Below are positions 1 through 64,000 of a stretch of DNA of 64,000 nucleotides, in pieces; the stretch's first letter is position 1, and each line of letters starts with the position of its first letter. The notes beneath the pieces were generated by a model, which saw only the letters and a program-made list of their open reading frames with translations, did not search any database and was not told where the DNA came from. The DNA lies in assembly GCF_000422545.1 (NCBI RefSeq), contig NZ_AULZ01000017.1:1-64000 (forward strand), given 5' to 3'. The stretch is from Desulfocurvibacter africanus subsp. africanus DSM 2603 (GTDB taxonomy: Bacteria > Desulfobacterota > Desulfovibrionia > Desulfovibrionales > Desulfovibrionaceae). The translations under genes were made by a program, and so were the position numbers.

Positions 1-1
1 G

Positions 2-214
2 CTCGCTCTGCTCAACCTCAAGGTCCATCGCCATGGGCCAGGTCTGGAAGAACTGTGCGCCGCGCAGGCCGCCGCCCGATCTCAAGGCTCCGAAGATCGC
101 TTCCTGCGCATGCTGGCCGGCCTGGACTCCTCGGGCCGGGCCCTGAAGCTCCTGCTTACCGCGCAGGCCGCAGGCAGTCGGGAACTCCAAGGCAATAAAG
201 CAGATTGCTTTTAA
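2..214 (+). CDS. 3' end of an unidentified protein (partial)
   Basis: The frame is open from the window edge to a TAA and encodes about 70 residues, rich in Ala, Leu and Gln, with no motif I recognise. Codon use matches GC-rich coding DNA. The last codons (reading KADCF) and the stop lie inside the first copy of the dispersed hairpin repeat, so the repeat insertion supplies the C-terminus and the stop. The upstream part, and therefore the function, lies outside the window. Confidence 0.5.
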   Translation, partial: LALLNLKVHRHGPGLEELCAAQAAARSQGSEDRFLRMLAGLDSSGRALKLLLTAQAAGSRELQGNKADCF

Positions 215-324
215 GACGCCCCCTCCGGCGTTGACGGCGCAAGTGAATTGCGCCTACGCCTACGCGGCGGCAAGCCATGCCGACGCATGGCTTGCAGAGC
301 ATTTTCAAAAGCAAAATGCTCTAA
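198..324 (+). repeat. Dispersed multi-hairpin repeat A, copy 1
   Basis: About 127 bp, near-identical to five other copies in the window. It contains an AT-rich hairpin (AGAGCATTTT / AAAATGCTCT), a hairpin around AAGCCATGC / GCATGGCTT and a third around GGCGCAA / TTGCGCC. The ends are short inverted repeats of the TAGAGCA / TGCTCTA type. It encodes no transposase and looks like a MITE or REP-like element. Confidence 0.85.
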
Positions 325-694
325 TAACCAGTTGCCTGACCTTCCAACTCTCTCCAGGCCAGGTCGGCCCGAGCCGGCTTTCCTTCGCGTTTCATCTCTG
401 AATAACAGCGATTTGGCGGAATCCGCCGACTTGATACCCCTGCCATTCCTGCCCGTTTCCTTGCCCGCTTTGACGGTCCATACTTGCGCTCGCGCCCTTC
501 TGTGCCATGATGGTCAGTGGTGGACTCCCTGTTTCGCGGTGAGGGCTTGCGTAAACGTACGGTATCACGCGCATGTGGGGGGCGATCGCCAACCACCGGT
601 CTGGATGAAAACTGGGAGACAGCAAGAAGACGGCTGTTTCGCCCGGCTCCCGGGCCGGCACAAGTCCGGCGGCAACGTCGGAAAGGAGACATGC
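325..694. other. Intergenic, no gene seen
   Basis: Between repeat A copy 1 and the SRPBCC gene I see no frame with convincing coding character. A ribosome-binding site (GGAAAGGAG) lies at its right end. The promoter of the downstream pair is presumably here, but no clear -35/-10 or -24/-12 match stands out. Confidence 0.5.
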
Positions 695-1189
695 ATGGCG
701 GGAGAAAAACGCGGAGAGTTCAAAGGCATCAATGCCCAGCGTACCGTGACAGTAAATAGGCCCAGAGCAGACGTCTACCGCTTCTGGCGGGATTTCACCA
801 ACTTGACCTTCATGGAGCACCTCGAGTCCGTGAGCGTGAAGGATGACAAGCAGTCGCATTGGGTGGCCAAAGGTCCGGCAGGCAAAACGCTCGAATGGGA
901 CGCAGTTATTGTGAGGGAGGTCGAGAACGAGCGCATCGAGTGGGAGTCGATCCAGGGTTCGGACATGATCAGCGGCGGCCTGGTGCTCTTCAAGGATGCG
1001 CCCGGCGAGCGCGGAACTGAAATCCAGGTCGTCATGGTGTACGACCCTCCGGGCGGCGGAGTGGGAGCGGCATTCGCCAAACTCTTCGGCGAAAACCCCT
1101 CGCAAAAGATCCGGGAAGACCTGCGGCGTCTCAAGCAACTCCTGGAGACCGGCGAGATACCCACCATCAGCGGCCAACCGCAGGGTTAG
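695..1189 (+). CDS. SRPBCC-superfamily protein (polyketide cyclase/dehydrase type)
   Basis: 164 residues. The pattern is that of a START-like cyclase/dehydrase: an N-terminal strand ending at [13 protein letters not shown], then [12 protein letters not shown], a central [18 protein letters not shown] block, and a C-terminal helix ([19 protein letters not shown]). Such proteins bind small hydrophobic ligands, and the substrate cannot be told. The ATG at 695 was chosen over the upstream open frame because GGAAAGGAG lies just before it. It is followed after 25 bp by an alcohol dehydrogenase gene, the same pairing that occurs in stress-type clusters, so co-transcription is likely. Confidence 0.75.
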
Positions 1190-1214
1190 GACGCATCCGG
1201 AAAGGAGCGATACC

Positions 1215-2387
1215 ATGAAAGCAGTCTGTTGGTTCGGCAAAGGCGACGTGCGGGTGGAGAATGTGCCCGAGCCCAAGATCATCAATCCGCACGACGCCAT
1301 CATAAAGGTCTCGCTTACGGCCATCTGCGGCTCCGATCTCCACCTCTACGACGGCTACATGCCGACCATGGAGAAGGGCGACATACTTGGGCACGAATTC
1401 ATGGGCGAGATCGTCGAGGTCGGTAGGGAGGTGCGCAACCTCAAGAAAGGCGACCGCGTGGTCGTGCCCTTCCCCATATCCTGCGGACGCTGCTACTTCT
1501 GCCAGAAGGATATGTGGTCCCTGTGCGACAATACCAATCCCAACGCCTGGATGGCCGAGGGCATGTACGGCTTCGCGGGCGCGGCAATCTTCGGTTACTC
1601 GCATCTCCTGGGCGGCTATGCCGGAGGGCAGGCCGAGTACGTGCGCGTACCCTTCGCCGATGTCGGGCACGTGAAAATCCCCGCCGACCTCCCCGACGAG
1701 AAGGTGCTCTTCCTGTCCGACATACTGCCCACAGGCTACCAGGCCGCCGAGTACTGCGGCATACAGCCCGGAGACATAGTGGCCGTCTGGGGCTGCGGCC
1801 CCGTTGGTCAGTTCGCCATCAAGAGCGCCTATCTGCTCGGGGCCGAGCACGTCATCGCCATCGACCGCATCCCCGAGCGCCTGCGCCTGGCCGAGACCTT
1901 CGGCGGCGCGGAGACCTTGAACTATGAGGAAAACGAGGACGTCGTCGAGGAATTGAAGCAGCGCACCGGGGGACGCGGGCCGGATGCCTGCATCGACGCC
2001 GTGGGCCTGGAAGCGCACGGCACGGGGCTCGGCATCATATACGACAAGGTCAAGCAGACGCTGCGCCTGGAGACGGACCGTCCCTACGCTCTACGCCAGG
2101 CAATCCAGGCCTGCTGCAAGGGCGGCACGGTCTCCATTCCCGGCGTGTACGCGCAGTTCGCCGACAAGTTCCCCATCGGCTCCGCATTCGCCAAGGGCCT
2201 AACCTTCAAGATGGGCCAGACGCACGTGCACAAATACATGCGCCCGCTGCTCGAGCGCATCCAGAAAGGCGAGATCGATCCGTCAGCGATCATCTCGCAC
2301 CGTATTCGCCTGGATGACGCGCCCATAGCCTATCGGAAGTTTCGGGAGAAGGAGGACTGCCATATCAAGATCGTACTCAAGCCATAA
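1215..2387 (+). CDS. Zinc-dependent alcohol dehydrogenase (formaldehyde dehydrogenase-like)
   Basis: 390 residues of the medium-chain dehydrogenase family. Visible features are the catalytic zinc region [10 protein letters not shown] with [12 protein letters not shown], a structural-zinc segment with four Cys ([15 protein letters not shown]) and the Rossmann stretch [15 protein letters not shown], followed by an acidic residue (AIDR) that points to NAD(H). The length and the extra residues near the start of the cofactor domain fit the glutathione-independent formaldehyde dehydrogenase-like group. The ATG has an AAAGGAGCG ribosome-binding site. The substrate is not predictable. Confidence 0.85.
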
Positions 2388-2410
2388 GGCCGGACAAGTG
2401 GTTCGCGCCA

Positions 2411-2444
2411 GCGAACGCTCCATCTCCAGGGATGGAGCGTTCGC
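2411..2444 (+). terminator. Hairpin terminator after the dehydrogenase gene
   Basis: A perfect 14-bp stem (GCGAACGCTCCATC with GATGGAGCGTTCGC) and a 6-nt loop, 24 bp after the stop codon. There is no U-tract, so it may act as a stabiliser as well as a terminator. Confidence 0.6.
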
Positions 2445-2635
2445 CCTGCCGAGCACGTGCGCCAACCGTCGCCGCGAAGCTCCTGCCCGGCGTGTAGGTC
2501 GCCCGGTTCCGACACCCGCATTTCGGATGCCCTCCACCAGCGATCCTGGTATCCGTTTCTTCATGCGTCATCATCTTCCAATCGCCCGACCAAAGCTCTC
2601 TCGAGCCTCTGTCCAGGCAAGGAAAGCATGCCTCC

Positions 2636-3535
2636 ATGCACGTGTTGAATGAGCTTGCCGCCAGGCTGAGCGGAGCGGCCTCCCTGCTCCTCCTGCTGGG
2701 CCTGTTCATACTGCTGCGCTTCATCGTGCTGTATGTAGGCCGGCTGCTGTGGGAAACGACGCGACGTGTCTACAACCGACTTTCCAAGGGCGGTATATGG
2801 GAACGCACGGAAGGCTTCCTGGATGAGCTGCGCCAGCGCTACCCCAGATTCATGGGCTTCCTCGACGCCCGTTTCACCCCCCGGCGCTTCAGCGGGCTGC
2901 CGCTGACGCTCTTGTTTCTGGCCGCGGCATACATTGCCGGGCTTTCCCTGGAGCTTCTGGACGAGGTGCTGGAAGCCAATGAAATCGTGGTCATGGATCA
3001 AGCCGTGAATCAAGCCTTGGCGGCCTGGCGTTCCCCGACGGCCGTGCTCGTCTTCACCTGGATCACGAACCTCGGCTCCACCGAGACCCTGACCGCCGTG
3101 TCCATCGTTTCCACGGGCTTTCTGTTCGCCCATCGTCGCGTCGTGTACGTGCTGCCTCTGTGGTTGTGCATTGCCGGCTCGCAGCTCACGACCTGGGCGG
3201 GCAAGTACGCCATCGCCAAGCCGCGCCCGGAGTTCCTCGTGGGCGTGGAGGCCTTTTCCCCGTCCTTTCCCAGCGCCCACGCCACTGGCGCGGCAGCGGT
3301 CTACGGCTTCATCGCCTACATCCTGATCCGGGACCTGACCAACTCCACGCGACGCTTCGAGATCGGCTACTGGACCGCAGTGCTCGTCCTGCTGGTCACC
3401 TTCAGCCGGGTCTTCCTGAGCGTGCACTTCCTGAGCGATGTGACCGCTGGGCTCATCGTGGGCGGGTTCTGGCTCCTGGTCGGCGTGGCCACGGCAGAGC
3501 TGCTCGCTAGGCGTGAGCACGGTTCTTCGAAATAA
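2636..3535 (+). CDS. PAP2-family membrane phosphatase
   Basis: 299 residues with several membrane helices. The three phosphatase motifs of the PAP2 superfamily are visible: KYAIAKPRPE, PSFPSAHATGA and SRVFLSVHFLSDV, carrying the expected Lys/Arg, His and Arg-His residues. It probably dephosphorylates lipid phosphates such as undecaprenyl or phosphatidylglycerol phosphate at the periplasmic face. An N-terminal extension of about 90 residues with one membrane helix precedes the PAP2 core. The ribosome-binding site is weak, so the start is less certain than the family. Confidence 0.82.
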   Translation: MHVLNELAARLSGAASLLLLLGLFILLRFIVLYVGRLLWETTRRVYNRLSKGGIWERTEGFLDELRQRYPRFMGFLDARFTPRRFSGLPLTLLFLAAAYIAGLSLELLDEVLEANEIVVMDQAVNQALAAWRSPTAVLVFTWITNLGSTETLTAVSIVSTGFLFAHRRVVYVLPLWLCIAGSQLTTWAGKYAIAKPRPEFLVGVEAFSPSFPSAHATGAAAVYGFIAYILIRDLTNSTRRFEIGYWTAVLVLLVTFSRVFLSVHFLSDVTAGLIVGGFWLLVGVATAELLARREHGSSK

Positions 3536-3611
3536 TCACCCGCAGCGGCGCGAATCCAACTAGGCTTTCAGGCGCAGGAAGCAGACAGCAACCGTAGCGC
3601 AAGGGAAAGTC

Positions 3612-4904
3612 ATGCGGCAGCTCGTAGTGCATGTCCCTCGGGGGCAAGGCGGCAAGGTCCTGGACATGGCCCGTGACCTGGATGGCCGGAACATGGCCCT
3701 GCTGGAATCACGGGACGGCGGCGACCAGGATCTGGTCCTGCTGCACGTGTCCAACGGCAAGGTGGAAGACATGCTGGATCGGCTCGGAAACATGGACCAA
3801 GCCAGCGTAACCCTGAATCCGCAGCCCATACTTCCGATAAACCTGGCCACGGAGAAGATCGCCGATCAAGTGCGCGACGTGGAGCTGCGCAGCCCCGTGG
3901 AGGTGGTGCTCGGCAGCATGCGCAGCATCGGCTCATGGAAGGGCTTCCTGGGCTATGCAGCGGCCTCGGGCGCGGTGACCTGGATCGGACTGACCACCAA
4001 TGCCTGGTATCTACTCACGGCGGGCATGCTCATCGCCCCCTTTGCCCAGCCGGCCATGAACGGAGCCATTGCCACGGCCATCGGGGACGGCAAGATGTTC
4101 CTGCACAGCCTGGGCCGCTATTTCGCGTCCTTGGCCACGAGCATTCTGCTGGCTTGGCTGCTGAGCCTAGCCATAGGGCCGCAAACGCCCACGCAGCTCA
4201 TGTCGCAAATCGCCAGCGTATCCATGGTGGCCTTCGTGCTGCCCGTGGTGGCGGGAGCGGCCGGAGCCATCAACCTGTTGCAAACCGAGGGCGACAACCT
4301 CGTTTCCGGCGCGGGCGTGGGCCTGCTCGTGGCCGCATCCCTGGCACCGCCCGCCACATTGGTAGGCATGGGCGCGGCCCTCGGCCAATGGTCCTTTGCG
4401 GCCACGGGCCTGTTTCAACTCCTGCTCCAGCTCACTGGCATCAACGTGGCCGGGGGCCTGGTCTTCGCCCTGTTCGGCGTACGCCCGCACTCCAGCCGCT
4501 TCACCCAGGGCCGGCGCGGAATGCTCGGCCTGCTGCTGGCGGTCATGGCGATGGCTTTCGCCGGGCTCATCTTCCTGCAGGTTCGCGCGGACCCGACCTT
4601 TCAGGGCGGCAGCAAGGCCCAGACGGCCCTGAATGTCATGGATCAATCAATGCGGGAGCGCGGGGATGCGGTGCTGGTGGATTCCCAGGCGCGTTTTCTT
4701 CAAACGGGCCTAGGCAAGGACCCGGCCGTCCTGGCGCAAGCCTGGGTAATGCCCAAGATCGGAAACCTGAACCGGAAGGACAGAGAAGGCCTGCGCGGGG
4801 AGATCAGCGACTATCTGCAGGAACGCCTGAACAGCCGGGTCTCGGGAGCGCCGGTCCTGCTGACGGTAACCCTGCTGGATAAGCCGCCGAAGGCCGCGCC
4901 ATGA
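3612..4904 (+). CDS. DUF389-family integral membrane protein
   Basis: 430 residues. A soluble N-terminal domain of about 90 residues (MRQLVVHVPRGQGGKVLDMA) precedes several strongly hydrophobic helices, with the typical segment WYLLTAGMLIAPFAQPAMNG and a glycine-rich core. This is the pattern of the TIGR00341/DUF389 family, whose function is not established. The C-terminal 110 residues form a second soluble domain. It is separated from the PAP2 gene by 76 bp and may share its transcript. The hairpin repeat that follows could terminate it. Confidence 0.75.
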   Translation: MRQLVVHVPRGQGGKVLDMARDLDGRNMALLESRDGGDQDLVLLHVSNGKVEDMLDRLGNMDQASVTLNPQPILPINLATEKIADQVRDVELRSPVEVVLGSMRSIGSWKGFLGYAAASGAVTWIGLTTNAWYLLTAGMLIAPFAQPAMNGAIATAIGDGKMFLHSLGRYFASLATSILLAWLLSLAIGPQTPTQLMSQIASVSMVAFVLPVVAGAAGAINLLQTEGDNLVSGAGVGLLVAASLAPPATLVGMGAALGQWSFAATGLFQLLLQLTGINVAGGLVFALFGVRPHSSRFTQGRRGMLGLLLAVMAMAFAGLIFLQVRADPTFQGGSKAQTALNVMDQSMRERGDAVLVDSQARFLQTGLGKDPAVLAQAWVMPKIGNLNRKDREGLRGEISDYLQERLNSRVSGAPVLLTVTLLDKPPKAAP

Positions 4905-4933
4905 ACCGATCGAAGCTGGAGCATTGCGCGAAC

Positions 4934-5005
4934 GAATTGCGCGGGTCCAGGGCCGCGTCGGCCCTGGTGGGTGGGGTTCGGGGAGGGCAACGCCCTTCCC
5001 GATTC
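4934..5005 (+). repeat. Hairpin repeat B, copy 1
   Basis: A double-hairpin unit: CCAGGGCC...GGCCCTGG, then GGTGGGGTTCGGGGA and GGGAGGGC...GCCCTTCCC. It is nearly identical to 15298-15370 and 37714-37778. It sits after a plus-strand gene and before a convergent minus-strand gene, which suits a bidirectional terminator. Confidence 0.7.
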
Positions 5006-5028
5006 AAATGAAAGCATGCGGCTCCGCT

Positions 5029-5232
5029 CTAGCGGCCCTGCTTACGGCGTACCGTGACCGTCTCGCCGCCGATGCCCCAGTTATCCGTGTCCACCTCGTC
5101 GATGACCACGACGGTGGTGGCCGGGTTCTTGCCCAGCACGTCGCGCAACAACTCGGTGACGCCTCGGATGAGTTCGGCCTTCTGCTCGGCCGTGGCCCCC
5201 TCGCGGGTAATCTTGATGTTCACGAAGGGCAT
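5029..5232 (-). CDS. 4-oxalocrotonate tautomerase-family protein
   Basis: 67 residues starting MPFVNIKITREG. After removal of the initiator Met, Pro would be the N-terminal catalytic base typical of the tautomerase superfamily. The body (TAEQKAELIRGVTELLRDVLG, then TTVVVIDEVDTDNWGIGG) matches the family beta-alpha-beta fold and length. The start was set at the Met directly before that Pro. The physiological substrate is unknown. It reads in the same direction as, and 31 bp downstream of, the histidine kinase gene. Confidence 0.85.
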   Translation of the reverse strand: MPFVNIKITREGATAEQKAELIRGVTELLRDVLGKNPATTVVVIDEVDTDNWGIGGETVTVRRKQGR

Positions 5233-5263
5233 GCGGGACTCCTTCAGCACGCCAAGGCGTGCA

Positions 5264-6604
5264 CTATACGGGAAGAGCTCCAGACTGGGTGCCGCAAGGG
5301 CTGAAGGTCACGCTGACGCGGGTGCCGGGATCGAGACGGGTGAAGTCCAGACGGCCGCCAAGCTGGGCCGCCAGGCTTCGCACGAATTGGAAACCCAGCG
5401 ATTGCGGCTCGCGGCTCTCAGAACCTAAAGACAGGCCGACGCCGTCGTCTTCCACGAAAAGGCTGCATTCGGCACCCCGCAGGCGGAGCCCGACGCCAAT
5501 GCGTCCCGACCGCCCGCCAGGGAAGGCATGGCCGAGACAGTTGGCGAGCAGCTCATTAACGATCAGGCCGCAGGACACAGCCTGGTCCATGCCAAGGGTC
5601 ACATTCTGAGCGTCCAGGCCAAGCTCGATGTCGGCGCGGCCCGAAGCCAAGGATTGCAGCAGCTCTTGTGTCAGGCTGGCAAGGTAGGGCTGAAACTCGA
5701 CATTGGCGATGTTCCCCGCGCGATACAGGCTCTCCTGGATAAGGCACAGGGCGCGGACGCGCGCCTGCGACTCGCCCAAGGCCCCGCGCACGACGTCGTC
5801 CCCGGCACGCTCGGACTGCAGGCTGAGCAGCCCCATGATTGCCTGGAGATTGCCCGTGACCCGCTGATGCACTTCCTTGTGCAGAATGTCCTTCTCGCGC
5901 ACGGAGTCCTTGAGCCTGTCCACAACCTTATTGAGCTCGACCGTACGCTCTCCCACGAGTTCCTGGAGATGGTAGCGGTGCCGCTTGAGCTCCTGCTCGG
6001 ACGTGGCCAGGGCCCTGACCTTCTGCTCCAGGTCCTGGTTGATCTTATTGATCCACTTGTACAGCTCGAAGCTCTCCAGAGCGTTGGCGCTGTTGGCCAG
6101 CAGGATGGACAAAAGCGCCAGGGAATAGTCGTAGACCTCGCCGGGCTTGTCCGAGAGCACTCCCAGGTACATGCCGCGCACGCGCGAGCTGGTGGCCAGG
6201 GCGTGCAGCACGAAACGGCTGACGCCGTCCTTGCCGCTGATGAACACGGGCCGCTTCTCGCGCAGGGCCCAGGCGAAGATGCCCTTGTCGATGAGATGGG
6301 CCAGGTTCTCGGCCACGAACTCGCTGTCTTCGGCGGGAGAGCAGAAGGCAGGCTTGAAGTCCGAGTCGCGCTCGTCCACCAGGTAGATGGCTTGCGTGCG
6401 CATGGATAAAAGCTGCTGGATGCGGCTGGCGGTTTCCTGAAGAATGATCGACGGGTCCTGCAGCCTGCCTATGGCGGTTTGGAAGTCGCCCAGCGAGGAG
6501 GCGGCCTCCAGCAGGTCCAGGGTGAAGCGCTTCTGCTCCTCCAGGAACTCGATCCTGGATTCCAGCTGGCGCACCTGATGCTTGAGTTCCTTGGTGTTAT
6601 TCAT
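5264..6604 (-). CDS. GAF-type sensor histidine kinase (HisKA_2 family)
   Basis: 446 residues, cytoplasmic, with no membrane helix. An N-terminal coiled coil leads into a GAF-like domain (about 40-170), a second coiled coil (about 185-240) and an HWE/HisKA_2-type phosphoacceptor segment LHKEVHQRVTGNLQAIMGLL near residue 250. A HATPase domain follows, with VNELLANCLGHAFPGG (N box) and VEDDGVGL (G1). The ATG overlaps the stop of the upstream HDOD gene by 8 bp, which implies translational coupling, so the two products probably act in one pathway. No response regulator lies next to it. Confidence 0.85.
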   Translation of the reverse strand: MNNTKELKHQVRQLESRIEFLEEQKRFTLDLLEAASSLGDFQTAIGRLQDPSIILQETASRIQQLLSMRTQAIYLVDERDSDFKPAFCSPAEDSEFVAENLAHLIDKGIFAWALREKRPVFISGKDGVSRFVLHALATSSRVRGMYLGVLSDKPGEVYDYSLALLSILLANSANALESFELYKWINKINQDLEQKVRALATSEQELKRHRYHLQELVGERTVELNKVVDRLKDSVREKDILHKEVHQRVTGNLQAIMGLLSLQSERAGDDVVRGALGESQARVRALCLIQESLYRAGNIANVEFQPYLASLTQELLQSLASGRADIELGLDAQNVTLGMDQAVSCGLIVNELLANCLGHAFPGGRSGRIGVGLRLRGAECSLFVEDDGVGLSLGSESREPQSLGFQFVRSLAAQLGGRLDFTRLDPGTRVSVTFSPCGTQSGALPV

Positions 6605-7847
6605 CGCCGAGGAAGTACCGGGCTGTTTGATTGTACAGAAACTCAAGCTGCTCCACGACCGCCGACAACGAAACAGCAGGCAGGCCCAAGGACTCCCAGA
6701 CCGTGGCGTTTAGCGGAGGGACGACCATTTCCAGCCCATCCTGATCCAGGGCCCAGGCCAGCACATCCGAAAAATGCACCATGGCCGTCTCGCGGAAGCT
6801 CGGACTGCCCATGGGCGAATGGTGGTAGCGGACGGAATTTTCGAGCACCAGGGGGAAATTCCAGGTCTTGAGCAGATGGCCGCCCAGGGCGCCGTGGTCG
6901 AAGCCGAAAAGTTTGCGCTCCACCCGCTCGCTTGACTCGCGCAAAGCCCGGGCCGTTGCCAACACCTCCGCTGATTCCCTGGGCCGGTTCTTGTACAAAG
7001 CCAGCCGGCCGATGTCGTGCAGCAGGCCCGAGACAAAGAACCGTTCGGAATTCGGCGTGTTGGTGTAGCTGGCCAGAATGCGGCAGGCAAAGCCGCACAT
7101 GAGGCTGTGCCGCCAGAAGTCGCGCATATCCACCAATCCCTCGGGAATATCCTGGAAGGAATGGATGGCGGCCACGCCCATGGCCAAAGTGGTCAACTGC
7201 CGGCTGCCGATGACGGTCACGGCCCGCGAAATGGTATCGACCTTGGAGGGAAAGCCGTAAAAGGGGCTGTTTACGATGCGCAGAAGCCTGGCCGTGAGCG
7301 TGGTATCCCTCTCCACCACGCGGGCGATCTCCAGCGCGGAGCAGCGTGGGTTGTTGATGATGTCCACCAGCTCGGACAGGAATGCGGGCAGGGAGGCCAG
7401 GGTCACATCCCCGCTGCCCAGGATGGCTTCGGGAGTGGATCGGTATTTGCCTTCCAGCTTTTCCAGCACTCCGGAAGACGAGCCCGAGGGCTTGTTGGAC
7501 AAGAAAGCCTTGGCCTTATTGGGGTTCAGGTTGATGCTCCGAACCAGGCGCGAGGAGCAGAGCCTGAACAGTTCCTTGATGGCCGGATATTCGAGGTCGT
7601 TGAGCCGAAGCCGCAGGCGCATGATCTCCTGGGCTGTAGCCAGGGCGGCGGGAGGCGCTTCCGGGGTCTGATCCTGCTTCTCTTCGCTCTCCACTTCGAC
7701 GGCGGTCACGCCCCAAATGCGCATGATGCGCATGTGGCTGTCGTCCAGCTCGGTGCCCTTGGCCAACAGGAAGCGGCCCATGTCGGATTGCAGGTCGGCG
7801 GCCAGCCTCATGCCCGGCCGTAATTGGTCCAAGGATAGCTTTGTCAT
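6597..7847 (-). CDS. HDOD-domain signalling protein
   Basis: 416 residues. The N-terminal part (MTKLSLDQLRPGMRLAADL) resembles the small domain found before HD-type output modules. From about residue 130 an HDOD domain follows, with the helical region TTLTARLLRIVNSPFYGF, the HD-like sequence FVSGLLHDIGRLAL and a later RYHHSPMG. HDOD proteins are usually regulatory rather than catalytic. It is translationally coupled to the downstream histidine kinase by an 8-bp overlap. The region upstream carries repeat A copy 2. Confidence 0.85.
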   Translation of the reverse strand: MTKLSLDQLRPGMRLAADLQSDMGRFLLAKGTELDDSHMRIMRIWGVTAVEVESEEKQDQTPEAPPAALATAQEIMRLRLRLNDLEYPAIKELFRLCSSRLVRSINLNPNKAKAFLSNKPSGSSSGVLEKLEGKYRSTPEAILGSGDVTLASLPAFLSELVDIINNPRCSALEIARVVERDTTLTARLLRIVNSPFYGFPSKVDTISRAVTVIGSRQLTTLAMGVAAIHSFQDIPEGLVDMRDFWRHSLMCGFACRILASYTNTPNSERFFVSGLLHDIGRLALYKNRPRESAEVLATARALRESSERVERKLFGFDHGALGGHLLKTWNFPLVLENSVRYHHSPMGSPSFRETAMVHFSDVLAWALDQDGLEMVVPPLNATVWESLGLPAVSLSAVVEQLEFLYNQTARYFLGDE

Positions 7848-8047
7848 CGGCTTTTACTTCAACTAGTTGGTTTGCCCGCAACCTCTATATGGATAATGCA
7901 GAATGTGTTCCAGATTGCATTAGTGAAGAAGACTGCCGCTCCCCGCCCGGCGTGGCGCATTGAGTACCGCCAAAAGTGCAGGATTTTTTGTCGTAAGAAC
8001 GACCAATGCACATCCGCATGATCATCCGCAGACCATCCACGGGGATT

Positions 8048-8175
8048 AGAGCATTTTGCTTTTGAAAATGCTCTGTAAGCCATGCGTCGGCATGGCTTGC
8101 CGCCGTGTAGGCGTAGGCGCAATTCACTTGCGCCGTCAACGCCGGAGTGGGCGTCTTAAAAGGAATCTGCTCTAG
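8048..8175 (-). repeat. Dispersed multi-hairpin repeat A, copy 2
   Basis: Inverted relative to copy 1, with the AGAGCATTTT hairpin on the left. It lies in a 478-bp gap between two divergently arranged minus-strand units. The rest of the gap (7848-8047 and 8176-8325) shows no coding potential. The ends read TAGAGCA...TGCTCTA. Confidence 0.85.
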
Positions 8176-8325
8176 ACGCCAAGAGCGACTGCAAGCTTAT
8201 CAAAAGACCGTCCTGCGCTTCAACTTAGCAATGTTCGGGCAAGCCCAACCTTTGCGCACGGACGACTCGCATTCTTCACACCGGGCGGGCCGTCCTGGCC
8301 AGTGAACCCGCTTTGCAACGGATCG

Positions 8326-9276
8326 TCAACGCAGGTTCATAAGACCGTAAAAGGCTGCTCCCCATAACCCGCTGTCCTCGTTGTCGTTCAGGTACACCGG
8401 GATCTCACGCAGCAGCCAGCCATAATTCGGCGACTCCACGAACTCCTGGCGGAAGTTCGGGTGCATGACCAGCATGGGATTCTTGGCCGCCACGCCTCCT
8501 ACCACATGGACGCCGCGCATGGCCAGCACGCTCAGGGCGTAGTTGCGGCAGGCCCGGCCGTAGAAGCGCGCGAACCAGGCCGTGGTGGCGCAGTCTTCCG
8601 TCAGGCGGGCCGAGACCCCGGCAGGGTCCAGATCCTCGTCGGTCAAAAAGCCGTGCACAAGCGACAGCCCAAGGCCGGTGACCACGATGTCGCCATAGGC
8701 GTAGGGCTTGCCGGTCCTGGCCAGCAGGAAGCGCTCGTACTCCTGCTCCTCGGGCCCCATGAAGGCGAAGGAGGCATGACCCGCCTCTGACGGCGCGGCG
8801 ATGTATCCGCCGCACAGGTCAGGCAGCAGCGCGCAATGGCCAAGGCCCGTGCCTGCGCCTATTGCGGCCAGAGCCGCGTCCTCCTGGGCCGTGCCGGGCT
8901 TGATCTCGCGCGCGCCGACTGCCGCGTCGGTCTGACAGCCGAAGGCCTGGGCCACGAAGTCGTTAATGAGGAAGTAACCGCCCTCGCCGAATATCTCCCG
9001 GCCGTGAGAGAAGTCGATCTCCCAGGGTATGTTAGGCGGCTTGGCGTAGACCCGCTCGCGCACCGCGCCGGCCACGGCGATGACCGTCATGTCGCTACGC
9101 CGGAGGGAGGCCGGAAACCCTTCGCCTTCCAGGGCGTCCACCAACTCCAGGAACGACCCGAACTGCTTGGTGGGCAAACGCAGCATATCCTCCAGGACCA
9201 GGCTCAAGCCATCGGTCGTAAAGGAGGCGAATCGGCTGTTGGTTCCCCCGATATCCGCGGCCAGAATCCTTTTCAT
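8326..9276 (-). CDS. glk: Glucokinase
   Basis: 316 residues of the bacterial glucokinase family, which phosphorylates glucose with ATP. Visible motifs are the phosphate-binding loop MKRILAADIGGTNSRFASF at the very start, LINDFVAQAFGC, the second phosphate region AIGAGTGLGHCALLP, the glucose-binding EAGHASFAF and a C-terminal GGVAAKN. The start is placed at the Met just before the conserved N-terminal strand; about 60 upstream codons in frame do not fit the family. The next gene is divergent. Confidence 0.88.
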   Translation of the reverse strand: MKRILAADIGGTNSRFASFTTDGLSLVLEDMLRLPTKQFGSFLELVDALEGEGFPASLRRSDMTVIAVAGAVRERVYAKPPNIPWEIDFSHGREIFGEGGYFLINDFVAQAFGCQTDAAVGAREIKPGTAQEDAALAAIGAGTGLGHCALLPDLCGGYIAAPSEAGHASFAFMGPEEQEYERFLLARTGKPYAYGDIVVTGLGLSLVHGFLTDEDLDPAGVSARLTEDCATTAWFARFYGRACRNYALSVLAMRGVHVVGGVAAKNPMLVMHPNFRQEFVESPNYGWLLREIPVYLNDNEDSGLWGAAFYGLMNLR

Positions 9277-9448
9277 GCAGACAGAGTATCGTCTTTCATG
9301 CCCAAGGTTAACCGATTTCTGCTTCCGCCCCGCCAGCTCATTATGCGTGCCTTTACCCGACAGGCAGCTTTGGGCTAGATTGTGTCCGCGATGGCATAAA
9401 TACGTTCCCGCGCGTGCGCCAATGAAACCAGAGACATGGAGAGACCCC

Positions 9449-11389
9449 GTGGAGCGCAACATCTATCTGCATACCGTGCCCCTGACCCAGGCCGTGGAAA
9501 CGCTCAAGGCCGCTCTGGACCGCGAGGCGCTGGTGGGCCGCGAGGACGTGGACACCCAAGACGCCGCCGGCCGGGTCCTGGCCGGGCCGGTGTTCGCCCG
9601 CTACTCCTCGCCCACCTTCCACAGCGCGGCCATGGACGGCATCGCTGTGCGCGCCAAGGAGACCTTCGCGGCCCGCGAGGGCTCGCCCGTGCGCCTGCGC
9701 CTCGGCCAGGGCTACGCGCCCGTGAACACGGGCCACCCGCTGCCGGCGGGCTTCGACGCCGTGGTCATGATCGAGAACGTGGTCCAGGAAGGCGAGGACA
9801 CGGTGGCCTTGGAAGCCCCGGCCTTTCCCATGCAGCACGTGCGGCGCATCGGCGAGGACATCGTGGCCACGGAGCTGCTCATGCCGCAGGGCCGCAGGAT
9901 CTCGGCCTACGACCTGGGCGCGCTGCTCTCGGCCGGCATCTGGCAGGTCGAGGCCTTCGAGCCCGTCCGCCTGGCCTTCATCCCCACGGGCGACGAGGTA
10001 CTCGACTTCATGCAGCGGCCCGAACCCAAGGCCGGACAGGTGGTGGAAAGCAACTCGGTCATGCTCTGCGCCCTGGCCCGCTCCTGGGGCCTTGAAGCCC
10101 GGCGCGTGCCGCCCGTGCCCGACAACCTGGAAGCCCTGGAAGCCGCCGCGCGCCAGGCCCTGGATTCCGACGCGCATATCGTGGTCATCGGCGCGGGTTC
10201 CTCGGCCGGCAGCAAGGACTACACGCGCACGGTCATGGAGCGCGTGGGCCGGGTGCTCGTGCACGGCGTGGCGGCCATGCCCGGCAAGCCGTCGCTGCTC
10301 GGCGTGGCGCAAAACGGCAAGCTCCTGGTGGGCGCGCCCGGCTACCCCGTGAGCGCGGTCATCTGTTTCGAGGAGCTGGTGCGGCCCTTGGCGGCCTGGC
10401 TCGGCCGCTTCGACGCTCCGGAGCGCGCCGGGCTCGACGTGGAGCTGACGCGCAAGGTCCCCTCCAAGCTCGGCACCGAGGAGTTCGTGCGTCTGGCCGT
10501 TGGCCGCGTGGGCCAGCGCTGGGTGGCCACTCCGCTGGCGCGCGGCGCGGGCATGATCACCACGCTCACCCGCGCCCAGGCCATGACCCGCGTGCCCGAA
10601 CAGCTCGAAGGACTGGAAGCCGGGGCGACCGTGCGCGCCGAACTGCTTGCGCCCATGGCCGAGCTGGATCGCACGCTGGTGATCGTGGGCAGCCACGACA
10701 ACACCCTGGACCTGCTGGCCAACGAGCTCATGGGCCTGGCTGAGCCCGTGCGCATGTCCTCGACCCACGTGGGCAGCATGGGCGGCATCAATGCTCTCAA
10801 GGGTGGCTTGGCTTTATGCGCCGGCGCTCACCTCTTCGATCCCGAAACCGGGGATTTCAACTTCCCGTTCCTCGCCAAATACGTCCCGGACCAGGACATC
10901 ACGACCGTGAACCTGGCCATCCGCCACCAGGGCCTTATCCTGGCCAAGGGCAACCCGAAGTTCATCAAGGGCGTGGCCGACCTGGCCCGTGAGGACGTGC
11001 GCTTCATCAACCGACAGCGCGGGGCCGGCACGCGCATCCTGCTGGACCACCACCTGAAGACCGCGGGCATCAAGCCCGAGCAGGTGTGCGGCTACGACAA
11101 GGAAGAGTTCACGCACATGGCCGTGGCCGTGAACGTGCTCACGGGCGCGGCCGACTGCGGTCTGGGCATATACGCAGCGGCCAAGGCCCTGGACCTGGAT
11201 TTCGTCGAACTGGCCCGCGAGCGCTACGACCTGCTCATCCCAACGCGCTTCCTGGACGATCCGCGCATCGCGGCCCTGCTGGCCATGGTCCGCTCGCCCG
11301 AGTTCCAGGCCAAGATCAGAGGCCTGGGCGGCTACGAGACGAACTTGACCGGCCAGATCATGCGGCCCGGCATGGGGTTGGAAGGATAG
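9449..11389 (+). CDS. moeA: MoeA-type molybdopterin molybdenumtransferase fused to a periplasmic-binding-protein-like domain
   Basis: About 646 residues. Residues 1-400 are MoeA: SPTFHSAAMDGIAVRA, the GHPLPAGFDAVVMIE segment, PTGDEVLDF and GAGSSAGSKDYT followed by MPGKPS. Residues 405-645 form a PBP-like domain (IVGSHDNTLDLLANELM, then RQRGAGTRILLDHHLK and AVNVLTGAADCGLGIYAAAKALDLDFV). Such fusions occur in sulfate reducers and may sense molybdate or tungstate. The GTG at 9449 is favoured because GGAGAG lies 6 bp before it; an in-frame ATG lies at 9422. It would supply cofactor for enzymes such as the Psr-like reductase in this window. Confidence 0.88.
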   Translation: MERNIYLHTVPLTQAVETLKAALDREALVGREDVDTQDAAGRVLAGPVFARYSSPTFHSAAMDGIAVRAKETFAAREGSPVRLRLGQGYAPVNTGHPLPAGFDAVVMIENVVQEGEDTVALEAPAFPMQHVRRIGEDIVATELLMPQGRRISAYDLGALLSAGIWQVEAFEPVRLAFIPTGDEVLDFMQRPEPKAGQVVESNSVMLCALARSWGLEARRVPPVPDNLEALEAAARQALDSDAHIVVIGAGSSAGSKDYTRTVMERVGRVLVHGVAAMPGKPSLLGVAQNGKLLVGAPGYPVSAVICFEELVRPLAAWLGRFDAPERAGLDVELTRKVPSKLGTEEFVRLAVGRVGQRWVATPLARGAGMITTLTRAQAMTRVPEQLEGLEAGATVRAELLAPMAELDRTLVIVGSHDNTLDLLANELMGLAEPVRMSSTHVGSMGGINALKGGLALCAGAHLFDPETGDFNFPFLAKYVPDQDITTVNLAIRHQGLILAKGNPKFIKGVADLAREDVRFINRQRGAGTRILLDHHLKTAGIKPEQVCGYDKEEFTHMAVAVNVLTGAADCGLGIYAAAKALDLDFVELARERYDLLIPTRFLDDPRIAALLAMVRSPEFQAKIRGLGGYETNLTGQIMRPGMGLEG

Positions 11390-11430
11390 ACGGCTGGACT
11401 ATCGCCCGCCAAGGCAGGCATATTGACGCA

Positions 11431-11462
11431 AGGGGGCGGTCGGCAGCTTGTCGGCCGCCCCT
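11431..11462 (+). terminator. Hairpin between moeA and aguB
   Basis: AGGGGGCGG pairs with CCGCCCCT around a short loop, 42 bp after the moeA stop. There is no clear U-tract, so it may be a weak terminator. Confidence 0.45.
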
Positions 11463-11507
11463 GTGTTCGCTATGGAGAGCGACGAAAACGACCTACCAGG
11501 ATACGCC

Positions 11508-12386
11508 ATGCAACGCTTTACCGTGGGGCTCATCCAGATGGCCCCGGAAAAAACCAAGGACGCGAGCATCGCCAAGGCTGCAGACATGGTCGAGCGCGCG
11601 GCCCGCGCCGGCGCGCGGCTGGTCTGCCTGCCCGAGCTGTTCGCCACGGCCTATTTCTGCCAGACCGAGGACCACGCCCACTTCGGGCTGGCCGAGAGCC
11701 TGCCCGGTCCGACCACCGAGGCCATGGCCGAGGTTGCCCGCAAGGCCAAGGTCACGCTCGTGGCGCCCATCTTCGAGCGCCGCGCGCCGGGCGTGTACCA
11801 CAACAGCCAGGCGGTCATCGGGCCGGACGGAAAGATACTGGGCATCTACCGCAAGATGCACATCCCGGACGATCCCGGCTTCTACGAGAAGTTCTACTTC
11901 ACGCCCGGCGACCTGGGCTTCGCCAGCTTCGACACTCCCGTGGGGCCGGTCGGCACGCTCATCTGCTGGGACCAGTGGTTCCCGGAGGCCGCTCGGCTTA
12001 CGGCCATGACCGGCGCGATGATCCTGTTCTATCCCACGGCCATCGGCTGGCAGCCGGCCGAGAAGGACGAGTTCGGGGCCGAGCAGCGCGACGCCTGGAT
12101 GACCATCCAGCGCTCCCACGCCATCGCCAACGGCCTGTTCGTGGCCGCCGTGAACCGCGTGGGCACGGAAACCGCCAGCGACGGCAGCGAGATCGAATTC
12201 TGGGGCTCGTCGTTCATCGCCGGACCTTTCGGCAAGATCCTGGCCCAGGCCTCCACGGACAAGGAGGAGATCGTGCTGGCCGAGGTCGACCCCGCCGAGT
12301 GCGAGCGCACGCGCCAGATCTGGCCGTTTTTGCGCGACCGGCGCATCGACGCCTACGAGGGCATGTGCAGGAGGTTTCTCAAGTGA
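11508..12386 (+). CDS. aguB: N-carbamoylputrescine amidase
   Basis: 292 residues of the nitrilase superfamily. The catalytic Glu-Lys-Cys set is visible: LVCLPELFATAYF, YRKMHIPDDPGFYEKFYF and GTLICWDQWFPEAARL. The sequence around FTPGDLGF and the match in length support AguB, which converts N-carbamoylputrescine to putrescine, CO2 and ammonia. The Met at 11508 begins the conserved first strand (MQRFTVGLIQM) and follows an AGGA site. It overlaps aguA by 4 bp, and the two enzymes act in sequence on agmatine. Confidence 0.92.
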   Translation: MQRFTVGLIQMAPEKTKDASIAKAADMVERAARAGARLVCLPELFATAYFCQTEDHAHFGLAESLPGPTTEAMAEVARKAKVTLVAPIFERRAPGVYHNSQAVIGPDGKILGIYRKMHIPDDPGFYEKFYFTPGDLGFASFDTPVGPVGTLICWDQWFPEAARLTAMTGAMILFYPTAIGWQPAEKDEFGAEQRDAWMTIQRSHAIANGLFVAAVNRVGTETASDGSEIEFWGSSFIAGPFGKILAQASTDKEEIVLAEVDPAECERTRQIWPFLRDRRIDAYEGMCRRFLK

Positions 12387-13432
12387 GCGAGACGCCTAGG
12401 GCCTATCGCCTGCCCGCCGAGTGGGAAAAGCACGAGGCCACCTGGCTCGTATGGCCCCAGTACCGCGAGGACTGGCCCGGCAAGTTCGCGGTTATCCCCT
12501 GGTGCTACGCCGAGATGGTGCGCAAGCTGGCCGCGTCCGAGACCGTGCGCTTGCTGGTGGACGACGAGCCGGTCATTCCCAAGGCCAAACGCGTGCTGGA
12601 AAAGGCCCATGCGGACCTCTCGGCCGTGGAGTTCGTGGTGGGCCGCACCAACCGGGGCTGGGCCCGCGACACGCTGCCCGCCTTCGTCAAGAACGGCGAG
12701 GGCGACACGCTCATGGCCGCCTTCCGCTTTAACGGTTGGGCCAAGTACAAGAACCATACATATGACGCGCGCGTGCCCGAGTACGTGCGCCAGGCCGTTG
12801 ATCTGCCGCTCCTGCCCATCGAGCACAAGGGCCGCCAGGTCGTGCTGGAAGGCGGCGCGCTGGATGTGAACGGCAGCGGGACCATCCTGGTCACCGAGGA
12901 GTGTCTGCAGCACCCGGACGTGCAGGTGCGCAACCCCGGCTTCACGAAAGATGACTACGCCGAGATGTTCGGCCGCTGGCTGGGTGCGGGCAACGTGGTC
13001 TGGCTGCCCGGCGGCGTGGCCGGCGACGACACCCACGGCCACGTAGACGACGTGTGCCGCTTCGTGAACAGGACTACCGTGGTGCACTGCCGCGAGGACG
13101 ATCCGGCCGACCCGAACCACGCCATTCTGCGCGAAAACATGGCGATCCTGAAGGATGCCCGGCTGGAGGACGGCGCGCGCCTGGAGGTCGTGGACCTGCC
13201 CATGCCCAGGCCCCTGTATTACGGCGGCATGCGCCTGCCGGCCAGCTACGCCAACTTCTACATCGCCAACACGGCCGTGCTGGTGCCCACCTTCAACGAC
13301 CCGGCCGACTACCGAGCCCTGGGCATCCTAGCCGACCTCTTCCCCGGCCGCGCGGTCACGGGCATCCACGCCGTGGACCTCGTGCTGGGCCAAGGCTCCG
13401 TCCACTGCCTGACCCACGAACAGTACGCCTGA
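12383..13432 (+). CDS. aguA: Agmatine deiminase
   Basis: 349 residues of the peptidyl-arginine-deiminase-like guanidine-modifying family. It shows the N-terminal signature LPAEWEKHEATWLVWP, the active-site acids in NRGWARDTLPAF, the conserved His in DDTHGHVDDVCRF and the C-terminal catalytic Cys in GQGSVHCLTHEQYA. It hydrolyses agmatine to N-carbamoylputrescine, the substrate of the preceding gene. Translation probably starts at a GTG overlapping the aguB stop (GTGA), a normal coupled arrangement. A strong terminator lies at 13570. Confidence 0.93.
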   Translation: MSETPRAYRLPAEWEKHEATWLVWPQYREDWPGKFAVIPWCYAEMVRKLAASETVRLLVDDEPVIPKAKRVLEKAHADLSAVEFVVGRTNRGWARDTLPAFVKNGEGDTLMAAFRFNGWAKYKNHTYDARVPEYVRQAVDLPLLPIEHKGRQVVLEGGALDVNGSGTILVTEECLQHPDVQVRNPGFTKDDYAEMFGRWLGAGNVVWLPGGVAGDDTHGHVDDVCRFVNRTTVVHCREDDPADPNHAILRENMAILKDARLEDGARLEVVDLPMPRPLYYGGMRLPASYANFYIANTAVLVPTFNDPADYRALGILADLFPGRAVTGIHAVDLVLGQGSVHCLTHEQYA

Positions 13433-13569
13433 CGACGCCCGTAAATAATTGGGAGAAGGCGCTGCCTGCCAGAGCGGCTCGCTCCTCTCCCAGACCCACT
13501 TCCGCCAAGGCCACTCCGACAAGGTGCGCATCCTGGACCCGCGAGGTTATTTTTATAGTGCCATTACAG

Positions 13570-13597
13570 GGCCGGGCAAAAACGCCCGGCCTTTTTA
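13570..13597 (+). terminator. Rho-independent terminator downstream of aguBA
   Basis: An 8-bp GC stem (GGCCGGGC / GCCCGGCC) with a 6-nt A-rich loop, followed directly by TTTTT. The 387-bp gap 13433-13819 contains this and no convincing gene. Confidence 0.85.
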
Positions 13598-13819
13598 TCC
13601 GATACCGACACACGACCGAAAGGCCCTGTCCGGCCTGTTTCGCTCCTGATCTTGTCTGCCGCAGGCGGCGCAGCTTTAAGGCCGGCATCCGCCGATTGCC
13701 GACATCGCGTTAGACCCACCCTGCACCTTTCTCTCATTGCCACCATGCTTTGTATCCAGTAGGCCTAGAGAATGAGGATTGGCAGGTCCCCCTATCACTA
13801 ATGGAGGAGGTCAGTTGAA

Positions 13820-14056
13820 ATGATCGACAAGCACACCTACGTCAACGAGCTTATGCTAGAGCTCCCGAACCTGTTCAGTGACGCCAAAAAAGCCGAGCAG
13901 GCCGTGGACATCGTCTTCGGGCTGATCAAGGACAAGGTGGGCAATGAGCTGGTGGAGATAGCGGGCATTGGCGAGTTCCGCACGGAGCAGGGCCGCGTCG
14001 TGTTCACGCCCACGCGCAGCCTCATGGACCGCATCAGCGAAAGCAGCTCACACTAA
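13820..14056 (+). CDS. Short HU/IHF-like protein lacking the DNA-binding arm (1)
   Basis: 78 residues. The N-terminal two-helix region (IDKHTYVNELMLELPNLFSDAKKAEQAVDIVFGLIKDKV) and the following NELVEIAGIGEFRTEQGRVVFTP look like an HU/IHF dimerisation core. In HU the segment after GFGTF runs into the basic beta-arm with NPQTG; here that arm is absent and the protein ends after a short basic strand. AGGAGGT precedes the ATG by 9 bp. A second similar gene starts 12 bp downstream, so the pair may form a heterodimer. DNA binding is inference. Confidence 0.6.
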   Translation: MIDKHTYVNELMLELPNLFSDAKKAEQAVDIVFGLIKDKVGNELVEIAGIGEFRTEQGRVVFTPTRSLMDRISESSSH

Positions 14057-14068
14057 CCTCAAGGAGCG

Positions 14069-14287
14069 ATGGGTATGATTACCACTCAGGAATTCACGTC
14101 CGCCCTTAAGGAGAAGATGCCCGACCTGTTCCAGAAGGATTTCGACGCCCGCGATACCGTGGACATCATCTTCGCCTGCATCCCCAGGGCCTTGAAGAAC
14201 GCTGACACCGTGGACATCCCCGGCATCGGCCAGATCTCCGCCCATAGCGAGGGTGCGCGCAAGCAGGTCAAGTTCAAGCCGTCCTAG
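14069..14287 (+). CDS. Short HU/IHF-like protein lacking the DNA-binding arm (2)
   Basis: 72 residues (70 if the in-frame ATG at 14075 is used; AAGGAGCG suits either). The architecture resembles the preceding gene: a helical half (TTQEFTSALKEKMPDLFQKDF, DTVDIIFACIPRALK) then ADTVDIPGIGQISAHSEGARKQVKFKP. It too lacks the long beta-arm of HU. Its TAG stop coincides with the first bases of repeat A copy 3 (TAGAGCA), so the repeat sits exactly at the end of the gene. Confidence 0.58.
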   Translation: MGMITTQEFTSALKEKMPDLFQKDFDARDTVDIIFACIPRALKNADTVDIPGIGQISAHSEGARKQVKFKPS

Positions 14288-14413
14288 AGCAGATTGCTTT
14301 TAAGACGCCCGCTCCGGCGTTGACGGCGCAAGTGAATTGCGCCTACGCCTACGCGGCAGCAAGCCATGCCGACGCATGGCTTGCAGAGCATTTTCAAAAG
14401 CAAAATGCTCTAG
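14286..14413 (+). repeat. Dispersed multi-hairpin repeat A, copy 3
   Basis: Same orientation as copy 1 and almost identical to it. The left end TAGAGCA includes the stop codon of the upstream gene; the right end is TGCTCTA. Confidence 0.87.
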
Positions 14414-14427
14414 CACGACAATCCAGC

Positions 14428-14456
14428 GAAGCCCCCGGCCCGAGGCCGGGGGCTTC
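14428..14456 (-). terminator. Strong GC hairpin between convergent genes
   Basis: A 13-bp perfect stem (GAAGCCCCCGGCC / GGCCGGGGGCTTC) with loop CGA. It overlaps the stop of the minus-strand TPR gene. No U-tract is visible on either strand, so efficiency is uncertain. Confidence 0.55.
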
Positions 14457-15075
14457 ACGCTCGTCCGATCCTGCCCCGCACCCCTTCGGAGATCGGATAG
14501 CCGAGCTTTTCGGCCATCTCGCAGTGCGCGTTGGCCGCGGCATTGTCGCCCTGCTCGGCATATGCCGCACAGACCAACTCGTAGGCCGCGCCGAAGCCCG
14601 GCCGCTGGCCGATAGCTTTCATGCCTTCCTCGATGGCCTTGTCGAGATTGTCGGTCTTCAGGTACGCCATGCCCAGACTTGCGTGGGCCTCCGGATTGAG
14701 CATGTCCAAGGACAGGGCCTGTTCGTAGATTCTGGCCGCCTCCTCCCATTCGCCCCGGTTCAAATGAATAAGGCCAAGGTTCAGATAGCCGGCGGTCAGG
14801 TCCGGGTCCGCTTCTATGGCCCGCTTGTTGGCGGCCTCGGCCTCCTCCAGCTTGCCCAGGCGCAGAAGCGCTCCGCCCAGGTTGACCCAGGCCGCCGCGA
14901 AATCAGGTTTGAGCCGCAAGGCCTGCCTGAAGTGGCTTGCGGCATCCTCGATCCGCCCAAGGTACAGCTCGGCCGTGGCTTGGTTGTAGTACGCCTGCGC
15001 GTCCGGAAGCACCTCGAGCTCCCTCTGGGCCTGCTCGATGGTCTTTCTGGCTTCGTCTTCGCTCAAGAACCCCAT
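14455..15075 (-). CDS. TPR-repeat protein
   Basis: 206 residues consisting almost entirely of tetratricopeptide repeats; about five are visible, for example AQAYYNQATAELYLGRIEDA, AAAWVNLGGALLRLGKLEEA, LTAGYLNLGLIHLNRGEWEEA and PEAHASLGMAYLKTDNLDKA. There is no signal peptide, so it is likely a cytoplasmic scaffold. The C-terminus (CEMAEKLGYPISEGVRGRI) is charged and not repeat-like. No partner can be inferred from its neighbours. Confidence 0.8.
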   Translation of the reverse strand: MGFLSEDEARKTIEQAQRELEVLPDAQAYYNQATAELYLGRIEDAASHFRQALRLKPDFAAAWVNLGGALLRLGKLEEAEAANKRAIEADPDLTAGYLNLGLIHLNRGEWEEAARIYEQALSLDMLNPEAHASLGMAYLKTDNLDKAIEEGMKAIGQRPGFGAAYELVCAAYAEQGDNAAANAHCEMAEKLGYPISEGVRGRIGRA

Positions 15076-15297
15076 GCGTCCCCCTTTCCCCGTTCCGGAT
15101 TGGCGTTATGAGACTCCAGGCTTTCTTGTAGCGCATCCTGCGGGCCGAACAATGAGAGAATGGGAGAGGAAATGGGAACGCTGGACAGCACGCCGGCCAA
15201 GTAGTTCTGCAGGCTGATAATACGCGGGAAAGTCTCTCGCGACAGGAATTCTTCAGGAGAAACTTGAGCGGAGTTGGCCTGGTAGGCGGATCCGCGA

Positions 15298-15370
15298 AGA
15301 ATTACGCGGGTCCAGAGCCGCGTCGGCCCTGGTAGGTGGGGTCTGGGGAGGGCAAAGCCCTTCCCGGTTC
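15298..15370 (-). repeat. Hairpin repeat B, copy 2
   Basis: Matches copy 1, including the preceding GAATT.CGCGGGTCCAG. The CCAG.GCC/GGCC.TGG hairpin is followed by GGGAGGGCAAAGCCCTTCCC. It lies just after the lpxB stop and accounts for part of the 309-bp gap 15076-15384; the rest shows nothing. Confidence 0.7.
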
Positions 15371-15384
15371 TTGTCCAAAAGGCT

Positions 15385-16527
15385 TTATCGCCCCAGGCTG
15401 CGCAAATCCTCCAGGATGATCCCGGCGGCCCGCCCGGCCGCACCCGGCGCGCCGCACTTCTCGCGCAGGCCGGCTAGGTCGGCCTTCACGGCGGCATAGG
15501 CCGCTTCGTCGCGCAGCCAGGGTTCGGCCTCGGCGACCATGCGCTCCGGCGTGGCCTCGGCCTGCAGCAGCTCCGGGATGACCTGCCGGCCCATGATGAG
15601 GTTGGGCAGGCTGAAAAAAGGTATGTCGATGATCATGCGACCCAGGGCGTAGGTCAGAGGCGAAACGATGTAGGCCACCACCGTGGGCGTGCCGATGAGC
15701 GCGGTCTCCAGGGTCACAGTGCCCGAGGCGGCCAGCAGCAGACGGCAGCGGCGCATGTGCAGGTAGCGCTCCGCGGGGCCGACGATCTCGACCGGAAGCT
15801 CCGGCGGCAGGTGCTTCCGCAGCAAGGCTTCGTCCATGCCCGGCGCGCGCACAAGGGTGAAGCGCAGCTCCGGGTCGCGGGCGTAAAGCATGCCGGCCGC
15901 CTGCCCGAAAAGCGGCAGAAGCGTGGCCACCTCGCGCCGTCGACTGCCGGGCAGGATGCCGATCCGCTTCGGCTCGGGCTGCATTGCGTCCAGCCGGTCC
16001 AGGGGAATCTCGTCCAGTAGCGGATGGCCCACGTAGTCGGCGTGCGCGCCGTGGCAGCGGTAGAACTCCTGTTCGAAGGGCAGGATGCACAGCACCTTGC
16101 GCACGTAGTCGCGCAGGAAATTCACCCGGCCCTTGCGCCAAGCCCAGACCTGCGGGCTGATGTAGTAGTAGGCCGGGATGCCCAGGCGACGGGCCATGCG
16201 CGCCACGAGGAAATTGAAGTCCGGTGCGTCCACCAGCACCACCGCCGCAGGCCGCACTTGCTTGAGCCGCTTGTAGACCCGGCCCAGCAGTCCAACGATG
16301 CGCGGCAGATGGGCGAAGACCTCCGTGAAGCCCACGAGCGAAACCTCGTGGCTGCCGAACTCGGCGTCGAAGCCCTCGGCCAGCATGGCCGGACCGCCCA
16401 TGCCCGTGAACTCGCGCCGCGCGCCCGCCGCGGCAAAGCCGCGCATGAGCGCAGCGCCGTGCATGTCGCCCGAAGCCTCGCCCGCACTGATCCAGATGGG
16501 CCTTGCGGCCGTATGCTGCTCGTTCAT
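15385..16527 (-). CDS. lpxB: Lipid-A-disaccharide synthase
   Basis: 380 residues of the GT19 family. The diagnostic N-terminus PIWISAGEASGDMHGAALMR is present, followed by FTGMGGPAML, LVDAPDFNFLVARMARRLG, YYISPQVWAWRKGRV and the C-terminal LLAASGTVTLETALIGTPTVVAY. It joins UDP-2,3-diacylglucosamine to lipid X at the inner membrane to form the lipid A disaccharide, consistent with a Gram-negative host. The start is set at the Met eight codons before the conserved strand; 22 further codons upstream in frame look untranslated. Confidence 0.93.
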   Translation of the reverse strand: MNEQHTAARPIWISAGEASGDMHGAALMRGFAAAGARREFTGMGGPAMLAEGFDAEFGSHEVSLVGFTEVFAHLPRIVGLLGRVYKRLKQVRPAAVVLVDAPDFNFLVARMARRLGIPAYYYISPQVWAWRKGRVNFLRDYVRKVLCILPFEQEFYRCHGAHADYVGHPLLDEIPLDRLDAMQPEPKRIGILPGSRRREVATLLPLFGQAAGMLYARDPELRFTLVRAPGMDEALLRKHLPPELPVEIVGPAERYLHMRRCRLLLAASGTVTLETALIGTPTVVAYIVSPLTYALGRMIIDIPFFSLPNLIMGRQVIPELLQAEATPERMVAEAEPWLRDEAAYAAVKADLAGLREKCGAPGAAGRAAGIILEDLRSLGR

Positions 16528-16772
16528 GCCATTCCGCGCGGAAAAAGATTGATCTTCGGTTCCCCGGATACTATCCTCCGCCCCTGTTGGCAACCGCGAA
16601 CCCGCCCTTTACGCGACTTCGCGGCGTACGACCGCATCACCCTCCATTGTTACGGCTTCAGACCCGCGCCAGGCATCTCATCGCCCAGGCCGCGCCGCAT
16701 GGATTGCGGTCCTGTATTGTCTGCGGGACTTCCCGCGCTTCCATTCACAGGTAAACACGAGCGAGCAGAGAT

Positions 16773-17708
16773 ATGCGAGTAGGCGTTATCGGTCTTGGCT
16801 GGATGGGCAAGGTCCATCTGCGCATTTATTCGGAACTTCGGGGCGTGGAGGTCGTCGGCGTCATGGACGTGGACGACAAGGCGTTGGCCGAGGCCAAGGA
16901 CAAGTACGGTGTGCCGACCTACAAGGATCTGGACACCTTCCTGGGCAACAAGTTCGACGCGGTGAGCGTCTGCGTGCCGACTTTCATGCACCACAAGACG
17001 GGCATGGCCGTCATCGAGCGCGGCATCCCCCTGCTCCTCGAAAAGCCCCTGGCCAAGACCGCGGCCGAGGGCCTGGAGCTGGTCAGCGCGGCCAAGGCCA
17101 AGGGCATACCGCTCATGACCGGCCACGTGGAACGCTTCAACCCGGCCGTGAGACGCATCCGCGAGCTGATCCAGGATAACGGGGTCATCTCCATCCAGAT
17201 CGAACGCGTCGGGCCCTATCCGCCGCGCATCCAGGACGTGGGCGTCATCCGCGACCTGGCCTCCCACGACATCGACCTCATCCGGTACATCTCCGGCTCG
17301 AACTACAAGAACATCTACGCCGTGACCTCCTGCAACATCGGGCAGCACGAGGACACCGTCATCATCTCGGCCGAGATGGAGAACGGCGTGCTGGGCCAGA
17401 TCAACTGCAACTGGATCACGCCCTACAAGTCGCGCCAGATCCACGTGGCCACCAAGACCCGCTACATCGAGGGCAACCTCATCACCCAGCAGGTCAAGGA
17501 ATACTCCAAGTTCGAGACCTACCAGTCGAGCTACAACGTGCGCGAATGGCCGGTCATGTTCAAGGAGCCCGTGCGCGAAGAGCTGACCGCCTTCCTGGGT
17601 GCCCTGGAAAGCGGCAAGCCAATGCCCATCACGGGCGAGGACGGACTCAACGTGCTGCAGACCATCGAGCGCGTTGACGAGGCCATCCGCTCGGCCAAGG
17701 CCAGCTAA
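16773..17708 (+). CDS. Gfo/Idh/MocA-family oxidoreductase
   Basis: 311 residues. The N-terminal Rossmann motif is MRVGVIGLGWMGKVHLRIYS, followed by the family signature LLEKPLAKTAAEG (EKP) and MTGHVERFNPAVRR, and a C-terminal beta-sheet domain. These enzymes oxidise or reduce sugars or sugar nucleotides with NAD(P). Its position divergent from lpxB allows a role in UDP-sugar modification for lipid A, as GnnA does, but no aminotransferase partner is next to it. Treat the substrate as unknown. Confidence 0.82.
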   Translation: MRVGVIGLGWMGKVHLRIYSELRGVEVVGVMDVDDKALAEAKDKYGVPTYKDLDTFLGNKFDAVSVCVPTFMHHKTGMAVIERGIPLLLEKPLAKTAAEGLELVSAAKAKGIPLMTGHVERFNPAVRRIRELIQDNGVISIQIERVGPYPPRIQDVGVIRDLASHDIDLIRYISGSNYKNIYAVTSCNIGQHEDTVIISAEMENGVLGQINCNWITPYKSRQIHVATKTRYIEGNLITQQVKEYSKFETYQSSYNVREWPVMFKEPVREELTAFLGALESGKPMPITGEDGLNVLQTIERVDEAIRSAKAS

Positions 17709-17713
17709 AAATT

Positions 17714-17747
17714 AGAAGGGGGAAAGGCTTCGCCTTTCCCCCTTTAT
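17714..17747 (+). terminator. Rho-independent terminator after the oxidoreductase
   Basis: AAGGGGGAAAGGC and GCCTTTCCCCCTTT form a 13-bp stem with a TTC loop, 7 bp after the stop codon. Confidence 0.8.
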
Positions 17748-17776
17748 CCAGAAGATGACATAATATTAATGGGCAT

Positions 17777-19090
17777 TCACCTGTAGTCCCAAGCAAAACC
17801 GTCTTTGATTTCGTCAAAAGGGATAAGTGAATGCGTTTTTAAGTCTGGTATTCTGGTGTTGCTCGCGCAGAAATTAACAGCAGTTTCTTCAAAAAACCAA
17901 GTCTCTTCTGGTGATGTTCCAGGCGCTAGTATATGATAACGAAGCCAAGAAATCATTTTGCCCTTCATATCAAAGTCCATTAAGGCTTCAAATGATTTAA
18001 GTAGGCGTATTTGCTCAATCTCGTCGCCCTCTACTGCCTCGATCCCAATATGAATAACTCCTGCCTTATTATCAGGTAGTTGTTCAACAGCCTTTGCCAA
18101 TTGGCGTTTAATGTGTCTTGCTTTTTGGATTTTGGCTTCTAAGGAATCACACTCCCACAATGCCCCAGCAGCGAATCTCAAATCGTCTATCATGGTTGGG
18201 ATTTCCTCATCCCTTTTAGCATCAAGAATCAACCTATAATTTGAAAATGGGGCGTGCTCTCCGAGAACGGCCTTTATCAAATAAGCACTATTAGAATGGA
18301 TTAGTTCTGATCTACACAAATCTTTTATTCTTCTCTGATCAACAGGCCTAACCTCAACAGTCATATCATTGTTGTCGATAGGAATTGAACGAAATGTGGT
18401 AGGAATTAACTTTAATTTTGGAATCAATTCTAGAGCAAGATAATCGTTACTATATTCTTGCAATGTCTTATGAAATTTTATTTTTATGTATATTGGAATT
18501 CTATTTTTTTGTATGTGCATACCGAGCGGCCCCCACATACTTAACCACTTTTCACGTTCCTTAATAGAAAATTCTGAAATCTTGGTGAACCGCTTGCATT
18601 CTATATATAGCTCGTCATCCTTATATGCATAAATGTCAGGAGTCTTCTCGACCTGAGTCTCAGGTATAAATTCAACTTTATATCCATTTCTTATATAAAG
18701 CAAAGCGACTAGCAGCTCAAAAATGCCTGCGTCTGGGTGATCATTTTTTACCCTAACCAGACGGTTTACTATATTTTGATAATTCTTAATTTGCTTTATA
18801 CTGTCAATATTTTTACCAAGCGCGATGAAATACGGTATTACCCTTGAACCTTGAAATATCTCATAGTTAAATGACTTGTTCATGTAGGCCTCCGCAAGCA
18901 TTATATACCAAACCAGCTTGTCTTCATCATAAGATATCTTTCGCATAAGACCGTCTGGCTTAATTCGAATTGCGTCCCTCATGTAATCATGAACAACCTT
19001 TTCCCTTACACCCCAGTCGACGCTCGGAATGAATTGCTTTAAAAGATCAATCCCAGCCTTAATATACTTTATTTGATCACTTGCCTCCAT
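17777..19090 (-). CDS. PD-(D/E)XK nuclease-like protein of unknown role on an AT-rich insertion
   Basis: 437 residues, markedly AT-rich with Ile/Lys/Asn-rich composition, unlike all its neighbours. Around residues 150-185 the sequence KVEFIPETQVEKTPDIYAY, then DDELYIECKRF, fits a PD-(D/E)XK nuclease core (E...PD...ECK). The flanks are mainly helical and I recognise no other domain. The Met at 19090 follows TAAAGGAG at a good distance; a longer start at 19162 is possible. No methyltransferase, helicase or toxin gene lies beside it. Composition and isolation suggest horizontal transfer; a defence role is a guess. Confidence 0.7.
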   Translation of the reverse strand: MEASDQIKYIKAGIDLLKQFIPSVDWGVREKVVHDYMRDAIRIKPDGLMRKISYDEDKLVWYIMLAEAYMNKSFNYEIFQGSRVIPYFIALGKNIDSIKQIKNYQNIVNRLVRVKNDHPDAGIFELLVALLYIRNGYKVEFIPETQVEKTPDIYAYKDDELYIECKRFTKISEFSIKEREKWLSMWGPLGMHIQKNRIPIYIKIKFHKTLQEYSNDYLALELIPKLKLIPTTFRSIPIDNNDMTVEVRPVDQRRIKDLCRSELIHSNSAYLIKAVLGEHAPFSNYRLILDAKRDEEIPTMIDDLRFAAGALWECDSLEAKIQKARHIKRQLAKAVEQLPDNKAGVIHIGIEAVEGDEIEQIRLLKSFEALMDFDMKGKMISWLRYHILAPGTSPEETWFFEETAVNFCASNTRIPDLKTHSLIPFDEIKDGFAWDYR

Positions 19091-19185
19091 ACACGTTTCT
19101 CCTTTAAGTGAGGGTACAATACTCACGTGATCGAAATTGATTTTTGTGTAATTATCAATCATTAACTCAGAATTTTATATTAGAC

Positions 19186-19345
19186 ATTGAACGCCGCCCT
19201 AGCGTTCTCCACGAAACTCCGCACTTTGTCCACATTCTTGCGGCCCAAGGCGTCCACCAACCCCATGTACGAGCCCAACGCCTCACGGCCGCACGCCCCT
19301 GATAGCCTCGACCTCCTTCCGATCGCCGCGCCCGCAAGTCCGAAC
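19186..19345 (-). pseudogene. Remnant of the 3' end of a trpF-like gene
   Basis: Read on the minus strand, the pieces EAIRGVRP and GLVDALGRKNVDKVRSFVEN, then ARAAFNV, align with the end of the intact trpF-like gene 1 kb away (DAIRAVRPWGVDAHTGLEDGSGRKDPGKVRRFVEEAHAAFSV). The two pieces lie in different frames, and a TGA falls where the intact gene has Trp, so it is broken. It abuts the AT-rich insertion. Confidence 0.65.
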
Positions 19346-19754
19346 CGCCGCGCTGAATTTCATGGCGGCATCCGGCACGGGCTCCCATCGTTTTGAAATG
19401 TAACGAAGAGCGCGGGACAGCACGAATTCATATGGAGCCACTCACATCCGCATTGCATCTCCGCATCTACAGCGCTGATCAGCATTAATCCCATAATTAC
19501 AGCCAGTAAAAAAGCATTACCAGCTATGTTGTTGTAATGTCTAAGCCGACTTCCCGCCAAACAAGAGCTCACATATTTTCCGCAATGAGCGTTGACAACG
19601 CCACGACCCTTCGCAAAAGTACTGCAATGGCAAAATTCCTTCGCTCCTAAAGATGGGCGGAGGAGCTACTGGAGAACGGCGCAGGCACGCGGAGTCGCAC
19701 TTTCGCTTGCTTGTTGCAGGTGGGGGCAAACCCTAATCAGCGCAGGAGAAAGCC
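19346..19754. other. Intergenic, no gene supported
   Basis: This stretch between the trpF remnant and the DUF3243 gene has short open frames only, none with a ribosome-binding site or recognisable sequence. A minus-strand frame at 19360-19572 has one hydrophobic segment but nothing else in its favour. Confidence 0.4.
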
Positions 19755-20039
19755 ATGCAGGAACAATCCAAGTGTATCGCTTCCATGGAATTCATGAATG
19801 ATTGGAAAACCTGGCGCGAGACGTTGTCCGACAACATCGGCCGGGCCCGCTCCCTGGGAGTGTCGGAAGACACCATCAAGTCCATGGCCGTCAGGGTCGG
19901 CAACTACCTCTCCGAGAACGTCTGCCCAGGCACGAAGGAAGAACAGGTGCTCAAGGAGCTATGGGACGTAGGCACGCCCGAGGAACGCAAATGTCTGGCC
20001 TCCATGATCTTCAAATCGGTCACGGGTACCGAGCACTAG
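19755..20039 (+). CDS. DUF3243-family protein
   Basis: 94 residues. From residue 15 the sequence MNDWKTWRETLSDNIGRARS, then GVSEDTIKSMAVRVGNYLSENVCP and EQVLKELWDVGTPEERKCLASMIFKSV, matches the small helical DUF3243 family known mainly from Bacillus-type genomes. The function is unknown. A GGAGAAAGCC site precedes the ATG. The gene is single, with hairpins downstream (about 20116-20178), and no neighbour suggests a pathway. Confidence 0.75.
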   Translation: MQEQSKCIASMEFMNDWKTWRETLSDNIGRARSLGVSEDTIKSMAVRVGNYLSENVCPGTKEEQVLKELWDVGTPEERKCLASMIFKSVTGTEH

Positions 20040-20115
20040 GACGGGTTTACAAAGGCTCTGACCGGTGGTCGCCTGATTAAGCTCGCGGCTATTCAGCAAG
20101 AAATATCGCAGATGC

Positions 20116-20178
20116 GGGGGCCCTATTCGAGTAAGGGCCCTGCTGGAGAAATTTGAGGAGGGCAGAGCCCTCCTCAAT
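20116..20178 (+). terminator. Double hairpin between convergent genes
   Basis: GGGCCCTA...TAAGGGCCC is followed after GCTGG by GAGGAGGGCAGAGCCCTCCTC. The layout is that of repeat B, but the sequence has diverged. Confidence 0.55.
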
Positions 20179-20236
20179 TCGCTTCGAAGACAGAATCGGG
20201 AGCTAGCTTCAAGGCCGGTGAAAGGGTCACCCTGAG

Positions 20237-20977
20237 TCATAGCTCGTAAACTTCCGTTAAAACGCTGAACGCCGCGTGCGCTTCTTCCACGAACCTGCGC
20301 ACCTTGCCCGGGTCCTTGCGGCCCGAACCGTCCTCCAGACCCGTGTGCGCGTCCACTCCCCACGGACGTACCGCTCGGATTGCATCCGCGACATTCTCTG
20401 CATTCAGCCCACCCGCTAGCATGAGCGGCCGGTCCAAGGCCTCGGCGGCTTCGGTCAGCGCCCGGCTAACGGCCCAGTCGTGCGTGCGGCCCGTGGCCCC
20501 GCTCGCGCCCGTGGCCGGATCGAAGGTGTCGGTAATGAAGGCGTCCGCGAAAGGCGCATAGGCCGACAGCAGCGCATTGAGCCGCGCCATGTCGCCGTCC
20601 CGGCCCACGACGATGCTCTTCATGATGCCTAGGCCCGGATCAATCTCCTTGATGCACCGACAGGCCTCGGCCTGAACCGGGCCATGCAGCTGCACGAGGC
20701 GCACGCCGAGCCCCCGGCAAAGCGTCACGACCTGCGCCGGATCTGACTCGTAGGTGATGCACACGCTCTTGCCGGAGATGTCGGCGGCGCGGATGACTTC
20801 GGCGGCCTGCGCCTCGCTCAGGTCCGGCGCATGCACGTCCAGGCGCAAAGGAAAGCCGATGAGGTCCACGCCCAGATGATCCAGGAGCCTGGCTTCGGCG
20901 ACGTCCACCACTCCGGCGACCTGCACCACTGGCAGACGCGGCAGAAATACATTCGGCAAGGCATTCTCGGCGGGCAT
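20237..20977 (-). CDS. Phosphoribosylanthranilate isomerase-like protein lacking the catalytic Cys
   Basis: 246 residues with a TrpF-type barrel: GVDLIGF, LVQLHG, FITDTFDPATGASGATGRTHDW, LMLAGGLNAENVADAI and GVDAHTGLEDGSGRKDPGKVRRF. In true TrpF the first strand reads K-I-C-G with the general-base Cys; here it is VVQVAGVVD, with Ala at that place. The SPR phosphate/substrate motif after GF is replaced by HAPDL. The acid Asp (DTFD) is kept. It may be an isomerase-related enzyme with another substrate. No other trp gene is near. AAGGAT precedes the start. Confidence 0.7.
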   Translation of the reverse strand: MPAENALPNVFLPRLPVVQVAGVVDVAEARLLDHLGVDLIGFPLRLDVHAPDLSEAQAAEVIRAADISGKSVCITYESDPAQVVTLCRGLGVRLVQLHGPVQAEACRCIKEIDPGLGIMKSIVVGRDGDMARLNALLSAYAPFADAFITDTFDPATGASGATGRTHDWAVSRALTEAAEALDRPLMLAGGLNAENVADAIRAVRPWGVDAHTGLEDGSGRKDPGKVRRFVEEAHAAFSVLTEVYEL

Positions 20978-21145
20978 TCACAATCCTTGTTTGGCTGTCC
21001 GACCAGCGGCCGGGAACTGCTCATACGCAGATACGGATCAATGGTTCAACCCCCATGGCGCTGCACGGTTGCACCGCATTGCCAGCCAACCGCATCTCGG
21101 CTAGATGGGCACCTTTGATATCCGTGAATCCACGGGGAGCAAATC

Positions 21146-22030
21146 ATGGCGCACATCGATAGCGAAAGTCACGCCTCGCCTTTGCGGCCCATTTTGGCCC
21201 TGGCGCTCACTGCCGCCATGTGGAGCTCGGGCGGTGTGCTCATCAAGCTCGTGGATCTGCCGCCTCTGGCCGTGGCGGGCTTGCGCAGCACGGTCTGCGC
21301 CCTGCTGCTCATCGCCCTGCGCGGACTGCCCGCCCGGCCGCGCGACGCAGCGCAGATCGGCGCGGCCCTGGCCTACGCGGCCACGGTAATTCTTTTCGTC
21401 TCGGCCACCAAGCTCACCACTGCCGCCAACGCCATCCTGCTCCAGTTCACAGCGCCCATCTACGTGGCCCTGCTCGCGCCTAGGATTCTGGGCGAGCGCA
21501 CCACGGCCCTGGATTGGCTGGCTACGGCCATGGTCATGGCCGGCATGGGCCTTTTCTTCGTGGACAAGCTGGACTTCAGCGGTTTCTGGGGCAACATGGC
21601 CGGCTTGGCCAGCGGCGTGAGCTTCGGGTTCATGGTGCTCTTCCTGCGCAAGCAGAAAGACGGCTCGCCCTACGGCTCCCTGGTCTGGGGCAACATTTTC
21701 GCCGCAGCGGTCTGCCTGCCCTTCTGCTTCGAAAAAACTCCGGACCTGTCGGACGTCGCTGGCCTGCTGCTCCTGGGCGTGTTCCAACTCGGGCTACCCT
21801 ACCTGCTCTACGCCTGGGCCGTGCGCCAGGTCAGCGCCATGGTGGCCGTGCTCGTGCCGGTCGTCGAGCCGCTGCTCAACCCGGTCTGGGTCTACCTGAT
21901 CCTGGGCGAGCGTCCCGGCCCCTGGGCCATGATCGGCGGCGCGGTTGTGCTCATCGCCGTGACAGGCCGCTCGCTGCTGCCCATGCTGCTCCGCCCCCGT
22001 TCGCAAATGGCCCACGATTCGCTGGGCTAG
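21146..22030 (+). CDS. EamA/DMT-family transporter
   Basis: 294 residues with ten predicted membrane helices in two repeats. The first begins LALALTAAMWSSGGVLIKLV and includes the typical LQFTAPIYVALLAPRILGER; the second has VPVVEPLLNPVWVYLILGERP. This is the drug/metabolite transporter superfamily, often amino-acid or metabolite exporters; the substrate cannot be predicted. It diverges from the trpF-like gene, with a 168-bp gap and a CACGGGGAGC ribosome-binding region. Confidence 0.85.
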   Translation: MAHIDSESHASPLRPILALALTAAMWSSGGVLIKLVDLPPLAVAGLRSTVCALLLIALRGLPARPRDAAQIGAALAYAATVILFVSATKLTTAANAILLQFTAPIYVALLAPRILGERTTALDWLATAMVMAGMGLFFVDKLDFSGFWGNMAGLASGVSFGFMVLFLRKQKDGSPYGSLVWGNIFAAAVCLPFCFEKTPDLSDVAGLLLLGVFQLGLPYLLYAWAVRQVSAMVAVLVPVVEPLLNPVWVYLILGERPGPWAMIGGAVVLIAVTGRSLLPMLLRPRSQMAHDSLG

Positions 22031-22318
22031 CCGCGCCGACAAAGAAATGAAGAATAGCCTGCGGCCGGCTGGGGGTACACCGTCCATTCAGAAGTCAGCA
22101 GAAAATCCTTAATTATCATGTTTGGTTACATGCGGGCGACGCACGCGAAGTCCCCGAAAGCGGCAGAGGCGTTGATTTAGTCAACATCCCTGTATGAAGG
22201 GCGACCAGCTTTAGTTCCGTTTGGGATCTTTGGAACAACTGCTAGCCTATAGCATTCAGAGCATCTTCTTTTATCAGCAAGACTGGCTGTACGAACTCCC
22301 CGCTTTACCTCGTCAGGC

Positions 22319-22729
22319 TCACAAATCCTTAACAACGGTCGGTTCGTCCAGTAGCTGGGTGATCACCTTTTTCATCTGGTCAATGTGGAACGGCTTGGCC
22401 ACATGTCGGTCGATGCCCAGGGCGCTCGATCGCTCGAAATCGTCGGCAAAGCAGCAGGTGGTGACGGCCACGATAGGCACACTGGCGTAGCACTGGCCGC
22501 TGTCTCTGATCTTCGCCGCGAGCTCCCAGCCGTCCATGTCCCCCTCGATGCGGATGTCCAGCGTGATCAGGTCGACCCGGCTTGATTCAAGCACGGACAG
22601 GGCCTCGGGTGCGCTTTTGGCGATTGTAGCACTTATTCCAAGCATCCGGAACACCTCTACCATGATCAGGGCGCAGATGCGCTCGTCCTCGACCACAAGT
22701 GCATGCAGACCATTTTGCTTCTCGCTCAT
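22319..22729 (-). CDS. Single-domain response regulator (CheY-like)
   Basis: 136 residues: one receiver domain with VVEDER (acidic pocket), the phosphoacceptor region VDLITLDIRIEGDMDGWEL, IVAVTTCC (Thr switch) and HVAKPFHIDQM (Lys). There is no output domain, so it signals by protein contact or phosphorelay. The start at 22729 leaves a 52-bp gap to the upstream dehydrogenase-like gene; a longer start at 22834 would overlap it. It is second in a two-gene unit whose promoter region carries NtrC-like palindromes, so it is probably part of the signalling locus. Confidence 0.8.
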   Translation of the reverse strand: MSEKQNGLHALVVEDERICALIMVEVFRMLGISATIAKSAPEALSVLESSRVDLITLDIRIEGDMDGWELAAKIRDSGQCYASVPIVAVTTCCFADDFERSSALGIDRHVAKPFHIDQMKKVITQLLDEPTVVKDL

Positions 22730-22781
22730 TTCGATCCATTCATCCACGGATTTGTTGAGCTGGCGATCTGCTTCACTTCGG

Positions 22782-23498
22782 TTATGCAACCGTTTCACCC
22801 TGCTGTTGCATCTCGCATACAGCCGCGTGTGCATGTGTTATCAGAAAATTCCACACGGAATCAGGGAGAGGCTGTTTCTTGCAAAATAGGTGGCCAAAAA
22901 TGAGAAAGGCTTCCAGATTAATCTCTTCGTTAAAAGGAGATCTCCTGATTTCCGAGATGATGCTGGCTAGGGCGGAATGCACCTGCACTTCGTACTTCTG
23001 CTGCATGCAGCGCAGGAAATGCCCCGCGCCAGACGGCCCACAATGGTAGTAGCTGCCCTTGCCCGCTATTGCCGTCAGCAGGGGCTCCACGTCCTGAAAC
23101 ACCTGCTGGTCGCCCCCCACGAACAGCGCCAGGCGGTGATCATCGATCATGGCGCCGACGTCGATGTAGTGTCCCCCTTTCTTCGCAAGCCTGTCAGTGA
23201 TCTGGATGTTGTCCTCGAAATACTGCGCGCGGCTGTTCACCAGAATCGTGCCGGCCGGCAGATGCTCGGCTAGCTCGCGCAACTGTCTCCCGGACAATTC
23301 CGTGCTCCAAACCACCCTGGGCTCGCTCAGCCGGCCAAGGGCTTCCTGAGTTTCCATCCGCGCGACCCTGCCGATATATCCGAGTCGCTTGAGGAGCGAT
23401 GTGTCCCGGCTGTCCAGGTATATTTCGTGCCCGCCCGTGAGCAGCCGGCGCGCGATATCCTCGGTCTCGAAGTTCCCCCCGAGCAAAACAAGTTGCAT
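22782..23498 (-). CDS. Short 6-phosphogluconate dehydrogenase-fold protein
   Basis: 238 residues. It starts MQLVLLGGNFETEDIARRLL, a Rossmann-like strand, then LVNSRAQYFEDN and YIDVGAMIDDHRLALFVGGD, and CGPSGAGHFLRCMQQKYEVQ, which resemble the substrate-binding and GAGH-K regions of the 6PGDH/3-hydroxyisobutyrate dehydrogenase superfamily. It is shorter than usual (about 290-300) and the nucleotide loop (GGNFE) departs from GxGxxG, so activity is uncertain. GGAGGAACTGCC precedes the ATG. It lies only 14 nt after the predicted start of a sigma-54 transcript and diverges from the micropeptide gene. Confidence 0.65.
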   Translation of the reverse strand: MQLVLLGGNFETEDIARRLLTGGHEIYLDSRDTSLLKRLGYIGRVARMETQEALGRLSEPRVVWSTELSGRQLRELAEHLPAGTILVNSRAQYFEDNIQITDRLAKKGGHYIDVGAMIDDHRLALFVGGDQQVFQDVEPLLTAIAGKGSYYHCGPSGAGHFLRCMQQKYEVQVHSALASIISEIRRSPFNEEINLEAFLIFGHLFCKKQPLPDSVWNFLITHAHAAVCEMQQQGETVA

Positions 23499-23521
23499 GG
23501 CAGTTCCTCCGTAAATTTCAG

Positions 23522-23538
23522 GGCAAGAAGCATTCCCC
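23522..23538 (-). promoter_or_regulatory. Sigma-54-like promoter, proximal, for the dehydrogenase/receiver pair
   Basis: On the minus strand GGGGAATGCTTCTTGCC has GG and GC exactly 10 bp apart, with a TTGC -12 element. Transcription would start near 23512, just before the GGAGG ribosome-binding site. The -24 half is imperfect compared with TGGCAC. Confidence 0.5.
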
Positions 23539-23620
23539 GTGCGCAGTGCACGGGGCATCCTGAAAAACTAAAGTATTTCAATTAGGAACCAAAATAACGG
23601 GGCGGGAATAATCTTGATGG

Positions 23621-23660
23621 GTGCACCAGCTCTGGTGCACCTGCACCTGATCTGATGCAG
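23621..23660. promoter_or_regulatory. Tandem NtrC-like palindromes (UAS 1)
   Basis: The perfect palindrome GTGCACCAG-CT-CTGGTGCAC at 23621-23640 is followed directly by a degenerate second one at 23641-23660. The core TGCACC-N6-GGTGCA resembles the classical NtrC site with one extra spacer base. The centres lie about 118 and 138 bp upstream of the proximal minus-strand start point. Confidence 0.7.
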
Positions 23661-23763
23661 AATCTATTATAACTACTTTATTTATATTAATATATTTCCA
23701 AAGGTTTACCCGCAGGCTGTCCTTGAGTTGGTGCACACGGCGCCCTCCCTCCGACCACTCCAA

Positions 23764-23780
23764 GGCAAGAAGCATTCCCC
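23764..23780 (-). promoter_or_regulatory. Sigma-54-like promoter, distal, duplicated copy
   Basis: An identical GGGGAATGCTTCTTGCC on the minus strand, part of a tandem duplication of about 140 bp (23521-23660 and 23762-23901). Transcription would start near 23754 and run towards the same gene pair. No small gene was found between the two promoters. Confidence 0.42.
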
Positions 23781-23861
23781 ACGCACCGAACGGTATATTT
23801 TTTAAAAAATTCAATTATTTCAATTTAAATGCCACTCGAGGGACAAGAATGGTTGCGATGG

Positions 23862-23901
23862 GTGCACCAGTTCTGGTGCACCTGCACCTGGCCTCATGCA
23901 C
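23862..23901. promoter_or_regulatory. Tandem NtrC-like palindromes (UAS 2)
   Basis: The perfect palindrome GTGCACCAG-TT-CTGGTGCAC at 23862-23881 is followed by a degenerate one at 23882-23901. It keeps the same 117/137-bp distance to the distal promoter as UAS 1 has to the proximal one. Confidence 0.7.
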
Positions 23902-23958
23902 AGTCATCATTAATTCATTGATTTGATAGGATATTATCGTGAAGGACTAGCCGCTTCG

Positions 23959-23978
23959 ATGTACCAGGTCTGGTGCAC
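23959..23978. promoter_or_regulatory. NtrC-like palindrome upstream of the micropeptide (UAS 3)
   Basis: ATGTACCAG-GT-CTGGTGCAC: the right arm is perfect and the left arm matches 7 of 9. The centre is about 133 bp before the predicted plus-strand start of the micropeptide transcript. A lone half-site (TTGGTGCAC) lies at 23728-23736. Confidence 0.6.
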
Positions 23979-24056
23979 ACAGGCCTTGAAAGCATGCCTG
24001 ATTGCGAATGTGCTGCTTTAAATCTATAAAAATAATCCAAATAAATAAACATATTG

Positions 24057-24091
24057 GCCAACAGACACGACCTGTTGGCACCCCCCCTGCT
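24057..24091 (+). promoter_or_regulatory. Sigma-54 promoter of the micropeptide gene with overlapping inverted repeat
   Basis: TGGCACCCCCCCTGCT at 24076-24091 fits the -24/-12 consensus, with GG and GC 10 bp apart. An 8-bp inverted repeat, GCCAACAG / CTGTTGGC (24057-24079), overlaps the -24 element and could bind a repressor. The predicted start is near 24102, giving a leader of about 65 nt. Confidence 0.68.
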
Positions 24092-24165
24092 CCTCCCTTG
24101 ACGAAGCTACGTTCGCCCGGACCACGCGTTAAGCATGTTCCACATCAACTCTAAGGGGGATTATC

Positions 24166-24273
24166 ATGCAGAAGGCCAAGCAGATCGCTGTTGCTATGTA
24201 CGTCGTTGCCATGACTGTGCTTATTTCTGCGCTGCCGGTACTGGCCTCTGGCGGTGACGGAGGCGGCTTTTAG
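24166..24273 (+). CDS. Exported 35-residue micropeptide, candidate signal peptide precursor
   Basis: The gene has a strong ribosome-binding site (AAGGGGGA, 5 bp before the ATG) and its own sigma-54-like promoter. The product begins MQKAKQIAVAM, has one hydrophobic stretch (MYVVAMTVLISALPVLA) and a signal-peptidase-I-type VLA site, then ends SGGDGGGF. The predicted mature peptide is therefore eight residues. Peptides of this size are what the oligopeptide-binding proteins encoded just downstream could bind. A hairpin follows at 24303. Expression, cleavage and signalling are inference; the gene structure is directly visible. It could instead be a small membrane peptide. Confidence 0.72.
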   Translation: MQKAKQIAVAMYVVAMTVLISALPVLASGGDGGGF

Positions 24274-24302
24274 ATCGTTTCTTACTCTTGAACACATGAG
24301 AG

Positions 24303-24328
24303 GGAGGGGGGTATTGCAAGCCCCCTCC
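24303..24328 (+). terminator. Hairpin after the micropeptide gene
   Basis: GGAGGGGG pairs with CCCCCTCC around a 10-nt loop, 30 bp after the stop. The U-tract is poor, so some read-through to the binding-protein gene is possible. The rest of 24274-24618 is AT-rich, with no gene seen. Confidence 0.6.
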
Positions 24329-24618
24329 TTACATTTGCACTACACTGCACTTGAAGCTAGTTATAGTGCGTATATCAAATCTACACTTCCTAACTTCTCG
24401 CATTTTCCTCTCCATTGTACCCCCAAATTCCATCTTTAAAGCTTTACATGTATACTCCATCTGGTCAATCCTGACTCAGATACCATTATACACTTTTTGA
24501 TGTGTACTCTTATAGATTTCTTGATTTTCGACACTCCGGTCTTCCAGTCTCCAATCCTTGTTGCTTGTACACAATAATATAGGTATCCTAAAAGAAATTA
24601 CCCAACGCGTGGCGGCAT

Positions 24619-26199
24619 ATGCCTTCCATCCTGGTACGTCTCCTCTTTTGCACTCTGAGCGCTTGTCTTATATGCGGCTGCGAGCAAGAAGCGCCTCCTG
24701 CCACGTCCTTGCAGCAGCCCCCTGACAGCACTGCGCAAAAAGTTCTCGCTTGGCCTCTTTCGGCTCCCGTAACTTCGTTCGATCCGGTCGCGATGACCAA
24801 TGTTTCAGAAGCTGCCGTGGCCAGGCAGCTTTTTGATACGCTTGTGCGGCTTGATCAAAACCTCAGCCTTGAGCCAGGCATTGCCAGGAAATGGGAAGTC
24901 GATCCCACAGGAAGAATCTACACCTTTCATCTTAGGGTAGGCATCACATTCCATAATGGGGCTCCCTTAACAGCTCAGGATGTCAAACATTCTCTTGAAC
25001 GGTTAGTCCGAGCAGGTAAGGACACGTTTCTCTTCAAACACATGAAGGAAATCGAAGGAGCTGAAGCCTTTGTCCAAGGTCAATCCGAAGAGATTAGAGG
25101 CATTTTAGCGCCGAATCCCCTACAGATCATCATCAGGCTTAAAAAGCCTCATGCCCCTTTCTTGCCTGCACTCAGCATCCACCAGGCAGGGATTGTCTGC
25201 GTACCTGACAATTCGCTCCAGTCGGAAAAATCCCGGCGCGTTGTCGGCAGCGGCCCCTTCGTACTGGAATCCGCTGATGACAAGAGCATCACCATGCGCC
25301 CATTTAAACAGTATATCGACGGCATTCCACAAATCGATCCCTTGATCTTCAGATTCTATGCAGGGAGCAATATCCAGGCGGCCATAGCAGACTTTCTGGC
25401 AGGAGAGCTCTCTGCCATTCCCATGGTCGGTCCGGTTGAGGAGGTACTGCGCGGGAGAACTGGATATCGGCTGGTCCGTCGAAACACGGTCGGCCTCTTT
25501 TTCTACGGGTTCAATGTGCGTAAGAATGCCGTTTTGACCACTTCCATGCGCAAGAAGATCGCTCAATTAATCGATAAGAAGGAAGTTACGTCGAGCATTC
25601 ACAAGGACGTTCGCACTCCAGCCAATACGATTATTCCACTTGGATTGGCCGGCTACCGCCCATCATGGAACGTTCCTGCCGATAACTCGGGGCACGATGC
25701 ACAACCAGTGCTGCCTCGAAGCATTCGCATGCTCTCAGCTGCCCGAAACGCGGCGGTTAAAGCTGAAATGGCCTACTTCGCCGATCGACTAAGCACGCTC
25801 GGTTGTGAACTTCAGGTCGAGTACATCCTTGATTGGGATGAATTCTACAAGCGTCTGGCCGCAGGCGACTGCGACATGTTTCGCTTGGCTTGGTATCCCG
25901 ATGCGCCGGATCTGGACGAAATGTTTTTCCCACTTTTCCACAGCCAGGGCGAATACAACCATTTCGGCTACACCAACCCGCGCGTGGATGAACTCTTAGA
26001 GCAAGCACGCGCAATGGCACGGCTTGAGGATCGCATTTTACTTTACCACCAGGCAGAGGACATCCTGCTGACCGATCTACCGGCCATCCCAATGTGGCAT
26101 GAGGCCATGAATCGCGCCGTCATACCCAATATACACGGTCTTGATGCGAGCCCATTTGGGGAACTGTACACATCCTTCGCTTCAATCCGGATCGAGTAG
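24619..26199 (+). CDS. Oligopeptide-binding lipoprotein, solute-binding family 5 (1)
   Basis: 526 residues. The lipoprotein signal ends in LICGC at Cys20, so the protein is anchored in the periplasm. The body is a family-5 solute-binding protein (OppA/DppA/NikA type): FDTLVRLDQNLSLEPGIARKW, YTFHLRVGITFHNGAPLTAQDV, GSGPFVLES and the C-terminal WYPDAPDLDEMFFPLF. No permease or ATPase gene follows. Instead there is a paralogue and a histidine kinase, so a sensing role is more likely than uptake. The remnant after its stop shows the gene arose with the downstream pair by duplication. Confidence 0.88.
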   Translation: MPSILVRLLFCTLSACLICGCEQEAPPATSLQQPPDSTAQKVLAWPLSAPVTSFDPVAMTNVSEAAVARQLFDTLVRLDQNLSLEPGIARKWEVDPTGRIYTFHLRVGITFHNGAPLTAQDVKHSLERLVRAGKDTFLFKHMKEIEGAEAFVQGQSEEIRGILAPNPLQIIIRLKKPHAPFLPALSIHQAGIVCVPDNSLQSEKSRRVVGSGPFVLESADDKSITMRPFKQYIDGIPQIDPLIFRFYAGSNIQAAIADFLAGELSAIPMVGPVEEVLRGRTGYRLVRRNTVGLFFYGFNVRKNAVLTTSMRKKIAQLIDKKEVTSSIHKDVRTPANTIIPLGLAGYRPSWNVPADNSGHDAQPVLPRSIRMLSAARNAAVKAEMAYFADRLSTLGCELQVEYILDWDEFYKRLAAGDCDMFRLAWYPDAPDLDEMFFPLFHSQGEYNHFGYTNPRVDELLEQARAMARLEDRILLYHQAEDILLTDLPAIPMWHEAMNRAVIPNIHGLDASPFGELYTSFASIRIE

Positions 26200-26250
26200 G
26201 CCTCACGAGTCATGCTCTTGTCTTTCCGGACAAAGCTTATGTATAAGATA
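26200..26250 (+). pseudogene. Remnant of the 5' end of a histidine kinase gene
   Basis: Directly after the stop of the first binding protein, GAGTAGGCCTC.CGAG.CATG and the codons MLLSFRTKL match the junction and start of the intact kinase after the second binding protein (MRLSFQTKL). Similarity ends after about 15 codons. The rest of 26251-26497 is AT-rich, without a gene. Confidence 0.6.
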
Positions 26251-26497
26251 CACATATCAAAAAAAAACGCGCTCATAAATGGTAACAAAAACGACCTGAT
26301 CTCCGCCAATATACACGCTGCACTAGCAGCTTCAAAAAGAAATCCAATCTACTGTCCATTATTCAATATTATAGACGACCCAAGAGAGTTGAATATTCAA
26401 GGTTCTCCCTAGCCTTAGGCGGGTGAGGGATATCGATGCTTGTTGCTTACGCCCTTTGACTCGGGTAAACGTAGAATACCTTAATTAATGACGGCGT

Positions 26498-28072
26498 ATG
26501 AGAAGCTTCCTATTTTACTTTATCCTTTGCGTGGCATGTGCCCATCTTTTTTGCGGTTGCGAGAAAGATGATTCGCCTGCCTCACCTCCTGAACAGGTTG
26601 TTCACAATCCTGCCTCCAACGTCTTGGCCTGGCCTTTGTCGGCTCCCGTGACCTCATTCGATCCGATTGCAGCAACCAATATTCCTGAAGGGACTGTCAT
26701 CGTTCAAATTTTTGATACCCTCGTGAGATTTGATCAAAACCTCAGTCTTGCCCCAGGCATCGCCAAGAAGTGGAAGGTCGATCCTACTGGCCGGGAATAC
26801 ACCTTTGATCTCAAAGCGGGCATTGTATTCCACGACGGGTCCGCTTTGACGGCCACGAAAGTGAAGCTTTCCCTGGAACGCTTGGCCCGAGCAGGAAAAA
26901 AAACTTTTCTCTATAAGCACTTAAAGATGATCGAGGGGTGTGAGGCCTTCAGCGAGGGTCGAGCCCAGGAGATCTGCGGCATACAGGCGCTGAATCCGTT
27001 GCAAATACGTATCCGGCTCAAGCAGCCGCACGCGCCCTTCCTCTCTGCTCTCGGTATCAGCCAAGCCGGTATTGTCTCTGTCCCGGATGATTGTCTTGAA
27101 GCAGAAGGCTGCCTCAGTATAGTTGGCAGCGGGCCCTTTGTGCCAGAGGCGGCTGACAGCAAACACATAATCTTACGTCCTTTCGCGCGCTTCATCGATG
27201 GCCCTCCGCGCCTCGGCGGGCTGGTCTTCAGAGTTTATAATGGTTCTAATATTAGGAGAGCAGTCGAGGATTTCTTGGTCGGCGAACTGTCTGCTGTGCC
27301 AATGTTTGGCCCAGTCGACAGCATGCTGCGGGGAAAGACAGACTATCAGGTGATTCGTCGAAGCGCTGTTGGTCTTTTCTTTTATGGCTTCAATATGCAT
27401 AAAAATTCCAGATTAACCGCCAGCATGCGCATGCGTATCGCTCAGGCTCTAGACAAAAGGGCGCTTTTTGCAAATGATAACATGATTTTCATTGCGGAAA
27501 ATCTTATTCCTATTGGTCTTGCTGGATACCGGCCTCATCGGATTGCTCCGGACAGCAATGAGAATCACAATCCACTGTCAGCCTTACCTGAGCGTATACG
27601 TATGCTCTCGGTTGCCCGCAGCTCTGAAATAGAAGCCGAGATGGCATATCTCGCAAAGCAGCTACACACTTTGGGCAGCGAACTCGAAGTCGAGTATGTC
27701 CTGGATTGGGAAGAATTCTATAAACGTCTGTCCGCGGGCGACTGCGACATGTTCCGCTTGGCTTGGTATCCAGACACGCCCGACCTGGATGAGATGTTCT
27801 TCCCTCTTTTTCACAGCCAGGGGGAATACAACTATTTCGGTTACTCGAATCCGCGCGTCGATGCGCTGCTGGAACAGGCACGAGCCATGTCCCGTCAGGA
27901 GGAACGTATCCTCCTGTATCAGCAGGCCGAAGACATCATACTCCAGGATCTTCCCTCTATACCTATATCTTATGCAAATCTGGACCGTGCCATTAAGCCC
28001 AATGTGCATGGTCTGAGCTGGAGCCCCTTTGGCGAACTCTACAACTCTTTCGCCTCCGTCTGGATCGAGTAG
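26498..28072 (+). CDS. Oligopeptide-binding lipoprotein, solute-binding family 5 (2)
   Basis: 524 residues, collinear with the preceding paralogue and ending in the same style (FGELYNSFASVWIE). The lipobox is LFCGC. Family-5 features include FDTLVRFDQNLSLAPGIAKKW, YTFDLKAGIVFHDGSALTATKV, GSGPFVPEA and AWYPDTPDLDEMFFPLFHSQ. The kinase ATG lies 12 bp after the stop, so the two are almost certainly co-transcribed. The family binds peptides or nickel; the binding-pocket specificity cannot be read by eye. It probably presents a ligand to the kinase; that is inference. Confidence 0.88.
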   Translation: MRSFLFYFILCVACAHLFCGCEKDDSPASPPEQVVHNPASNVLAWPLSAPVTSFDPIAATNIPEGTVIVQIFDTLVRFDQNLSLAPGIAKKWKVDPTGREYTFDLKAGIVFHDGSALTATKVKLSLERLARAGKKTFLYKHLKMIEGCEAFSEGRAQEICGIQALNPLQIRIRLKQPHAPFLSALGISQAGIVSVPDDCLEAEGCLSIVGSGPFVPEAADSKHIILRPFARFIDGPPRLGGLVFRVYNGSNIRRAVEDFLVGELSAVPMFGPVDSMLRGKTDYQVIRRSAVGLFFYGFNMHKNSRLTASMRMRIAQALDKRALFANDNMIFIAENLIPIGLAGYRPHRIAPDSNENHNPLSALPERIRMLSVARSSEIEAEMAYLAKQLHTLGSELEVEYVLDWEEFYKRLSAGDCDMFRLAWYPDTPDLDEMFFPLFHSQGEYNYFGYSNPRVDALLEQARAMSRQEERILLYQQAEDIILQDLPSIPISYANLDRAIKPNVHGLSWSPFGELYNSFASVWIE

Positions 28073-28084
28073 GCCTCTCGAGCC

Positions 28085-29935
28085 ATGCGCTTGTCTTTCC
28101 AGACCAAGCTGCTGATCATCTCCAGCACCTCGTTACTCGTCCTCTTCATAAGCTTAGCAGTTATCCTCGGCCGAGAGCAGGAGCGGCTCATAGCTGGCCG
28201 CATCCAGGATTCCGCCGTGGCGATGGTCCGCAACACCTCAGCCATCGCCATTGCAAGCCTAAAAATGTACGACGGCGTCAGCCTGGAGCGCATCGCCAAG
28301 CAGACCGCCTCGCAGAACCCGGATATCCGCTACGTCATCATCCATTCCGCTGAAGGATTGATATACGGCCATAGCCATGAGCCTTCCCTTCAGTTCAGGG
28401 TACTTGCCGATCCTGTAAGCCTGAAGGCTCTGGGCGCCAGGCGCATGCTGACTCAGCAGTATTTGTCGAGCTCCGGGGAGCCCATTCTGGAGATCGCCAC
28501 CCCGGTCCTGAGCGCTGGACAGGAGCGCTGGGGCACTGTCCGCGCGGGTTTTTCCCTGATCGCCATGCATGAGCAACTGCGGCGCACGAGGCTGCTGCTC
28601 CTGGCGGCCGGCTTTGCCTCGCTGTGCGTCGCCTGGCTCGTCTCCTTTTTCCTTGCCCGCAGGGTGACCGCCCCACTCCTGGCGATTACCGCCGCAGCGC
28701 AGAGCATCTCGCGCGGCGTCCTCACGCCCATCCCGGAAGCCAGGACCGGCGACGAGGTGGCCGTGCTTTCGAACAGCATTGCGGACATGACGACCACCCT
28801 CATCGGCCAACAGGAAGAACTCAAGGGCAATATCAAGGAGATCACCGCCCTGAAAGGCTACCAGGAGAGCCTGTTGCAGACCATGAACGACGGGTTGGTC
28901 ACTCTGAACATGCAGGGTGATGTCGTCACCTTCAATAAGCATACGCTCGAGATTCTGGAGATACGCACCGAGGATGACGGCGCGGCCCGTGCGGCAATCC
29001 GGGCACGGTTGAACGCCTTCGAGGAAATAAGGGCCATCACCGGCCGGCTTCTCTCCGGGGAGAGTTCGGGCTCGTATCCGCGTGCGGTCGCCACCGGCCC
29101 CGAGGGCAAGGTGGTCTTGGCCGGCTTCGCTGCCCTGGGCGAAAGCGGCAAGACACGGGAGGTCATCATCACGCTCCACGACATCACCGAGCTGCGCCGC
29201 CTCGAGCAGGAGGTCAAGAGGAACGAGCGGCTGGCGGCCATCGGGAGCTTCTCGGCCGCAATGGCCCATGAGATCCGCAATCCCCTAACGGCCATCAAGA
29301 CATACACGGGCATGGTTTGGGAAAAGAGTTCGCAGCCGGAGTTTCTGGAGAGCTTCGACAGGAACGTCTCCGCGGGCATCGGGAGGATCGAGGGGATCGT
29401 CAACGATCTCCTGCAGCTCTCCCGGCCGCCCAAGCTCCATCTGGAGCCGCTGGATATAGACGAGGTCTTGGACGACGCCCTGGCCCTGCTGGGCGAAGAC
29501 CTTGAATCCGCCCGCATCACCCCGTTATTCGACCGCGAGGCCTGCGGCCATGTCATCACGGGCGACCGGGAGCAGCTCTATCGGGCGCTCTTCAACATCG
29601 TGCTCAACGCGATTCAGGCCATGAAGGGAGCCGGCGGAGGCGGAAGGCTCGAGATATCAGCCCACCCGAGCCAGATTCCGGGCAAGCTGGGCGTGAGAGA
29701 AGCCGTCCTGCTGAGCATCGCCGACACGGGGCCCGGCATTCCGCCGGAAATTCTGGATGAGATCTTCAATCCTTACTTCACGACCAAGGGCCAGCGGGGG
29801 ACCGGACTCGGCCTAGCCATCACGCACAAGATCATCGCGGAGCACGGCGGCAGCCTCGGCGCGGCCAATCGCCAGGGCGGCGGAGCCGTGTTCAGCGTCG
29901 TCCTGCCTATCGACGGCCCGCTCGTCACGGCCTGA
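28085..29935 (+). CDS. Membrane sensor histidine kinase (HAMP-PAS-HisKA-HATPase)
   Basis: 616 residues. A first membrane helix (about 9-28), a periplasmic domain of about 135 residues and a second helix (about 164-186) are followed by HAMP, a PAS domain (LLQTMNDGLVTLNMQGDVV), HisKA with AAMAHEIRNPLTAI, and HATPase with NIVLNAIQAMKG, IADTGPGIPPEI and GTGLGLAITHKII. All catalytic motifs are intact, and the NtrB-like core predicts an NtrC-type partner. That partner is the convergent gene, whose stop overlaps this one by 11 bp. The periplasmic domain could contact the two upstream lipoproteins. Confidence 0.92.
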   Translation: MRLSFQTKLLIISSTSLLVLFISLAVILGREQERLIAGRIQDSAVAMVRNTSAIAIASLKMYDGVSLERIAKQTASQNPDIRYVIIHSAEGLIYGHSHEPSLQFRVLADPVSLKALGARRMLTQQYLSSSGEPILEIATPVLSAGQERWGTVRAGFSLIAMHEQLRRTRLLLLAAGFASLCVAWLVSFFLARRVTAPLLAITAAAQSISRGVLTPIPEARTGDEVAVLSNSIADMTTTLIGQQEELKGNIKEITALKGYQESLLQTMNDGLVTLNMQGDVVTFNKHTLEILEIRTEDDGAARAAIRARLNAFEEIRAITGRLLSGESSGSYPRAVATGPEGKVVLAGFAALGESGKTREVIITLHDITELRRLEQEVKRNERLAAIGSFSAAMAHEIRNPLTAIKTYTGMVWEKSSQPEFLESFDRNVSAGIGRIEGIVNDLLQLSRPPKLHLEPLDIDEVLDDALALLGEDLESARITPLFDREACGHVITGDREQLYRALFNIVLNAIQAMKGAGGGGRLEISAHPSQIPGKLGVREAVLLSIADTGPGIPPEILDEIFNPYFTTKGQRGTGLGLAITHKIIAEHGGSLGAANRQGGGAVFSVVLPIDGPLVTA

Positions 29936-31304
29936 TGCTCAACGCCCGCATGCGGCGCACGAGGGTATTGCGGTGGATCTTCATCCTCCTGGCTGCCTCG
30001 CTCTGGTTCCAGCGACATTTCTTCAGATACTTCATGACATAGTGCCGCTCGAAGGCATCCATGGCCAGCTTGAGTCCTCTGTCCTCGAAGTGGAATCTCT
30101 CAGGCTCCTCGACTTCGGGGAAGAGGAGGTTGAACGGGATATCCGGCTCGTCCACCACCTCCTTGTCCTCGGCCAGGATAACCGTACGCTCCACGAAGTT
30201 GCGCAACTCGCGGATGTTGCCCGGCCATGGATAACGATCCAACAGGCTTATTACGCTAGGCGTGAACAGCTTGAAGCGCTTCTTGTGTTCGGTCGCGAAG
30301 ATCTTGAGGAAGTGGCTGGCAAGGAGCGGGATGTCTCCGCTACGCTCCCTTAGTGGCGGCAAATAGATGGGCACGACGCTCAGGCGGTAGTAGAGATCGT
30401 CGCGGAACTTGCCGGCTTCGATAAGGCTCTCCAAACGCTCGTTGGTCGCCGCGACCAGCCGGACGTCGATCGGGATGTCCTCGTGCCCCCCGACCCTGGT
30501 GATCTTCCTCTCCTGCAATGCCCTCAGGAGCTTGGCCTGCAGGTCAATGCGCAGGGAGGCCACTTCGTCCAGGAAGATGGTGCCTTTGTTGGCGAACTCG
30601 AACTTGCCGATCTTGCGGCTGTGCGCGCCGGTGAACGATCCTTTCTCATGGCCGAACAGCTCGCTTTCCAGCAGCTCCGCGGGAATGGCCGCGCAGTTGA
30701 TGGCCACCATCTGGCCCTTGGCCCTGGGGCTGCGCTTGTGGATGAGGGCGGCCAGGAGCTCCTTGCCTGTGCCGGATTCCCCGGTGATGAGGATGCTGCA
30801 CGAGGAGGCGGCGGCCTTCTCGACCTCGGAGAAAACGGAGAGCATTTCCGGAGCCTGGGTAATGATGCTCTGGTAGTCGCTTCTGCCCTTGAACTCGTCC
30901 AGGCGCAAGCTGAGGGACGAATCCAGGACGCGCTTGCCTGCCACCCGCTTCGTGATCTCGACCACATCTTCCTTGGAGAACGGCTTGGTGAGGTAGTCGA
31001 AGGCGCCGAGTTTCATTGCCTCGACAGCCTCGTGCGCGCGATCGATGGCTGAGATCATCACGACGTTTATGGAGTAGTCGAGATGCTTGACGCGCTTGAG
31101 CACTTCCAAGCCTGATAAGCCGGGCATGCTGATATCGAGGAAGATCAGGTCGAAGTGCCGCTCCTCGATCAGTTCCAAAGCGGACTCTCCGCTGCCCGCC
31201 CAACTGATGGTACAAAGGTCCGCGAGCGCGGCGCTGATTGACTCGCCGACGATCTTCTCGTCGTCGACAACTAGAACATCATATGGCTTGGGCTCTGCAG
31301 GCAT
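29925..31304 (-). CDS. NtrC-family sigma-54-dependent response regulator
   Basis: 459 residues. Receiver domain with VVDDEK, phosphoacceptor DLIFLDISMPG and YLTKPFSKEDV; AAA+ domain with Walker [13 protein letters not shown], the sigma-54 contact loop GSFTGA (Ser variant of GAFTGA), Walker B GTIFLDEV and an arginine finger region; C-terminal Fis-type helix-turn-helix (CRWNQSEAARRMKIHRNTLVRRM). The start at 31304 follows GGAGC. It is the natural partner of the adjacent kinase and the best candidate to bind the GTGCACCAG palindromes and drive the sigma-54 promoters 6-8 kb away. Confidence 0.92.
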   Translation of the reverse strand: MPAEPKPYDVLVVDDEKIVGESISAALADLCTISWAGSGESALELIEERHFDLIFLDISMPGLSGLEVLKRVKHLDYSINVVMISAIDRAHEAVEAMKLGAFDYLTKPFSKEDVVEITKRVAGKRVLDSSLSLRLDEFKGRSDYQSIITQAPEMLSVFSEVEKAAASSCSILITGESGTGKELLAALIHKRSPRAKGQMVAINCAAIPAELLESELFGHEKGSFTGAHSRKIGKFEFANKGTIFLDEVASLRIDLQAKLLRALQERKITRVGGHEDIPIDVRLVAATNERLESLIEAGKFRDDLYYRLSVVPIYLPPLRERSGDIPLLASHFLKIFATEHKKRFKLFTPSVISLLDRYPWPGNIRELRNFVERTVILAEDKEVVDEPDIPFNLLFPEVEEPERFHFEDRGLKLAMDAFERHYVMKYLKKCRWNQSEAARRMKIHRNTLVRRMRALSIRP

Positions 31305-31431
31305 GGTAAGCTCCAGTGCGCACGTGTCCGGACGTCCTTGGCCCAGCTCACAGGCACGCATGTCCCGACGTGTTTATCGTGTTGTTTCCGAGCCATATAA
31401 GGTTCCGTCGGGGATCACAATGCCCACATTT

Positions 31432-31560
31432 TAGAGCATTTTGCTTTTGAGAATGCTCTGCAAGCCATGCGTCGGCATGGCTTGCCGCTAGCTTCGGCGT
31501 AGGCGCAATTCACTTGCGCCGTCAACGCCGGAGCGGGCGTCTTAAAAGCAATCTGCTTTA
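31432..31560 (-). repeat. Dispersed multi-hairpin repeat A, copy 4
   Basis: Inverted orientation, in the 280-bp gap between two minus-strand regulator genes. It carries the internal variant TTGCCGCTAGCTTCGGCGTAGG, also partly seen in copy 6 (GCCGAAGCTAGCGGC). Confidence 0.85.
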
Positions 31561-31584
31561 GGTGCCTAAACGCATCTGCGTTCT

Positions 31585-33030
<1,446 letters not shown>

Positions 33031-33153
33031 TCCGCGCATCGTTTACCCACCTGCTTAATCACTTGGCTATACGCTAACACATCCAGCGGCCAGGGCAAGC
33101 CCAAGGCCAGCTGAGGGCCTGAGGCCGAAGAGCGCGCCAGGCTTGGCTAAACC

Positions 33154-33172
33154 GATACCCGGTACGGGTATC
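33154..33172. promoter_or_regulatory. CsoR/CstR-type operator
   Basis: GATACCC-GGTAC-GGGTATC is a 7-bp perfect inverted repeat whose ATACCC...GGGTAT form is typical of CsoR-family operators. It sits 8 bp before the sigma-54 promoter, and a CstR-like repressor gene lies at the far end of the same locus. Confidence 0.6.
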
Positions 33173-33179
33173 CGGAATG

Positions 33180-33195
33180 TGGCCTGCTCCTTGCT
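33180..33195 (+). promoter_or_regulatory. Sigma-54 promoter of the sulfur reductase locus
   Basis: TGGCCTGCTCCTTGCT has the required GG-N10-GC spacing and a perfect TTGC. Start near 33206, about 195 bp before the cytochrome c gene. The 371-bp gap 33031-33401 is otherwise without a gene. Confidence 0.7.
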
Positions 33196-33401
33196 TAATA
33201 TCATTACAAAGCAGCCGCAAAGTGCATCAGGATCAACAGGGCAGGCATAACTCTCAATGCAGACTGTAAACAAACCTAACCTTGCTAGTACGCCCTGAAT
33301 CTCGGACAGGGTAACCGCAAATAGCAGATTGAATATAAACGCAATGGGATACGCGCCGAAGGCAAATCTCCCTGCGCGACATAACACCGAAGGAGAAGCA
33401 C

Positions 33402-33725
33402 ATGAACCGCAGATTCGTTTCCATCATCGCCGCGCTGGTAATGATCGTCACTGTATCCGCCGTGGCTCTGGCTGAAGGCGGCAACGCGCGCAAGGGCAAG
33501 TACCTGTATCGCAAGAACTGCCGTACCTGCCACGGCACGACAGCCAGCGACCTGTCGCCCATGTCCAAGACCCAGGCCGAATGGACCAAGGTCTTCGCCA
33601 AGCCCGAGACCATTCCCTGCAATAAGGAGTGGAAGGCCACGGTTAACGGGCAGGATCTGACCGATATTAACTCGTACCTTTACGATTACGCCAAGGACTC
33701 TCCAACTCCGGCCAAGTGCAGCTAG
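33402..33725 (+). CDS. Periplasmic monohaem cytochrome c
   Basis: 107 residues. The signal peptide is MNRRFVSIIAALVMIVTVSAVALA, followed by one haem-binding CRTCH and a probable distal Met (LSPMSKTQ). Two further Cys (IPCNKEW and the C-terminal KCS) could form a disulfide. It resembles class I cytochromes and would shuttle electrons in the periplasm. GAAGGAG precedes the ATG. First gene of the sulfur reductase unit, 170 bp before the catalytic subunit. Confidence 0.85.
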   Translation: MNRRFVSIIAALVMIVTVSAVALAEGGNARKGKYLYRKNCRTCHGTTASDLSPMSKTQAEWTKVFAKPETIPCNKEWKATVNGQDLTDINSYLYDYAKDSPTPAKCS

Positions 33726-33895
33726 CCTCTGCCTCCCTCGGTGCCTGGAGCGGCCGCATCGGGCGGTCGCTCCAACCGAGGGAGCCCGACCTCATCGGGA
33801 AGCCGCTGCAACCGAAGCAGAACCGAGCGCACTAAGCGACCGCTTCATCCGAAGAAGCCCGGCCAAGCCATCACGATCGACAGGAGAGTTCGAAC

Positions 33896-36088
33896 ATGAC
33901 CCCGAACAAGGCCAGACGCATCAGCAGGCGGGGATTTCTCAAGGCCGCCGGCGCCGTGGCGGCCGGACTGGCCGCCGCCAGGCCCGAGACCGTGGCGGCC
34001 GTGGCCGGCTCTCCGGCGGCGACGATTACCGAGTGGGAGTCGCGCTTCTCCGCCTGCGACATGTGCTTCAACCGTTGCGGGCTAATCGCCCGCGTTGAGA
34101 ACGGGGTGGTGCGCAAGCTCGACCCCAACCCCAAGTTTCTCAAGTCGCGTGGCATGCTCTGCGCGCGCGGCAACGCCGGCATCGCCCAGCTTTACGATCC
34201 CGACAGGCTCAAGTACCCGCTGCTGCGCGTCGGCGAGCGCGGCGAAGGCAAGTGGAAGCGCATCTCCTGGGACGAGGCCCTGGACCTGACCGCCCAAAGT
34301 CTGCAAGCCATCCGCAAGGAGTACAGCCCGAGCGGCGTGATGTTCATGGCCGGATCGGACATGCAGTCCTCGTTCGTGAACAGGTTCGCCGAGGTCTTCG
34401 GCTCCTTCAACGTGACCTCCCACGAGTCCAACTGCCTCATGTCCAACACACGGGCCTACCTGGACACCTTCGGCGAGGTGCCCTTCCCGGACGTGCTCAA
34501 TTCCAAGTACGTGCTCATGGCCGGGGCCAACCGCTTCGAGGCCCTGGTCACGCCCGACTCCATGGACCTCATGACGGCCATGCGCGAACGCGGCTGCAAG
34601 CTCGTGGTGCTCGATCCGCGTTTCACCAAGACCGCTGCCCTGGCCCACGAATGGTGGCCCATCAAGCCCGGCACGGATATGGCCTTCATGCTCGCCTGCA
34701 TGCACGTCATCACCTCCGAGAACCTCTACGACAAGGCCTGGGTCGCCGAGAAGACCTACGGCATCGAGCAGCTCACGCAACATGTGAAGCAGTACGACCC
34801 GCGCTGGGCCGAGGGCGAGACCGGCATCCCGGCCGCTGACATCGCTCGCATGGCCCGCGAAATGGCCGCCGTAGCGCCGCAGGCCATGGTCTACCCTGGC
34901 CGCCGCAGCTCGGACTACGTGAACTCCACGCAGATTCGGCGCAGCTTCGCCATGCTCAATGCCCTGCTAGCCAACTGGGACCGCCCCGGCGGGTTGCTGG
35001 GCGCGCGCGAGGTTGGCCTGGGCTCCGGCATCCCCTTTTCCGCACCCTGGTATGACGAGAACCCCTTCGAGCGCGCCGACGCGGGTATTGCGCCGCTCAT
35101 GATCGAGCACGAAGGCTCCTATGTGCTCCTGCGCGAGGCCGTGCTCAAGGGCGAGCCTTACCCGCTTAAGGGTTTCTTCTCCTTCAAGGTCAACCCGCTG
35201 GCCACGGCCCCGGACCGGGCCAAGTCCATCGAGATGATGAAGGCCTTCGACTTTTCCGTGGTCGTGGACATAGCCATGAGTGACACGGCCTGGTTCGCCG
35301 ATCTGGTGCTGCCCGCCCCGAGCTACCTGGAGCGGATGGACCCGGCCTCGGCCCTGCAAGGCTCCTCGGCCTGCGCCTGCGTGGTGGATCGCGATCCAGT
35401 GGTGCCGGCCATGTTCGAGTCCCGGCCTGTGTTCGACATCTGCAAGGCCCTGGCTCAACGGCTGGAACTGGGCGAGTTTTTCGACTTCGACATGGCGGCT
35501 TTCCGCAAGGCCCAGCTCAAGGACCTGCCCGGCGCGGAAAAGGCCTTGGCCGAGGACGGCGTCTACTACAACCCGTCCAAGGTCTATGGCATCTACGAGG
35601 GCAGGATCTACAAGACCAAGTCGCAGAAGATCGAGTTCTTCAACCAGCGCTACGCCGACGAGGGGCTGGACCCCATGCCCGTGTACAACGCGCCCAAGGC
35701 CGTGCCCGATGGCATGTTCCGCATGGTCGTGGGCCGCAGCGCCGTCTATACGCATTCGGCCACCAACAACACGCTCCTGCGCCAACTGGAGCCAGACTGC
35801 CTGCTGTGGATCAATCCCAAGCGGGCTGATGCGCTGGGCATCAAGGACGGCGACGCCGTGATCGTGCAAAGCGCCGTTGGTAAAGGCCAGGCCAAGGCAT
35901 TGGTCACCGAGGCCATCCGCGCCGACACGGCATATATGCCCACGGGCTTCGGAGCTCTGTCCAAGGGGCTGTCCCTGGCCCACGGCAACGGCGCGAGCAT
36001 GGCCGGAGTGCTCGAATCCAACTTCGACGCGATCTCGGGCAACGCGGCCATGCACGAGACCTTCGTGACCGTAACCAGGAAGGCCTAA
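33896..36088 (+). CDS. Molybdopterin oxidoreductase catalytic subunit, polysulfide/thiosulfate reductase-like
   Basis: 730 residues. It starts with a twin-arginine signal (RRGFLKAAGAVAAGLAAA), then a [4Fe-4S] motif CDMCFNRCG with the fourth Cys in RGMLCARGN. The molybdopterin domains include SHESNCLMSN, where Cys is the likely molybdenum ligand. Length and pattern fit PsrA/PhsA of the DMSO reductase family, which reduce polysulfide or thiosulfate in the periplasm. Rhodaneses encoded downstream support a sulfur substrate, although an arsenate or other reductase cannot be excluded. The FeS subunit gene starts 3 bp later. GGAGAG precedes the ATG. Confidence 0.82.
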   Translation: MTPNKARRISRRGFLKAAGAVAAGLAAARPETVAAVAGSPAATITEWESRFSACDMCFNRCGLIARVENGVVRKLDPNPKFLKSRGMLCARGNAGIAQLYDPDRLKYPLLRVGERGEGKWKRISWDEALDLTAQSLQAIRKEYSPSGVMFMAGSDMQSSFVNRFAEVFGSFNVTSHESNCLMSNTRAYLDTFGEVPFPDVLNSKYVLMAGANRFEALVTPDSMDLMTAMRERGCKLVVLDPRFTKTAALAHEWWPIKPGTDMAFMLACMHVITSENLYDKAWVAEKTYGIEQLTQHVKQYDPRWAEGETGIPAADIARMAREMAAVAPQAMVYPGRRSSDYVNSTQIRRSFAMLNALLANWDRPGGLLGAREVGLGSGIPFSAPWYDENPFERADAGIAPLMIEHEGSYVLLREAVLKGEPYPLKGFFSFKVNPLATAPDRAKSIEMMKAFDFSVVVDIAMSDTAWFADLVLPAPSYLERMDPASALQGSSACACVVDRDPVVPAMFESRPVFDICKALAQRLELGEFFDFDMAAFRKAQLKDLPGAEKALAEDGVYYNPSKVYGIYEGRIYKTKSQKIEFFNQRYADEGLDPMPVYNAPKAVPDGMFRMVVGRSAVYTHSATNNTLLRQLEPDCLLWINPKRADALGIKDGDAVIVQSAVGKGQAKALVTEAIRADTAYMPTGFGALSKGLSLAHGNGASMAGVLESNFDAISGNAAMHETFVTVTRKA

Positions 36089-36091
36089 GCC

Positions 36092-36883
36092 ATGAACAAG
36101 CCCCAATACGCCATGGTCATCGACTCGTCCCGCTGCATCGACTGCAAGGGCTGCGTGGCTTCCTGCAAGGTGGCCAACAAGGTGCCCGAGGGACATTTCC
36201 GCAACTGGGTCAAGCAGAGCGCTCCGGTTGTAGCTGTGGGCAAAGGTGCCGGACAGCACTTCCAGCCCGGCGCGTGCATGCACTGCGACAACCCCACCTG
36301 CGTGCAGGCTTGTCCCACGGGCGCGACCTGGAAGGACCCGACCACGGGAATGGTAGAGATCGACCGCGGCCTGTGCATCGGCTGCGGCAACTGCATAGCG
36401 GCCTGCCCCTACGGGGCGCGCTACCGCCACGCGACCATGCGCGTGGCCGACAAGTGCGACTACTGCGCCGAGCGCCGCGCCCACGGACTTGGGCCCGCCT
36501 GCGTGGATACCTGCCCGACCAAGGCCCGCGTGTTCGGCGACATCAACGACCCGAGCAGTGAGGCCGCCATCCTGCTGGCCGCCAACCAGGATCGCATCGT
36601 GCGCGTGGTGAACCAGAAGTCCGACACCAAGCCCAACATGTACTACATCGCCGCCACCGCGCCCCTGGACTGGACCGTGGAGGCGAAGATGCCCACGCCC
36701 ATGAAGCTCATGGCCGACGCTCTCACGCCCGGCCTGCGCGTGGCCGTGGGATTCGCCGGACTTGGCGCGCTGGCCATGCTCGGCCGCCAACTCCTGACTC
36801 CGGCCAGCAAGGAGCACGACGAGGACGGCCAGAATGATCAAGGCGAGCGCGTCACCGAGCGAAACGCAGAGACGGAGGCCTAA
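36092..36883 (+). CDS. Four-cluster ferredoxin subunit of the reductase (PsrB/PhsB-like)
   Basis: 263 residues. Cys clusters read CIDCKGCVASCKVANKVP, CMHCDNPTCVQACPTGA, CIGCGNCIAACPYGARY and CDYCAERRAHGLGPACVDTCP, the sets expected for four [4Fe-4S] clusters. It has no signal peptide of its own and would be exported with the Tat-bearing catalytic subunit. A C-terminal hydrophobic stretch (LRVAVGFAGLGALAMLG) may anchor it to the membrane. It passes electrons between the cytochrome b and the molybdenum centre. The next gene starts 1 bp after its stop. Confidence 0.9.
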   Translation: MNKPQYAMVIDSSRCIDCKGCVASCKVANKVPEGHFRNWVKQSAPVVAVGKGAGQHFQPGACMHCDNPTCVQACPTGATWKDPTTGMVEIDRGLCIGCGNCIAACPYGARYRHATMRVADKCDYCAERRAHGLGPACVDTCPTKARVFGDINDPSSEAAILLAANQDRIVRVVNQKSDTKPNMYYIAATAPLDWTVEAKMPTPMKLMADALTPGLRVAVGFAGLGALAMLGRQLLTPASKEHDEDGQNDQGERVTERNAETEA

Positions 36884-36884
36884 A

Positions 36885-37616
36885 ATGGAACGCCGCTTCT
36901 ACCGCCATAGCCGGTGGGACATCTTCATCCACTGGCTCAACGCCGCCTGCTGGCTGCTGTTGCTCGTCACGGGCCTGGGGCTCATCTCCAACCCGGACAT
37001 CGATCCCCTGGGCGGCTGGTATCCGGCCATGCTTCGGGCCATATTCGGCGGCGGAGCCAACCTGCTGATCTTCCACATCGCTCTCGGCGTCGTCTGGATC
37101 GCGGGCTTCGTCTTGTACATCGCATTCAACTTCAGGGGCGCGCTGTTCTTCCTGCGCGAGCTGTTCAGCGTGGACCTGCCGCGCGACGCCTTATGGATGG
37201 TCAAGAAGCCCATCCAGATGACCCTGGGCGACGCCGGGCTGCGCAAGCTCGGCCTGAGCACGGACATTCCCGACCAGGGCTTCTACAACATGGGCCAGAA
37301 GTCCTTCGGCCAGGCCTCGGTGCTGGGCAGTCTCGTACTGGCCGTCACGGGAGTGGTCATGGTCATGTCGCGCACCAGCCTGGGCGAGGCGCAGACCGGC
37401 CTGGTGTCCTGGTCCATCCTGCTGCACTACCTGTCCGCCGGCTTGGTCTTCGCCGGGCTCATCATCCACGTGTACATGGCGGCGATCTCCCGCGACGAGC
37501 GGCCCGGCTTCCGCTCCATGTTCACGGGCTGGGTGGACGAGAACTACGCCAAGCACCACCACCGCTTGTGGTGGGAGAAAGAGCGTGCCGTCGCAGGTGT
37601 GCGGGAAGAGGAATAG
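36885..37616 (+). CDS. Di-haem cytochrome b membrane subunit (formate dehydrogenase gamma-like)
   Basis: 243 residues with four membrane helices. Conserved His residues occur in RHSRWDIFIHWLNAACW, LLIFHIALGVVW and LLHYLSAGLVFAGLIIHVYM, with the family segment PDQGFYNMGQK between helices. This is the FdnI/PhsC-type quinone-linked cytochrome b rather than the NrfD-type anchor found in classical Psr. It would exchange electrons with the menaquinone pool. It overlaps the operon closely and is followed by hairpin repeats. Confidence 0.87.
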   Translation: MERRFYRHSRWDIFIHWLNAACWLLLLVTGLGLISNPDIDPLGGWYPAMLRAIFGGGANLLIFHIALGVVWIAGFVLYIAFNFRGALFFLRELFSVDLPRDALWMVKKPIQMTLGDAGLRKLGLSTDIPDQGFYNMGQKSFGQASVLGSLVLAVTGVVMVMSRTSLGEAQTGLVSWSILLHYLSAGLVFAGLIIHVYMAAISRDERPGFRSMFTGWVDENYAKHHHRLWWEKERAVAGVREEE

Positions 37617-37624
37617 CCTCCGGC

Positions 37625-37713
37625 GGCAGGGGGGAAATCATTCCCCCCGGACCCCCCGCAGTTTTGAAGGAGCCGCCGGCGATTCGGCCGGTTCCTCCGG
37701 CCGAATCGGATGA
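37625..37713 (+). terminator. Hairpins after the reductase genes
   Basis: GGGGGGAAATCATTCCCCCC (37630-37649) and then CGATTCGGCCG...CGGCCGAATCG (about 37680-37708) form two stems. Together with repeat B they fill the 222-bp gap before the rhodanese gene and may reduce its transcription. Confidence 0.55.
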
Positions 37714-37778
37714 AGGGTCCAGGGAGCCCGCTCCCTGGTGGGTGGGGTTCGGGGAGGGCAAAGCCCTTCCCGATTGCC
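37714..37778 (+). repeat. Hairpin repeat B, copy 3
   Basis: GGGTCCAGGGAGCCCGCTCC followed by CTGGTGGGTGGGGTTCGGGG and AGGGCAAAGCCCTTCCCG: the same layout as copies 1 and 2, with a different loop in the first stem. Confidence 0.72.
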
Positions 37779-37838
37779 AAGCCCAATAGATCGAAAACAA
37801 GAGGCGTCGAGAACATCTTAAGGAGAGTGAGGGAAGTC

Positions 37839-39020
37839 ATGAACACCATGCGCAAGCAACTGACCCTGCTGGCGGTGCTCGCAGCCCTGTTGGGCCTCGT
37901 CGCGACCGGCTGCGCGGCCAAGTCCGAAGCCGGGACACCGGCCCAGGCCGCGGCGAGCACAAACGCCGACGGCACGGCCGGCGAGCTGAGCCCGCCGTCC
38001 CAGACCCCGGCCTGGTATTACAAGGACCTCGTGGACAGCGCCTTTGTCGAGCAATACGTCAAGATGCCCCGGCCGGAGAACGTGCTCATCATCGACTCGC
38101 GGCCCTTCAAAACCAAGCACGCCCTCGGCTATATTCCCACGTCCGTGTCCATCCCGGACAGCGAGTTTGATAAGCGCACGGCCGAACTGCCCAAGAACAA
38201 GGACGCGCTGCTGATCTTCTATTGCGAGGGCTACGCCTGCAAGCTGTCGCACAATTCGGCCAAGAAGGCAGCGGCCCTGGGCTATACGAATGTGAAGGTC
38301 TACGCCGGCGGCTATCCGGTCTGGAAAACCGAGGGCCGCTACACGGCCATCGGCACCCCGGTCGTCGAGGAGATGATGGCCAGCGGCAAGCCTTACTTGC
38401 TCGTCGATGCACGTCCCTTCAAGACCAAATTCCAGCAGGGCAGCATTCCCACGGCCATCTCCCTGCCCGACTCCGACTTCGAGGCGCGCAAGGGCCAGTT
38501 GCCGGCCGACAAGAGCATCCCGCTGGTCTTCTTCTGCGAGGGCTTCACCTGCAAGCTGTCCAATGAATCGGCCAGGAAAGCCGAAAAGCTCGGCTACACG
38601 AACGTCATGGTCTACGAAGCCGGTTATCCGGCCTGGATCGAAGCCCATGGAACCGGTTCCGCTCCGATGATCGTCGCGAGCGATGCCGGTGAGGGCACCA
38701 TCGCAGTCGCCCAGTTCGAGCAGACCCTCAAGGACAATCCCAGCTCCATCGTCATTGTCGACGTGCGCGACGCCGACGAGTTCAAGGCCGGCCATTTCAA
38801 AAACGCTCGCAACATCCCCGTGGCCGAACTGGAGAAGCAGCTCAAGTCCATGCCCAAGGACAAGCCCGTGGTCTTCGTGTGCTCCACCGGCGCGCGTAGC
38901 GGCGAAGCGTACTGGATGGCCAGGGATGTGCGGCCGGACATGGACAAGGTCTACTTCCTGGATGCCACCGTGACCTATGCCAAGGACGGCGCCTACTCCA
39001 TCAAGGCGCCCAAGAAATAG
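37839..39020 (+). CDS. Lipoprotein with three rhodanese domains
   Basis: 393 residues. Lipoprotein signal with lipobox VATGC at about Cys26. Three rhodanese modules follow at about 65-170, 175-275 and 285-385, with active-site loops CEGYACKLS, CEGFTCKLS and CSTGARSGE. The first two have a C-x4-C loop; the third is the common C-x4-R type. As a membrane-anchored periplasmic sulfur carrier it would deliver or accept sulfane sulfur for the neighbouring reductase. GGAGAG sits about 16 bp before the ATG. Confidence 0.88.
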   Translation: MNTMRKQLTLLAVLAALLGLVATGCAAKSEAGTPAQAAASTNADGTAGELSPPSQTPAWYYKDLVDSAFVEQYVKMPRPENVLIIDSRPFKTKHALGYIPTSVSIPDSEFDKRTAELPKNKDALLIFYCEGYACKLSHNSAKKAAALGYTNVKVYAGGYPVWKTEGRYTAIGTPVVEEMMASGKPYLLVDARPFKTKFQQGSIPTAISLPDSDFEARKGQLPADKSIPLVFFCEGFTCKLSNESARKAEKLGYTNVMVYEAGYPAWIEAHGTGSAPMIVASDAGEGTIAVAQFEQTLKDNPSSIVIVDVRDADEFKAGHFKNARNIPVAELEKQLKSMPKDKPVVFVCSTGARSGEAYWMARDVRPDMDKVYFLDATVTYAKDGAYSIKAPKK

Positions 39021-39028
39021 CAGTTCAA

Positions 39029-39060
39029 AGCAGCCGGGGATGACCCCTTTCCCGGCTGCT
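39029..39060 (+). terminator. Hairpin between the two rhodanese genes
   Basis: A 10-bp perfect stem (AGCAGCCGGG / CCCGGCTGCT) with a 12-nt loop, 8 bp after the stop and without a U-tract. It may be an intra-operon attenuator or mRNA stabiliser. Confidence 0.5.
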
Positions 39061-39085
39061 CACCCCCTAACGGCGAGGACGGACC

Positions 39086-40060
39086 ATGACCGCTCATCAG
39101 CTAACCCCCCTTGCAATCCTCTGGTCCATCCTCGCCGTCATCTTTTTCTCGGACGCTGCCCAGGCTTCACCCCGTCCTGCCTGGTGGGCGGACGCGCAGG
39201 CCCAGGCCAGCAACAACGGCTACGTGCTGGTGGACGATGGCGAGATGGAGGTCTTGCGTCGGGAGGGCCGCGCCCTGCTGATGGACGTGCGGCCCGACTA
39301 TGAATTCGCCATGGGCCACGTGCCAGGCGCCATAAACATGGAATTCCATCTGGGCGACCAGCACGAGCTGCCCATGAACCGGGCCAAGCGGCTGGCGGAG
39401 CTGCTGGGACCAGACCATGGCCGCACCATAGTCATCTATTGTAGAAGCTTCATGTGACTGCGCAGCGCCATCGCCGCCCGGTGGGCGGTGCGCCTGGGTT
39501 ATCACGACGTGCGGCGCTACCCTGCCGGCTGGCAGGGCTGGCTGGCCGCCCACCCAGATGCGCTGCCGCCCGAGGCGCGGCCCAGGCTGCCTGGTCCGGG
39601 CGACACCTTCCCCGCCGAGCTGCCCGAGCCGTTCCTGGATATCGATCGTCGCATACTGGGTCCAGGCTTGGAGCAGGCCGACTTCCTCCTGCTGGAACTG
39701 CACTCCAGCCTATGCGGCTGCTGCCAGGAGGAGCTGCCCGTGTACCAGGACTTGCACGCGCGCATTTCGGCCGACCTGGAGCTTACGCAGTGGCTGCGCA
39801 TGGCAGGCATCGCGGCCTATGACACCCGACGCGATCTGGCCAAGGCCCGGCGCACGGGACAGATAGGCTATCCGCTTTTGCCCGACGAGCGGGGCGAGGC
39901 CTTCGCCGCCCTGGGCCGTCCGGAATTGCCGGTAATCATGCTGCTGCGAAGAAAGGAAGGAATCGGCAGGGATTATCAGGTGCTACTGTCTCACCAGGGG
40001 CGCTTGCCAAAGCCGGATGTGTTCTTTGAAGAGGTGCGGCGAGCCGTGCTCAGTCGCTGA
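39086..40060 (+). CDS. Probable selenoprotein: rhodanese fused to a thioredoxin-like domain (in-frame TGA)
   Basis: 324 residues if TGA at 39455-39457 is read as selenocysteine (residue 124). Signal peptide (to about SDAAQA), rhodanese domain (LLMDVRPDYEFAMGHVPGAINM) and active loop IVIYCRSFM-U-LRSAIAARWAVRLGYHDV; coding continues smoothly past TGA. The loop C119-x4-U124 puts Sec exactly where the preceding gene has its second Cys (CEGYAC, CEGFTC). The C-terminal half is a TlpA/thioredoxin-like domain with LHSSLCGCCQEELP. A hairpin with a GGU loop lies 23 nt after TGA. The alternative is a nonsense mutation. The 3' end overlaps the convergent chaperone gene by 11 bp. Confidence 0.75.
39465..39493 (+). 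promoter_or_regulatory. Candidate bacterial SECIS element
   Basis: Stem CCGCCC/GGGCGG with apical loop GGT, an internal bulge and a lower GCGC/GCGC stem, starting 7 nt after the TGA. The loop position (23-25 nt after TGA) and the GU in the loop agree with known bacterial SECIS hairpins. Confidence 0.5.
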
Positions 40061-40766
40061 CTGGGTTCAGCGCAGCCAGCGTCAACCGGGCGGCCGAGCG
40101 GAAAAAGGCCTCGGGGGTGCGTCCGATGGAGCCGCCGGTGCTGGCGCGGGTTGTATCCGGCTCCGCTGGAATGACCGACTCAAGGGTATCCGCCCAGCGA
40201 CGCCAGGCAGGCAGGACCTGCAGGGCGAAGTCCCTGGTCAGGGTAGCCAAGGCGGGATTATCCTCGTCAAGGGCTTCGGTCAGGAGAAAGGCCAGGTACT
40301 CCAGTTCGATGGACAGGTGATCGGGCGGCTCGGCCAAGCCCTCAACCAGGGTTAGACCGGCCTGGACCAGCCGCTCGCTCATGGCCTCGGCCGGCGGGCC
40401 CATGAGTCTGCCGCCGTTCGGCGTATGGCAGGACTCGTAGAGCGGAGCCTGAATGCCGCCACGCGCATTGATGAACAAGGAAACGTAGGCGCTTTCCAGA
40501 TCAGCCAGGCTGGCGTTGATGTCATTGCTGGAGGCCATGCAGGGGGAGACTTGGATCAGAAACGCCAGCGGTTCGGCCAGAGGGCTTCCGCAATCCGCAG
40601 CGCGGCGGGCCAAATCGGGCAATTCCTGGCCCAGCAATGCGGGAAAGCTTTCCAGATCCGGACCCTGGAATATCTCGGCGCACAAGTCCAGCACGTCGAT
40701 GCGCACGGCGTCCGGCGTGCATGCCTGGTCTGGCCTGGATGCTGAAGCGGTATATTCGCTGTTCAT
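40050..40766 (-). CDS. TorD/DmsD-like molybdoenzyme chaperone
   Basis: 238 residues, mostly helical. The segment LESAYVSLFINARGGIQAPLYESCHT is typical of the TorD family (Y..LF......PLYES), as are LSIELEYLAFLLTEAL and FALQVLPAWRRWADTL. These chaperones bind the Tat signal of a molybdoenzyme and assist cofactor insertion; the obvious client is the reductase catalytic subunit encoded 4 kb away. The start at 40766 avoids an unlikely 17-residue extension. It lies tail to tail with the selenoprotein gene and diverges from the repressor gene. Confidence 0.85.
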   Translation of the reverse strand: MNSEYTASASRPDQACTPDAVRIDVLDLCAEIFQGPDLESFPALLGQELPDLARRAADCGSPLAEPLAFLIQVSPCMASSNDINASLADLESAYVSLFINARGGIQAPLYESCHTPNGGRLMGPPAEAMSERLVQAGLTLVEGLAEPPDHLSIELEYLAFLLTEALDEDNPALATLTRDFALQVLPAWRRWADTLESVIPAEPDTTRASTGGSIGRTPEAFFRSAARLTLAALNPVSD

Positions 40767-40823
40767 GGTTCTTGGCTGACTGCAAGCCGGGTTAACCCCG
40801 ACAACTAGGAAATTCAAAGGACT

Positions 40824-41189
40824 ATGTACGTTATCCCGGCCATGGCAAGACGTAAAGTCAAAAGGGCGCTACGCCGCAAGCTGCTATCGGCTTCCCAAGA
40901 AGATGCCGCGCCCCTGGATACTATCCAGCAGAGTGTGCTGGCCAGGTTACGCAGGATCGAAGGCCAGGTGCGCGGCATCCAGGGCATGGTCGCAAACGGT
41001 ACGGACTGCCGGGACATCCTTGTGCAGGTCAAGGCCGTGCGTTCGGCGCTCAAGGCAGCCAACGGCCTCATCCTCAAACGTTATCTCCTGGGTTGCCACA
41101 AGCAAGCCCGGGAAAACCCGACCTCGAACGACGCAGTGGCCAAGCTGGATGAGTCTATGCGCCTGCTGTCCAGCTATCTGGACAGTTGA
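40824..41189 (+). CDS. CsoR/CstR-family transcriptional repressor, likely sulfide/persulfide-sensing
   Basis: 121 residues (115 from the in-frame ATG at 40842). The DUF156 helical fold is clear: LARLRRIEGQVRGIQGMV, DCRDILVQVKAVRSALKAAN and LLGCHKQA. Cys62 and Cys91 are 29 residues apart, as in CsoR and CstR. The His that completes the copper site in CsoR (four before the second Cys) is Tyr87 here, so the Cys pair is better suited to persulfide chemistry, as in CstR. It probably represses the adjacent sulfur locus through the ATACCC...GGGTAT site at 33154. Confidence 0.85.
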   Translation: MYVIPAMARRKVKRALRRKLLSASQEDAAPLDTIQQSVLARLRRIEGQVRGIQGMVANGTDCRDILVQVKAVRSALKAANGLILKRYLLGCHKQARENPTSNDAVAKLDESMRLLSSYLDS

Positions 41190-41236
41190 TGACCGTCTGC
41201 GGCCTGCGGCTGATTGAAGGCTCAAGGGTTTGTTTC

Positions 41237-41364
41237 TAGAGCATTTTGCTTTTGAAAATGCTCTGCAAGCCATGCGTCGGCATGGCTTGCCGCCCCGCAG
41301 GCGTAGGCGGAATGTAATTCCGCCGTCAACGCCGAAGGGAGCGTCTGAAATGCAAAATGCTTTA
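41237..41364 (-). repeat. Dispersed multi-hairpin repeat A, copy 5
   Basis: Inverted and the most diverged copy (GGCGGAATGTAATTCCGCC replaces the GGCGCAATT...TTGCGCC stem but keeps pairing). It explains a third of the 406-bp gap 41190-41595; the rest holds nothing clear. Confidence 0.8.
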
Positions 41365-41595
41365 GGAGCCTTTTCATGAGCTTGGGAAGCAACTTACTTC
41401 CAGGTGCATTTCAAAGCAGAGTCCCGCAGGGTACCGCAATTGATTAAGCATGTGTGAAGCCTGCATGCGCGCAATGCGTGGCCCAGCGAATTCTTTCCAA
41501 TGAATACTCTTGCTTGGCGCAGCCTTGGCGTTCCTTCGACCTTCGGCACGCAAGCTGCTAAAGCTTTGCATAACCCCTATGACAAGGATCTTTTC

Positions 41596-42603
41596 ATGAA
41601 TACGAAGAATAAGGCCCGTTTCTCACGGCGCGCTTTCCTGGCCGCGGCGGCAGTGGGAGGAGCGGGGCTGGTCCTGCCCGGCACCGCGCGCGCCGCGGCC
41701 AAGGGAGAACCCCTGGCCACCTTGCTGGACCTGAGCAAATGCATCGGCTGCGAGGCCTGCGTGCTGGCCTGCCAGGAGACCAACGGCCACAAATTCCCAG
41801 AGCCGCAAAAACCCTTCCCCAAGATGTATCCGGCTCGGGTCAAGGCCGAGGACTGGTCCGAGCGCCGCGACACGACCGACAGGCTCACGCCCTACAACTG
41901 GCTGTTCATTCAGCGCGCCACAGTCGAGCACCAGGGACAAAGCCTGGAGATCAATATCCCAAGGCGCTGCATGCACTGCCAGAATGCACCGTGCGCCAAC
42001 CTGTGTCCCTTCGGAGCCTGCTCCACGCAGGCAAACGGCATCGTGCGCATCGATTCGGGCGTGTGCCTGGGCGGGGCCAAGTGCCGCCAGGTCTGTCCCT
42101 GGCACATCCCGCAGCGTCAGACCGGCGTGGGCATGTACCTCAAGCTCATGCCCGGCTTCGCCGGCAACGGCGTCATGTACAAGTGCGACCGCTGCTTTGA
42201 CCGTGTGGCCCAGGGCGAGCTGCCCGCGTGCATCGAGGCTTGTCCAGCGCAGGTGCAGTCCATAGGCCCGCGCAAGGAGATCGTGCGCCGCGCCCATGAG
42301 TTGGCCGAGTCCATGGGCGGCTACATTTACGGCGAGACCGAGAACGGCGGCACCAATACCCTGTACGTCTCTCCCGTGCCTTTCGAGGCCTTGAACGCCG
42401 CCCTGCACGCCGAGCATGGCGAGACAAAGCCCAGGGCCATGGCTTCGGGCTTTCCGCATCTGGGGCCGGTGGCCAACTCCATGGCGAATGAGGAAAACCT
42501 GGGCTGGGCAGTCCTGGCCGCGCCCGTGGCCGGCCTAGTGGCCGGCGTCGTTGGCCTGGGACGCATTCTGAAACGCGGCGGCAAGGAGAACGACCATGAT
42601 TAG
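41596..42603 (+). CDS. Tat-exported ferredoxin-like FeS protein
   Basis: 335 residues. Twin-arginine signal (FSRRAFLAAAAVGGAGLVL), then Cys clusters CIGCEACVLACQ, CMHCQNAPCANLCPFGAC, CLGGAKCRQVCP and CDRCFDRVAQGELPACIEACP, the pattern of FeS subunits of the DMSO reductase family (third cluster modified: C-x4-C-x3-C). A C-terminal hydrophobic segment may anchor it. No catalytic subunit is adjacent; the following gene is a small membrane cytochrome. It could serve a catalytic subunit encoded elsewhere. AAGGATC precedes the ATG. Confidence 0.85.
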   Translation: MNTKNKARFSRRAFLAAAAVGGAGLVLPGTARAAAKGEPLATLLDLSKCIGCEACVLACQETNGHKFPEPQKPFPKMYPARVKAEDWSERRDTTDRLTPYNWLFIQRATVEHQGQSLEINIPRRCMHCQNAPCANLCPFGACSTQANGIVRIDSGVCLGGAKCRQVCPWHIPQRQTGVGMYLKLMPGFAGNGVMYKCDRCFDRVAQGELPACIEACPAQVQSIGPRKEIVRRAHELAESMGGYIYGETENGGTNTLYVSPVPFEALNAALHAEHGETKPRAMASGFPHLGPVANSMANEENLGWAVLAAPVAGLVAGVVGLGRILKRGGKENDHD

Positions 42604-43081
42604 GCCATTGCCTTCGAGCAGACCGTTGCTGCCCAGGGAGTTCCGCCTGGCCTTCGTTCTGTGCGTCACAGTGCTGGCCATAAGCGGCTTCGCGCAGATG
42701 CCCATCTTCCGACGCTACTACATAGCCGACGTGCCGGGACTGGCCTGGACCGACAACTTTTATTTCACCAGCCAACTGCACTATCTGGCGGCCGTGGGTT
42801 TCCTCGTCCTCGCCGGCTATGCGGCCGGACGCTACCTGACGGCCCGGCGATCCGGCCACGCCCTTACGACCAGCGGCATCCTGCGCTCCGGCCTGTACGC
42901 GCTGCTGACCATCACCGGATTGGCCCATGTGCTCGGCAACAGCAGCCTGACCTCGCTGGACAGCCTCCCGGCCATGCTGGTCGACATGGGTCACTTGGCG
43001 TCCGTCATGCTGCTGGGGCTTGTCTCGCTACTTTCGGCCCTGCTGGGTCGGCGCGATTGGCTGCGACACAGAAGTTCCTGA
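42596..43081 (+). CDS. Small membrane cytochrome b-like subunit
   Basis: 161 residues with four membrane helices and His residues in the pattern of cytochrome b subunits (FTSQLHYLAAVGFLVLAG, LTITGLAHVLG, VDMGHLASVMLLG). The ATG overlaps the stop of the FeS gene by 8 bp, so the two form one complex. It presumably exchanges electrons between quinone and the FeS protein. The exact family is not recognised. A terminator-like hairpin follows. Confidence 0.72.
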   Translation: MIRPLPSSRPLLPREFRLAFVLCVTVLAISGFAQMPIFRRYYIADVPGLAWTDNFYFTSQLHYLAAVGFLVLAGYAAGRYLTARRSGHALTTSGILRSGLYALLTITGLAHVLGNSSLTSLDSLPAMLVDMGHLASVMLLGLVSLLSALLGRRDWLRHRSS

Positions 43082-43120
43082 CGGGCCTTGATCGTTTCTC
43101 CTGGGGCATATCTCCTGAAC

Positions 43121-43146
43121 AGGGCCGCATCGTTAGATGCGGCCCT
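43121..43146 (+). terminator. Hairpin terminator
   Basis: AGGGCCGCATC and GATGCGGCCCT form an 11-bp perfect stem with loop GTTA, 40 bp after the cytochrome b gene. The U-tract is weak. Confidence 0.65.
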
Positions 43147-43309
43147 GCTTCATGTGCAAGCCAGACTCTTTCCTGCGTAAGCATTCCTGCGACGCAATTT
43201 TCAGCTATATTCCGACAGACTCCCATCCCCTGTAGCCTTACCTTGCGCCATGGCCCCAAGAACGTCCATCAGCCTGGCCGTTTCCGGCCGCAACCGCAAG
43301 GAGACACGC

Positions 43310-43486
43310 ATGCGCCTAACGGCATTGCTTGTCGGGCTATTCTCCATTTTCCTGCTCAATCTGGGAGCCTGCGAGCGTGAGGGACCTGCCGAAAAAGCTG
43401 GCGAGAAGGTGGACGAGGCCACGGAGCAGACAGGCGAAACCCTGGAACGAGCAGGCGAAAAGGTGGAGGAACAATCAAGGCAGTAA
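43310..43486 (+). CDS. Small lipoprotein rich in Glu/Lys (1)
   Basis: 58 residues. Signal with lipobox LGAC (Cys21), then a short charged tail with two similar units (EKAGEKVDEATEQTGETLE, ERAGEKVEEQSRQ) likely to be helical. It resembles small entericidin-like lipoproteins only in size. AAGGAGAC precedes the ATG. It is first of three small lipoprotein genes in 1.3 kb. Confidence 0.7.
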   Translation: MRLTALLVGLFSIFLLNLGACEREGPAEKAGEKVDEATEQTGETLERAGEKVEEQSRQ

Positions 43487-43574
43487 CGGGCGGCGCTGAT
43501 CGGCAGGACGTGACAGCCAGCCCGACCACGGCAGCCTGCCGCTCATGCACAGCTGAACCATTAGGAGGTCACGC

Positions 43575-43826
43575 ATGTCCCGAAAGTTCATCATCACTTT
43601 TCTGGCCTGCCTTGCCCTGACCCTAGGCGGCCTGGCAGCCTGCGATCAGGGGCAGCAGGGAGGAGGAACAGGCACGCCGGCTGAACAGCCCGGCCAACCT
43701 GCTTCGCCAGGTGCTCCTGGCTCTGAGCCGACTCCCGGCGCACCGCCTCCTCCGCCCGCCGAGCAACCGCCCCCGTCTGGCGGCGACACTACCGGCGGTG
43801 GCACTTCCGGCGGCAGTTCGAGCTAG
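43575..43826 (+). CDS. Small lipoprotein with a Pro/Gly-rich tail (2)
   Basis: 83 residues. The lipobox is LAAC (Cys23). The mature part is low-complexity Gly, Pro, Gln and Ser (GAPPPPPAEQPPPSGGDTTG) and is probably extended and surface- or periplasm-exposed. A strong AGGAGGT site lies 8 bp upstream of the ATG. Function unknown. Confidence 0.75.
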   Translation: MSRKFIITFLACLALTLGGLAACDQGQQGGGTGTPAEQPGQPASPGAPGSEPTPGAPPPPPAEQPPPSGGDTTGGGTSGGSSS

Positions 43827-43868
43827 ACACCGCCATATTGGTGAGCCTGGCAGGGCCGCCCTGAACAC

Positions 43869-43910
43869 GCCTTGGACTAAATGGGACCCGTATCCCGTTT
43901 AGTCCAAGGC
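43869..43910 (+). terminator. Long inverted repeat, probable terminator
   Basis: An 18-bp stem (GCCTTGGACTAAATGGGA with TCCCGTTTAGTCCAAGGC, one G-T pair) and a 6-nt loop. There is no good U-tract. From 43911 to 44318 I see no further gene. Confidence 0.65.
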
Positions 43911-44318
43911 CCCTTGTATCCGAGCAATTTTCGATTTCGCGGGATTCTCGACTCCCACAACAAATCCGCTCACGGACTTCATGGACCAAGTTTGCATCCG
44001 CCTTGATAAACAGAGTTGCGAAGGCACCGTCTTTGCCAGTTCTTTTTAAATGCATTGCTTAAACTGACAGCCTTTAGTCAGAGGTGCATTATTTCAGAAA
44101 CTTGCTTTTTTGAGTTCGTCTGCGAAGCTATTCAGCAGGCCGCTCGCCAGCCCTATTGACATTGCAAGGCAACAGGAAGAGAAGGCTCGCGCCCATCCAA
44201 AGGAAACATCCACACAGTGTAGCGCGCGACGGCGGATCAGTCCGTCCGGCATCGTGGCCGCCGATATACGGGTGCGCCTGCAAAGATGTCTTTCCTATGG
44301 GTCACAAGGAGAACAACC

Positions 44319-44594
44319 ATGTCCCGCAAGATCGCCATTCTCATTTCCGCCGTTTGCCTGTACCTCGGCCTGGCCCTGGTCGTCGCCTGCGAGAAGAAGC
44401 CCGAAGCCGAGCAGGCCGCTCCGGCCACCGAGCAGACCGCCCCGGTTGCTGAAGAAGCCGCTCCCGCGGCCACCGAGGCTGCTCCCGCCGCCGAGCAGGC
44501 TGCTCCTGCCACGGAAGCCGCCCCCGCCGAGCAGGCTCCCGCCGCCACCGAGGCTCCTGCCGAGCAGGCTCCTGCCGCTGAAAAGGCCCAGTAG
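44319..44594 (+). CDS. Small lipoprotein with an Ala/Pro/Glu repeat tail (3)
   Basis: 91 residues. The signal ends in VVAC (Cys24). The tail is a run of imperfect repeats of the form APATEQ/APAEQ (for example AAPATEQTAPVAEEAAPAAT), giving an acidic, extended rod. The start at 44319 follows AAGGAGAACAACC; an upstream in-frame ATG at 44286 lacks a site. Function unknown; it may be a surface spacer or cell-wall lipoprotein. Confidence 0.78.
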   Translation: MSRKIAILISAVCLYLGLALVVACEKKPEAEQAAPATEQTAPVAEEAAPAATEAAPAAEQAAPATEAAPAEQAPAATEAPAEQAPAAEKAQ

Positions 44595-44639
44595 TCGATT
44601 CTGCCCAAATGGGCATCAGTAGATGCACCGACGCATCAG

Positions 44640-44672
44640 GGCCCCGAAGGCAATGCCTTTGGGGCCTTTTTG
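44640..44672 (+). terminator. Rho-independent terminator
   Basis: GGCCCCGAAGGC and GCCTTTGGGGCC form a 12-bp stem with loop AAT and a following TTTTTG. It ends the third lipoprotein transcript. Confidence 0.9.
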
Positions 44673-44697
44673 TTACTCTGGACCATGTCCATCCGAT

Positions 44698-44826
44698 TAG
44701 AGCAGAATGCTATTAAGACGCCCGCTCCGGCGTTGACGGCGCAAGTAAATTGCGCCTATGCCGAAGCTAGCGGCAAGTCCTGCCGACGCATGGTTTGCAG
44801 AGCATTTTCAAAGCAAAACGCTCTAG
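44698..44826 (+). repeat. Dispersed multi-hairpin repeat A, copy 6
   Basis: Direct orientation, somewhat diverged (AGCAGAATGCTATTAAGACG at the left end). It has the ATGCCGAAGCTAGCGGCAAG variant in the middle stem, as in copy 4. Confidence 0.82.
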
Positions 44827-45007
44827 CCCTGCTTGCCAGCAATTGATCTCACATGGACGACGTGCCGGCCTGAAATCCAGATACCGAGAGCTTATCGCGC
44901 CCGGAGGTTGATTTCCAGGTCGACTTGCCCTAGCTTTCCGTCGTCGACTCCGGTTACAAAAGGGTTTGAAGCCCCTTCACGTAGTAATCATCACATCAGC
45001 ATTACGG

Positions 45008-45838
45008 ATGGTAGACAACATGGCCGGCATGCAGGATAGCGGCGCCCAAAGGCCCGACAGCAAGATCAAGGGCATCTTCTCGACCCAGAAAGTCACCACT
45101 ATCGGTACTGGAGCGACGACCCGCAAGACCATCCAGCAGACACTTTACTACTGCTCCGAGTTGGATGACGGCTCGATCGAGATCCAGCCCGTCAATAAGA
45201 ACTGCATCCCTTCCGGCAAGAAAAGCACCATTTCCAAGGAAGATCTCCTGCGTCGCTTCTCGCCCGAGCCCGAATTCTACGTGACTACCGTGCAGCCTCG
45301 GATGCAGGAGATGAACGCCTACATCGAAAAGGGCGACGAACACAGGGCCAAGAGCGAAATATACAGCGCCGAATTCGAGTACAGCGGGGCCATCAAGCTG
45401 GACGAGGAGAACGTGCGCGCCAACTTCGGAATAGGCATCTGCTACCTGGAACGCGGGGAACTTGCCAAGGCCGAGGACATTCTCAACCGCATCATCAAAC
45501 TTGAGGCGGCATTTGGGCCCGAGCACAAACATTTATTCAACGAGTTCGGCATTTATCTGCGTAAGGCGGGCATGTTCGACCAGTCCATCCGCTACTATAA
45601 CCGAGCCCTTGAACTGACGGAAAAGGACGACCACCTTTATTACAATGTCGCGCGGGCCTATTCTGAGAAGGGCGATACGCCTAGCGCCAAGGAAAATCTG
45701 GAGCGGGCCCTCAAGCTCAACCCCAAGCTTGACGCCGCGAGGAAGCTCCTGGACCAACTCGAGGGCAAGGCCCCCAGGTCCGCCAGGGATACTGGCAGCG
45801 ATACTCCCAAGGCCGCTGGTACTCCCATCATTCTCTAG
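45008..45838 (+). CDS. TPR-repeat protein with a novel N-terminal domain
   Basis: 276 residues from the Met at 45008 (44966, 45020 and 45029 are alternatives; no ribosome-binding site decides). Residues 1-100 form a non-repeat domain (TQKVTTIGTGATTRKTIQQT, YYCSELDDGSIEIQPVNKNC). Residues 110-250 contain TPR units, for example VRANFGIGICYLERGELAKA, EFGIYLRKAGMFDQSIRYYN and LYYNVARAYSEKGDTPSAKE. No signal peptide. It is probably a cytoplasmic scaffold; no function is indicated by the context. Confidence 0.72.
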   Translation: MVDNMAGMQDSGAQRPDSKIKGIFSTQKVTTIGTGATTRKTIQQTLYYCSELDDGSIEIQPVNKNCIPSGKKSTISKEDLLRRFSPEPEFYVTTVQPRMQEMNAYIEKGDEHRAKSEIYSAEFEYSGAIKLDEENVRANFGIGICYLERGELAKAEDILNRIIKLEAAFGPEHKHLFNEFGIYLRKAGMFDQSIRYYNRALELTEKDDHLYYNVARAYSEKGDTPSAKENLERALKLNPKLDAARKLLDQLEGKAPRSARDTGSDTPKAAGTPIIL

Positions 45839-46395
45839 TGTCGTGACGAGCCCGTTCGCGGTTATTAGACTTGTTAGCAAGCCCAGCACGCTGATGTGGA
45901 TTTGTAAGCAGCTTCAGCCGCTCTTTTCAGCCCTGCGCCCCTGCCACATCCTGGCATGGTATTCCATGACCCCGTGGATGCATGGCGCGCAATCTCCTCG
46001 GAAACGCACCGCCCACCTTTCGCGTCAGCCTTGAAGGCATGCCTCTCTATTGCGCCGCTTGCCTGCTTGGTCCGGTCTATCCATGCAAGGGCTCACTCCG
46101 TTTGATGCAGGCTCCAGCACAGGCATCCATGCACCAGGCTCGCGAAATCCTCTTCTCGGATTCCATCGACTAATCGGCAGCATTTAAAAAGCACAGGAAA
46201 ATCAAAGCGCTTATAAAGCGTCGCTGACCAGGTTGGCCTATCTGCCGAACCTGGCCAGCGACATATGCTTGTGCAGAGAGTTCAGGCCTCTCTTCTCGCC
46301 TTATCCGCCAGGACTTCCTCCGCGAAGTCCCGCACTCGTCCGCCAGCGCCTTGCCGCAGCTTCCGCTCTGCTTGGCAGGCGCTCCCAGGCATCGA
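45839..46395. other. Intergenic, no gene seen
   Basis: 557 bp between the TPR gene and the convergent CII-like gene. The short open frames lack ribosome-binding sites and coding character. No hairpin of note. Confidence 0.45.
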
Positions 46396-46875
46396 TCAGG
46401 CGGCTTCCTTGTTAGTCAGCGGGGATTCGATGCCGCACATGCCCCGCAGGCATTCCAAAAGATCCACGGTGGCCATTACCGCATTGCATCCGGCATGCTC
46501 CACCACTGCAAAGTCCTCTTCCGACAGGGACTGCTGGGAGAGAATGCCTTGCAGTCGCTTAGATAGTTCGCCGAACTCCTGAAGCAACTTGAGCGACATG
46601 GCCATGGGATCCATTTGCATGGCCTCGGAGCGTTTGAGCGGGACCAAGGCATAGCCCATCTGATGCGCCAGGAACTTAAGCGGCTCATTGCTCTTGGATG
46701 AGCGCATGAGCGGCAGAAGCAGGTCAATCCCTACCTTGGCCCCGGAATCATGGGGGTTGATCTCCCGCAGCATGGTCGTATACGGCTTGCCGATCTCCGC
46801 AGCGATCACTTTTGCTGGCACACCACCGTCCAAAACCATGTCATGAATAATCTGTGTCAATGAGCGTGTCATCAT
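46396..46875 (-). CDS. Phage CII-like regulatory protein
   Basis: 159 residues. The N-terminal part (LTQIIHDMVLDGGVPAKVIAAEIGKPYTTMLREINP, then GVDLLLPLMRSS-like GIDLLLPLMRSSKSNEPLKFLAHQMGYALV) matches the phage CII/CP76-type regulator family, with a helix-turn-helix near residues 18-37. The C-terminal part is a helical tail. GGTAAGGAG precedes ATGATG. No phage structural genes are in the window, so it is either domesticated or a relic of an element. Confidence 0.68.
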   Translation of the reverse strand: MMTRSLTQIIHDMVLDGGVPAKVIAAEIGKPYTTMLREINPHDSGAKVGIDLLLPLMRSSKSNEPLKFLAHQMGYALVPLKRSEAMQMDPMAMSLKLLQEFGELSKRLQGILSQQSLSEEDFAVVEHAGCNAVMATVDLLECLRGMCGIESPLTNKEAA

Positions 46876-47408
46876 CCTCGGCAACTCCTTACCCTGTTGG
46901 TTCCATTCCTCCCGCATTATTATAATTACCAAAAATTATACCAATTCGAACGACTCGCCCTATTTACATACAAGTCACTGTTTTCAGACAATTTCTTTTC
47001 TTCAGAAACTCTCTTTGCCACCTGCTGGAAGCTCAGAATTATCCTATTTTTTTATACTAAATCCGACAGGACGGGATTAATCCTAAAATATAGGACAAAG
47101 TGTCTTGTTTTCAACCTTAGGCTGAGATAGCATGCACAATTGAAAAGAGTAAGGCATCATATAATGGTGAATCAAACGATCTGCACCCTCATGCCCCGTA
47201 ATTCAGCCAAGCTGACAGTTGCGCGGCGTCCGCAGCCGCAAGCCAGCTTCATCTTTCAAAGCCTGCACGAGCAATCCGCCGCTGTTCTGTCTCCCAGTGT
47301 AAAATCGCGCTCTTTCGTGGCCGCCATACCTGGAGTTTTGGCCTTCAGGGCTTGCGAGCACCAACGCCAAGTACATGCGAACAAGCTGCGCGGCGCCAGA
47401 GGCATGCC
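46876..47408. other. AT-rich intergenic region
   Basis: 533 bp between the divergent CII-like and hybrid-kinase genes, with AT-rich stretches around 46915-47110. A near-palindrome AGGACAAAGTGTCTT lies at 47091. No gene is supported; it probably holds both promoters. Confidence 0.45.
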
Positions 47409-48905
47409 ATGAGCACTGACTCTGTTATGGGCTACGCTCCCGACCTCTATCGGGCCATATTCGACGCACTGGATGATGGCGTTTCCATTCACGACCCGAA
47501 TTCCGGCAGCGTTCTTGATGTCAATCCCGCCATAATACGCATGTTCGGCTATGACCGCGAGGAAGCCTTGGGCTTGACCATGGAGCGATTTTGCCTGGAA
47601 TCCGAGCCCTTTTCCCACGCTGATGCGCTGGCTTGGATTAGCAAGGCCCTGACTATGGGACCACAACGTTTCAAGTGGCGGACGCGGGATAAAAATGGCC
47701 GTGATTTCTGGATAGAGGTCCGACTCAAAAGCATTAGCCTCGGTGGACAAACGCGCCTGCTTACGATCGTACGCGAGATAAATGCCCTCAAGACCTCGGA
47801 ACCTCCCGCGGCTGGTCCGACCTGCCCGGAAGGTGATCTGCACAGCCTGCAGCGTAAAGCCGGGGTTGGCTTCCTGGCCGGTGACATCGCCCATGGCCTG
47901 AACAACTCCCTGACGCCCATCCTCGGCTATGCCGCGGAGGCCCGCTCCATGGCCTCGGATCCGGCCATGGCCTTCTGCCTGGACGAAACGCTTAAAGCTT
48001 GCGGCAAGGCCAAGGACCTCGTTTCCAGCCTGTTGACCCTTAGCCGGCCCAACGAGTCCAAGCGCGAGGCGATGTACCTGTGGCCAGCGTTAGAAAGTTG
48101 CCTGCAAGCAGCGCGCGCCCTGCTCCCGCCCGGTGTCTCCCTGGACGTGCAGGAGGACACATCGCAAGCCATGGCCGTCGTCAGCACAGGCGAAGTGCAA
48201 GAGATCATCCTGAGCCTGTGCACGATTGCAGCACAGGCTCTGCCAGGAAAACGCGGAAACCTTGCCTTGCGGCTCGAGCCGGCTTTTCCTGCTTCAGGCT
48301 GTCGTGTGTCTGTACTGGCTGCAGCGCGCAACGGTGAGACCGCAGGCGAGCCCGATATGCGAGGCAGCGTGATGGCCTCGGTCCAGGGTCTGGCCAAGTC
48401 CCTGGGCGGAAGCCTTGCACTGTCGCCACGGGCTGACGGCCTGGAGCTTTCGGTGCTTCTGCCTGGGGTAGTCGAACATGCCAAGGCGGAGTCCAGGCCG
48501 AGCCATCGCGGCCACATACTGTTCATTGACGACGACGCGGCCATTACCAAGCTGGTCTGCAAACAGCTCTCCTCGGCCGGCTACATCGTCACGGCCGTGT
48601 CGAATTCCGACGAAGGCTTGCGACGTTTCAGCCAGACACCCTCGGAATTCGACTGCGTGGTCACCGATCTGCTCATGCCAGGATTGTGCGGTCAAGCCCT
48701 GGCGCTACGCATCCGGGAACTGCGCCCCGATCTGCCGGTGCTGCTCTGCTCGGGCAACTGCGACCTGGGCAACCTCGATGCGTCCTCGACGCATTGCTTC
48801 GCCGGGTTCATCCCCAAGCCGTTCTGCAAGCGCGAGTTGACTCAAGCCGTGAGCATGGCCCTGGCGCAGCCGGCCACATCGCCTGACGAGAGAGACAAGG
48901 AGTAG
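47409..48905 (+). CDS. PAS-hybrid histidine kinase-like protein with degenerate ATPase and receiver domain
   Basis: 498 residues. PAS domain (YRAIFDALDDGVSIHDPNSG), a HisKA-like segment with the phosphoacceptor His in LAGDIAHGLNNSLTPILGYA, a HATPase-like domain and a C-terminal receiver (ILFIDDDAAITKL, VVTDLLMPGLCG, FIPKPF). In the ATPase domain the N box reads EIILSLCTIAAQAL, with Ser and Ile where the two Asn belong, and no DxGxG box is visible, so ATP binding is doubtful. The receiver looks intact. An NtrC-type regulator gene follows after 2 bp. Confidence 0.82.
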   Translation: MSTDSVMGYAPDLYRAIFDALDDGVSIHDPNSGSVLDVNPAIIRMFGYDREEALGLTMERFCLESEPFSHADALAWISKALTMGPQRFKWRTRDKNGRDFWIEVRLKSISLGGQTRLLTIVREINALKTSEPPAAGPTCPEGDLHSLQRKAGVGFLAGDIAHGLNNSLTPILGYAAEARSMASDPAMAFCLDETLKACGKAKDLVSSLLTLSRPNESKREAMYLWPALESCLQAARALLPPGVSLDVQEDTSQAMAVVSTGEVQEIILSLCTIAAQALPGKRGNLALRLEPAFPASGCRVSVLAAARNGETAGEPDMRGSVMASVQGLAKSLGGSLALSPRADGLELSVLLPGVVEHAKAESRPSHRGHILFIDDDAAITKLVCKQLSSAGYIVTAVSNSDEGLRRFSQTPSEFDCVVTDLLMPGLCGQALALRIRELRPDLPVLLCSGNCDLGNLDASSTHCFAGFIPKPFCKRELTQAVSMALAQPATSPDERDKE

Positions 48906-48907
48906 CC

Positions 48908-50314
48908 ATGGCCAACGTGCTGGTCATAGATGATGACGAGGCCATATGCAGCCTGCTGGCCTTCGGATTGGGACGCGCCGGCCATACCGTCGAGTGCGCC
49001 CGCACCCTGGAGCGCGGGCTGACCCTGCTGGAGCACAAGGACTTCTCAGTGGCCTTGCTGGACGTTCTCATGCCGGACGGCAACGGCCTGGACATCCTGC
49101 CGCGCATTCGCAAGGCGCCTTCGGCTCCCGAGGTCATAATCATCACTGGCGCGGGAGTTTCAGGCGCGGAGCTAGCCATCAAGAACGGCGCTTGGGATTA
49201 TGTGCAGAAGCCCTTCTCCCTGAAGGAGGTCACCTTGCCGCTGGTGCGCGCCCTGGAATACCGCCAGGAAAAGGCCCGCGCCAGCCAACCGCAGGTGATT
49301 TTCAACCGGGACCGCATCATCGGCTCCAGCCCCAAGTTCGTCGAGTGCCTCAATCTCATGGCCATGGCCGCCACAACCGACTCCACGGTGCTTATTCAGG
49401 GTGAGACCGGCACGGGCAAGGAGCTTTTCGCCAGGGCCATACACGACAACAGCGCGCGCAAGAGCCGCGACTTCATCGTCGTGGACTGCGCCGCCCTGCC
49501 CTCCACGCTCATAGAAAGCGTGCTTTTTGGTCACCGCAAAGGTTCCTTCACCGGCGCGGACAAGACAACGGACGGATTGATCAAGGCTGCCGACAGCGGG
49601 ACTCTGTTCCTGGACGAGGTTGGCGAGCTGCCCCTTGAGGCCCAGAAGTCCTTCTTGCGCATCCTGCAGGAGAAAAGCTTTCGGCCCATAGGCAGCCAGA
49701 CGGAAGTCAGAAGCGATTTCCGCTTGTTGGCGGCGACCAACCGAGACCTTGAAGCCATGAGCGAGGAAGGCACCTTCCGCAAGGATCTGCTCTTCCGACT
49801 GCGCTCCTTGACCATTGAATTGCCGCCCATGCGCAACCGCTTGGAGGATATCAAGGAGCTGACGCTCTATCATACGAGCCGATTGTGCGAGCGTTTCGGC
49901 CTTGGTACCAAAGCCGTCTCGCCGGAGTTCTTCGAGTATATGACGGCCTACGCATGGCCGGGCAACGTGCGCGAACTAGTCAATACGCTGGAAGGCGCCA
50001 TCACCGTGGCCCGCTTCGACCACACGCTGCTTCCCCCACACCTGCCCCAGCACATCCGCGTCTACTTCGCCAAGATTTCCGATGCCAAGCCGCGCACAGA
50101 GGGTTTCCGCGAAGTGGACCGCCCATCGCCGAATCCAGACTCGTTTCCTACCCTCAAGGAGTACCGCCGCGACGCCATCGCCGAGGTTGAGCGCGCCTAT
50201 CTGGTGAAACTCATGGAGCACGCCCAGGGCGATTTCCGCAAGGCTTGCGACGTTTCCGGCGTCTCACGCTCCAGGCTCTACGATCTGCTCAAAAGCCATA
50301 AGGTCGATTTTTAG
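48908..50314 (+). CDS. NtrC-family sigma-54-dependent response regulator
   Basis: 468 residues. Receiver domain (VLVIDDDEAICSLL, VALLDVLMPDGNG, YVQKPFSLKEV), AAA+ domain (GETGTGKELFAR, GSFTGA loop, [19 protein letters not shown]) and a C-terminal Fis-type helix-turn-helix (GDFRKACDVSGVSRSRLYDLL). It forms a unit with the hybrid-kinase-like gene. A possible sigma-54 element before the curlin-like gene 0.9 kb downstream makes that gene a candidate target. Confidence 0.92.
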   Translation: MANVLVIDDDEAICSLLAFGLGRAGHTVECARTLERGLTLLEHKDFSVALLDVLMPDGNGLDILPRIRKAPSAPEVIIITGAGVSGAELAIKNGAWDYVQKPFSLKEVTLPLVRALEYRQEKARASQPQVIFNRDRIIGSSPKFVECLNLMAMAATTDSTVLIQGETGTGKELFARAIHDNSARKSRDFIVVDCAALPSTLIESVLFGHRKGSFTGADKTTDGLIKAADSGTLFLDEVGELPLEAQKSFLRILQEKSFRPIGSQTEVRSDFRLLAATNRDLEAMSEEGTFRKDLLFRLRSLTIELPPMRNRLEDIKELTLYHTSRLCERFGLGTKAVSPEFFEYMTAYAWPGNVRELVNTLEGAITVARFDHTLLPPHLPQHIRVYFAKISDAKPRTEGFREVDRPSPNPDSFPTLKEYRRDAIAEVERAYLVKLMEHAQGDFRKACDVSGVSRSRLYDLLKSHKVDF

Positions 50315-50933
50315 GCACCAGTGGCTGTATATTACACGGCGTCTTGCGCTGCGTTTTTTTTCCTAACGCCCTTCTCGTGCCAAGGCCGCTGCGCAAAGGA
50401 CTGGGATATGGTTTTGCCCTCCCAGATCCCATCCATCAAAGCCGCCCTCGCTGAAGCGGAGTCCTGGACCCGCGAAGTTCCTTCGCGCATTGCCCCGGGT
50501 TCCACCTTCAACAAGCCCCCGACGGTCGCCAAGGCAACCCTTACCTCACGCCGAAAGCGCCGCATCTGCAGGCTTATAACATGGAATACTATAGGCAGCG
50601 CAACACAAGTGATCGCATCTTCGAAACGATAGAACGCCACAGGATCGCTACTCGCCATGACACCACCTGTCCTTCACACCAGATCATGCTTGTTCTGACC
50701 TGCATTTTCTTGTGGAGCAGTGCGTATAGACAGTTTTTCGCAAAATGTGATGAATGAGATTGACGTTAAGTCGTATCCATGAACGCTTAATATGACACTG
50801 CAAGGCTGTTCGATGAAATGCTGGTCTGCAATACTACCAAAGGTCCATGTCAGAAGAATAAAAAGCAATCCTTTGGACAATTGTTAAGAGGGCCTGACGA
50901 ACCTAAAAACATATTAGCGATCACGAGGGAGCC
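50315..50933. other. Intergenic, no gene seen
   Basis: 619 bp after the regulator gene. TTGCGCTGCG (50345) is nearly complementary to CGCTGCGCAA (about 50386), with a T-run (TTTTTTTT) between them, possibly a terminator region. No coding frame is convincing. Confidence 0.4.
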
Positions 50934-51080
50934 ATGGCGATTGACGAAGGTGATCGCAAGGCTCGGCAAGACAACGACAACGAGCATGCCTACCGCCAGA
51001 CCGCATCGTCCGATCTGACTGGTACAAGGTCTACCGAAGAGGGAGGTCCGAGGTCGCCGTCACCGGATCAATATATATAA
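50934..51080 (+). CDS. Small hydrophilic hypothetical protein
   Basis: 48 residues starting MAIDEGDRKARQDNDNEHAY, very charged and Ser/Thr-rich, with no signal peptide. GAGGGAG lies 3-4 bp before the ATG. It precedes the curlin-like gene by about 210 bp. There is no recognised family; it may be a chance frame. Confidence 0.4.
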   Translation: MAIDEGDRKARQDNDNEHAYRQTASSDLTGTRSTEEGGPRSPSPDQYI

Positions 51081-51169
51081 TAGGCGGAAAGCCTTGGATA
51101 GACACGGCCCGTGTCTGAAGGAAGGATCACCTTTCACGCGCGCTCGGGCAAGGACCGTATCTATATACT

Positions 51170-51185
51170 CGGTGGTAAGGTTGCA
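51170..51185 (+). promoter_or_regulatory. Possible sigma-54 promoter of the curlin-like gene
   Basis: CGGTGGTAAGGTTGCA keeps GG-N10-GC and TTGCA, but the -24 half differs from TGGCAC. A perfect inverted repeat, CGGCATT...AATGCCG (about 51203-51226), lies between it and the gene. Confidence 0.35.
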
Positions 51186-51290
51186 CTGGATACATTTAAT
51201 GCCGGCATTAGCCCGGGATAATGCCGAACGAGTGGAGTCCGGCACGCAGGTCGAGCAACGCAAAATGGAACTGGAAACGAACGAGGTGCA

Positions 51291-51605
51291 ATGACAATGA
51301 TGAAGCTGAAGTGCATCACCCTGGCCATAGCCATGACAATCTCCCTGGCCGCCGCTGCTTTTGCCTATGATCATGGCCACGGCAACCTTGAGGGCAACTA
51401 TGTTGATATCGTGCAACACGGTGCGTTCAACATGTCCAGCGTTGAGCAGGACATCGCAGGCGACCACGTGTTCAACAAAGCTGAGATCTCCCAGTGCGGC
51501 CTGCTGAACTCCGTCCATGTCGATCAGAAGGCCACCAAGTCCAGCAAAGTTTTCAGCATCAAGCAGGTCGGCTACGCGAACAAGTTTTGCGCCTATCAGC
51601 ATTAG
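51291..51605 (+). CDS. Curlin-repeat protein (CsgA/CsgB-like amyloid subunit)
   Basis: 104 residues (ATGs at 51291, 51297 and 51300 are all possible; GAGGTG precedes). The signal peptide ends near AAAFA. The mature part has three units of the curlin pattern Q-x-G-x2-N-x5-Q: IVQHGAFNMSSVEQ, ISQCGLLNSVHVDQ and IKQVGYANKFCAYQ. This is the steric-zipper repeat of curli subunits. With three repeats it is shorter than E. coli CsgA (five). Two Cys are unusual for curlins. The export genes csgE-csgF-csgG-csgH lie 8-10 kb downstream on the other strand. Confidence 0.75.
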   Translation: MTMMKLKCITLAIAMTISLAAAAFAYDHGHGNLEGNYVDIVQHGAFNMSSVEQDIAGDHVFNKAEISQCGLLNSVHVDQKATKSSKVFSIKQVGYANKFCAYQH

Positions 51606-51665
51606 TATTATACCTGGGCAAGTCCAAAGCCATGAAGGGTGGTACTGCCCTTTTAGCGGGCCCTA

Positions 51666-51691
51666 CGGCATCGAGCTGATCAAATGCCGTA
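51666..51691 (+). terminator. Hairpin after the curlin-like gene
   Basis: ACGGCAT and ATGCCGT pair around a 12-nt loop about 60 bp after the stop. No U-tract. Confidence 0.35.
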
Positions 51692-51767
51692 AACATGGCG
51701 CCTGCCTTGCCGTAGGTATTTGAGCAAACCCTGCAATCATAATACTTACATCACGTGATGTTGCATG

Positions 51768-51806
51768 GGTTAAGAGGCCGGAGGTTCAAATCCTCTCCTC
51801 CCGGCC
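51768..51806 (+). other. tRNA 3'-end fragment, possible attachment-site remnant
   Basis: AGGCC-GGAGG-TTCAAAT-CCTCT-CCTCCCGG has the form of a variable loop, T-arm and acceptor 3' strand of a tRNA. No matching 5' acceptor (CGGGAGG) occurs upstream and no CCA follows, so it is only a fragment. Such fragments are often left at the edge of integrated elements. Confidence 0.45.
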
Positions 51807-51874
51807 TGGAATCAAAAATAGATTGGTTGGTGCAAGCCAGCCGCTCTATTTCTATTGACAATGCCCTGCCACAT

Positions 51875-51906
51875 AAAAAAACGGCCGCCCCTTGCGGAGC
51901 GGCCGT
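51875..51906 (-). terminator. Rho-independent terminator of the dsr operon
   Basis: On the minus strand ACGGCCGC and GCGGCCGT form an 8-bp stem with a 10-nt loop, followed by a run of seven T. It lies 27 bp after the dsrP stop. Confidence 0.9.
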
Positions 51907-51932
51907 GTGAATGCGGGAAAGGCCGAAGGAAG

Positions 51933-53090
51933 CTAAGCGACTTCCCTCTTCACGGACACGGCGACCTTGTACAGGATGGTCAGCACGAAGATGCCCATGG
52001 CGTAGACTGTCAGGGAGATCATGATCTCCGGCAGAGTGGGCGCGTACGGGGTGACACCCTCGAACGCATTGGGCGTGAAGCCGCCGATAAGCAGGCCGAG
52101 ACCCTTGTCGATCCAGCTGGCCGCGATGAGGATGGCCAGGGACCAGGGCAGCAGCTTCATGTTGTCCCGGAACTTGGGCGGGATGAGCAGCGCCAGGCTG
52201 GCGATGGCCAGTATGGCGGCTACCCACATCAAGTAGGACACGTACGACATGTGGCCGTCGTGACCGGCGAACAGGAACTCGAAGGAGTGCATGTGGCCGG
52301 GGATGTTTGAGTACGCGGCGGTGAACAGTTCGAGCAGGAAGAAGAACACGTTCACGGCCATGGCGTAGGTCACGATCTTGGCCAGGGCCTTGATGGCCTT
52401 GTCGCCGACATCGTAATCGGACACCTTGCGCACGAGCATGGCCACCAGCAACAGGATGGCAGGACCGGAGCAGAAGGCCGAAGCCAGGAAGCGGGCGGCC
52501 AGGATGGCGGTCAGCCAGTAGTGCCGGCCCGGAAGGCCCTGGTAAAGGAAAGCCGTCACCGTATGGATGGAGAAGGCCCAGATGATGGAAGTGTACACGA
52601 GGGGCTTGACCCACTTGGGCGGCTCCACGTGGTTGCGCTCGTGCTGCAGGCTGACCCAGCCGATGACGATGTTCAGCAGCAGGTAGCCGTTGAGCACGAC
52701 CATGTCCCAGAACAGGATGGAGTTGGGCGTCGGATAGCGCAGCACGTTGAGCATGCGCGTGGGTTGGCCCAGGTCGACCACGATGAAGCCGAGGCACATG
52801 ATGACTGCGGCGACGGCCTGGAACTCGGCCAGGATGATCAGCTTCTTGAAGTCCTTGTAGTGATGGAAGTAGTAAGGCAGCACAACCATCACGCCGGCCG
52901 CGGCCACGCCGACCAGGTAGGTGAACTGGGCGATGTAGAAGCCCCAGGACACGTCCCTGCTCAAGCCGGTGACGGTCAGGCCCACGGTGAACTGCCACAT
53001 GTACATGGCGCCGCCGATACCCATGACGGCCAGCAGGATACCCAGCCAGCCCCAGTAGCGCGGCGAACCTTTCAGTGCGGTCTCAAGCAT
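51933..53090 (-). CDS. dsrP: DsrP, NrfD-family membrane subunit of the DsrMKJOP complex
   Basis: 385 residues with about ten membrane helices. It is an NrfD/PsrC-type quinone-interacting protein: LGILLAVMGIGGAMYMWQFTVGL, GFYIAQFTYLVGVAAAGVMVVLPYYFH and a helix with NGYLLLNIVIGWVSL. In sulfate reducers DsrP lets the complex exchange electrons with menaquinone. Last gene of the operon, 11 bp after dsrO. Its order (M-K-J-O-P) and sequence make the identification firm. Confidence 0.95.
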   Translation of the reverse strand: MLETALKGSPRYWGWLGILLAVMGIGGAMYMWQFTVGLTVTGLSRDVSWGFYIAQFTYLVGVAAAGVMVVLPYYFHHYKDFKKLIILAEFQAVAAVIMCLGFIVVDLGQPTRMLNVLRYPTPNSILFWDMVVLNGYLLLNIVIGWVSLQHERNHVEPPKWVKPLVYTSIIWAFSIHTVTAFLYQGLPGRHYWLTAILAARFLASAFCSGPAILLLVAMLVRKVSDYDVGDKAIKALAKIVTYAMAVNVFFFLLELFTAAYSNIPGHMHSFEFLFAGHDGHMSYVSYLMWVAAILAIASLALLIPPKFRDNMKLLPWSLAILIAASWIDKGLGLLIGGFTPNAFEGVTPYAPTLPEIMISLTVYAMGIFVLTILYKVAVSVKREVA

Positions 53091-53101
53091 GGCGTATCCC
53101 C

Positions 53102-53905
53102 TTACACGATGTAGTAGACGTTGGGCTGCGTGCCGAGTTCAGGCTTGCGGCGGATGACGAAGTTGTTGCGCACCGCCCTGCTGACTTCGGAGGACGGATC
53201 GTCCAGGTCGCCGAAGAGCAACGCGCCCTTTGAGGCCTCAACGCAAGCCGGGCGCAGACCCTTGGCCAAACGCTCCGCGCAGAAGTTGCACTTCTCCACC
53301 ACGCCTTGCACGCGCGTGGGGAACTCCATGTTGATCTCCTCCTCGGGGAGGTAGGCACGCGGGTCGGAGAAGTTGAAGCTGCGCGCGCCGTAGGGACAGC
53401 CGGCCATGCAGTAGCGGCAGCCGATGCAGCGGTGGAAGTCCATGAGCACGATGCCGTCCGCGCGCTGGAAGGTCGCCTTGGTCGGGCAGACCCGCACGCA
53501 CGGGGGGTACTCACAGTGGTTGCACAGCAGCAGGTAGGGCTTGTTCAGGGTCGTGGGCACGCGGCCCTTGGGCCAACGGGACATGAACTCCGGGAACGTG
53601 TGCTCGAACTCGTCGGTCCAGATCCACTTGATCTCTTCTTCCCGCTTCTCGTCAGGCAAGTGGGGCACGTTGTGCACCTTATGGCAAGCCTCGATGAGCG
53701 GCTCGAAATCAGCTTCCTTGACCAGCTTGCGGGTGTCCACGACCATGGCCCAGCGGCCGGCGATCTTCTGGGTCGGCAGCTTGCCGACCTCGGGGCCGTG
53801 GGCGGCTCCGCCGGAGGAAGCCACGGCCCGCACCACCGGGGTGGCGGCCACGGCCGCAGCGGCAACGCCGGCGTATTTCAGAAAGCTTCTTCTGCTGTTA
53901 TTCAT
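53102..53905 (-). CDS. dsrO: DsrO, periplasmic ferredoxin-like subunit
   Basis: 267 residues. Twin-arginine signal (NNSRRSFLKYAGVAAAAVAA). Cys clusters CNHCEYPPCVRVCPTKA, CIGCRYCMAGCPYGAR and CNFCAERLAKGLRPACVEASK bind [4Fe-4S] centres in the pattern of the DMSO-reductase FeS family; in the last, the Cys usually found before P is replaced (EASK), as in DsrO-type proteins with fewer clusters. It works in the periplasm with DsrP and DsrJ. The start ATG overlaps the dsrJ stop by 8 bp. Confidence 0.95.
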   Translation of the reverse strand: MNNSRRSFLKYAGVAAAAVAATPVVRAVASSGGAAHGPEVGKLPTQKIAGRWAMVVDTRKLVKEADFEPLIEACHKVHNVPHLPDEKREEEIKWIWTDEFEHTFPEFMSRWPKGRVPTTLNKPYLLLCNHCEYPPCVRVCPTKATFQRADGIVLMDFHRCIGCRYCMAGCPYGARSFNFSDPRAYLPEEEINMEFPTRVQGVVEKCNFCAERLAKGLRPACVEASKGALLFGDLDDPSSEVSRAVRNNFVIRRKPELGTQPNVYYIV

Positions 53906-54332
53906 GGGTGTTCTCCTGCGCGGGCTGGGCGGTCTCGGCGCTTGCCGCGGGCTGCTCCTTGGGCGGAACATGGCAATCCCAGCAGTAGGGGTTCACCGAG
54001 GCGTTGTTGTGGCATTTGTCGCAGAACTCGGCCTTGGAGACATGGCAGGACATGCAGGTGTTCTGCAGGCTCATCTCGTACTGCTTGCCGTTCAGGGAGC
54101 TGGTGTACAGACGGTTGCCGTAGCGCACGACCTCGTTGCGCCAGTCGTTGAGCACCTGCATGTGGTTGGCGCGCATCCACTTGGCGTCCTCGACACACAC
54201 TTCGCCCTTGGACTTTTCGACCTTCTGGAGCTTGGGCTCCTCATAGGCTTGGCCGAGATTATTGTAGAACGGGTAGGCGAACAGAGCGACGAACACGCCC
54301 AGTCCGATGAGTACTTTGCTCGCGTCGTACAT
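53898..54332 (-). CDS. dsrJ: DsrJ, periplasmic trihaem cytochrome c
   Basis: 144 residues. An uncleaved N-terminal membrane helix (VLIGLGVFVALFAYPFYNNLG) anchors it. Three haem motifs, CMSCH, CDKCH and CWDCH, are visible, plus a further Cys in GEVCVEDAKW that fits the unusual His/Cys haem ligation described for DsrJ. It carries electrons at the periplasmic side of the complex. It overlaps dsrK (start) and dsrO (stop) by one and eight bases. Confidence 0.95.
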   Translation of the reverse strand: MYDASKVLIGLGVFVALFAYPFYNNLGQAYEEPKLQKVEKSKGEVCVEDAKWMRANHMQVLNDWRNEVVRYGNRLYTSSLNGKQYEMSLQNTCMSCHVSKAEFCDKCHNNASVNPYCWDCHVPPKEQPAASAETAQPAQENTHE

Positions 54333-55960
54333 TACTCAGCCTCCTCCATGAGATCAGCGAAGGCCTCGCCGCGCAGGTTGTATTCCCGCTCGTTCTGACC
54401 TTCCATTTCGAGGGCGTTGGCCACGAGCTCGTGCAGACCGCTGATCTTCACGCCAGGAGCCCAGTAATCGGCCAGCGGGATCAGGGTCGCGCGGTCGATG
54501 GCGCAGACGCAGGCCATGTTGTTCACGCCGTGCTTGTCAACCACATAGCGCAGGGCGTTGCCGCGAGGCAGACCGCCGCGCATGCGCATTTCCATGAACT
54601 CGTCGTTGTTCAGTCCCGAGCCGCCGGCGCAGCAGAAGGTCTGCTCACGGATGGTCTGGGGCGGCATCTCGTAGAAGTTGTTGCACACGTTCTTGAGCAC
54701 GTAACGCGGCTCTTCGAGCAGGCCCATGCCGCGGGCCGGGTTGCACGAATCATGGTAGGTGGTCTTGATATGGTCGTTGCGCGACGGGTTCAGCTTGAGC
54801 TTGCCGTGCTTGATGAGGTCGGCGGTAAACTCGGCGATGTGCACCATCTTGGTGGCCGCGGCGTTGTTGAACACCGTGCCGGTAATGGGATTCCTGGGCA
54901 CGGTCATCTGTGGGCCTTGCATGTAGCCGTTCATCGTGTCCATGTACTGGTTCACGACGCGCCACATGTGGCCGCACTCGCCGCCGAGGATCCACTTGGC
55001 GCCCAGGCGGTTGGCCTCGGCGTACATCTTGCCGTTGAGCTTCTGCATCGTGTCGGAGTTCGTGAACAGACCGAAGTTGCCACCCTCGGATGCGTATGTG
55101 GACAAGGTGTAGTCCAGCCCGATGTGGTGGAACAGCAGCAGGTAGCCCATGAACGTGTAGATGCCGGGATCGGCGAAGGCATCGCCCGAGGGCGTGACGA
55201 ACAGGACTTCGTGACCCTTCTCGTTAAGCGGAGGATTGACGCGAACGCCCGTGTATTCCTCGATATCGTCGCACATGAACTCGACGATTTCCTTGAAGGC
55301 GTGCGGCTGGATGCCCAAGTGGTTGCCGGTGCGGTTGCAGTTGGAAACCGGCTCCATGATCCAGTTGATGTTAACGCCGACCAGCTGCAGCAGCTCGCGG
55401 GCCATCATGGTGATCTCGGCCGTATCGATGCCGTAGGGGCAATACAGCGAGCAGCGGCGGCACTCGGAGCACTGATAGAAGTAGAGGAACCACTCCTTGA
55501 GCACGTCCTCTTCCATGACGCGGGCGCCGTTGAGCTTGCCCAGGATCTTGCCGGCCATGGTGAAGTCGTTGCGGTAGATGGAGCGCAGCAATTCGGCGCG
55601 CAGCACGGGCATGTTCTTGGGATCGCCCGAGCCGATGTAGTAGTGGCACTTGTCGGCACAGGCGCCACAGCGCACACAGATGTCCAGGAAGACCTTGAAG
55701 GAGCGGTACTTCTCAAGGCGTTCCTTGAAGCCGTTGTGCACGATCTCCTTCCAGTTCTCGGGCAGCTTCCAGTCCACGTCCGCGGGCGACCAGACGCGCG
55801 GGTTGGGGAAGTGCAGCTTCTCGAGAATCTCTGGCTTGGCCGGATAGCACCATGTGCCCGGACGGAAATCAATGGGCGTGTCGAACACGCCGGTCTTCGG
55901 CAGATGCTCGTAATCTATGCTTGTGAGCAAGTCTTTTTTATCGATGACTTTGGCAGCCAT
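54332..55960 (-). CDS. dsrK: DsrK, HdrD-like FeS catalytic subunit
   Basis: 542 residues, cytoplasmic. Two ferredoxin motifs (CVRCGACADKC and CSECRRCSLYCPYG) precede a CCG domain region with YHDSCNPARGMG and FCCAGGSGLNN, the Cys set that holds the special [4Fe-4S] cluster of HdrB/HdrD-type proteins. DsrK is thought to act on the DsrC trisulfide or disulfide formed by sulfite reductase. It follows dsrM by 33 bp, with GGAGAG before the ATG. Confidence 0.96.
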   Translation of the reverse strand: MAAKVIDKKDLLTSIDYEHLPKTGVFDTPIDFRPGTWCYPAKPEILEKLHFPNPRVWSPADVDWKLPENWKEIVHNGFKERLEKYRSFKVFLDICVRCGACADKCHYYIGSGDPKNMPVLRAELLRSIYRNDFTMAGKILGKLNGARVMEEDVLKEWFLYFYQCSECRRCSLYCPYGIDTAEITMMARELLQLVGVNINWIMEPVSNCNRTGNHLGIQPHAFKEIVEFMCDDIEEYTGVRVNPPLNEKGHEVLFVTPSGDAFADPGIYTFMGYLLLFHHIGLDYTLSTYASEGGNFGLFTNSDTMQKLNGKMYAEANRLGAKWILGGECGHMWRVVNQYMDTMNGYMQGPQMTVPRNPITGTVFNNAAATKMVHIAEFTADLIKHGKLKLNPSRNDHIKTTYHDSCNPARGMGLLEEPRYVLKNVCNNFYEMPPQTIREQTFCCAGGSGLNNDEFMEMRMRGGLPRGNALRYVVDKHGVNNMACVCAIDRATLIPLADYWAPGVKISGLHELVANALEMEGQNEREYNLRGEAFADLMEEAE

Positions 55961-55993
55961 TCCCTACTCTCCTTGGCGTGAAATATGTGGCGA

Positions 55994-57019
55994 CTATTCG
56001 CCGGCACCCTGCTCCAGGGGCTTATCCAGGGGCAGACCCGCCTCGGCCATGGGCTCCCGGAAGTCGTCCTCGTAGGCCGCGTAGGAATGCGGCGGGATGC
56101 GGGGATTCCAGGGATTCTCGTGGTGCACGAAGCGGTTGTTATTGGCCATGTTGCGCGTGGGCGAAAGGAAGATGCCGCCCATGTGCATGAGCTTGGAGAA
56201 GGGGAAGTAGAAAAGCAGCGCACAGACCAGGAACAGGTGCACATAGAATGACATGGCGATGCCTTCGGGCACCACGGGGTGGAAGGTAGCCAAGCCCATG
56301 GTAAGCTGCTTGATCGTAGCCACGTCCACACGGTCGATGTAGCGCATGTAGATGCCGGACAACGCAATGCCCAGGATGAGGAAGAGCGGGAAAAAGTCGG
56401 CGGCCAGGGACAGATAGCGTATCTGAGCGCGCGTCAGCCGGCGGATGAACAGGTAGCCCACGCCCAGCACGATCATGGCGTCGGTCATGTAGAAGTTGGG
56501 CTGGAACATCTGCACGATGCCGTCGAGCTGCTCCGTGACGTTGACCAGGAACGGAACCGGGTCGGTGAAGAAGCGCAAGTGCCGCACGACGATGATCAGG
56601 AAGGAATAGTGGAACATGATGGCGAAGAGCCACAGCCACTTCTGGGAGAAGTAGGCCACCTTGGGCTCCTGACCCGGCTCGTAGTACAGCTTGGTCTGCG
56701 TGTTGCGGAACAGGGTCCGGAACAGGAAAACCTCGCCCATCATGCGCAGCCATGTGCCGCGGGTCGTCGAAGGGTTGTCGATCGGATTGCTCTCAATCCA
56801 ATCGAAGGACTTCTGCTGCCCGGCCGTGGTCGGGATGCGGAAGGGGACCGGGATCGTGGCCCACTTGTACACCCGCCAGCAGAAGCCGCCGATGAAGACC
56901 GCCGCCGCGGCATAGGGAAGCCAGACACCGAACAGACCGTTCAGGTGCGCTGCCCCCACTCCGAAGATGGCGATCAACATGAGCGCCAAGACCAGAAAGA
57001 GTGTGTAAAACGCGTTCAT
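55994..57019 (-). CDS. dsrM: DsrM, cytochrome b membrane subunit
   Basis: 341 residues with about six membrane helices, a NarI-like di-haem cytochrome b: WLFAIMFHYSFLIIVVRHLRFF and FYVHLFLVCALLFYFPFSKLMHMGG carry the His pairs. A cytoplasmic segment (TTRGTWLRMMGEVFLFRTLFRN) lies before the core. With DsrK it forms the module that moves electrons between menaquinone and the cytoplasmic FeS protein. GGTAGGGC precedes the ATG and the RsbRD-domain gene is 11 bp upstream. Confidence 0.95.
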   Translation of the reverse strand: MNAFYTLFLVLALMLIAIFGVGAAHLNGLFGVWLPYAAAAVFIGGFCWRVYKWATIPVPFRIPTTAGQQKSFDWIESNPIDNPSTTRGTWLRMMGEVFLFRTLFRNTQTKLYYEPGQEPKVAYFSQKWLWLFAIMFHYSFLIIVVRHLRFFTDPVPFLVNVTEQLDGIVQMFQPNFYMTDAMIVLGVGYLFIRRLTRAQIRYLSLAADFFPLFLILGIALSGIYMRYIDRVDVATIKQLTMGLATFHPVVPEGIAMSFYVHLFLVCALLFYFPFSKLMHMGGIFLSPTRNMANNNRFVHHENPWNPRIPPHSYAAYEDDFREPMAEAGLPLDKPLEQGAGE

Positions 57020-57030
57020 TCTGCCCTACC

Positions 57031-57576
57031 TCACTTGCCCTGTGCATTGACGTTGCGGTCCTCGAGGCCCAGCGCCTGACGAGGGGACTCGCATATGATG
57101 CCGGCCTTCCGAAAGGCCATGTGATGCGCGTGCTTGAATTCATCGATACGCATGCAGAAGACCTGCTCGCGATTCTTCGTATAGAGATCGAAGGCCATGA
57201 GCACCAGGTTGTCCACGCGCGTATCGAATACGCCCAGCTCCCCGGCATCGGCCTGACCGCCAAACATCTCGCGCAGAACCTTCTTGAACCCGAAAATGAA
57301 GGACAGGGACTTGCTCGGCGCCACATCCTGCACGGCCCGCACCTTGAGCAGGTCGCTCAACGGCCTGGCCAGAGCCTCGGCGTCCTGCCAGGACACAAGA
57401 CCTTCCACCATGCCTTCCAGCGAAGCATGGAAGATGTGGCACACGGGATTGGTGAAGCGGTCCTTGTTCTTCTTCCAGATCTTCTGCGTTTCAGGGGGAA
57501 AGGAGGATAGCAGATGGTCGAACCACTTTTCGACCACGGCTGCCTTGTTCTCTTGGATAAATACTGAAAGCTGCAT
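57031..57576 (-). CDS. RsbRD N-terminal-domain protein leading the dsr operon
   Basis: 181 residues. The first half (FIQENKAAVVEKWFDHLLSSFPPETQKIWKKNKDRFTNP) is the RsbT co-antagonist/RsbRD_N-type globin-like helical domain, and the rest continues in helices (FIFGFKKVLREMFGG, FDLYTKNREQVFCMRIDEFK). It is the first gene of the dsrMKJOP unit, 11 bp before dsrM, an arrangement known in Desulfovibrio. Its job is unproven: a regulatory or assembly role is inferred. No STAS domain is present. Confidence 0.82.
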   Translation of the reverse strand: MQLSVFIQENKAAVVEKWFDHLLSSFPPETQKIWKKNKDRFTNPVCHIFHASLEGMVEGLVSWQDAEALARPLSDLLKVRAVQDVAPSKSLSFIFGFKKVLREMFGGQADAGELGVFDTRVDNLVLMAFDLYTKNREQVFCMRIDEFKHAHHMAFRKAGIICESPRQALGLEDRNVNAQGK

Positions 57577-57927
57577 GTATGTATTCCTGGCCGGCGTGTG
57601 TCAAAATTCACATGAGCGCCCGCGCCGGCCTGAAGGCGGTTGCGCTCGCCGACAAGGTCAAGGGTACGCCACGGCCCTTCTCGGCAAGTCATCTGCAGCA
57701 AATATAGCTGCTTGGAGCGTCACTTGCTCAACATGCTCAGGGGTAGTGCTTTGGTGAATTTCCCCGCCCCGTGTTGCACAATGCGTTGACCATTAATTTG
57801 AAGGTGCGTAGAGGATAAAGCAGCGCCTGTCAAGGAAAGCGCGGCTTTGGTCGCCCCGGCGGACGCTACGGAGCCATGGGGTAGACAAGCGATAGCGCGG
57901 CCAAGTCAGACAAGATCAGGGGGAAGC
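57577..57927. other. Intergenic region between dsr operon and VOC gene
   Basis: 351 bp between divergent genes, which should hold the dsr promoter. I see no clear -35/-10 or -24/-12 match and no gene. Confidence 0.45.
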
Positions 57928-58524
57928 GTGGTCAGCTATACCGGCATCAACCACCTGGCCATGGTTACCGGACATATGGACGCTACAATCCGCTTCTGGC
58001 GTGACCTGCTCGGCATGCGTCTGGTGGCCGGGCTTGGTCATCCAGGGTATCGCCACTACTTCTTCGAGATATCCGCGCAGGACATGCTGGCCTTCTTCGA
58101 ATGGACCGGGGCCGAGCCCGCTCCCGACAAGGATCACGGCGCGCCGGTCAAGGGCCGGATCGCCTTCGACCATGTGTCCATCGGCGTGAGCGGACAGGAG
58201 GACCTATGGGAGATCAAGGCCCGGCTGGAGGCGGCCGGCTTCTGGGCTTCCGAGGTCGTGGACCACGGGTTCATCCACTCCGTGTACTCCTTCGACCCTA
58301 ATAACATCGCCATCGAGTTCAGCGCAAGCTTGCCAGGCGTGGATCTGCGCGTGCGGCCGGTCATGGCCGACACGCAGCCGTCCGCCATCGCCAGCGAAGG
58401 CGCCGGGCCGCAACCCGGCCATTGGCCTCAAGCCAAGCCCGTGCCCAAGTCGCAACGCCGGCTCCATCCAGGCTACGGCATGCGGCTCTTCGGTGAGGGC
58501 GGCGACGAAAATCAGCCTGTATAA
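57928..58524 (+). CDS. VOC-family (glyoxalase-type) protein
   Basis: 198 residues from a GTG at 57928 with AGGGGGA just upstream. The beta-alpha-beta-beta-beta modules are visible: GINHLAMVTGHMDATIRFWRDLLGMRLV, YFFEISAQDMLAFFEW, FDHVSIGVSGQEDLWEIKARL and VYSFDPNNIAIEFS, with the metal-ligand His and Glu positions (NHL, DHVS, EF). It may be a dioxygenase or lyase; the substrate is unknown. The C-terminal 50 residues are Pro/Gln-rich and atypical. Confidence 0.8.
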   Translation: MVSYTGINHLAMVTGHMDATIRFWRDLLGMRLVAGLGHPGYRHYFFEISAQDMLAFFEWTGAEPAPDKDHGAPVKGRIAFDHVSIGVSGQEDLWEIKARLEAAGFWASEVVDHGFIHSVYSFDPNNIAIEFSASLPGVDLRVRPVMADTQPSAIASEGAGPQPGHWPQAKPVPKSQRRLHPGYGMRLFGEGGDENQPV

Positions 58525-58557
58525 GGCCCAGGCCTGCCACCCGTCCGACAAGCGTAC

Positions 58558-59265
58558 ATGCAAGACATCCTCCTGCCCTTCCCTCCCGGCACGACGCGGG
58601 CCGTGTTCCTGCGCCGCGAGAAACGCTTCCTGGCCCTTGTGTCCCTGAACGGCCGCGAGGTCTGGACGCACACCAACAATTCCGGTTCCATGCTCGGCCT
58701 GTTGCGTCCCGGCAGCCCGGCCCTGATTTCCCCGGCCGCGGGTCCGGGCCGGAAGCTGGAATGGACGCTGGAGGCGCTTCACTGCGACGGTTCCTGGATC
58801 TGTGTGAATACCCTGGCCCCCAACAGAACGCTCCGCGCTGCATGGCAGGCCGGACTGCTGCCCGAGGCTGCAGGAACGACGAGCTTCCGGGCCGAGGCCA
58901 AGGTCGGAGACAGCCGCCTGGACGCCCTGCTCTCAGGCCCTGGCGGCGACATATGGGTCGAGGCTAAAAACGTGACCCTGGAATTCTGCGGCACGGCCTG
59001 TTTTCCCGACGCCGTGACCGAACGCGGGCAAAAGCACCTGCGCGAACTCATGGCCCTGGCCACCCAGGGCCTGCGGACCGCTGTCTTCTACTTCGTGCCC
59101 ATGGCCTGCGCCGAGCGCTTCGCGCCGGCGGACTTCATCGACCCGAACTACGCAGCCCTCTTCCGCGAGGCCTTGAGCCGCGGCGTGGAGGCCTGGCCTT
59201 ATCGCGCCCTGGTGGATGAACGCGGCATCCGCCTTGACTGTCGACTGCCCCTGGCAGGTTGTTGA
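58558..59265 (+). CDS. sfsA: SfsA family protein
   Basis: 235 residues. The signature sequence of the sugar fermentation stimulation protein family is clear: AVFLRREKRFLALVSLNGREVWTHTNNSGSMLGLLRPG, then KVGDSRLDALL, DIWVEAKNVTL, FPDAVTERGQKHLREL and AVFYFVPMACAERFAPADFIDPNYA. The C-terminal part is a PD-(D/E)XK-like fold (VEAKN), consistent with a nucleic-acid-related role. It follows the VOC gene by 33 bp. Confidence 0.92.
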   Translation: MQDILLPFPPGTTRAVFLRREKRFLALVSLNGREVWTHTNNSGSMLGLLRPGSPALISPAAGPGRKLEWTLEALHCDGSWICVNTLAPNRTLRAAWQAGLLPEAAGTTSFRAEAKVGDSRLDALLSGPGGDIWVEAKNVTLEFCGTACFPDAVTERGQKHLRELMALATQGLRTAVFYFVPMACAERFAPADFIDPNYAALFREALSRGVEAWPYRALVDERGIRLDCRLPLAGC

Positions 59266-59313
59266 AAAGTCTATGGCCGGGTCACGACCAGCGCCAAGTC
59301 AAGCCGAGCTGAG

Positions 59314-59706
59314 TCAGGGATGAATCAGCTCGGCGGAAGCGACATGCCCATCCATTCTGAGCCGCAGGACCACCGAAAGCACGTCCTTGCTCCCAACGGA
59401 CAAGCGCAGGTCGGCCAGCGGAGTTTCGCCCACCAACGCAAGCTTGGCGCCGGCTTGGCGGCTGCTGGCCACCCCCCCCGCCCCGCGCTTGCAGACCTGC
59501 AGCTCGTAACTCACCCGGCCTTGCAGCTTGGAGACGCATACGGCCTGCACATGCAGCAGGCCATTTTGCGTCGTGGAAACCAGCTTGCCTTGCAAAACGT
59601 CCTCCTCCTGGCCTTCGGCCCAGGCGCATACAGCCAATAAAAGCAACAAGCCCAACAGAGCGGCCCACATGCCGGGCCCAGACCCGCATGAAGCCGTCCT
59701 GCGCAT
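59314..59706 (-). CDS. CsgH-like curli assembly inhibitor
   Basis: 130 residues. Signal peptide (MWAALLGLLLLLAVCAWA), then a small beta-rich domain with VSYELQVCKRGAGGVASSRQAGAKL and LRLSVGSKDVLSVVLRLRMDGHV, which follows the pattern of CsgH, the periplasmic curlin chaperone that prevents early amyloid formation. It lies 4 bp after csgG, last in csgE-F-G-H order. Similarity is judged by eye. A Met at 59670 is an alternative start. Confidence 0.68.
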   Translation of the reverse strand: MRRTASCGSGPGMWAALLGLLLLLAVCAWAEGQEEDVLQGKLVSTTQNGLLHVQAVCVSKLQGRVSYELQVCKRGAGGVASSRQAGAKLALVGETPLADLRLSVGSKDVLSVVLRLRMDGHVASAELIHP

Positions 59707-59710
59707 GGCC

Positions 59711-60910
59711 CTACCTCACCAGCTCGGGCTTGGTGGCCTCGAGTCGTTTGCTGTTGGCGCAACCCACGTCGTAACCCAATGAACAACTCTTGCGGTAGTC
59801 CAGCAAGGCCAGCCGGTAATCTCCATTCCGCTCGTAGACGTAACCGCGGTTGTTGTAGGCCAGGCCGTTGTTTTGATTGAGCGTGATTGCCCATTCGGCA
59901 TCCTTCATGGCCCGATCCAACCTGTCCGTCTGGGCGTAGGCTTCGGAGCGGGCGGCGTACAAGGCGTCGTTGTATGGGTCCAGACCCAAACCCTCGTTGG
60001 AGCTTTCGATGGCCCTGTTCCACTCCTTGCGTTCCAGCGCGCTGCGCGAACGCTGCAGCAGATAGGTGGACCTCTCGCGGTTCACGTCCCCGTTCTTCTC
60101 GGACAGGTAGGCCTTGATGACTGGAGAATTCATGTCCGCCGGATCCTTCAGATCCCATAGCCCGTCCAGGATGCCTTCGATGATCAGGCTAACGACCGCC
60201 TTCTGCACTGCCTCCATGACGCACATTTGCGGCGGCTCGTTGGTGGAGAGGCCGGCCTCGATCTCCAGCAGGCGGTCGATTTCGACGTAGCGGAACACGC
60301 CCACCTTCACCTCGGCGGAAAGTACTGACTTAGAGGTGGACACGGACTGCACGATGGCCCCGCTGAGCACGTCCGAGGCCCGCAAATAGAGCGTGACCTG
60401 ATCCTTGCGGTATTGCGAGGAGCCGCCGATGCCATGGTACTCAGCGCCGAGTCCAGCGGAGGTCAGGTTCGTCTCGTAGGCCACGATGCCGCCGTCGAGC
60501 ATGAGCGGCGCGTGCAGCAGCTCTGGCAGTTCCGTATCCTTGCCTATGTTGGCCCGGATAATCTTGCGCTCGGTGATCAGGTTGTTGAAGGACTCGCGCT
60601 CCACCGGAACGAACCAACCCGAATCCCGCAAGGCGTCGATGAGCATGGCCGTGGCTCCCTGGGTCACGGCCGTGGAGAAGCTGGATACGTTCTCCTGGAA
60701 TTTGTACTGCCCGGTCTGGTCCCTGAAGCTGTAGACCGCGACAATGATCTTGTCCTTGGGCTCGGGCAGCCCTGCAAGCTCACGTTGGGTAAGGGTCTTG
60801 TAGCCCAGGGAGGGCGCGCTGAAGGTCCTGGCGTTCGGCCCTACGCAAGCAGTGAGCAGGAGGGCGAGCGCAGCGTAGGCCAGGGTCGGCCTGAGAAGAA
60901 TATTTCGCAT
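59711..60910 (-). CDS. csgG: CsgG, curli secretion channel lipoprotein with a C-terminal TPR domain
   Basis: 399 residues. Lipobox LLTAC (Cys22). Residues 40-270 are CsgG: KIIVAVYSFRDQTGQYK, TAMLIDALRDSGWFVPVERESFNNLITERKI, GGIVAYETNLTSAGLGAEYHG and DVLSGAIVQSVSTSKSVLS. It forms the outer-membrane nonamer that exports curlin. Residues 285-395, absent from E. coli CsgG (277 residues), form TPR repeats (DALYAARSEAYAQTDRLDRA, GLAYNNRGYVYERNGDYRLA). The extra domain faces the periplasm and may recruit subunits. Confidence 0.9.
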   Translation of the reverse strand: MRNILLRPTLAYAALALLLTACVGPNARTFSAPSLGYKTLTQRELAGLPEPKDKIIVAVYSFRDQTGQYKFQENVSSFSTAVTQGATAMLIDALRDSGWFVPVERESFNNLITERKIIRANIGKDTELPELLHAPLMLDGGIVAYETNLTSAGLGAEYHGIGGSSQYRKDQVTLYLRASDVLSGAIVQSVSTSKSVLSAEVKVGVFRYVEIDRLLEIEAGLSTNEPPQMCVMEAVQKAVVSLIIEGILDGLWDLKDPADMNSPVIKAYLSEKNGDVNRERSTYLLQRSRSALERKEWNRAIESSNEGLGLDPYNDALYAARSEAYAQTDRLDRAMKDAEWAITLNQNNGLAYNNRGYVYERNGDYRLALLDYRKSCSLGYDVGCANSKRLEATKPELVR

Positions 60911-60954
60911 TCTTGCCTCGGACTGAACTGTGGAGTGTGCAACCGGAAGGTCAC

Positions 60955-61365
60955 CTAGAAAACCGGGACCTCGACCACCGTGCTGTCGCCGCTCAGGCTA
61001 TCCGTCACCGCGACCTTGATCACCTTGCCGTTGTTGTCGATGGAAATGACATAACTGCCGATGGTATAGGTCCCATTGGAGAGGTTGCCTTCGTCGCCAA
61101 AGGCGTCCTGCACGATCTTGTCCGCAATAAGGCCAAGCACCCTCCTGTTCAGGCCATCCTCAAAGTCGCTGAGAGGGTCTTCCTCATATTCGTCCTCGGC
61201 GAAGCGCTTCTGGGAATCAGCCTTGTTGAGCAGGAAATTGCCGATCATGGGATCCCCCCCGAAGCTGGGATTGGTGAAACCGAAGACCAGCTCGGTGGCG
61301 GATGCGGTACTCGGCATCGCAGCCAGGGCCATGCACAGCAACGAAACAACAAATATCGTCCTCAT
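60955..61365 (-). CDS. csgF: CsgF, curli assembly factor
   Basis: 136 residues. Signal peptide ends near STASA; the mature N-terminus TELVFGFTNPSFGGDP carries the segment that plugs CsgG (F..NPSFGG). The rest (SNGTYTIGSYVISIDNNGKVIKVAVTD) matches the CsgF C-terminal domain. It couples secretion to surface nucleation of the fibre. GGGAGGTG precedes the ATG. Between csgE and csgG, with short gaps. Confidence 0.93.
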   Translation of the reverse strand: MRTIFVVSLLCMALAAMPSTASATELVFGFTNPSFGGDPMIGNFLLNKADSQKRFAEDEYEEDPLSDFEDGLNRRVLGLIADKIVQDAFGDEGNLSNGTYTIGSYVISIDNNGKVIKVAVTDSLSGDSTVVEVPVF

Positions 61366-61384
61366 GAACGCACCTCCCACGATG

Positions 61385-61789
61385 CTAGATGCCGGTGCCG
61401 GAAAGTTCGGGCGCGACTTCTTCAGCGCCCGTTATGTTTTGGACAACATGGCGGAAGGAAAGTGCCACGGCTCGGTCGACTTCCGCGCGCACATCCGACC
61501 CCCTCTGGCTGATCATTCCGACGTAGGCTACTGATCCGCCCACCAGCACCTGCAGCTTGCTCATAGCGCGTCCGCTAGACTCCTCCGTGATGACAATGTC
61601 GCTGATGGGAATTCCTTGAAACGAATTCCAGACTCTACAGAACCTTTGATAGAAATCCTGGCCGACACGCGTGTACACATCATTGATGATGAGCTGGTCT
61701 TCCAATTCCGCCGCCCATGCCGGACATGCCGGCAATACCGAAATGTAGCCGCTCCAAAAGATGGCCAGTAGAACAATTGTCCGCTGCAT
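61385..61789 (-). CDS. csgE: CsgE, curli secretion specificity factor
   Basis: 134 residues. Signal peptide ends near PAWA, then DQLIINDVYTRVGQDFYQRFCRVWN, DIVITEESSGRAMSKLQVLVGG and VDRAVALSFRHVVQN, the pattern of CsgE, which caps the CsgG channel and selects curlin for export. The start at 61789 follows GGGAG. First gene of the csgE-F-G-H unit. Confidence 0.92.
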   Translation of the reverse strand: MQRTIVLLAIFWSGYISVLPACPAWAAELEDQLIINDVYTRVGQDFYQRFCRVWNSFQGIPISDIVITEESSGRAMSKLQVLVGGSVAYVGMISQRGSDVRAEVDRAVALSFRHVVQNITGAEEVAPELSGTGI

Positions 61790-62213
61790 GCTGATCTCCC
61801 GCCTAAAGAACAGGGCCATGGTCGTTAGCGGCCCTGCCGGTTAAAAACATTTCTTCCGCATACTCTTGGCGCAATTGCTAAAACCGCCCGCTTGATCGTG
61901 GCTGCGTTCCTGCCTACTACCTCGCCCAACATTTTCGATTTCCCTCGCCTGCCCCCCATGGGCGGCTTTAGAGATTCTTGCTGATTGTATATGCGTGGGC
62001 ATGCTCTCCGAACAATTGTACTAAAGATTGTTTTTACTGCTCCAGATGTAGAACTTTAGTTCTAGGGAAGCAGTCGGGACATGCGCCATACACTCATGCG
62101 CCATGGCGAATCGAAATGATGCTCCGCGGTCATCTCGCGATCATCTCGATGACGGGTAGGTCAGAGCCTGGAAAGCAGGTAAGGCGCTCGGATATGGACG
62201 GGCGCTGATAAAC
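61790..62213. other. Intergenic, no gene seen
   Basis: Upstream region of csgE. It is AT-richer near 61975-62060. No clear promoter match and no gene supported. Confidence 0.45.
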
Positions 62214-62247
62214 GAAAAAACCCCCGCCGGACATTGTCCGACGGGGG
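62214..62247 (-). terminator. Rho-independent terminator of valS
   Basis: On the minus strand ACCCCCGTCGGAC pairs with GTCCGGCGGGGG, followed by TTTTTT. It lies 24 bp after the valS stop. Confidence 0.9.
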
Positions 62248-62270
62248 TCTGATCAGTAATCAGCCACGCT

Positions 62271-64000
62271 TTAGCTCATGACGCCGCGCAGCCGTTCCTG
62301 GAGCTTGCCGAGCTTGTCCTGGCGCTCCTTGGCGGCGGCGAGCTTCTCCTTCTCTTTTTCCACCACGTCCTGGGGCGCTTTGGCCACGAAGTCCTTGTTG
62401 GCCAGCTTGCGGCTGACGACCTCCACGTCTTTGGAGGACTTGGCGATCTCCTTGTCCAGGCGGGCCAGCTCGGCCTCGAAGTCCACGGCTCCGGCCAGCG
62501 GCACGAACAGCTCGCTGCCCTGCACGACCTGCGAGGCCGAGGCCTTGGGAGGCGCGACGTGCGCGCCGACCTCCAGTGACGTCACCCGGGCCAGGCGGCG
62601 CATGAATTCCGCGTTGGCCGTGAGCGTGGCCGCATGCTGCTCCGAGGCGGGACGGACCATGACGGACAGGTCCTTGGACGGCGCGATGTTCAGTTCGCCG
62701 CGGATGTTGCGCACGGCCACGATGGACTCCTGCAGCAGGCTCATGGCCGACTCGATATCCGGACGCACGCATTCCGGCCGCGCCCCCGGATAGGGCATGG
62801 CCGCGATGTCGTCCCCCGTCGTGGCCGGCAGGTGCTGCCAGATCTCCTGGGTCACGAAAGGCGTGACCGGATGCAGCAGCACCAGGATCTCGGATAGCGT
62901 CGTCCACAGGACCAATTGCGTTTCGGCCTTGCGCGCCGCGTCGTCGCCGGTCAGGTCGGACTTGGCCATCTCCAGGTACCAGTCGCAGAACTCGCGCCAG
63001 ACAAAGGCGTACAAGGTCTGCGCGTAATCGTTGAAGGCGTAGCCCTGGATGGCGGCGTCCACCTCGGTCTTGACCTGCTCCAGGCGGCTGAGAATCCATT
63101 GGTTGTGCAGGCTGCCGCTCGACGGAGTCGCCTTGAGGGCGGCCTCGCGCTCTTGCGGCGCTTGCGGAGCCCACTCCTCCAGGTTCATGAGCGTGAAGCG
63201 CGCGGCGTTCCACAGCTTGTTCACGAAATGGCGGTAGCCCTCGATGCGCGCCTCGGACAGCTTGATGTCCCGGCCCATGGCCGCGAAGCTGGTCAGCGTG
63301 AAGCGCAGGGAGTCGCAGCCGTACTTCTCGACCATGTCCAGCGGGTCGATGACGTTGCCCGTGGACTTGGACATCTTCTTGCCTTCCTCGTCGCGCACCA
63401 GGGCATGCAGGTACACGTGATGGAAGGGCACCTGCTCCTGGAAGTGCAGGCCCATCATCATCATGCGCGCGACCCAGAAGAACAGGATGTCGAAGCCCGT
63501 GACGAGCACCGAAGTGGGATAGAACAGCCCCAGCTCGCGGGTCTTGTCGGGCCAGCCCAAGGTCGAGAACGGCCAAAGGGCCGAGGAGAACCAGGTGTCC
63601 AGCACGTCCTCGTCCTGCATGAGGCCGCTGCCGCATTCCGGGCATTCATCCATGTCCGTGCGCGAGGCGAACTGCTTGTAGCAGCCCTGGCAGTACCAGA
63701 CCGGGATGCGGTGGCCCCACCAGAGCTGGCGCGAGATGCACCAGTCGCGGATATTATCCAGCCAGTCGAAATAGGTCTTGGCCCAGGCCTCGGGGAAGAT
63801 CTTCGTATTGCCGAGCTCCACGGCCGCGCGAGCCTTGGCCGCCAGGGGCTTGACCGCCACGAACCACTGCTTGGAAACGTTGGGCTCCACCGTGGTCTTG
63901 CAGCGGTAGCAGGCCGTCACGTTATGGTCGTAGTCCGTCTCGGCCTCCAGCAGACCCTTGGCCTTGAGCTCCTCGACGATGGCCGTGCGGCACTCCTCGG
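62271..64000 (-). CDS. valS: Valyl-tRNA synthetase (3' part; 5' end outside window)
   Basis: About 576 C-terminal residues; the gene runs off the right edge. Visible are ISRQLWWGHRIPVWYC, a zinc-like CYKQF...DECPECGSG region, the class I KMSKS loop (EEGKKMSKSTGNVIDPLDM), the anticodon-binding domain (AFNDYAQTLYAFVWREFCDWYLEMAK) and a C-terminal coiled-coil arm (FEAELARLDKEIAKSSKDVEVV), which is typical for ValRS. It charges tRNA-Val. Essential housekeeping gene. Confidence 0.96.
   Translation of the reverse strand, partial: EECRTAIVEELKAKGLLEAETDYDHNVTACYRCKTTVEPNVSKQWFVAVKPLAAKARAAVELGNTKIFPEAWAKTYFDWLDNIRDWCISRQLWWGHRIPVWYCQGCYKQFASRTDMDECPECGSGLMQDEDVLDTWFSSALWPFSTLGWPDKTRELGLFYPTSVLVTGFDILFFWVARMMMMGLHFQEQVPFHHVYLHALVRDEEGKKMSKSTGNVIDPLDMVEKYGCDSLRFTLTSFAAMGRDIKLSEARIEGYRHFVNKLWNAARFTLMNLEEWAPQAPQEREAALKATPSSGSLHNQWILSRLEQVKTEVDAAIQGYAFNDYAQTLYAFVWREFCDWYLEMAKSDLTGDDAARKAETQLVLWTTLSEILVLLHPVTPFVTQEIWQHLPATTGDDIAAMPYPGARPECVRPDIESAMSLLQESIVAVRNIRGELNIAPSKDLSVMVRPASEQHAATLTANAEFMRRLARVTSLEVGAHVAPPKASASQVVQGSELFVPLAGAVDFEAELARLDKEIAKSSKDVEVVSRKLANKDFVAKAPQDVVEKEKEKLAAAKERQDKLGKLQERLRGVMS

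Follow-up and report, generated by a model that had tools for sequence, protein, structure and literature searches.

A selenocysteine rhodanese with a C-x4-U loop and a fused thioredoxin-like domain, predicted from the genome of Desulfocurvibacter africanus

A rhodanese gene of Desulfocurvibacter africanus subsp. africanus DSM 2603 carries a TGA codon in its active-site loop, which raises the question of whether this codon ends the protein or encodes a selenocysteine (Sec), and, if the latter, what a Sec would do at this place. The gene is located at positions 39086..40060 on the forward strand of the window, the 64,000-nucleotide stretch of DNA analyzed here. Read from ATG 39086 through the in-frame TGA at 39455..39457 (forward strand) to the terminal TGA at 40058-40060, the frame comprises 324 codons, and the internal TGA is codon 124. 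The encoded protein has three parts: a hydrophobic N-terminal stretch that resembles a signal peptide by eye and suggests that the protein is probably exported, a rhodanese domain (residues ~33-157), and a TlpA/ResA-like thioredoxin domain (residues ~166-324). As the first-pass annotation had anticipated of gene callers, mechanical ORF calling with translation table 11 splits this frame into 39086-39457 (123 residues) and 39488-40060 (190 residues). Such a split is what would be seen if the TGA were a genuine stop codon, a sequencing error or the scar of a pseudogene, with the downstream piece either untranslated or separately started, but the downstream ORF would then have to start inside the rhodanese domain. 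Moreover, the Pfam Rhodanese model (PF00581) matches residues 57-154, spanning codon 124, with a score of 68.2 bits against a cut-off of 22.2, so that both the coding sequence and the rhodanese homology run uninterrupted through the TGA, as had been claimed from the letters of the DNA.

The C-terminal domain, taken as a single sequence, scores 15.5 bits with the Pfam AhpC-TSA model, below the gathering cut-off of 26, and the family profile matches ResA (PDB 3c73) with an E-value of 6e-12. The structure of the whole protein was modeled by AlphaFold2 from 28 sequences, with Cys replacing Sec, at a mean pLDDT of 88.0 and a pTM of 0.67. Structural similarity search with this model showed that residues 166-324 align to thioredoxin-fold proteins, including ResA and CcmG, with Z-scores up to 14.8; the superposition against ResA (PDB 2h1b) has a Z-score of 14.1 and an rmsd of 2.5 with 130 aligned positions, and peroxiredoxins match at a Z-score of ~13. 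Residues 36-160 align to rhodaneses, with a Z-score of 14.4 for 3tp9, and a second structural comparison returned chiefly matches to the thioredoxin part. Altogether, the family profile and the fold comparison bear out the rhodanese-thioredoxin fusion proposed in the first-pass annotation.

The thioredoxin-like domain contains a CGCC motif (Cys210..Cys213, 39713..39724, forward strand), and 30 of the 33 distinct fusions have a CxxC at this place. It is missing in the other three (L019, L020 and L022, the last being the same protein as L077), all of which keep the loop Sec. Among 49 distinct homologues, 33 are fused to a thioredoxin fold and 16 have no thioredoxin domain. The 16 single-domain homologues (L018, L021, L024-L035, L082 and L084), defined as those whose frame ends at the first stop after the Sec site with TGA counted as a stop, are 151-199 residues long, and 14 of them carry the TGA. 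A PhsA-like gene is also nearby for homologues whose flanks were compared (e.g. L080, L083 and L084).

The loop of the Sec rhodanese reads C119-R-S-F-M-U124. Cys119 (TGT, 39440..39442, forward strand), the presumed sulfur-accepting cysteine, is invariant in two alignments of 30 rows (A1) and 28 rows (A2), and residue 124 is the last of a C-x4-U motif. The active loop of rhodaneses usually reads C-x-x-G-x-R, which the present protein does not match. In four of the five alignments shown, its loop is two residues longer than that of the solved rhodaneses, and the gap falls within CRSFMULRS, so the C-x4-U motif sits in an enlarged loop. The Sec had been placed at the sixth position of the loop; this holds by counting, but not as homology to position 6 of most rhodaneses, since the loop is enlarged. 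The accompanying comparison with the adjoining triple rhodanese is apt, as the two CX4C loops of that protein (CEGYAC and CEGFTC) have a Cys at the same loop place.

To see what other genomes have at codon 124, 198 genomes were searched with the protein, and 35 of them, the own genome included, gave a match at an E-value of 1.2e-26 or better. An in-frame TGA is present in 32 of the matches and absent from three. The site itself was read in 30 of the 35, where it is TGA in 27 and Cys in three, exactly at codon 124, and in these 30 sequences Cys119, Arg120 and residue 124 (U/C) are all invariant; Cys119 and residue 124 are likewise invariant in the 28-row alignment. Thus a UGA within a conserved domain is aligned with the Cys of homologues, the pattern by which bacterial selenoproteins are recognized. 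A second, named collection of 30 loci, partly the same genes, has 22 TGA and eight Cys and no other residue at the site; one of the two search patterns behind this collection required Cys, so that its share of Cys forms may be inflated, a bias from which the 198-genome search is free. Homologues with Cys or Sec at this site are what the first-pass annotation had asked for as a check, and a misread TGC or TGT, which it had named as a possible refutation, is not sustained, because 32 genomes would not all contain the same misreading. One of the Cys forms (L072) is the same protein as L012, and a distant one (L086) does not have the Arg after the loop Cys. Two metagenome-assembled genomes titled Deltaproteobacteria (L069 and L071) are labeled Myxococcota by treekit and encode a near-identical gene (CRSFAU) to that of Desulfobacteraceae assemblies; the conflict is probably a naming artefact, and otherwise would reflect mislabeled bins or transfer. 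One relative assigned to the family of the host encodes the same protein as Pseudodesulfovibrio pelocollis, so that this family includes Pseudodesulfovibrio. In plasmid records, only two distant rhodaneses were found, both from Plesiomonas.

A residue at which Sec and Cys have replaced each other repeatedly is classically taken to mark a Sec site. In a phylogeny of 50 distinct domains, 41 with Sec and nine with Cys, built without L081, L085, L086 and duplicate proteins, the Sec/Cys label needs five changes, at least three of which are forced by well supported branches, and a single Cys clade is rejected (p-AU 0.00474). In addition, all eight of eight hand-picked pairs of relatives, compared gap-free, show an excess of third-codon-position changes 3' of the TGA; between L007 and L078, for example, the downstream changes number 15, 10 and 87 at codon positions 1, 2 and 3. 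This pattern argues that selection continues past the TGA. Taken with a TGA whose sole alternative seen is Cys, it makes a true stop, a pseudogene or a sequencing error very unlikely, and we reject these readings. A reassigned code in which TGA means Trp or another residue was also set aside, since homologues have Cys, the genome encodes a tRNA-Sec and the same gene uses TGA as its stop codon.

The host genome, an assembly of 4.4 Mb and 40 contigs with a completeness rating of 100%, contains all four components of Sec synthesis and insertion that had been proposed as a check, namely selA, selB (above cut-off), selD and selC, the last being a tRNA-Sec with anticodon TCA (tRNA-Sec(UCA)). The selD match (L053, G000:C2:245108-246025) contains one in-frame TGA, which suggests that the selenophosphate synthetase of this host is probably a selenoprotein as well. 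Whereas the search for selA, selD and tRNA-Sec covered the genome of the window, selB was followed across the relatives. Of the 35 genomes with a homologue, 34 have selB, among them the three Cys-form genomes; it was not found in one TGA genome, G168, an assembly of 510 contigs. Since 168 of the 198 relatives overall encode selB, finding it is of little discriminating value.

The region immediately 3' of the TGA (39458..39502, forward strand) contains a candidate bacterial SECIS hairpin that fits the published rules of spacing and loop. These rules, in the matched passages of the 2026 prokaryotic selenoproteome (PMC13188914), are a loop of 3-9 nt with a G in the first two loop positions, a distance of 16-37 nt from the UGA and a folding energy of at most -7.5 kcal/mol. 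A rule-fitting hairpin of -7.5 kcal/mol or lower is found in 38 of 41 TGA sequences, but also in seven of seven Cys sequences. In the window gene itself, the best hairpin has an energy of -22.9 kcal/mol compared to a synonymous-shuffle mean of -14.8, and 1% of the shuffles are as low. For the family, the hairpin sum over the 41 TGA sequences is -525.9 against a shuffle mean of -490.4 (SD 27.9), with 18 of 200 shuffles as low; these fractions are approximate, as shuffle seeds were not fixed, and the set leaves out L060, L081, L085, L086, L072 and duplicates, with L059 likewise outside it. Hairpins at the site are also stronger than elsewhere in the same genes, the mean fraction as low being 0.12 for the TGA forms and 0.08 for the seven Cys forms. 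Because the Cys forms show the same hairpin strength, the amino-acid sequence may be the cause of these hairpins. In the 64-kb window, Rfam gave no match at gathering scores. The hairpin is therefore compatible with Sec insertion and is not evidence for it, and a strength that across the family does not clearly exceed that of synonymous shuffles is also what a true stop would allow. The comparative evidence nonetheless leaves us nearly certain that UGA 124 is decoded as Sec by the cell's own machinery.

The genes around the Sec rhodanese suggest a setting in sulfur metabolism. Upstream, on the same strand, are a PhsA-like molybdopterin oxidoreductase (33896..36088), a 4Fe-4S electron-transfer subunit (36092..36883), a cytochrome b561-type membrane subunit (36834..37616) and the triple rhodanese (37710..39020), which ends 65 bases before the Sec gene. 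The PhsA-like protein reaches 534 of the 694 bits set as the PhsA cut-off, and its Tat-like signal 20.5 bits, just below the cut-off of 22.7. Downstream, a gene for a TorD-like chaperone on the reverse strand (40050..40817; 37.9 bits, below the NCBIfam cut-off of 132) shares 11 bases with the 3' end of the Sec gene, and is followed by a CsoR-family repressor (40824..41189, forward strand), which could sense persulfides instead of metal. Genes for an HmcB/HybA-like iron-sulfur subunit and a small membrane protein are located at 41500-43078; in L079 their homologues are close to the Sec rhodanese, and the gene cluster may extend to them.

Of the 30 named loci, 25 have cytochrome b close to the homologue, 22 a PhsA-like gene, 22 a multi-rhodanese, 18 TorD and ten CsoR, in counts where several of the contigs stop too early to show these genes. 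Two loci, L085 and L086, are without this set of neighbors. Judged from these gene orders, the link between the Sec rhodanese and a PhsA-like type of enzyme, a candidate sulfur-reducing enzyme assigned below the PhsA cut-off, is conserved and extends to many sulfate-reducing bacteria. A 2026 paper (PMC12998232), in its matched passages, names a molybdopterin oxidoreductase cluster, MOLY, as a candidate for sulfur disproportionation.

In rhodaneses, a Cys serves as the persulfide carrier, and here this residue would be Cys119. The invariant second chalcogen (Sec or Cys) and the fused CxxC thioredoxin domain suggest a reductive ending of the reaction. On balance we favor, with moderate confidence, an explanation of the whole locus in which the Sec-decoded and probably exported rhodanese belongs to a molybdoenzyme sulfur-reduction operon and acts as a periplasmic sulfane-sulfur reductase, not as a plain sulfur carrier. 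For the individual steps, which we consider about evenly balanced between right and wrong, the following scheme is proposed. Cys119 would accept sulfane sulfur from polysulfide, thiosulfate or the neighboring multi-rhodanese; Sec124 would then attack the Cys119 persulfide, freeing HS- and forming a Cys119-Sec124 selenenylsulfide. The fused CxxC domain would reduce this selenenylsulfide, and DsbD might in turn recharge the domain across the membrane; the host genome encodes two DsbD_TM proteins. We infer in this scheme the export, the persulfide chemistry, the role of Sec as resolver and the electron route alike.

Alternatively, the protein might carry sulfur for the molybdoenzyme or donate it, much as the polysulfide transferase Sud is reportedly a carrier; Sec would then be an alternative acceptor of sulfur or selenium, and the protein would not turn over as a reductase. 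Both the PhsA-like gene and the multi-rhodanese nearby would suit such a role, as would the single-domain homologues, which keep C-x4-U/C without a thioredoxin domain. Moreover, the family profile matches 1qxn, named a sulfide dehydrogenase and presumably the Wolinella Sud, with an E-value of 2.4e-4. A carrier, however, needs one Cys only, whereas the second chalcogen is invariant here, and two thirds of the distinct homologues (33/49) are fused to a thioredoxin fold, so we regard a pure carrier as unlikely. The single-domain homologues (16/49) and the fusions without CxxC (3/33) do indicate that the fused reductase is not obligatory; in these proteins the reduction may come from elsewhere, or they may themselves act as carriers.

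A further possibility is a protein of redox repair, in which Cys and Sec would work as a dithiol-type oxidoreductase, either a peroxide or a disulfide reductase, that keeps the rhodanese cysteines of the operon or the molybdoenzyme reduced. The ResA/CcmG-like fold of the fused CxxC domain and its peroxiredoxin matches are in line with this, and the matched text of PMC9312934 assumes redox functions for the majority of predicted prokaryotic selenoproteins. A rhodanese fold with an intact Cys119 and a neighborhood of the sulfur-reduction type nevertheless point to sulfane sulfur as the substrate, and we consider repair improbable, distinctly more so than the carrier. If the reading as a sulfane-sulfur reductase is true, a step of anaerobic sulfur respiration would involve selenium, and the protein would offer a testable case of Sec at a resolving instead of a sulfur-accepting position. 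As Sec and Cys versions occur naturally in matching gene clusters, the benefit of Sec could be compared directly. Such genes in sulfate reducers also risk being annotated as broken, and no NCBIfam 20.0 model reaches its cut-off on the window protein.

Among known proteins, the nearest is TsoB (NCBIfam NF045694), listed as rhodanese form 5 with a UxxxxU motif in the matched passages of PMC13188914. Both have an N-terminal rhodanese domain, the same loop spacing and a fused redox module, and the second Sec of TsoB coincides in position with Sec124 (FYUAGLTUVRS in TsoB and IYCRSFMULRS here). The TsoB model is the best NCBIfam 20.0 model for the window protein; it matches residues 15-155 with an E-value of 6.8e-27, but reaches only 93.8 bits over the whole protein compared to a cut-off of 805. 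They differ in the first loop residue, which is Cys here and Sec in TsoB, and in the redox module, which is a soluble CxxC thioredoxin domain here and a DsbD-like part in TsoB. In the 12 TsoB loci that were read, the loop is UAGLTU or similar, a two-Sec pattern that CRSFMU does not share. With C-x4-U and no DsbD fusion, the protein is by its sequence not TsoB, for which the model gave no match in the host genome at an E-value of 1e-40. TsoB is above cut-off in 13 of the 198 relatives (L087-L098), with two TGA codons, and coexists with a C-x4-U gene in, for example, G031, G127 and G147.

The same selenoproteome table, in its matched part, gives five rhodanese forms, of which forms 1-4 carry UxxS, UxxG, CxU and UxxG and none C-x4-U (PMC13188914); judged by these motifs, forms 1-4 share a Sec-bearing rhodanese domain with the present protein. 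The model of form 3, an LYCAU rhodanese selenoprotein (NF041203), scores 20.2 bits against a cut-off of 115. In the matched passages of the open literature, among the matches listed, no C-x4-U rhodanese selenoprotein was found. Rhodanese or sulfurtransferase-like selenoproteins listed there without a motif (PMC2398784, PMC5029168, PMC8318568 and PMC1088965), one list being from marine Deltaproteobacteria, may include this gene unnamed. Thus, of the probable new selenoprotein announced in the first-pass annotation, the Sec reading is supported by the Sec machinery and the TGA/Cys homologues, and the novelty narrows to a new variant within the known selenocysteine rhodaneses, with an earlier unnamed sighting possible.

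Beyond selenoproteins, the adjoining triple rhodanese shares the CX4[C/U] loop spacing and the gene cluster, but has three rhodanese domains, no TGA and no thioredoxin domain. The neighboring genes share their architecture with the PhsABC thiosulfate reductase (PhsA, NCBIfam NF012032). As described in the matched passages of PMC7969121, the NADH-dependent persulfide reductase Npsr (CoADR-rhodanese) is likewise a rhodanese fused to a persulfide reductase, but is an FAD/NADH enzyme with an unrelated redox domain; a CoADR-RHD (PDB 3icr) is among the structural matches of our model. The reductive logic also suits TsoB, which has U-x4-U and contains its own DsbD-like part. Tentatively, and at somewhat less than even odds, we suggest that rhodaneses with a longer loop and two chalcogens spaced four residues apart (CX4C, CX4U and UX4U) form a redox-active class, in which sulfur carriers might have turned into periplasmic sulfane-sulfur reductases by gaining a second residue and a fused reductant, TlpA-like here and DsbD-like in TsoB, built into molybdoenzyme sulfur respiration, with Sec as the resolver and not the sulfur acceptor.
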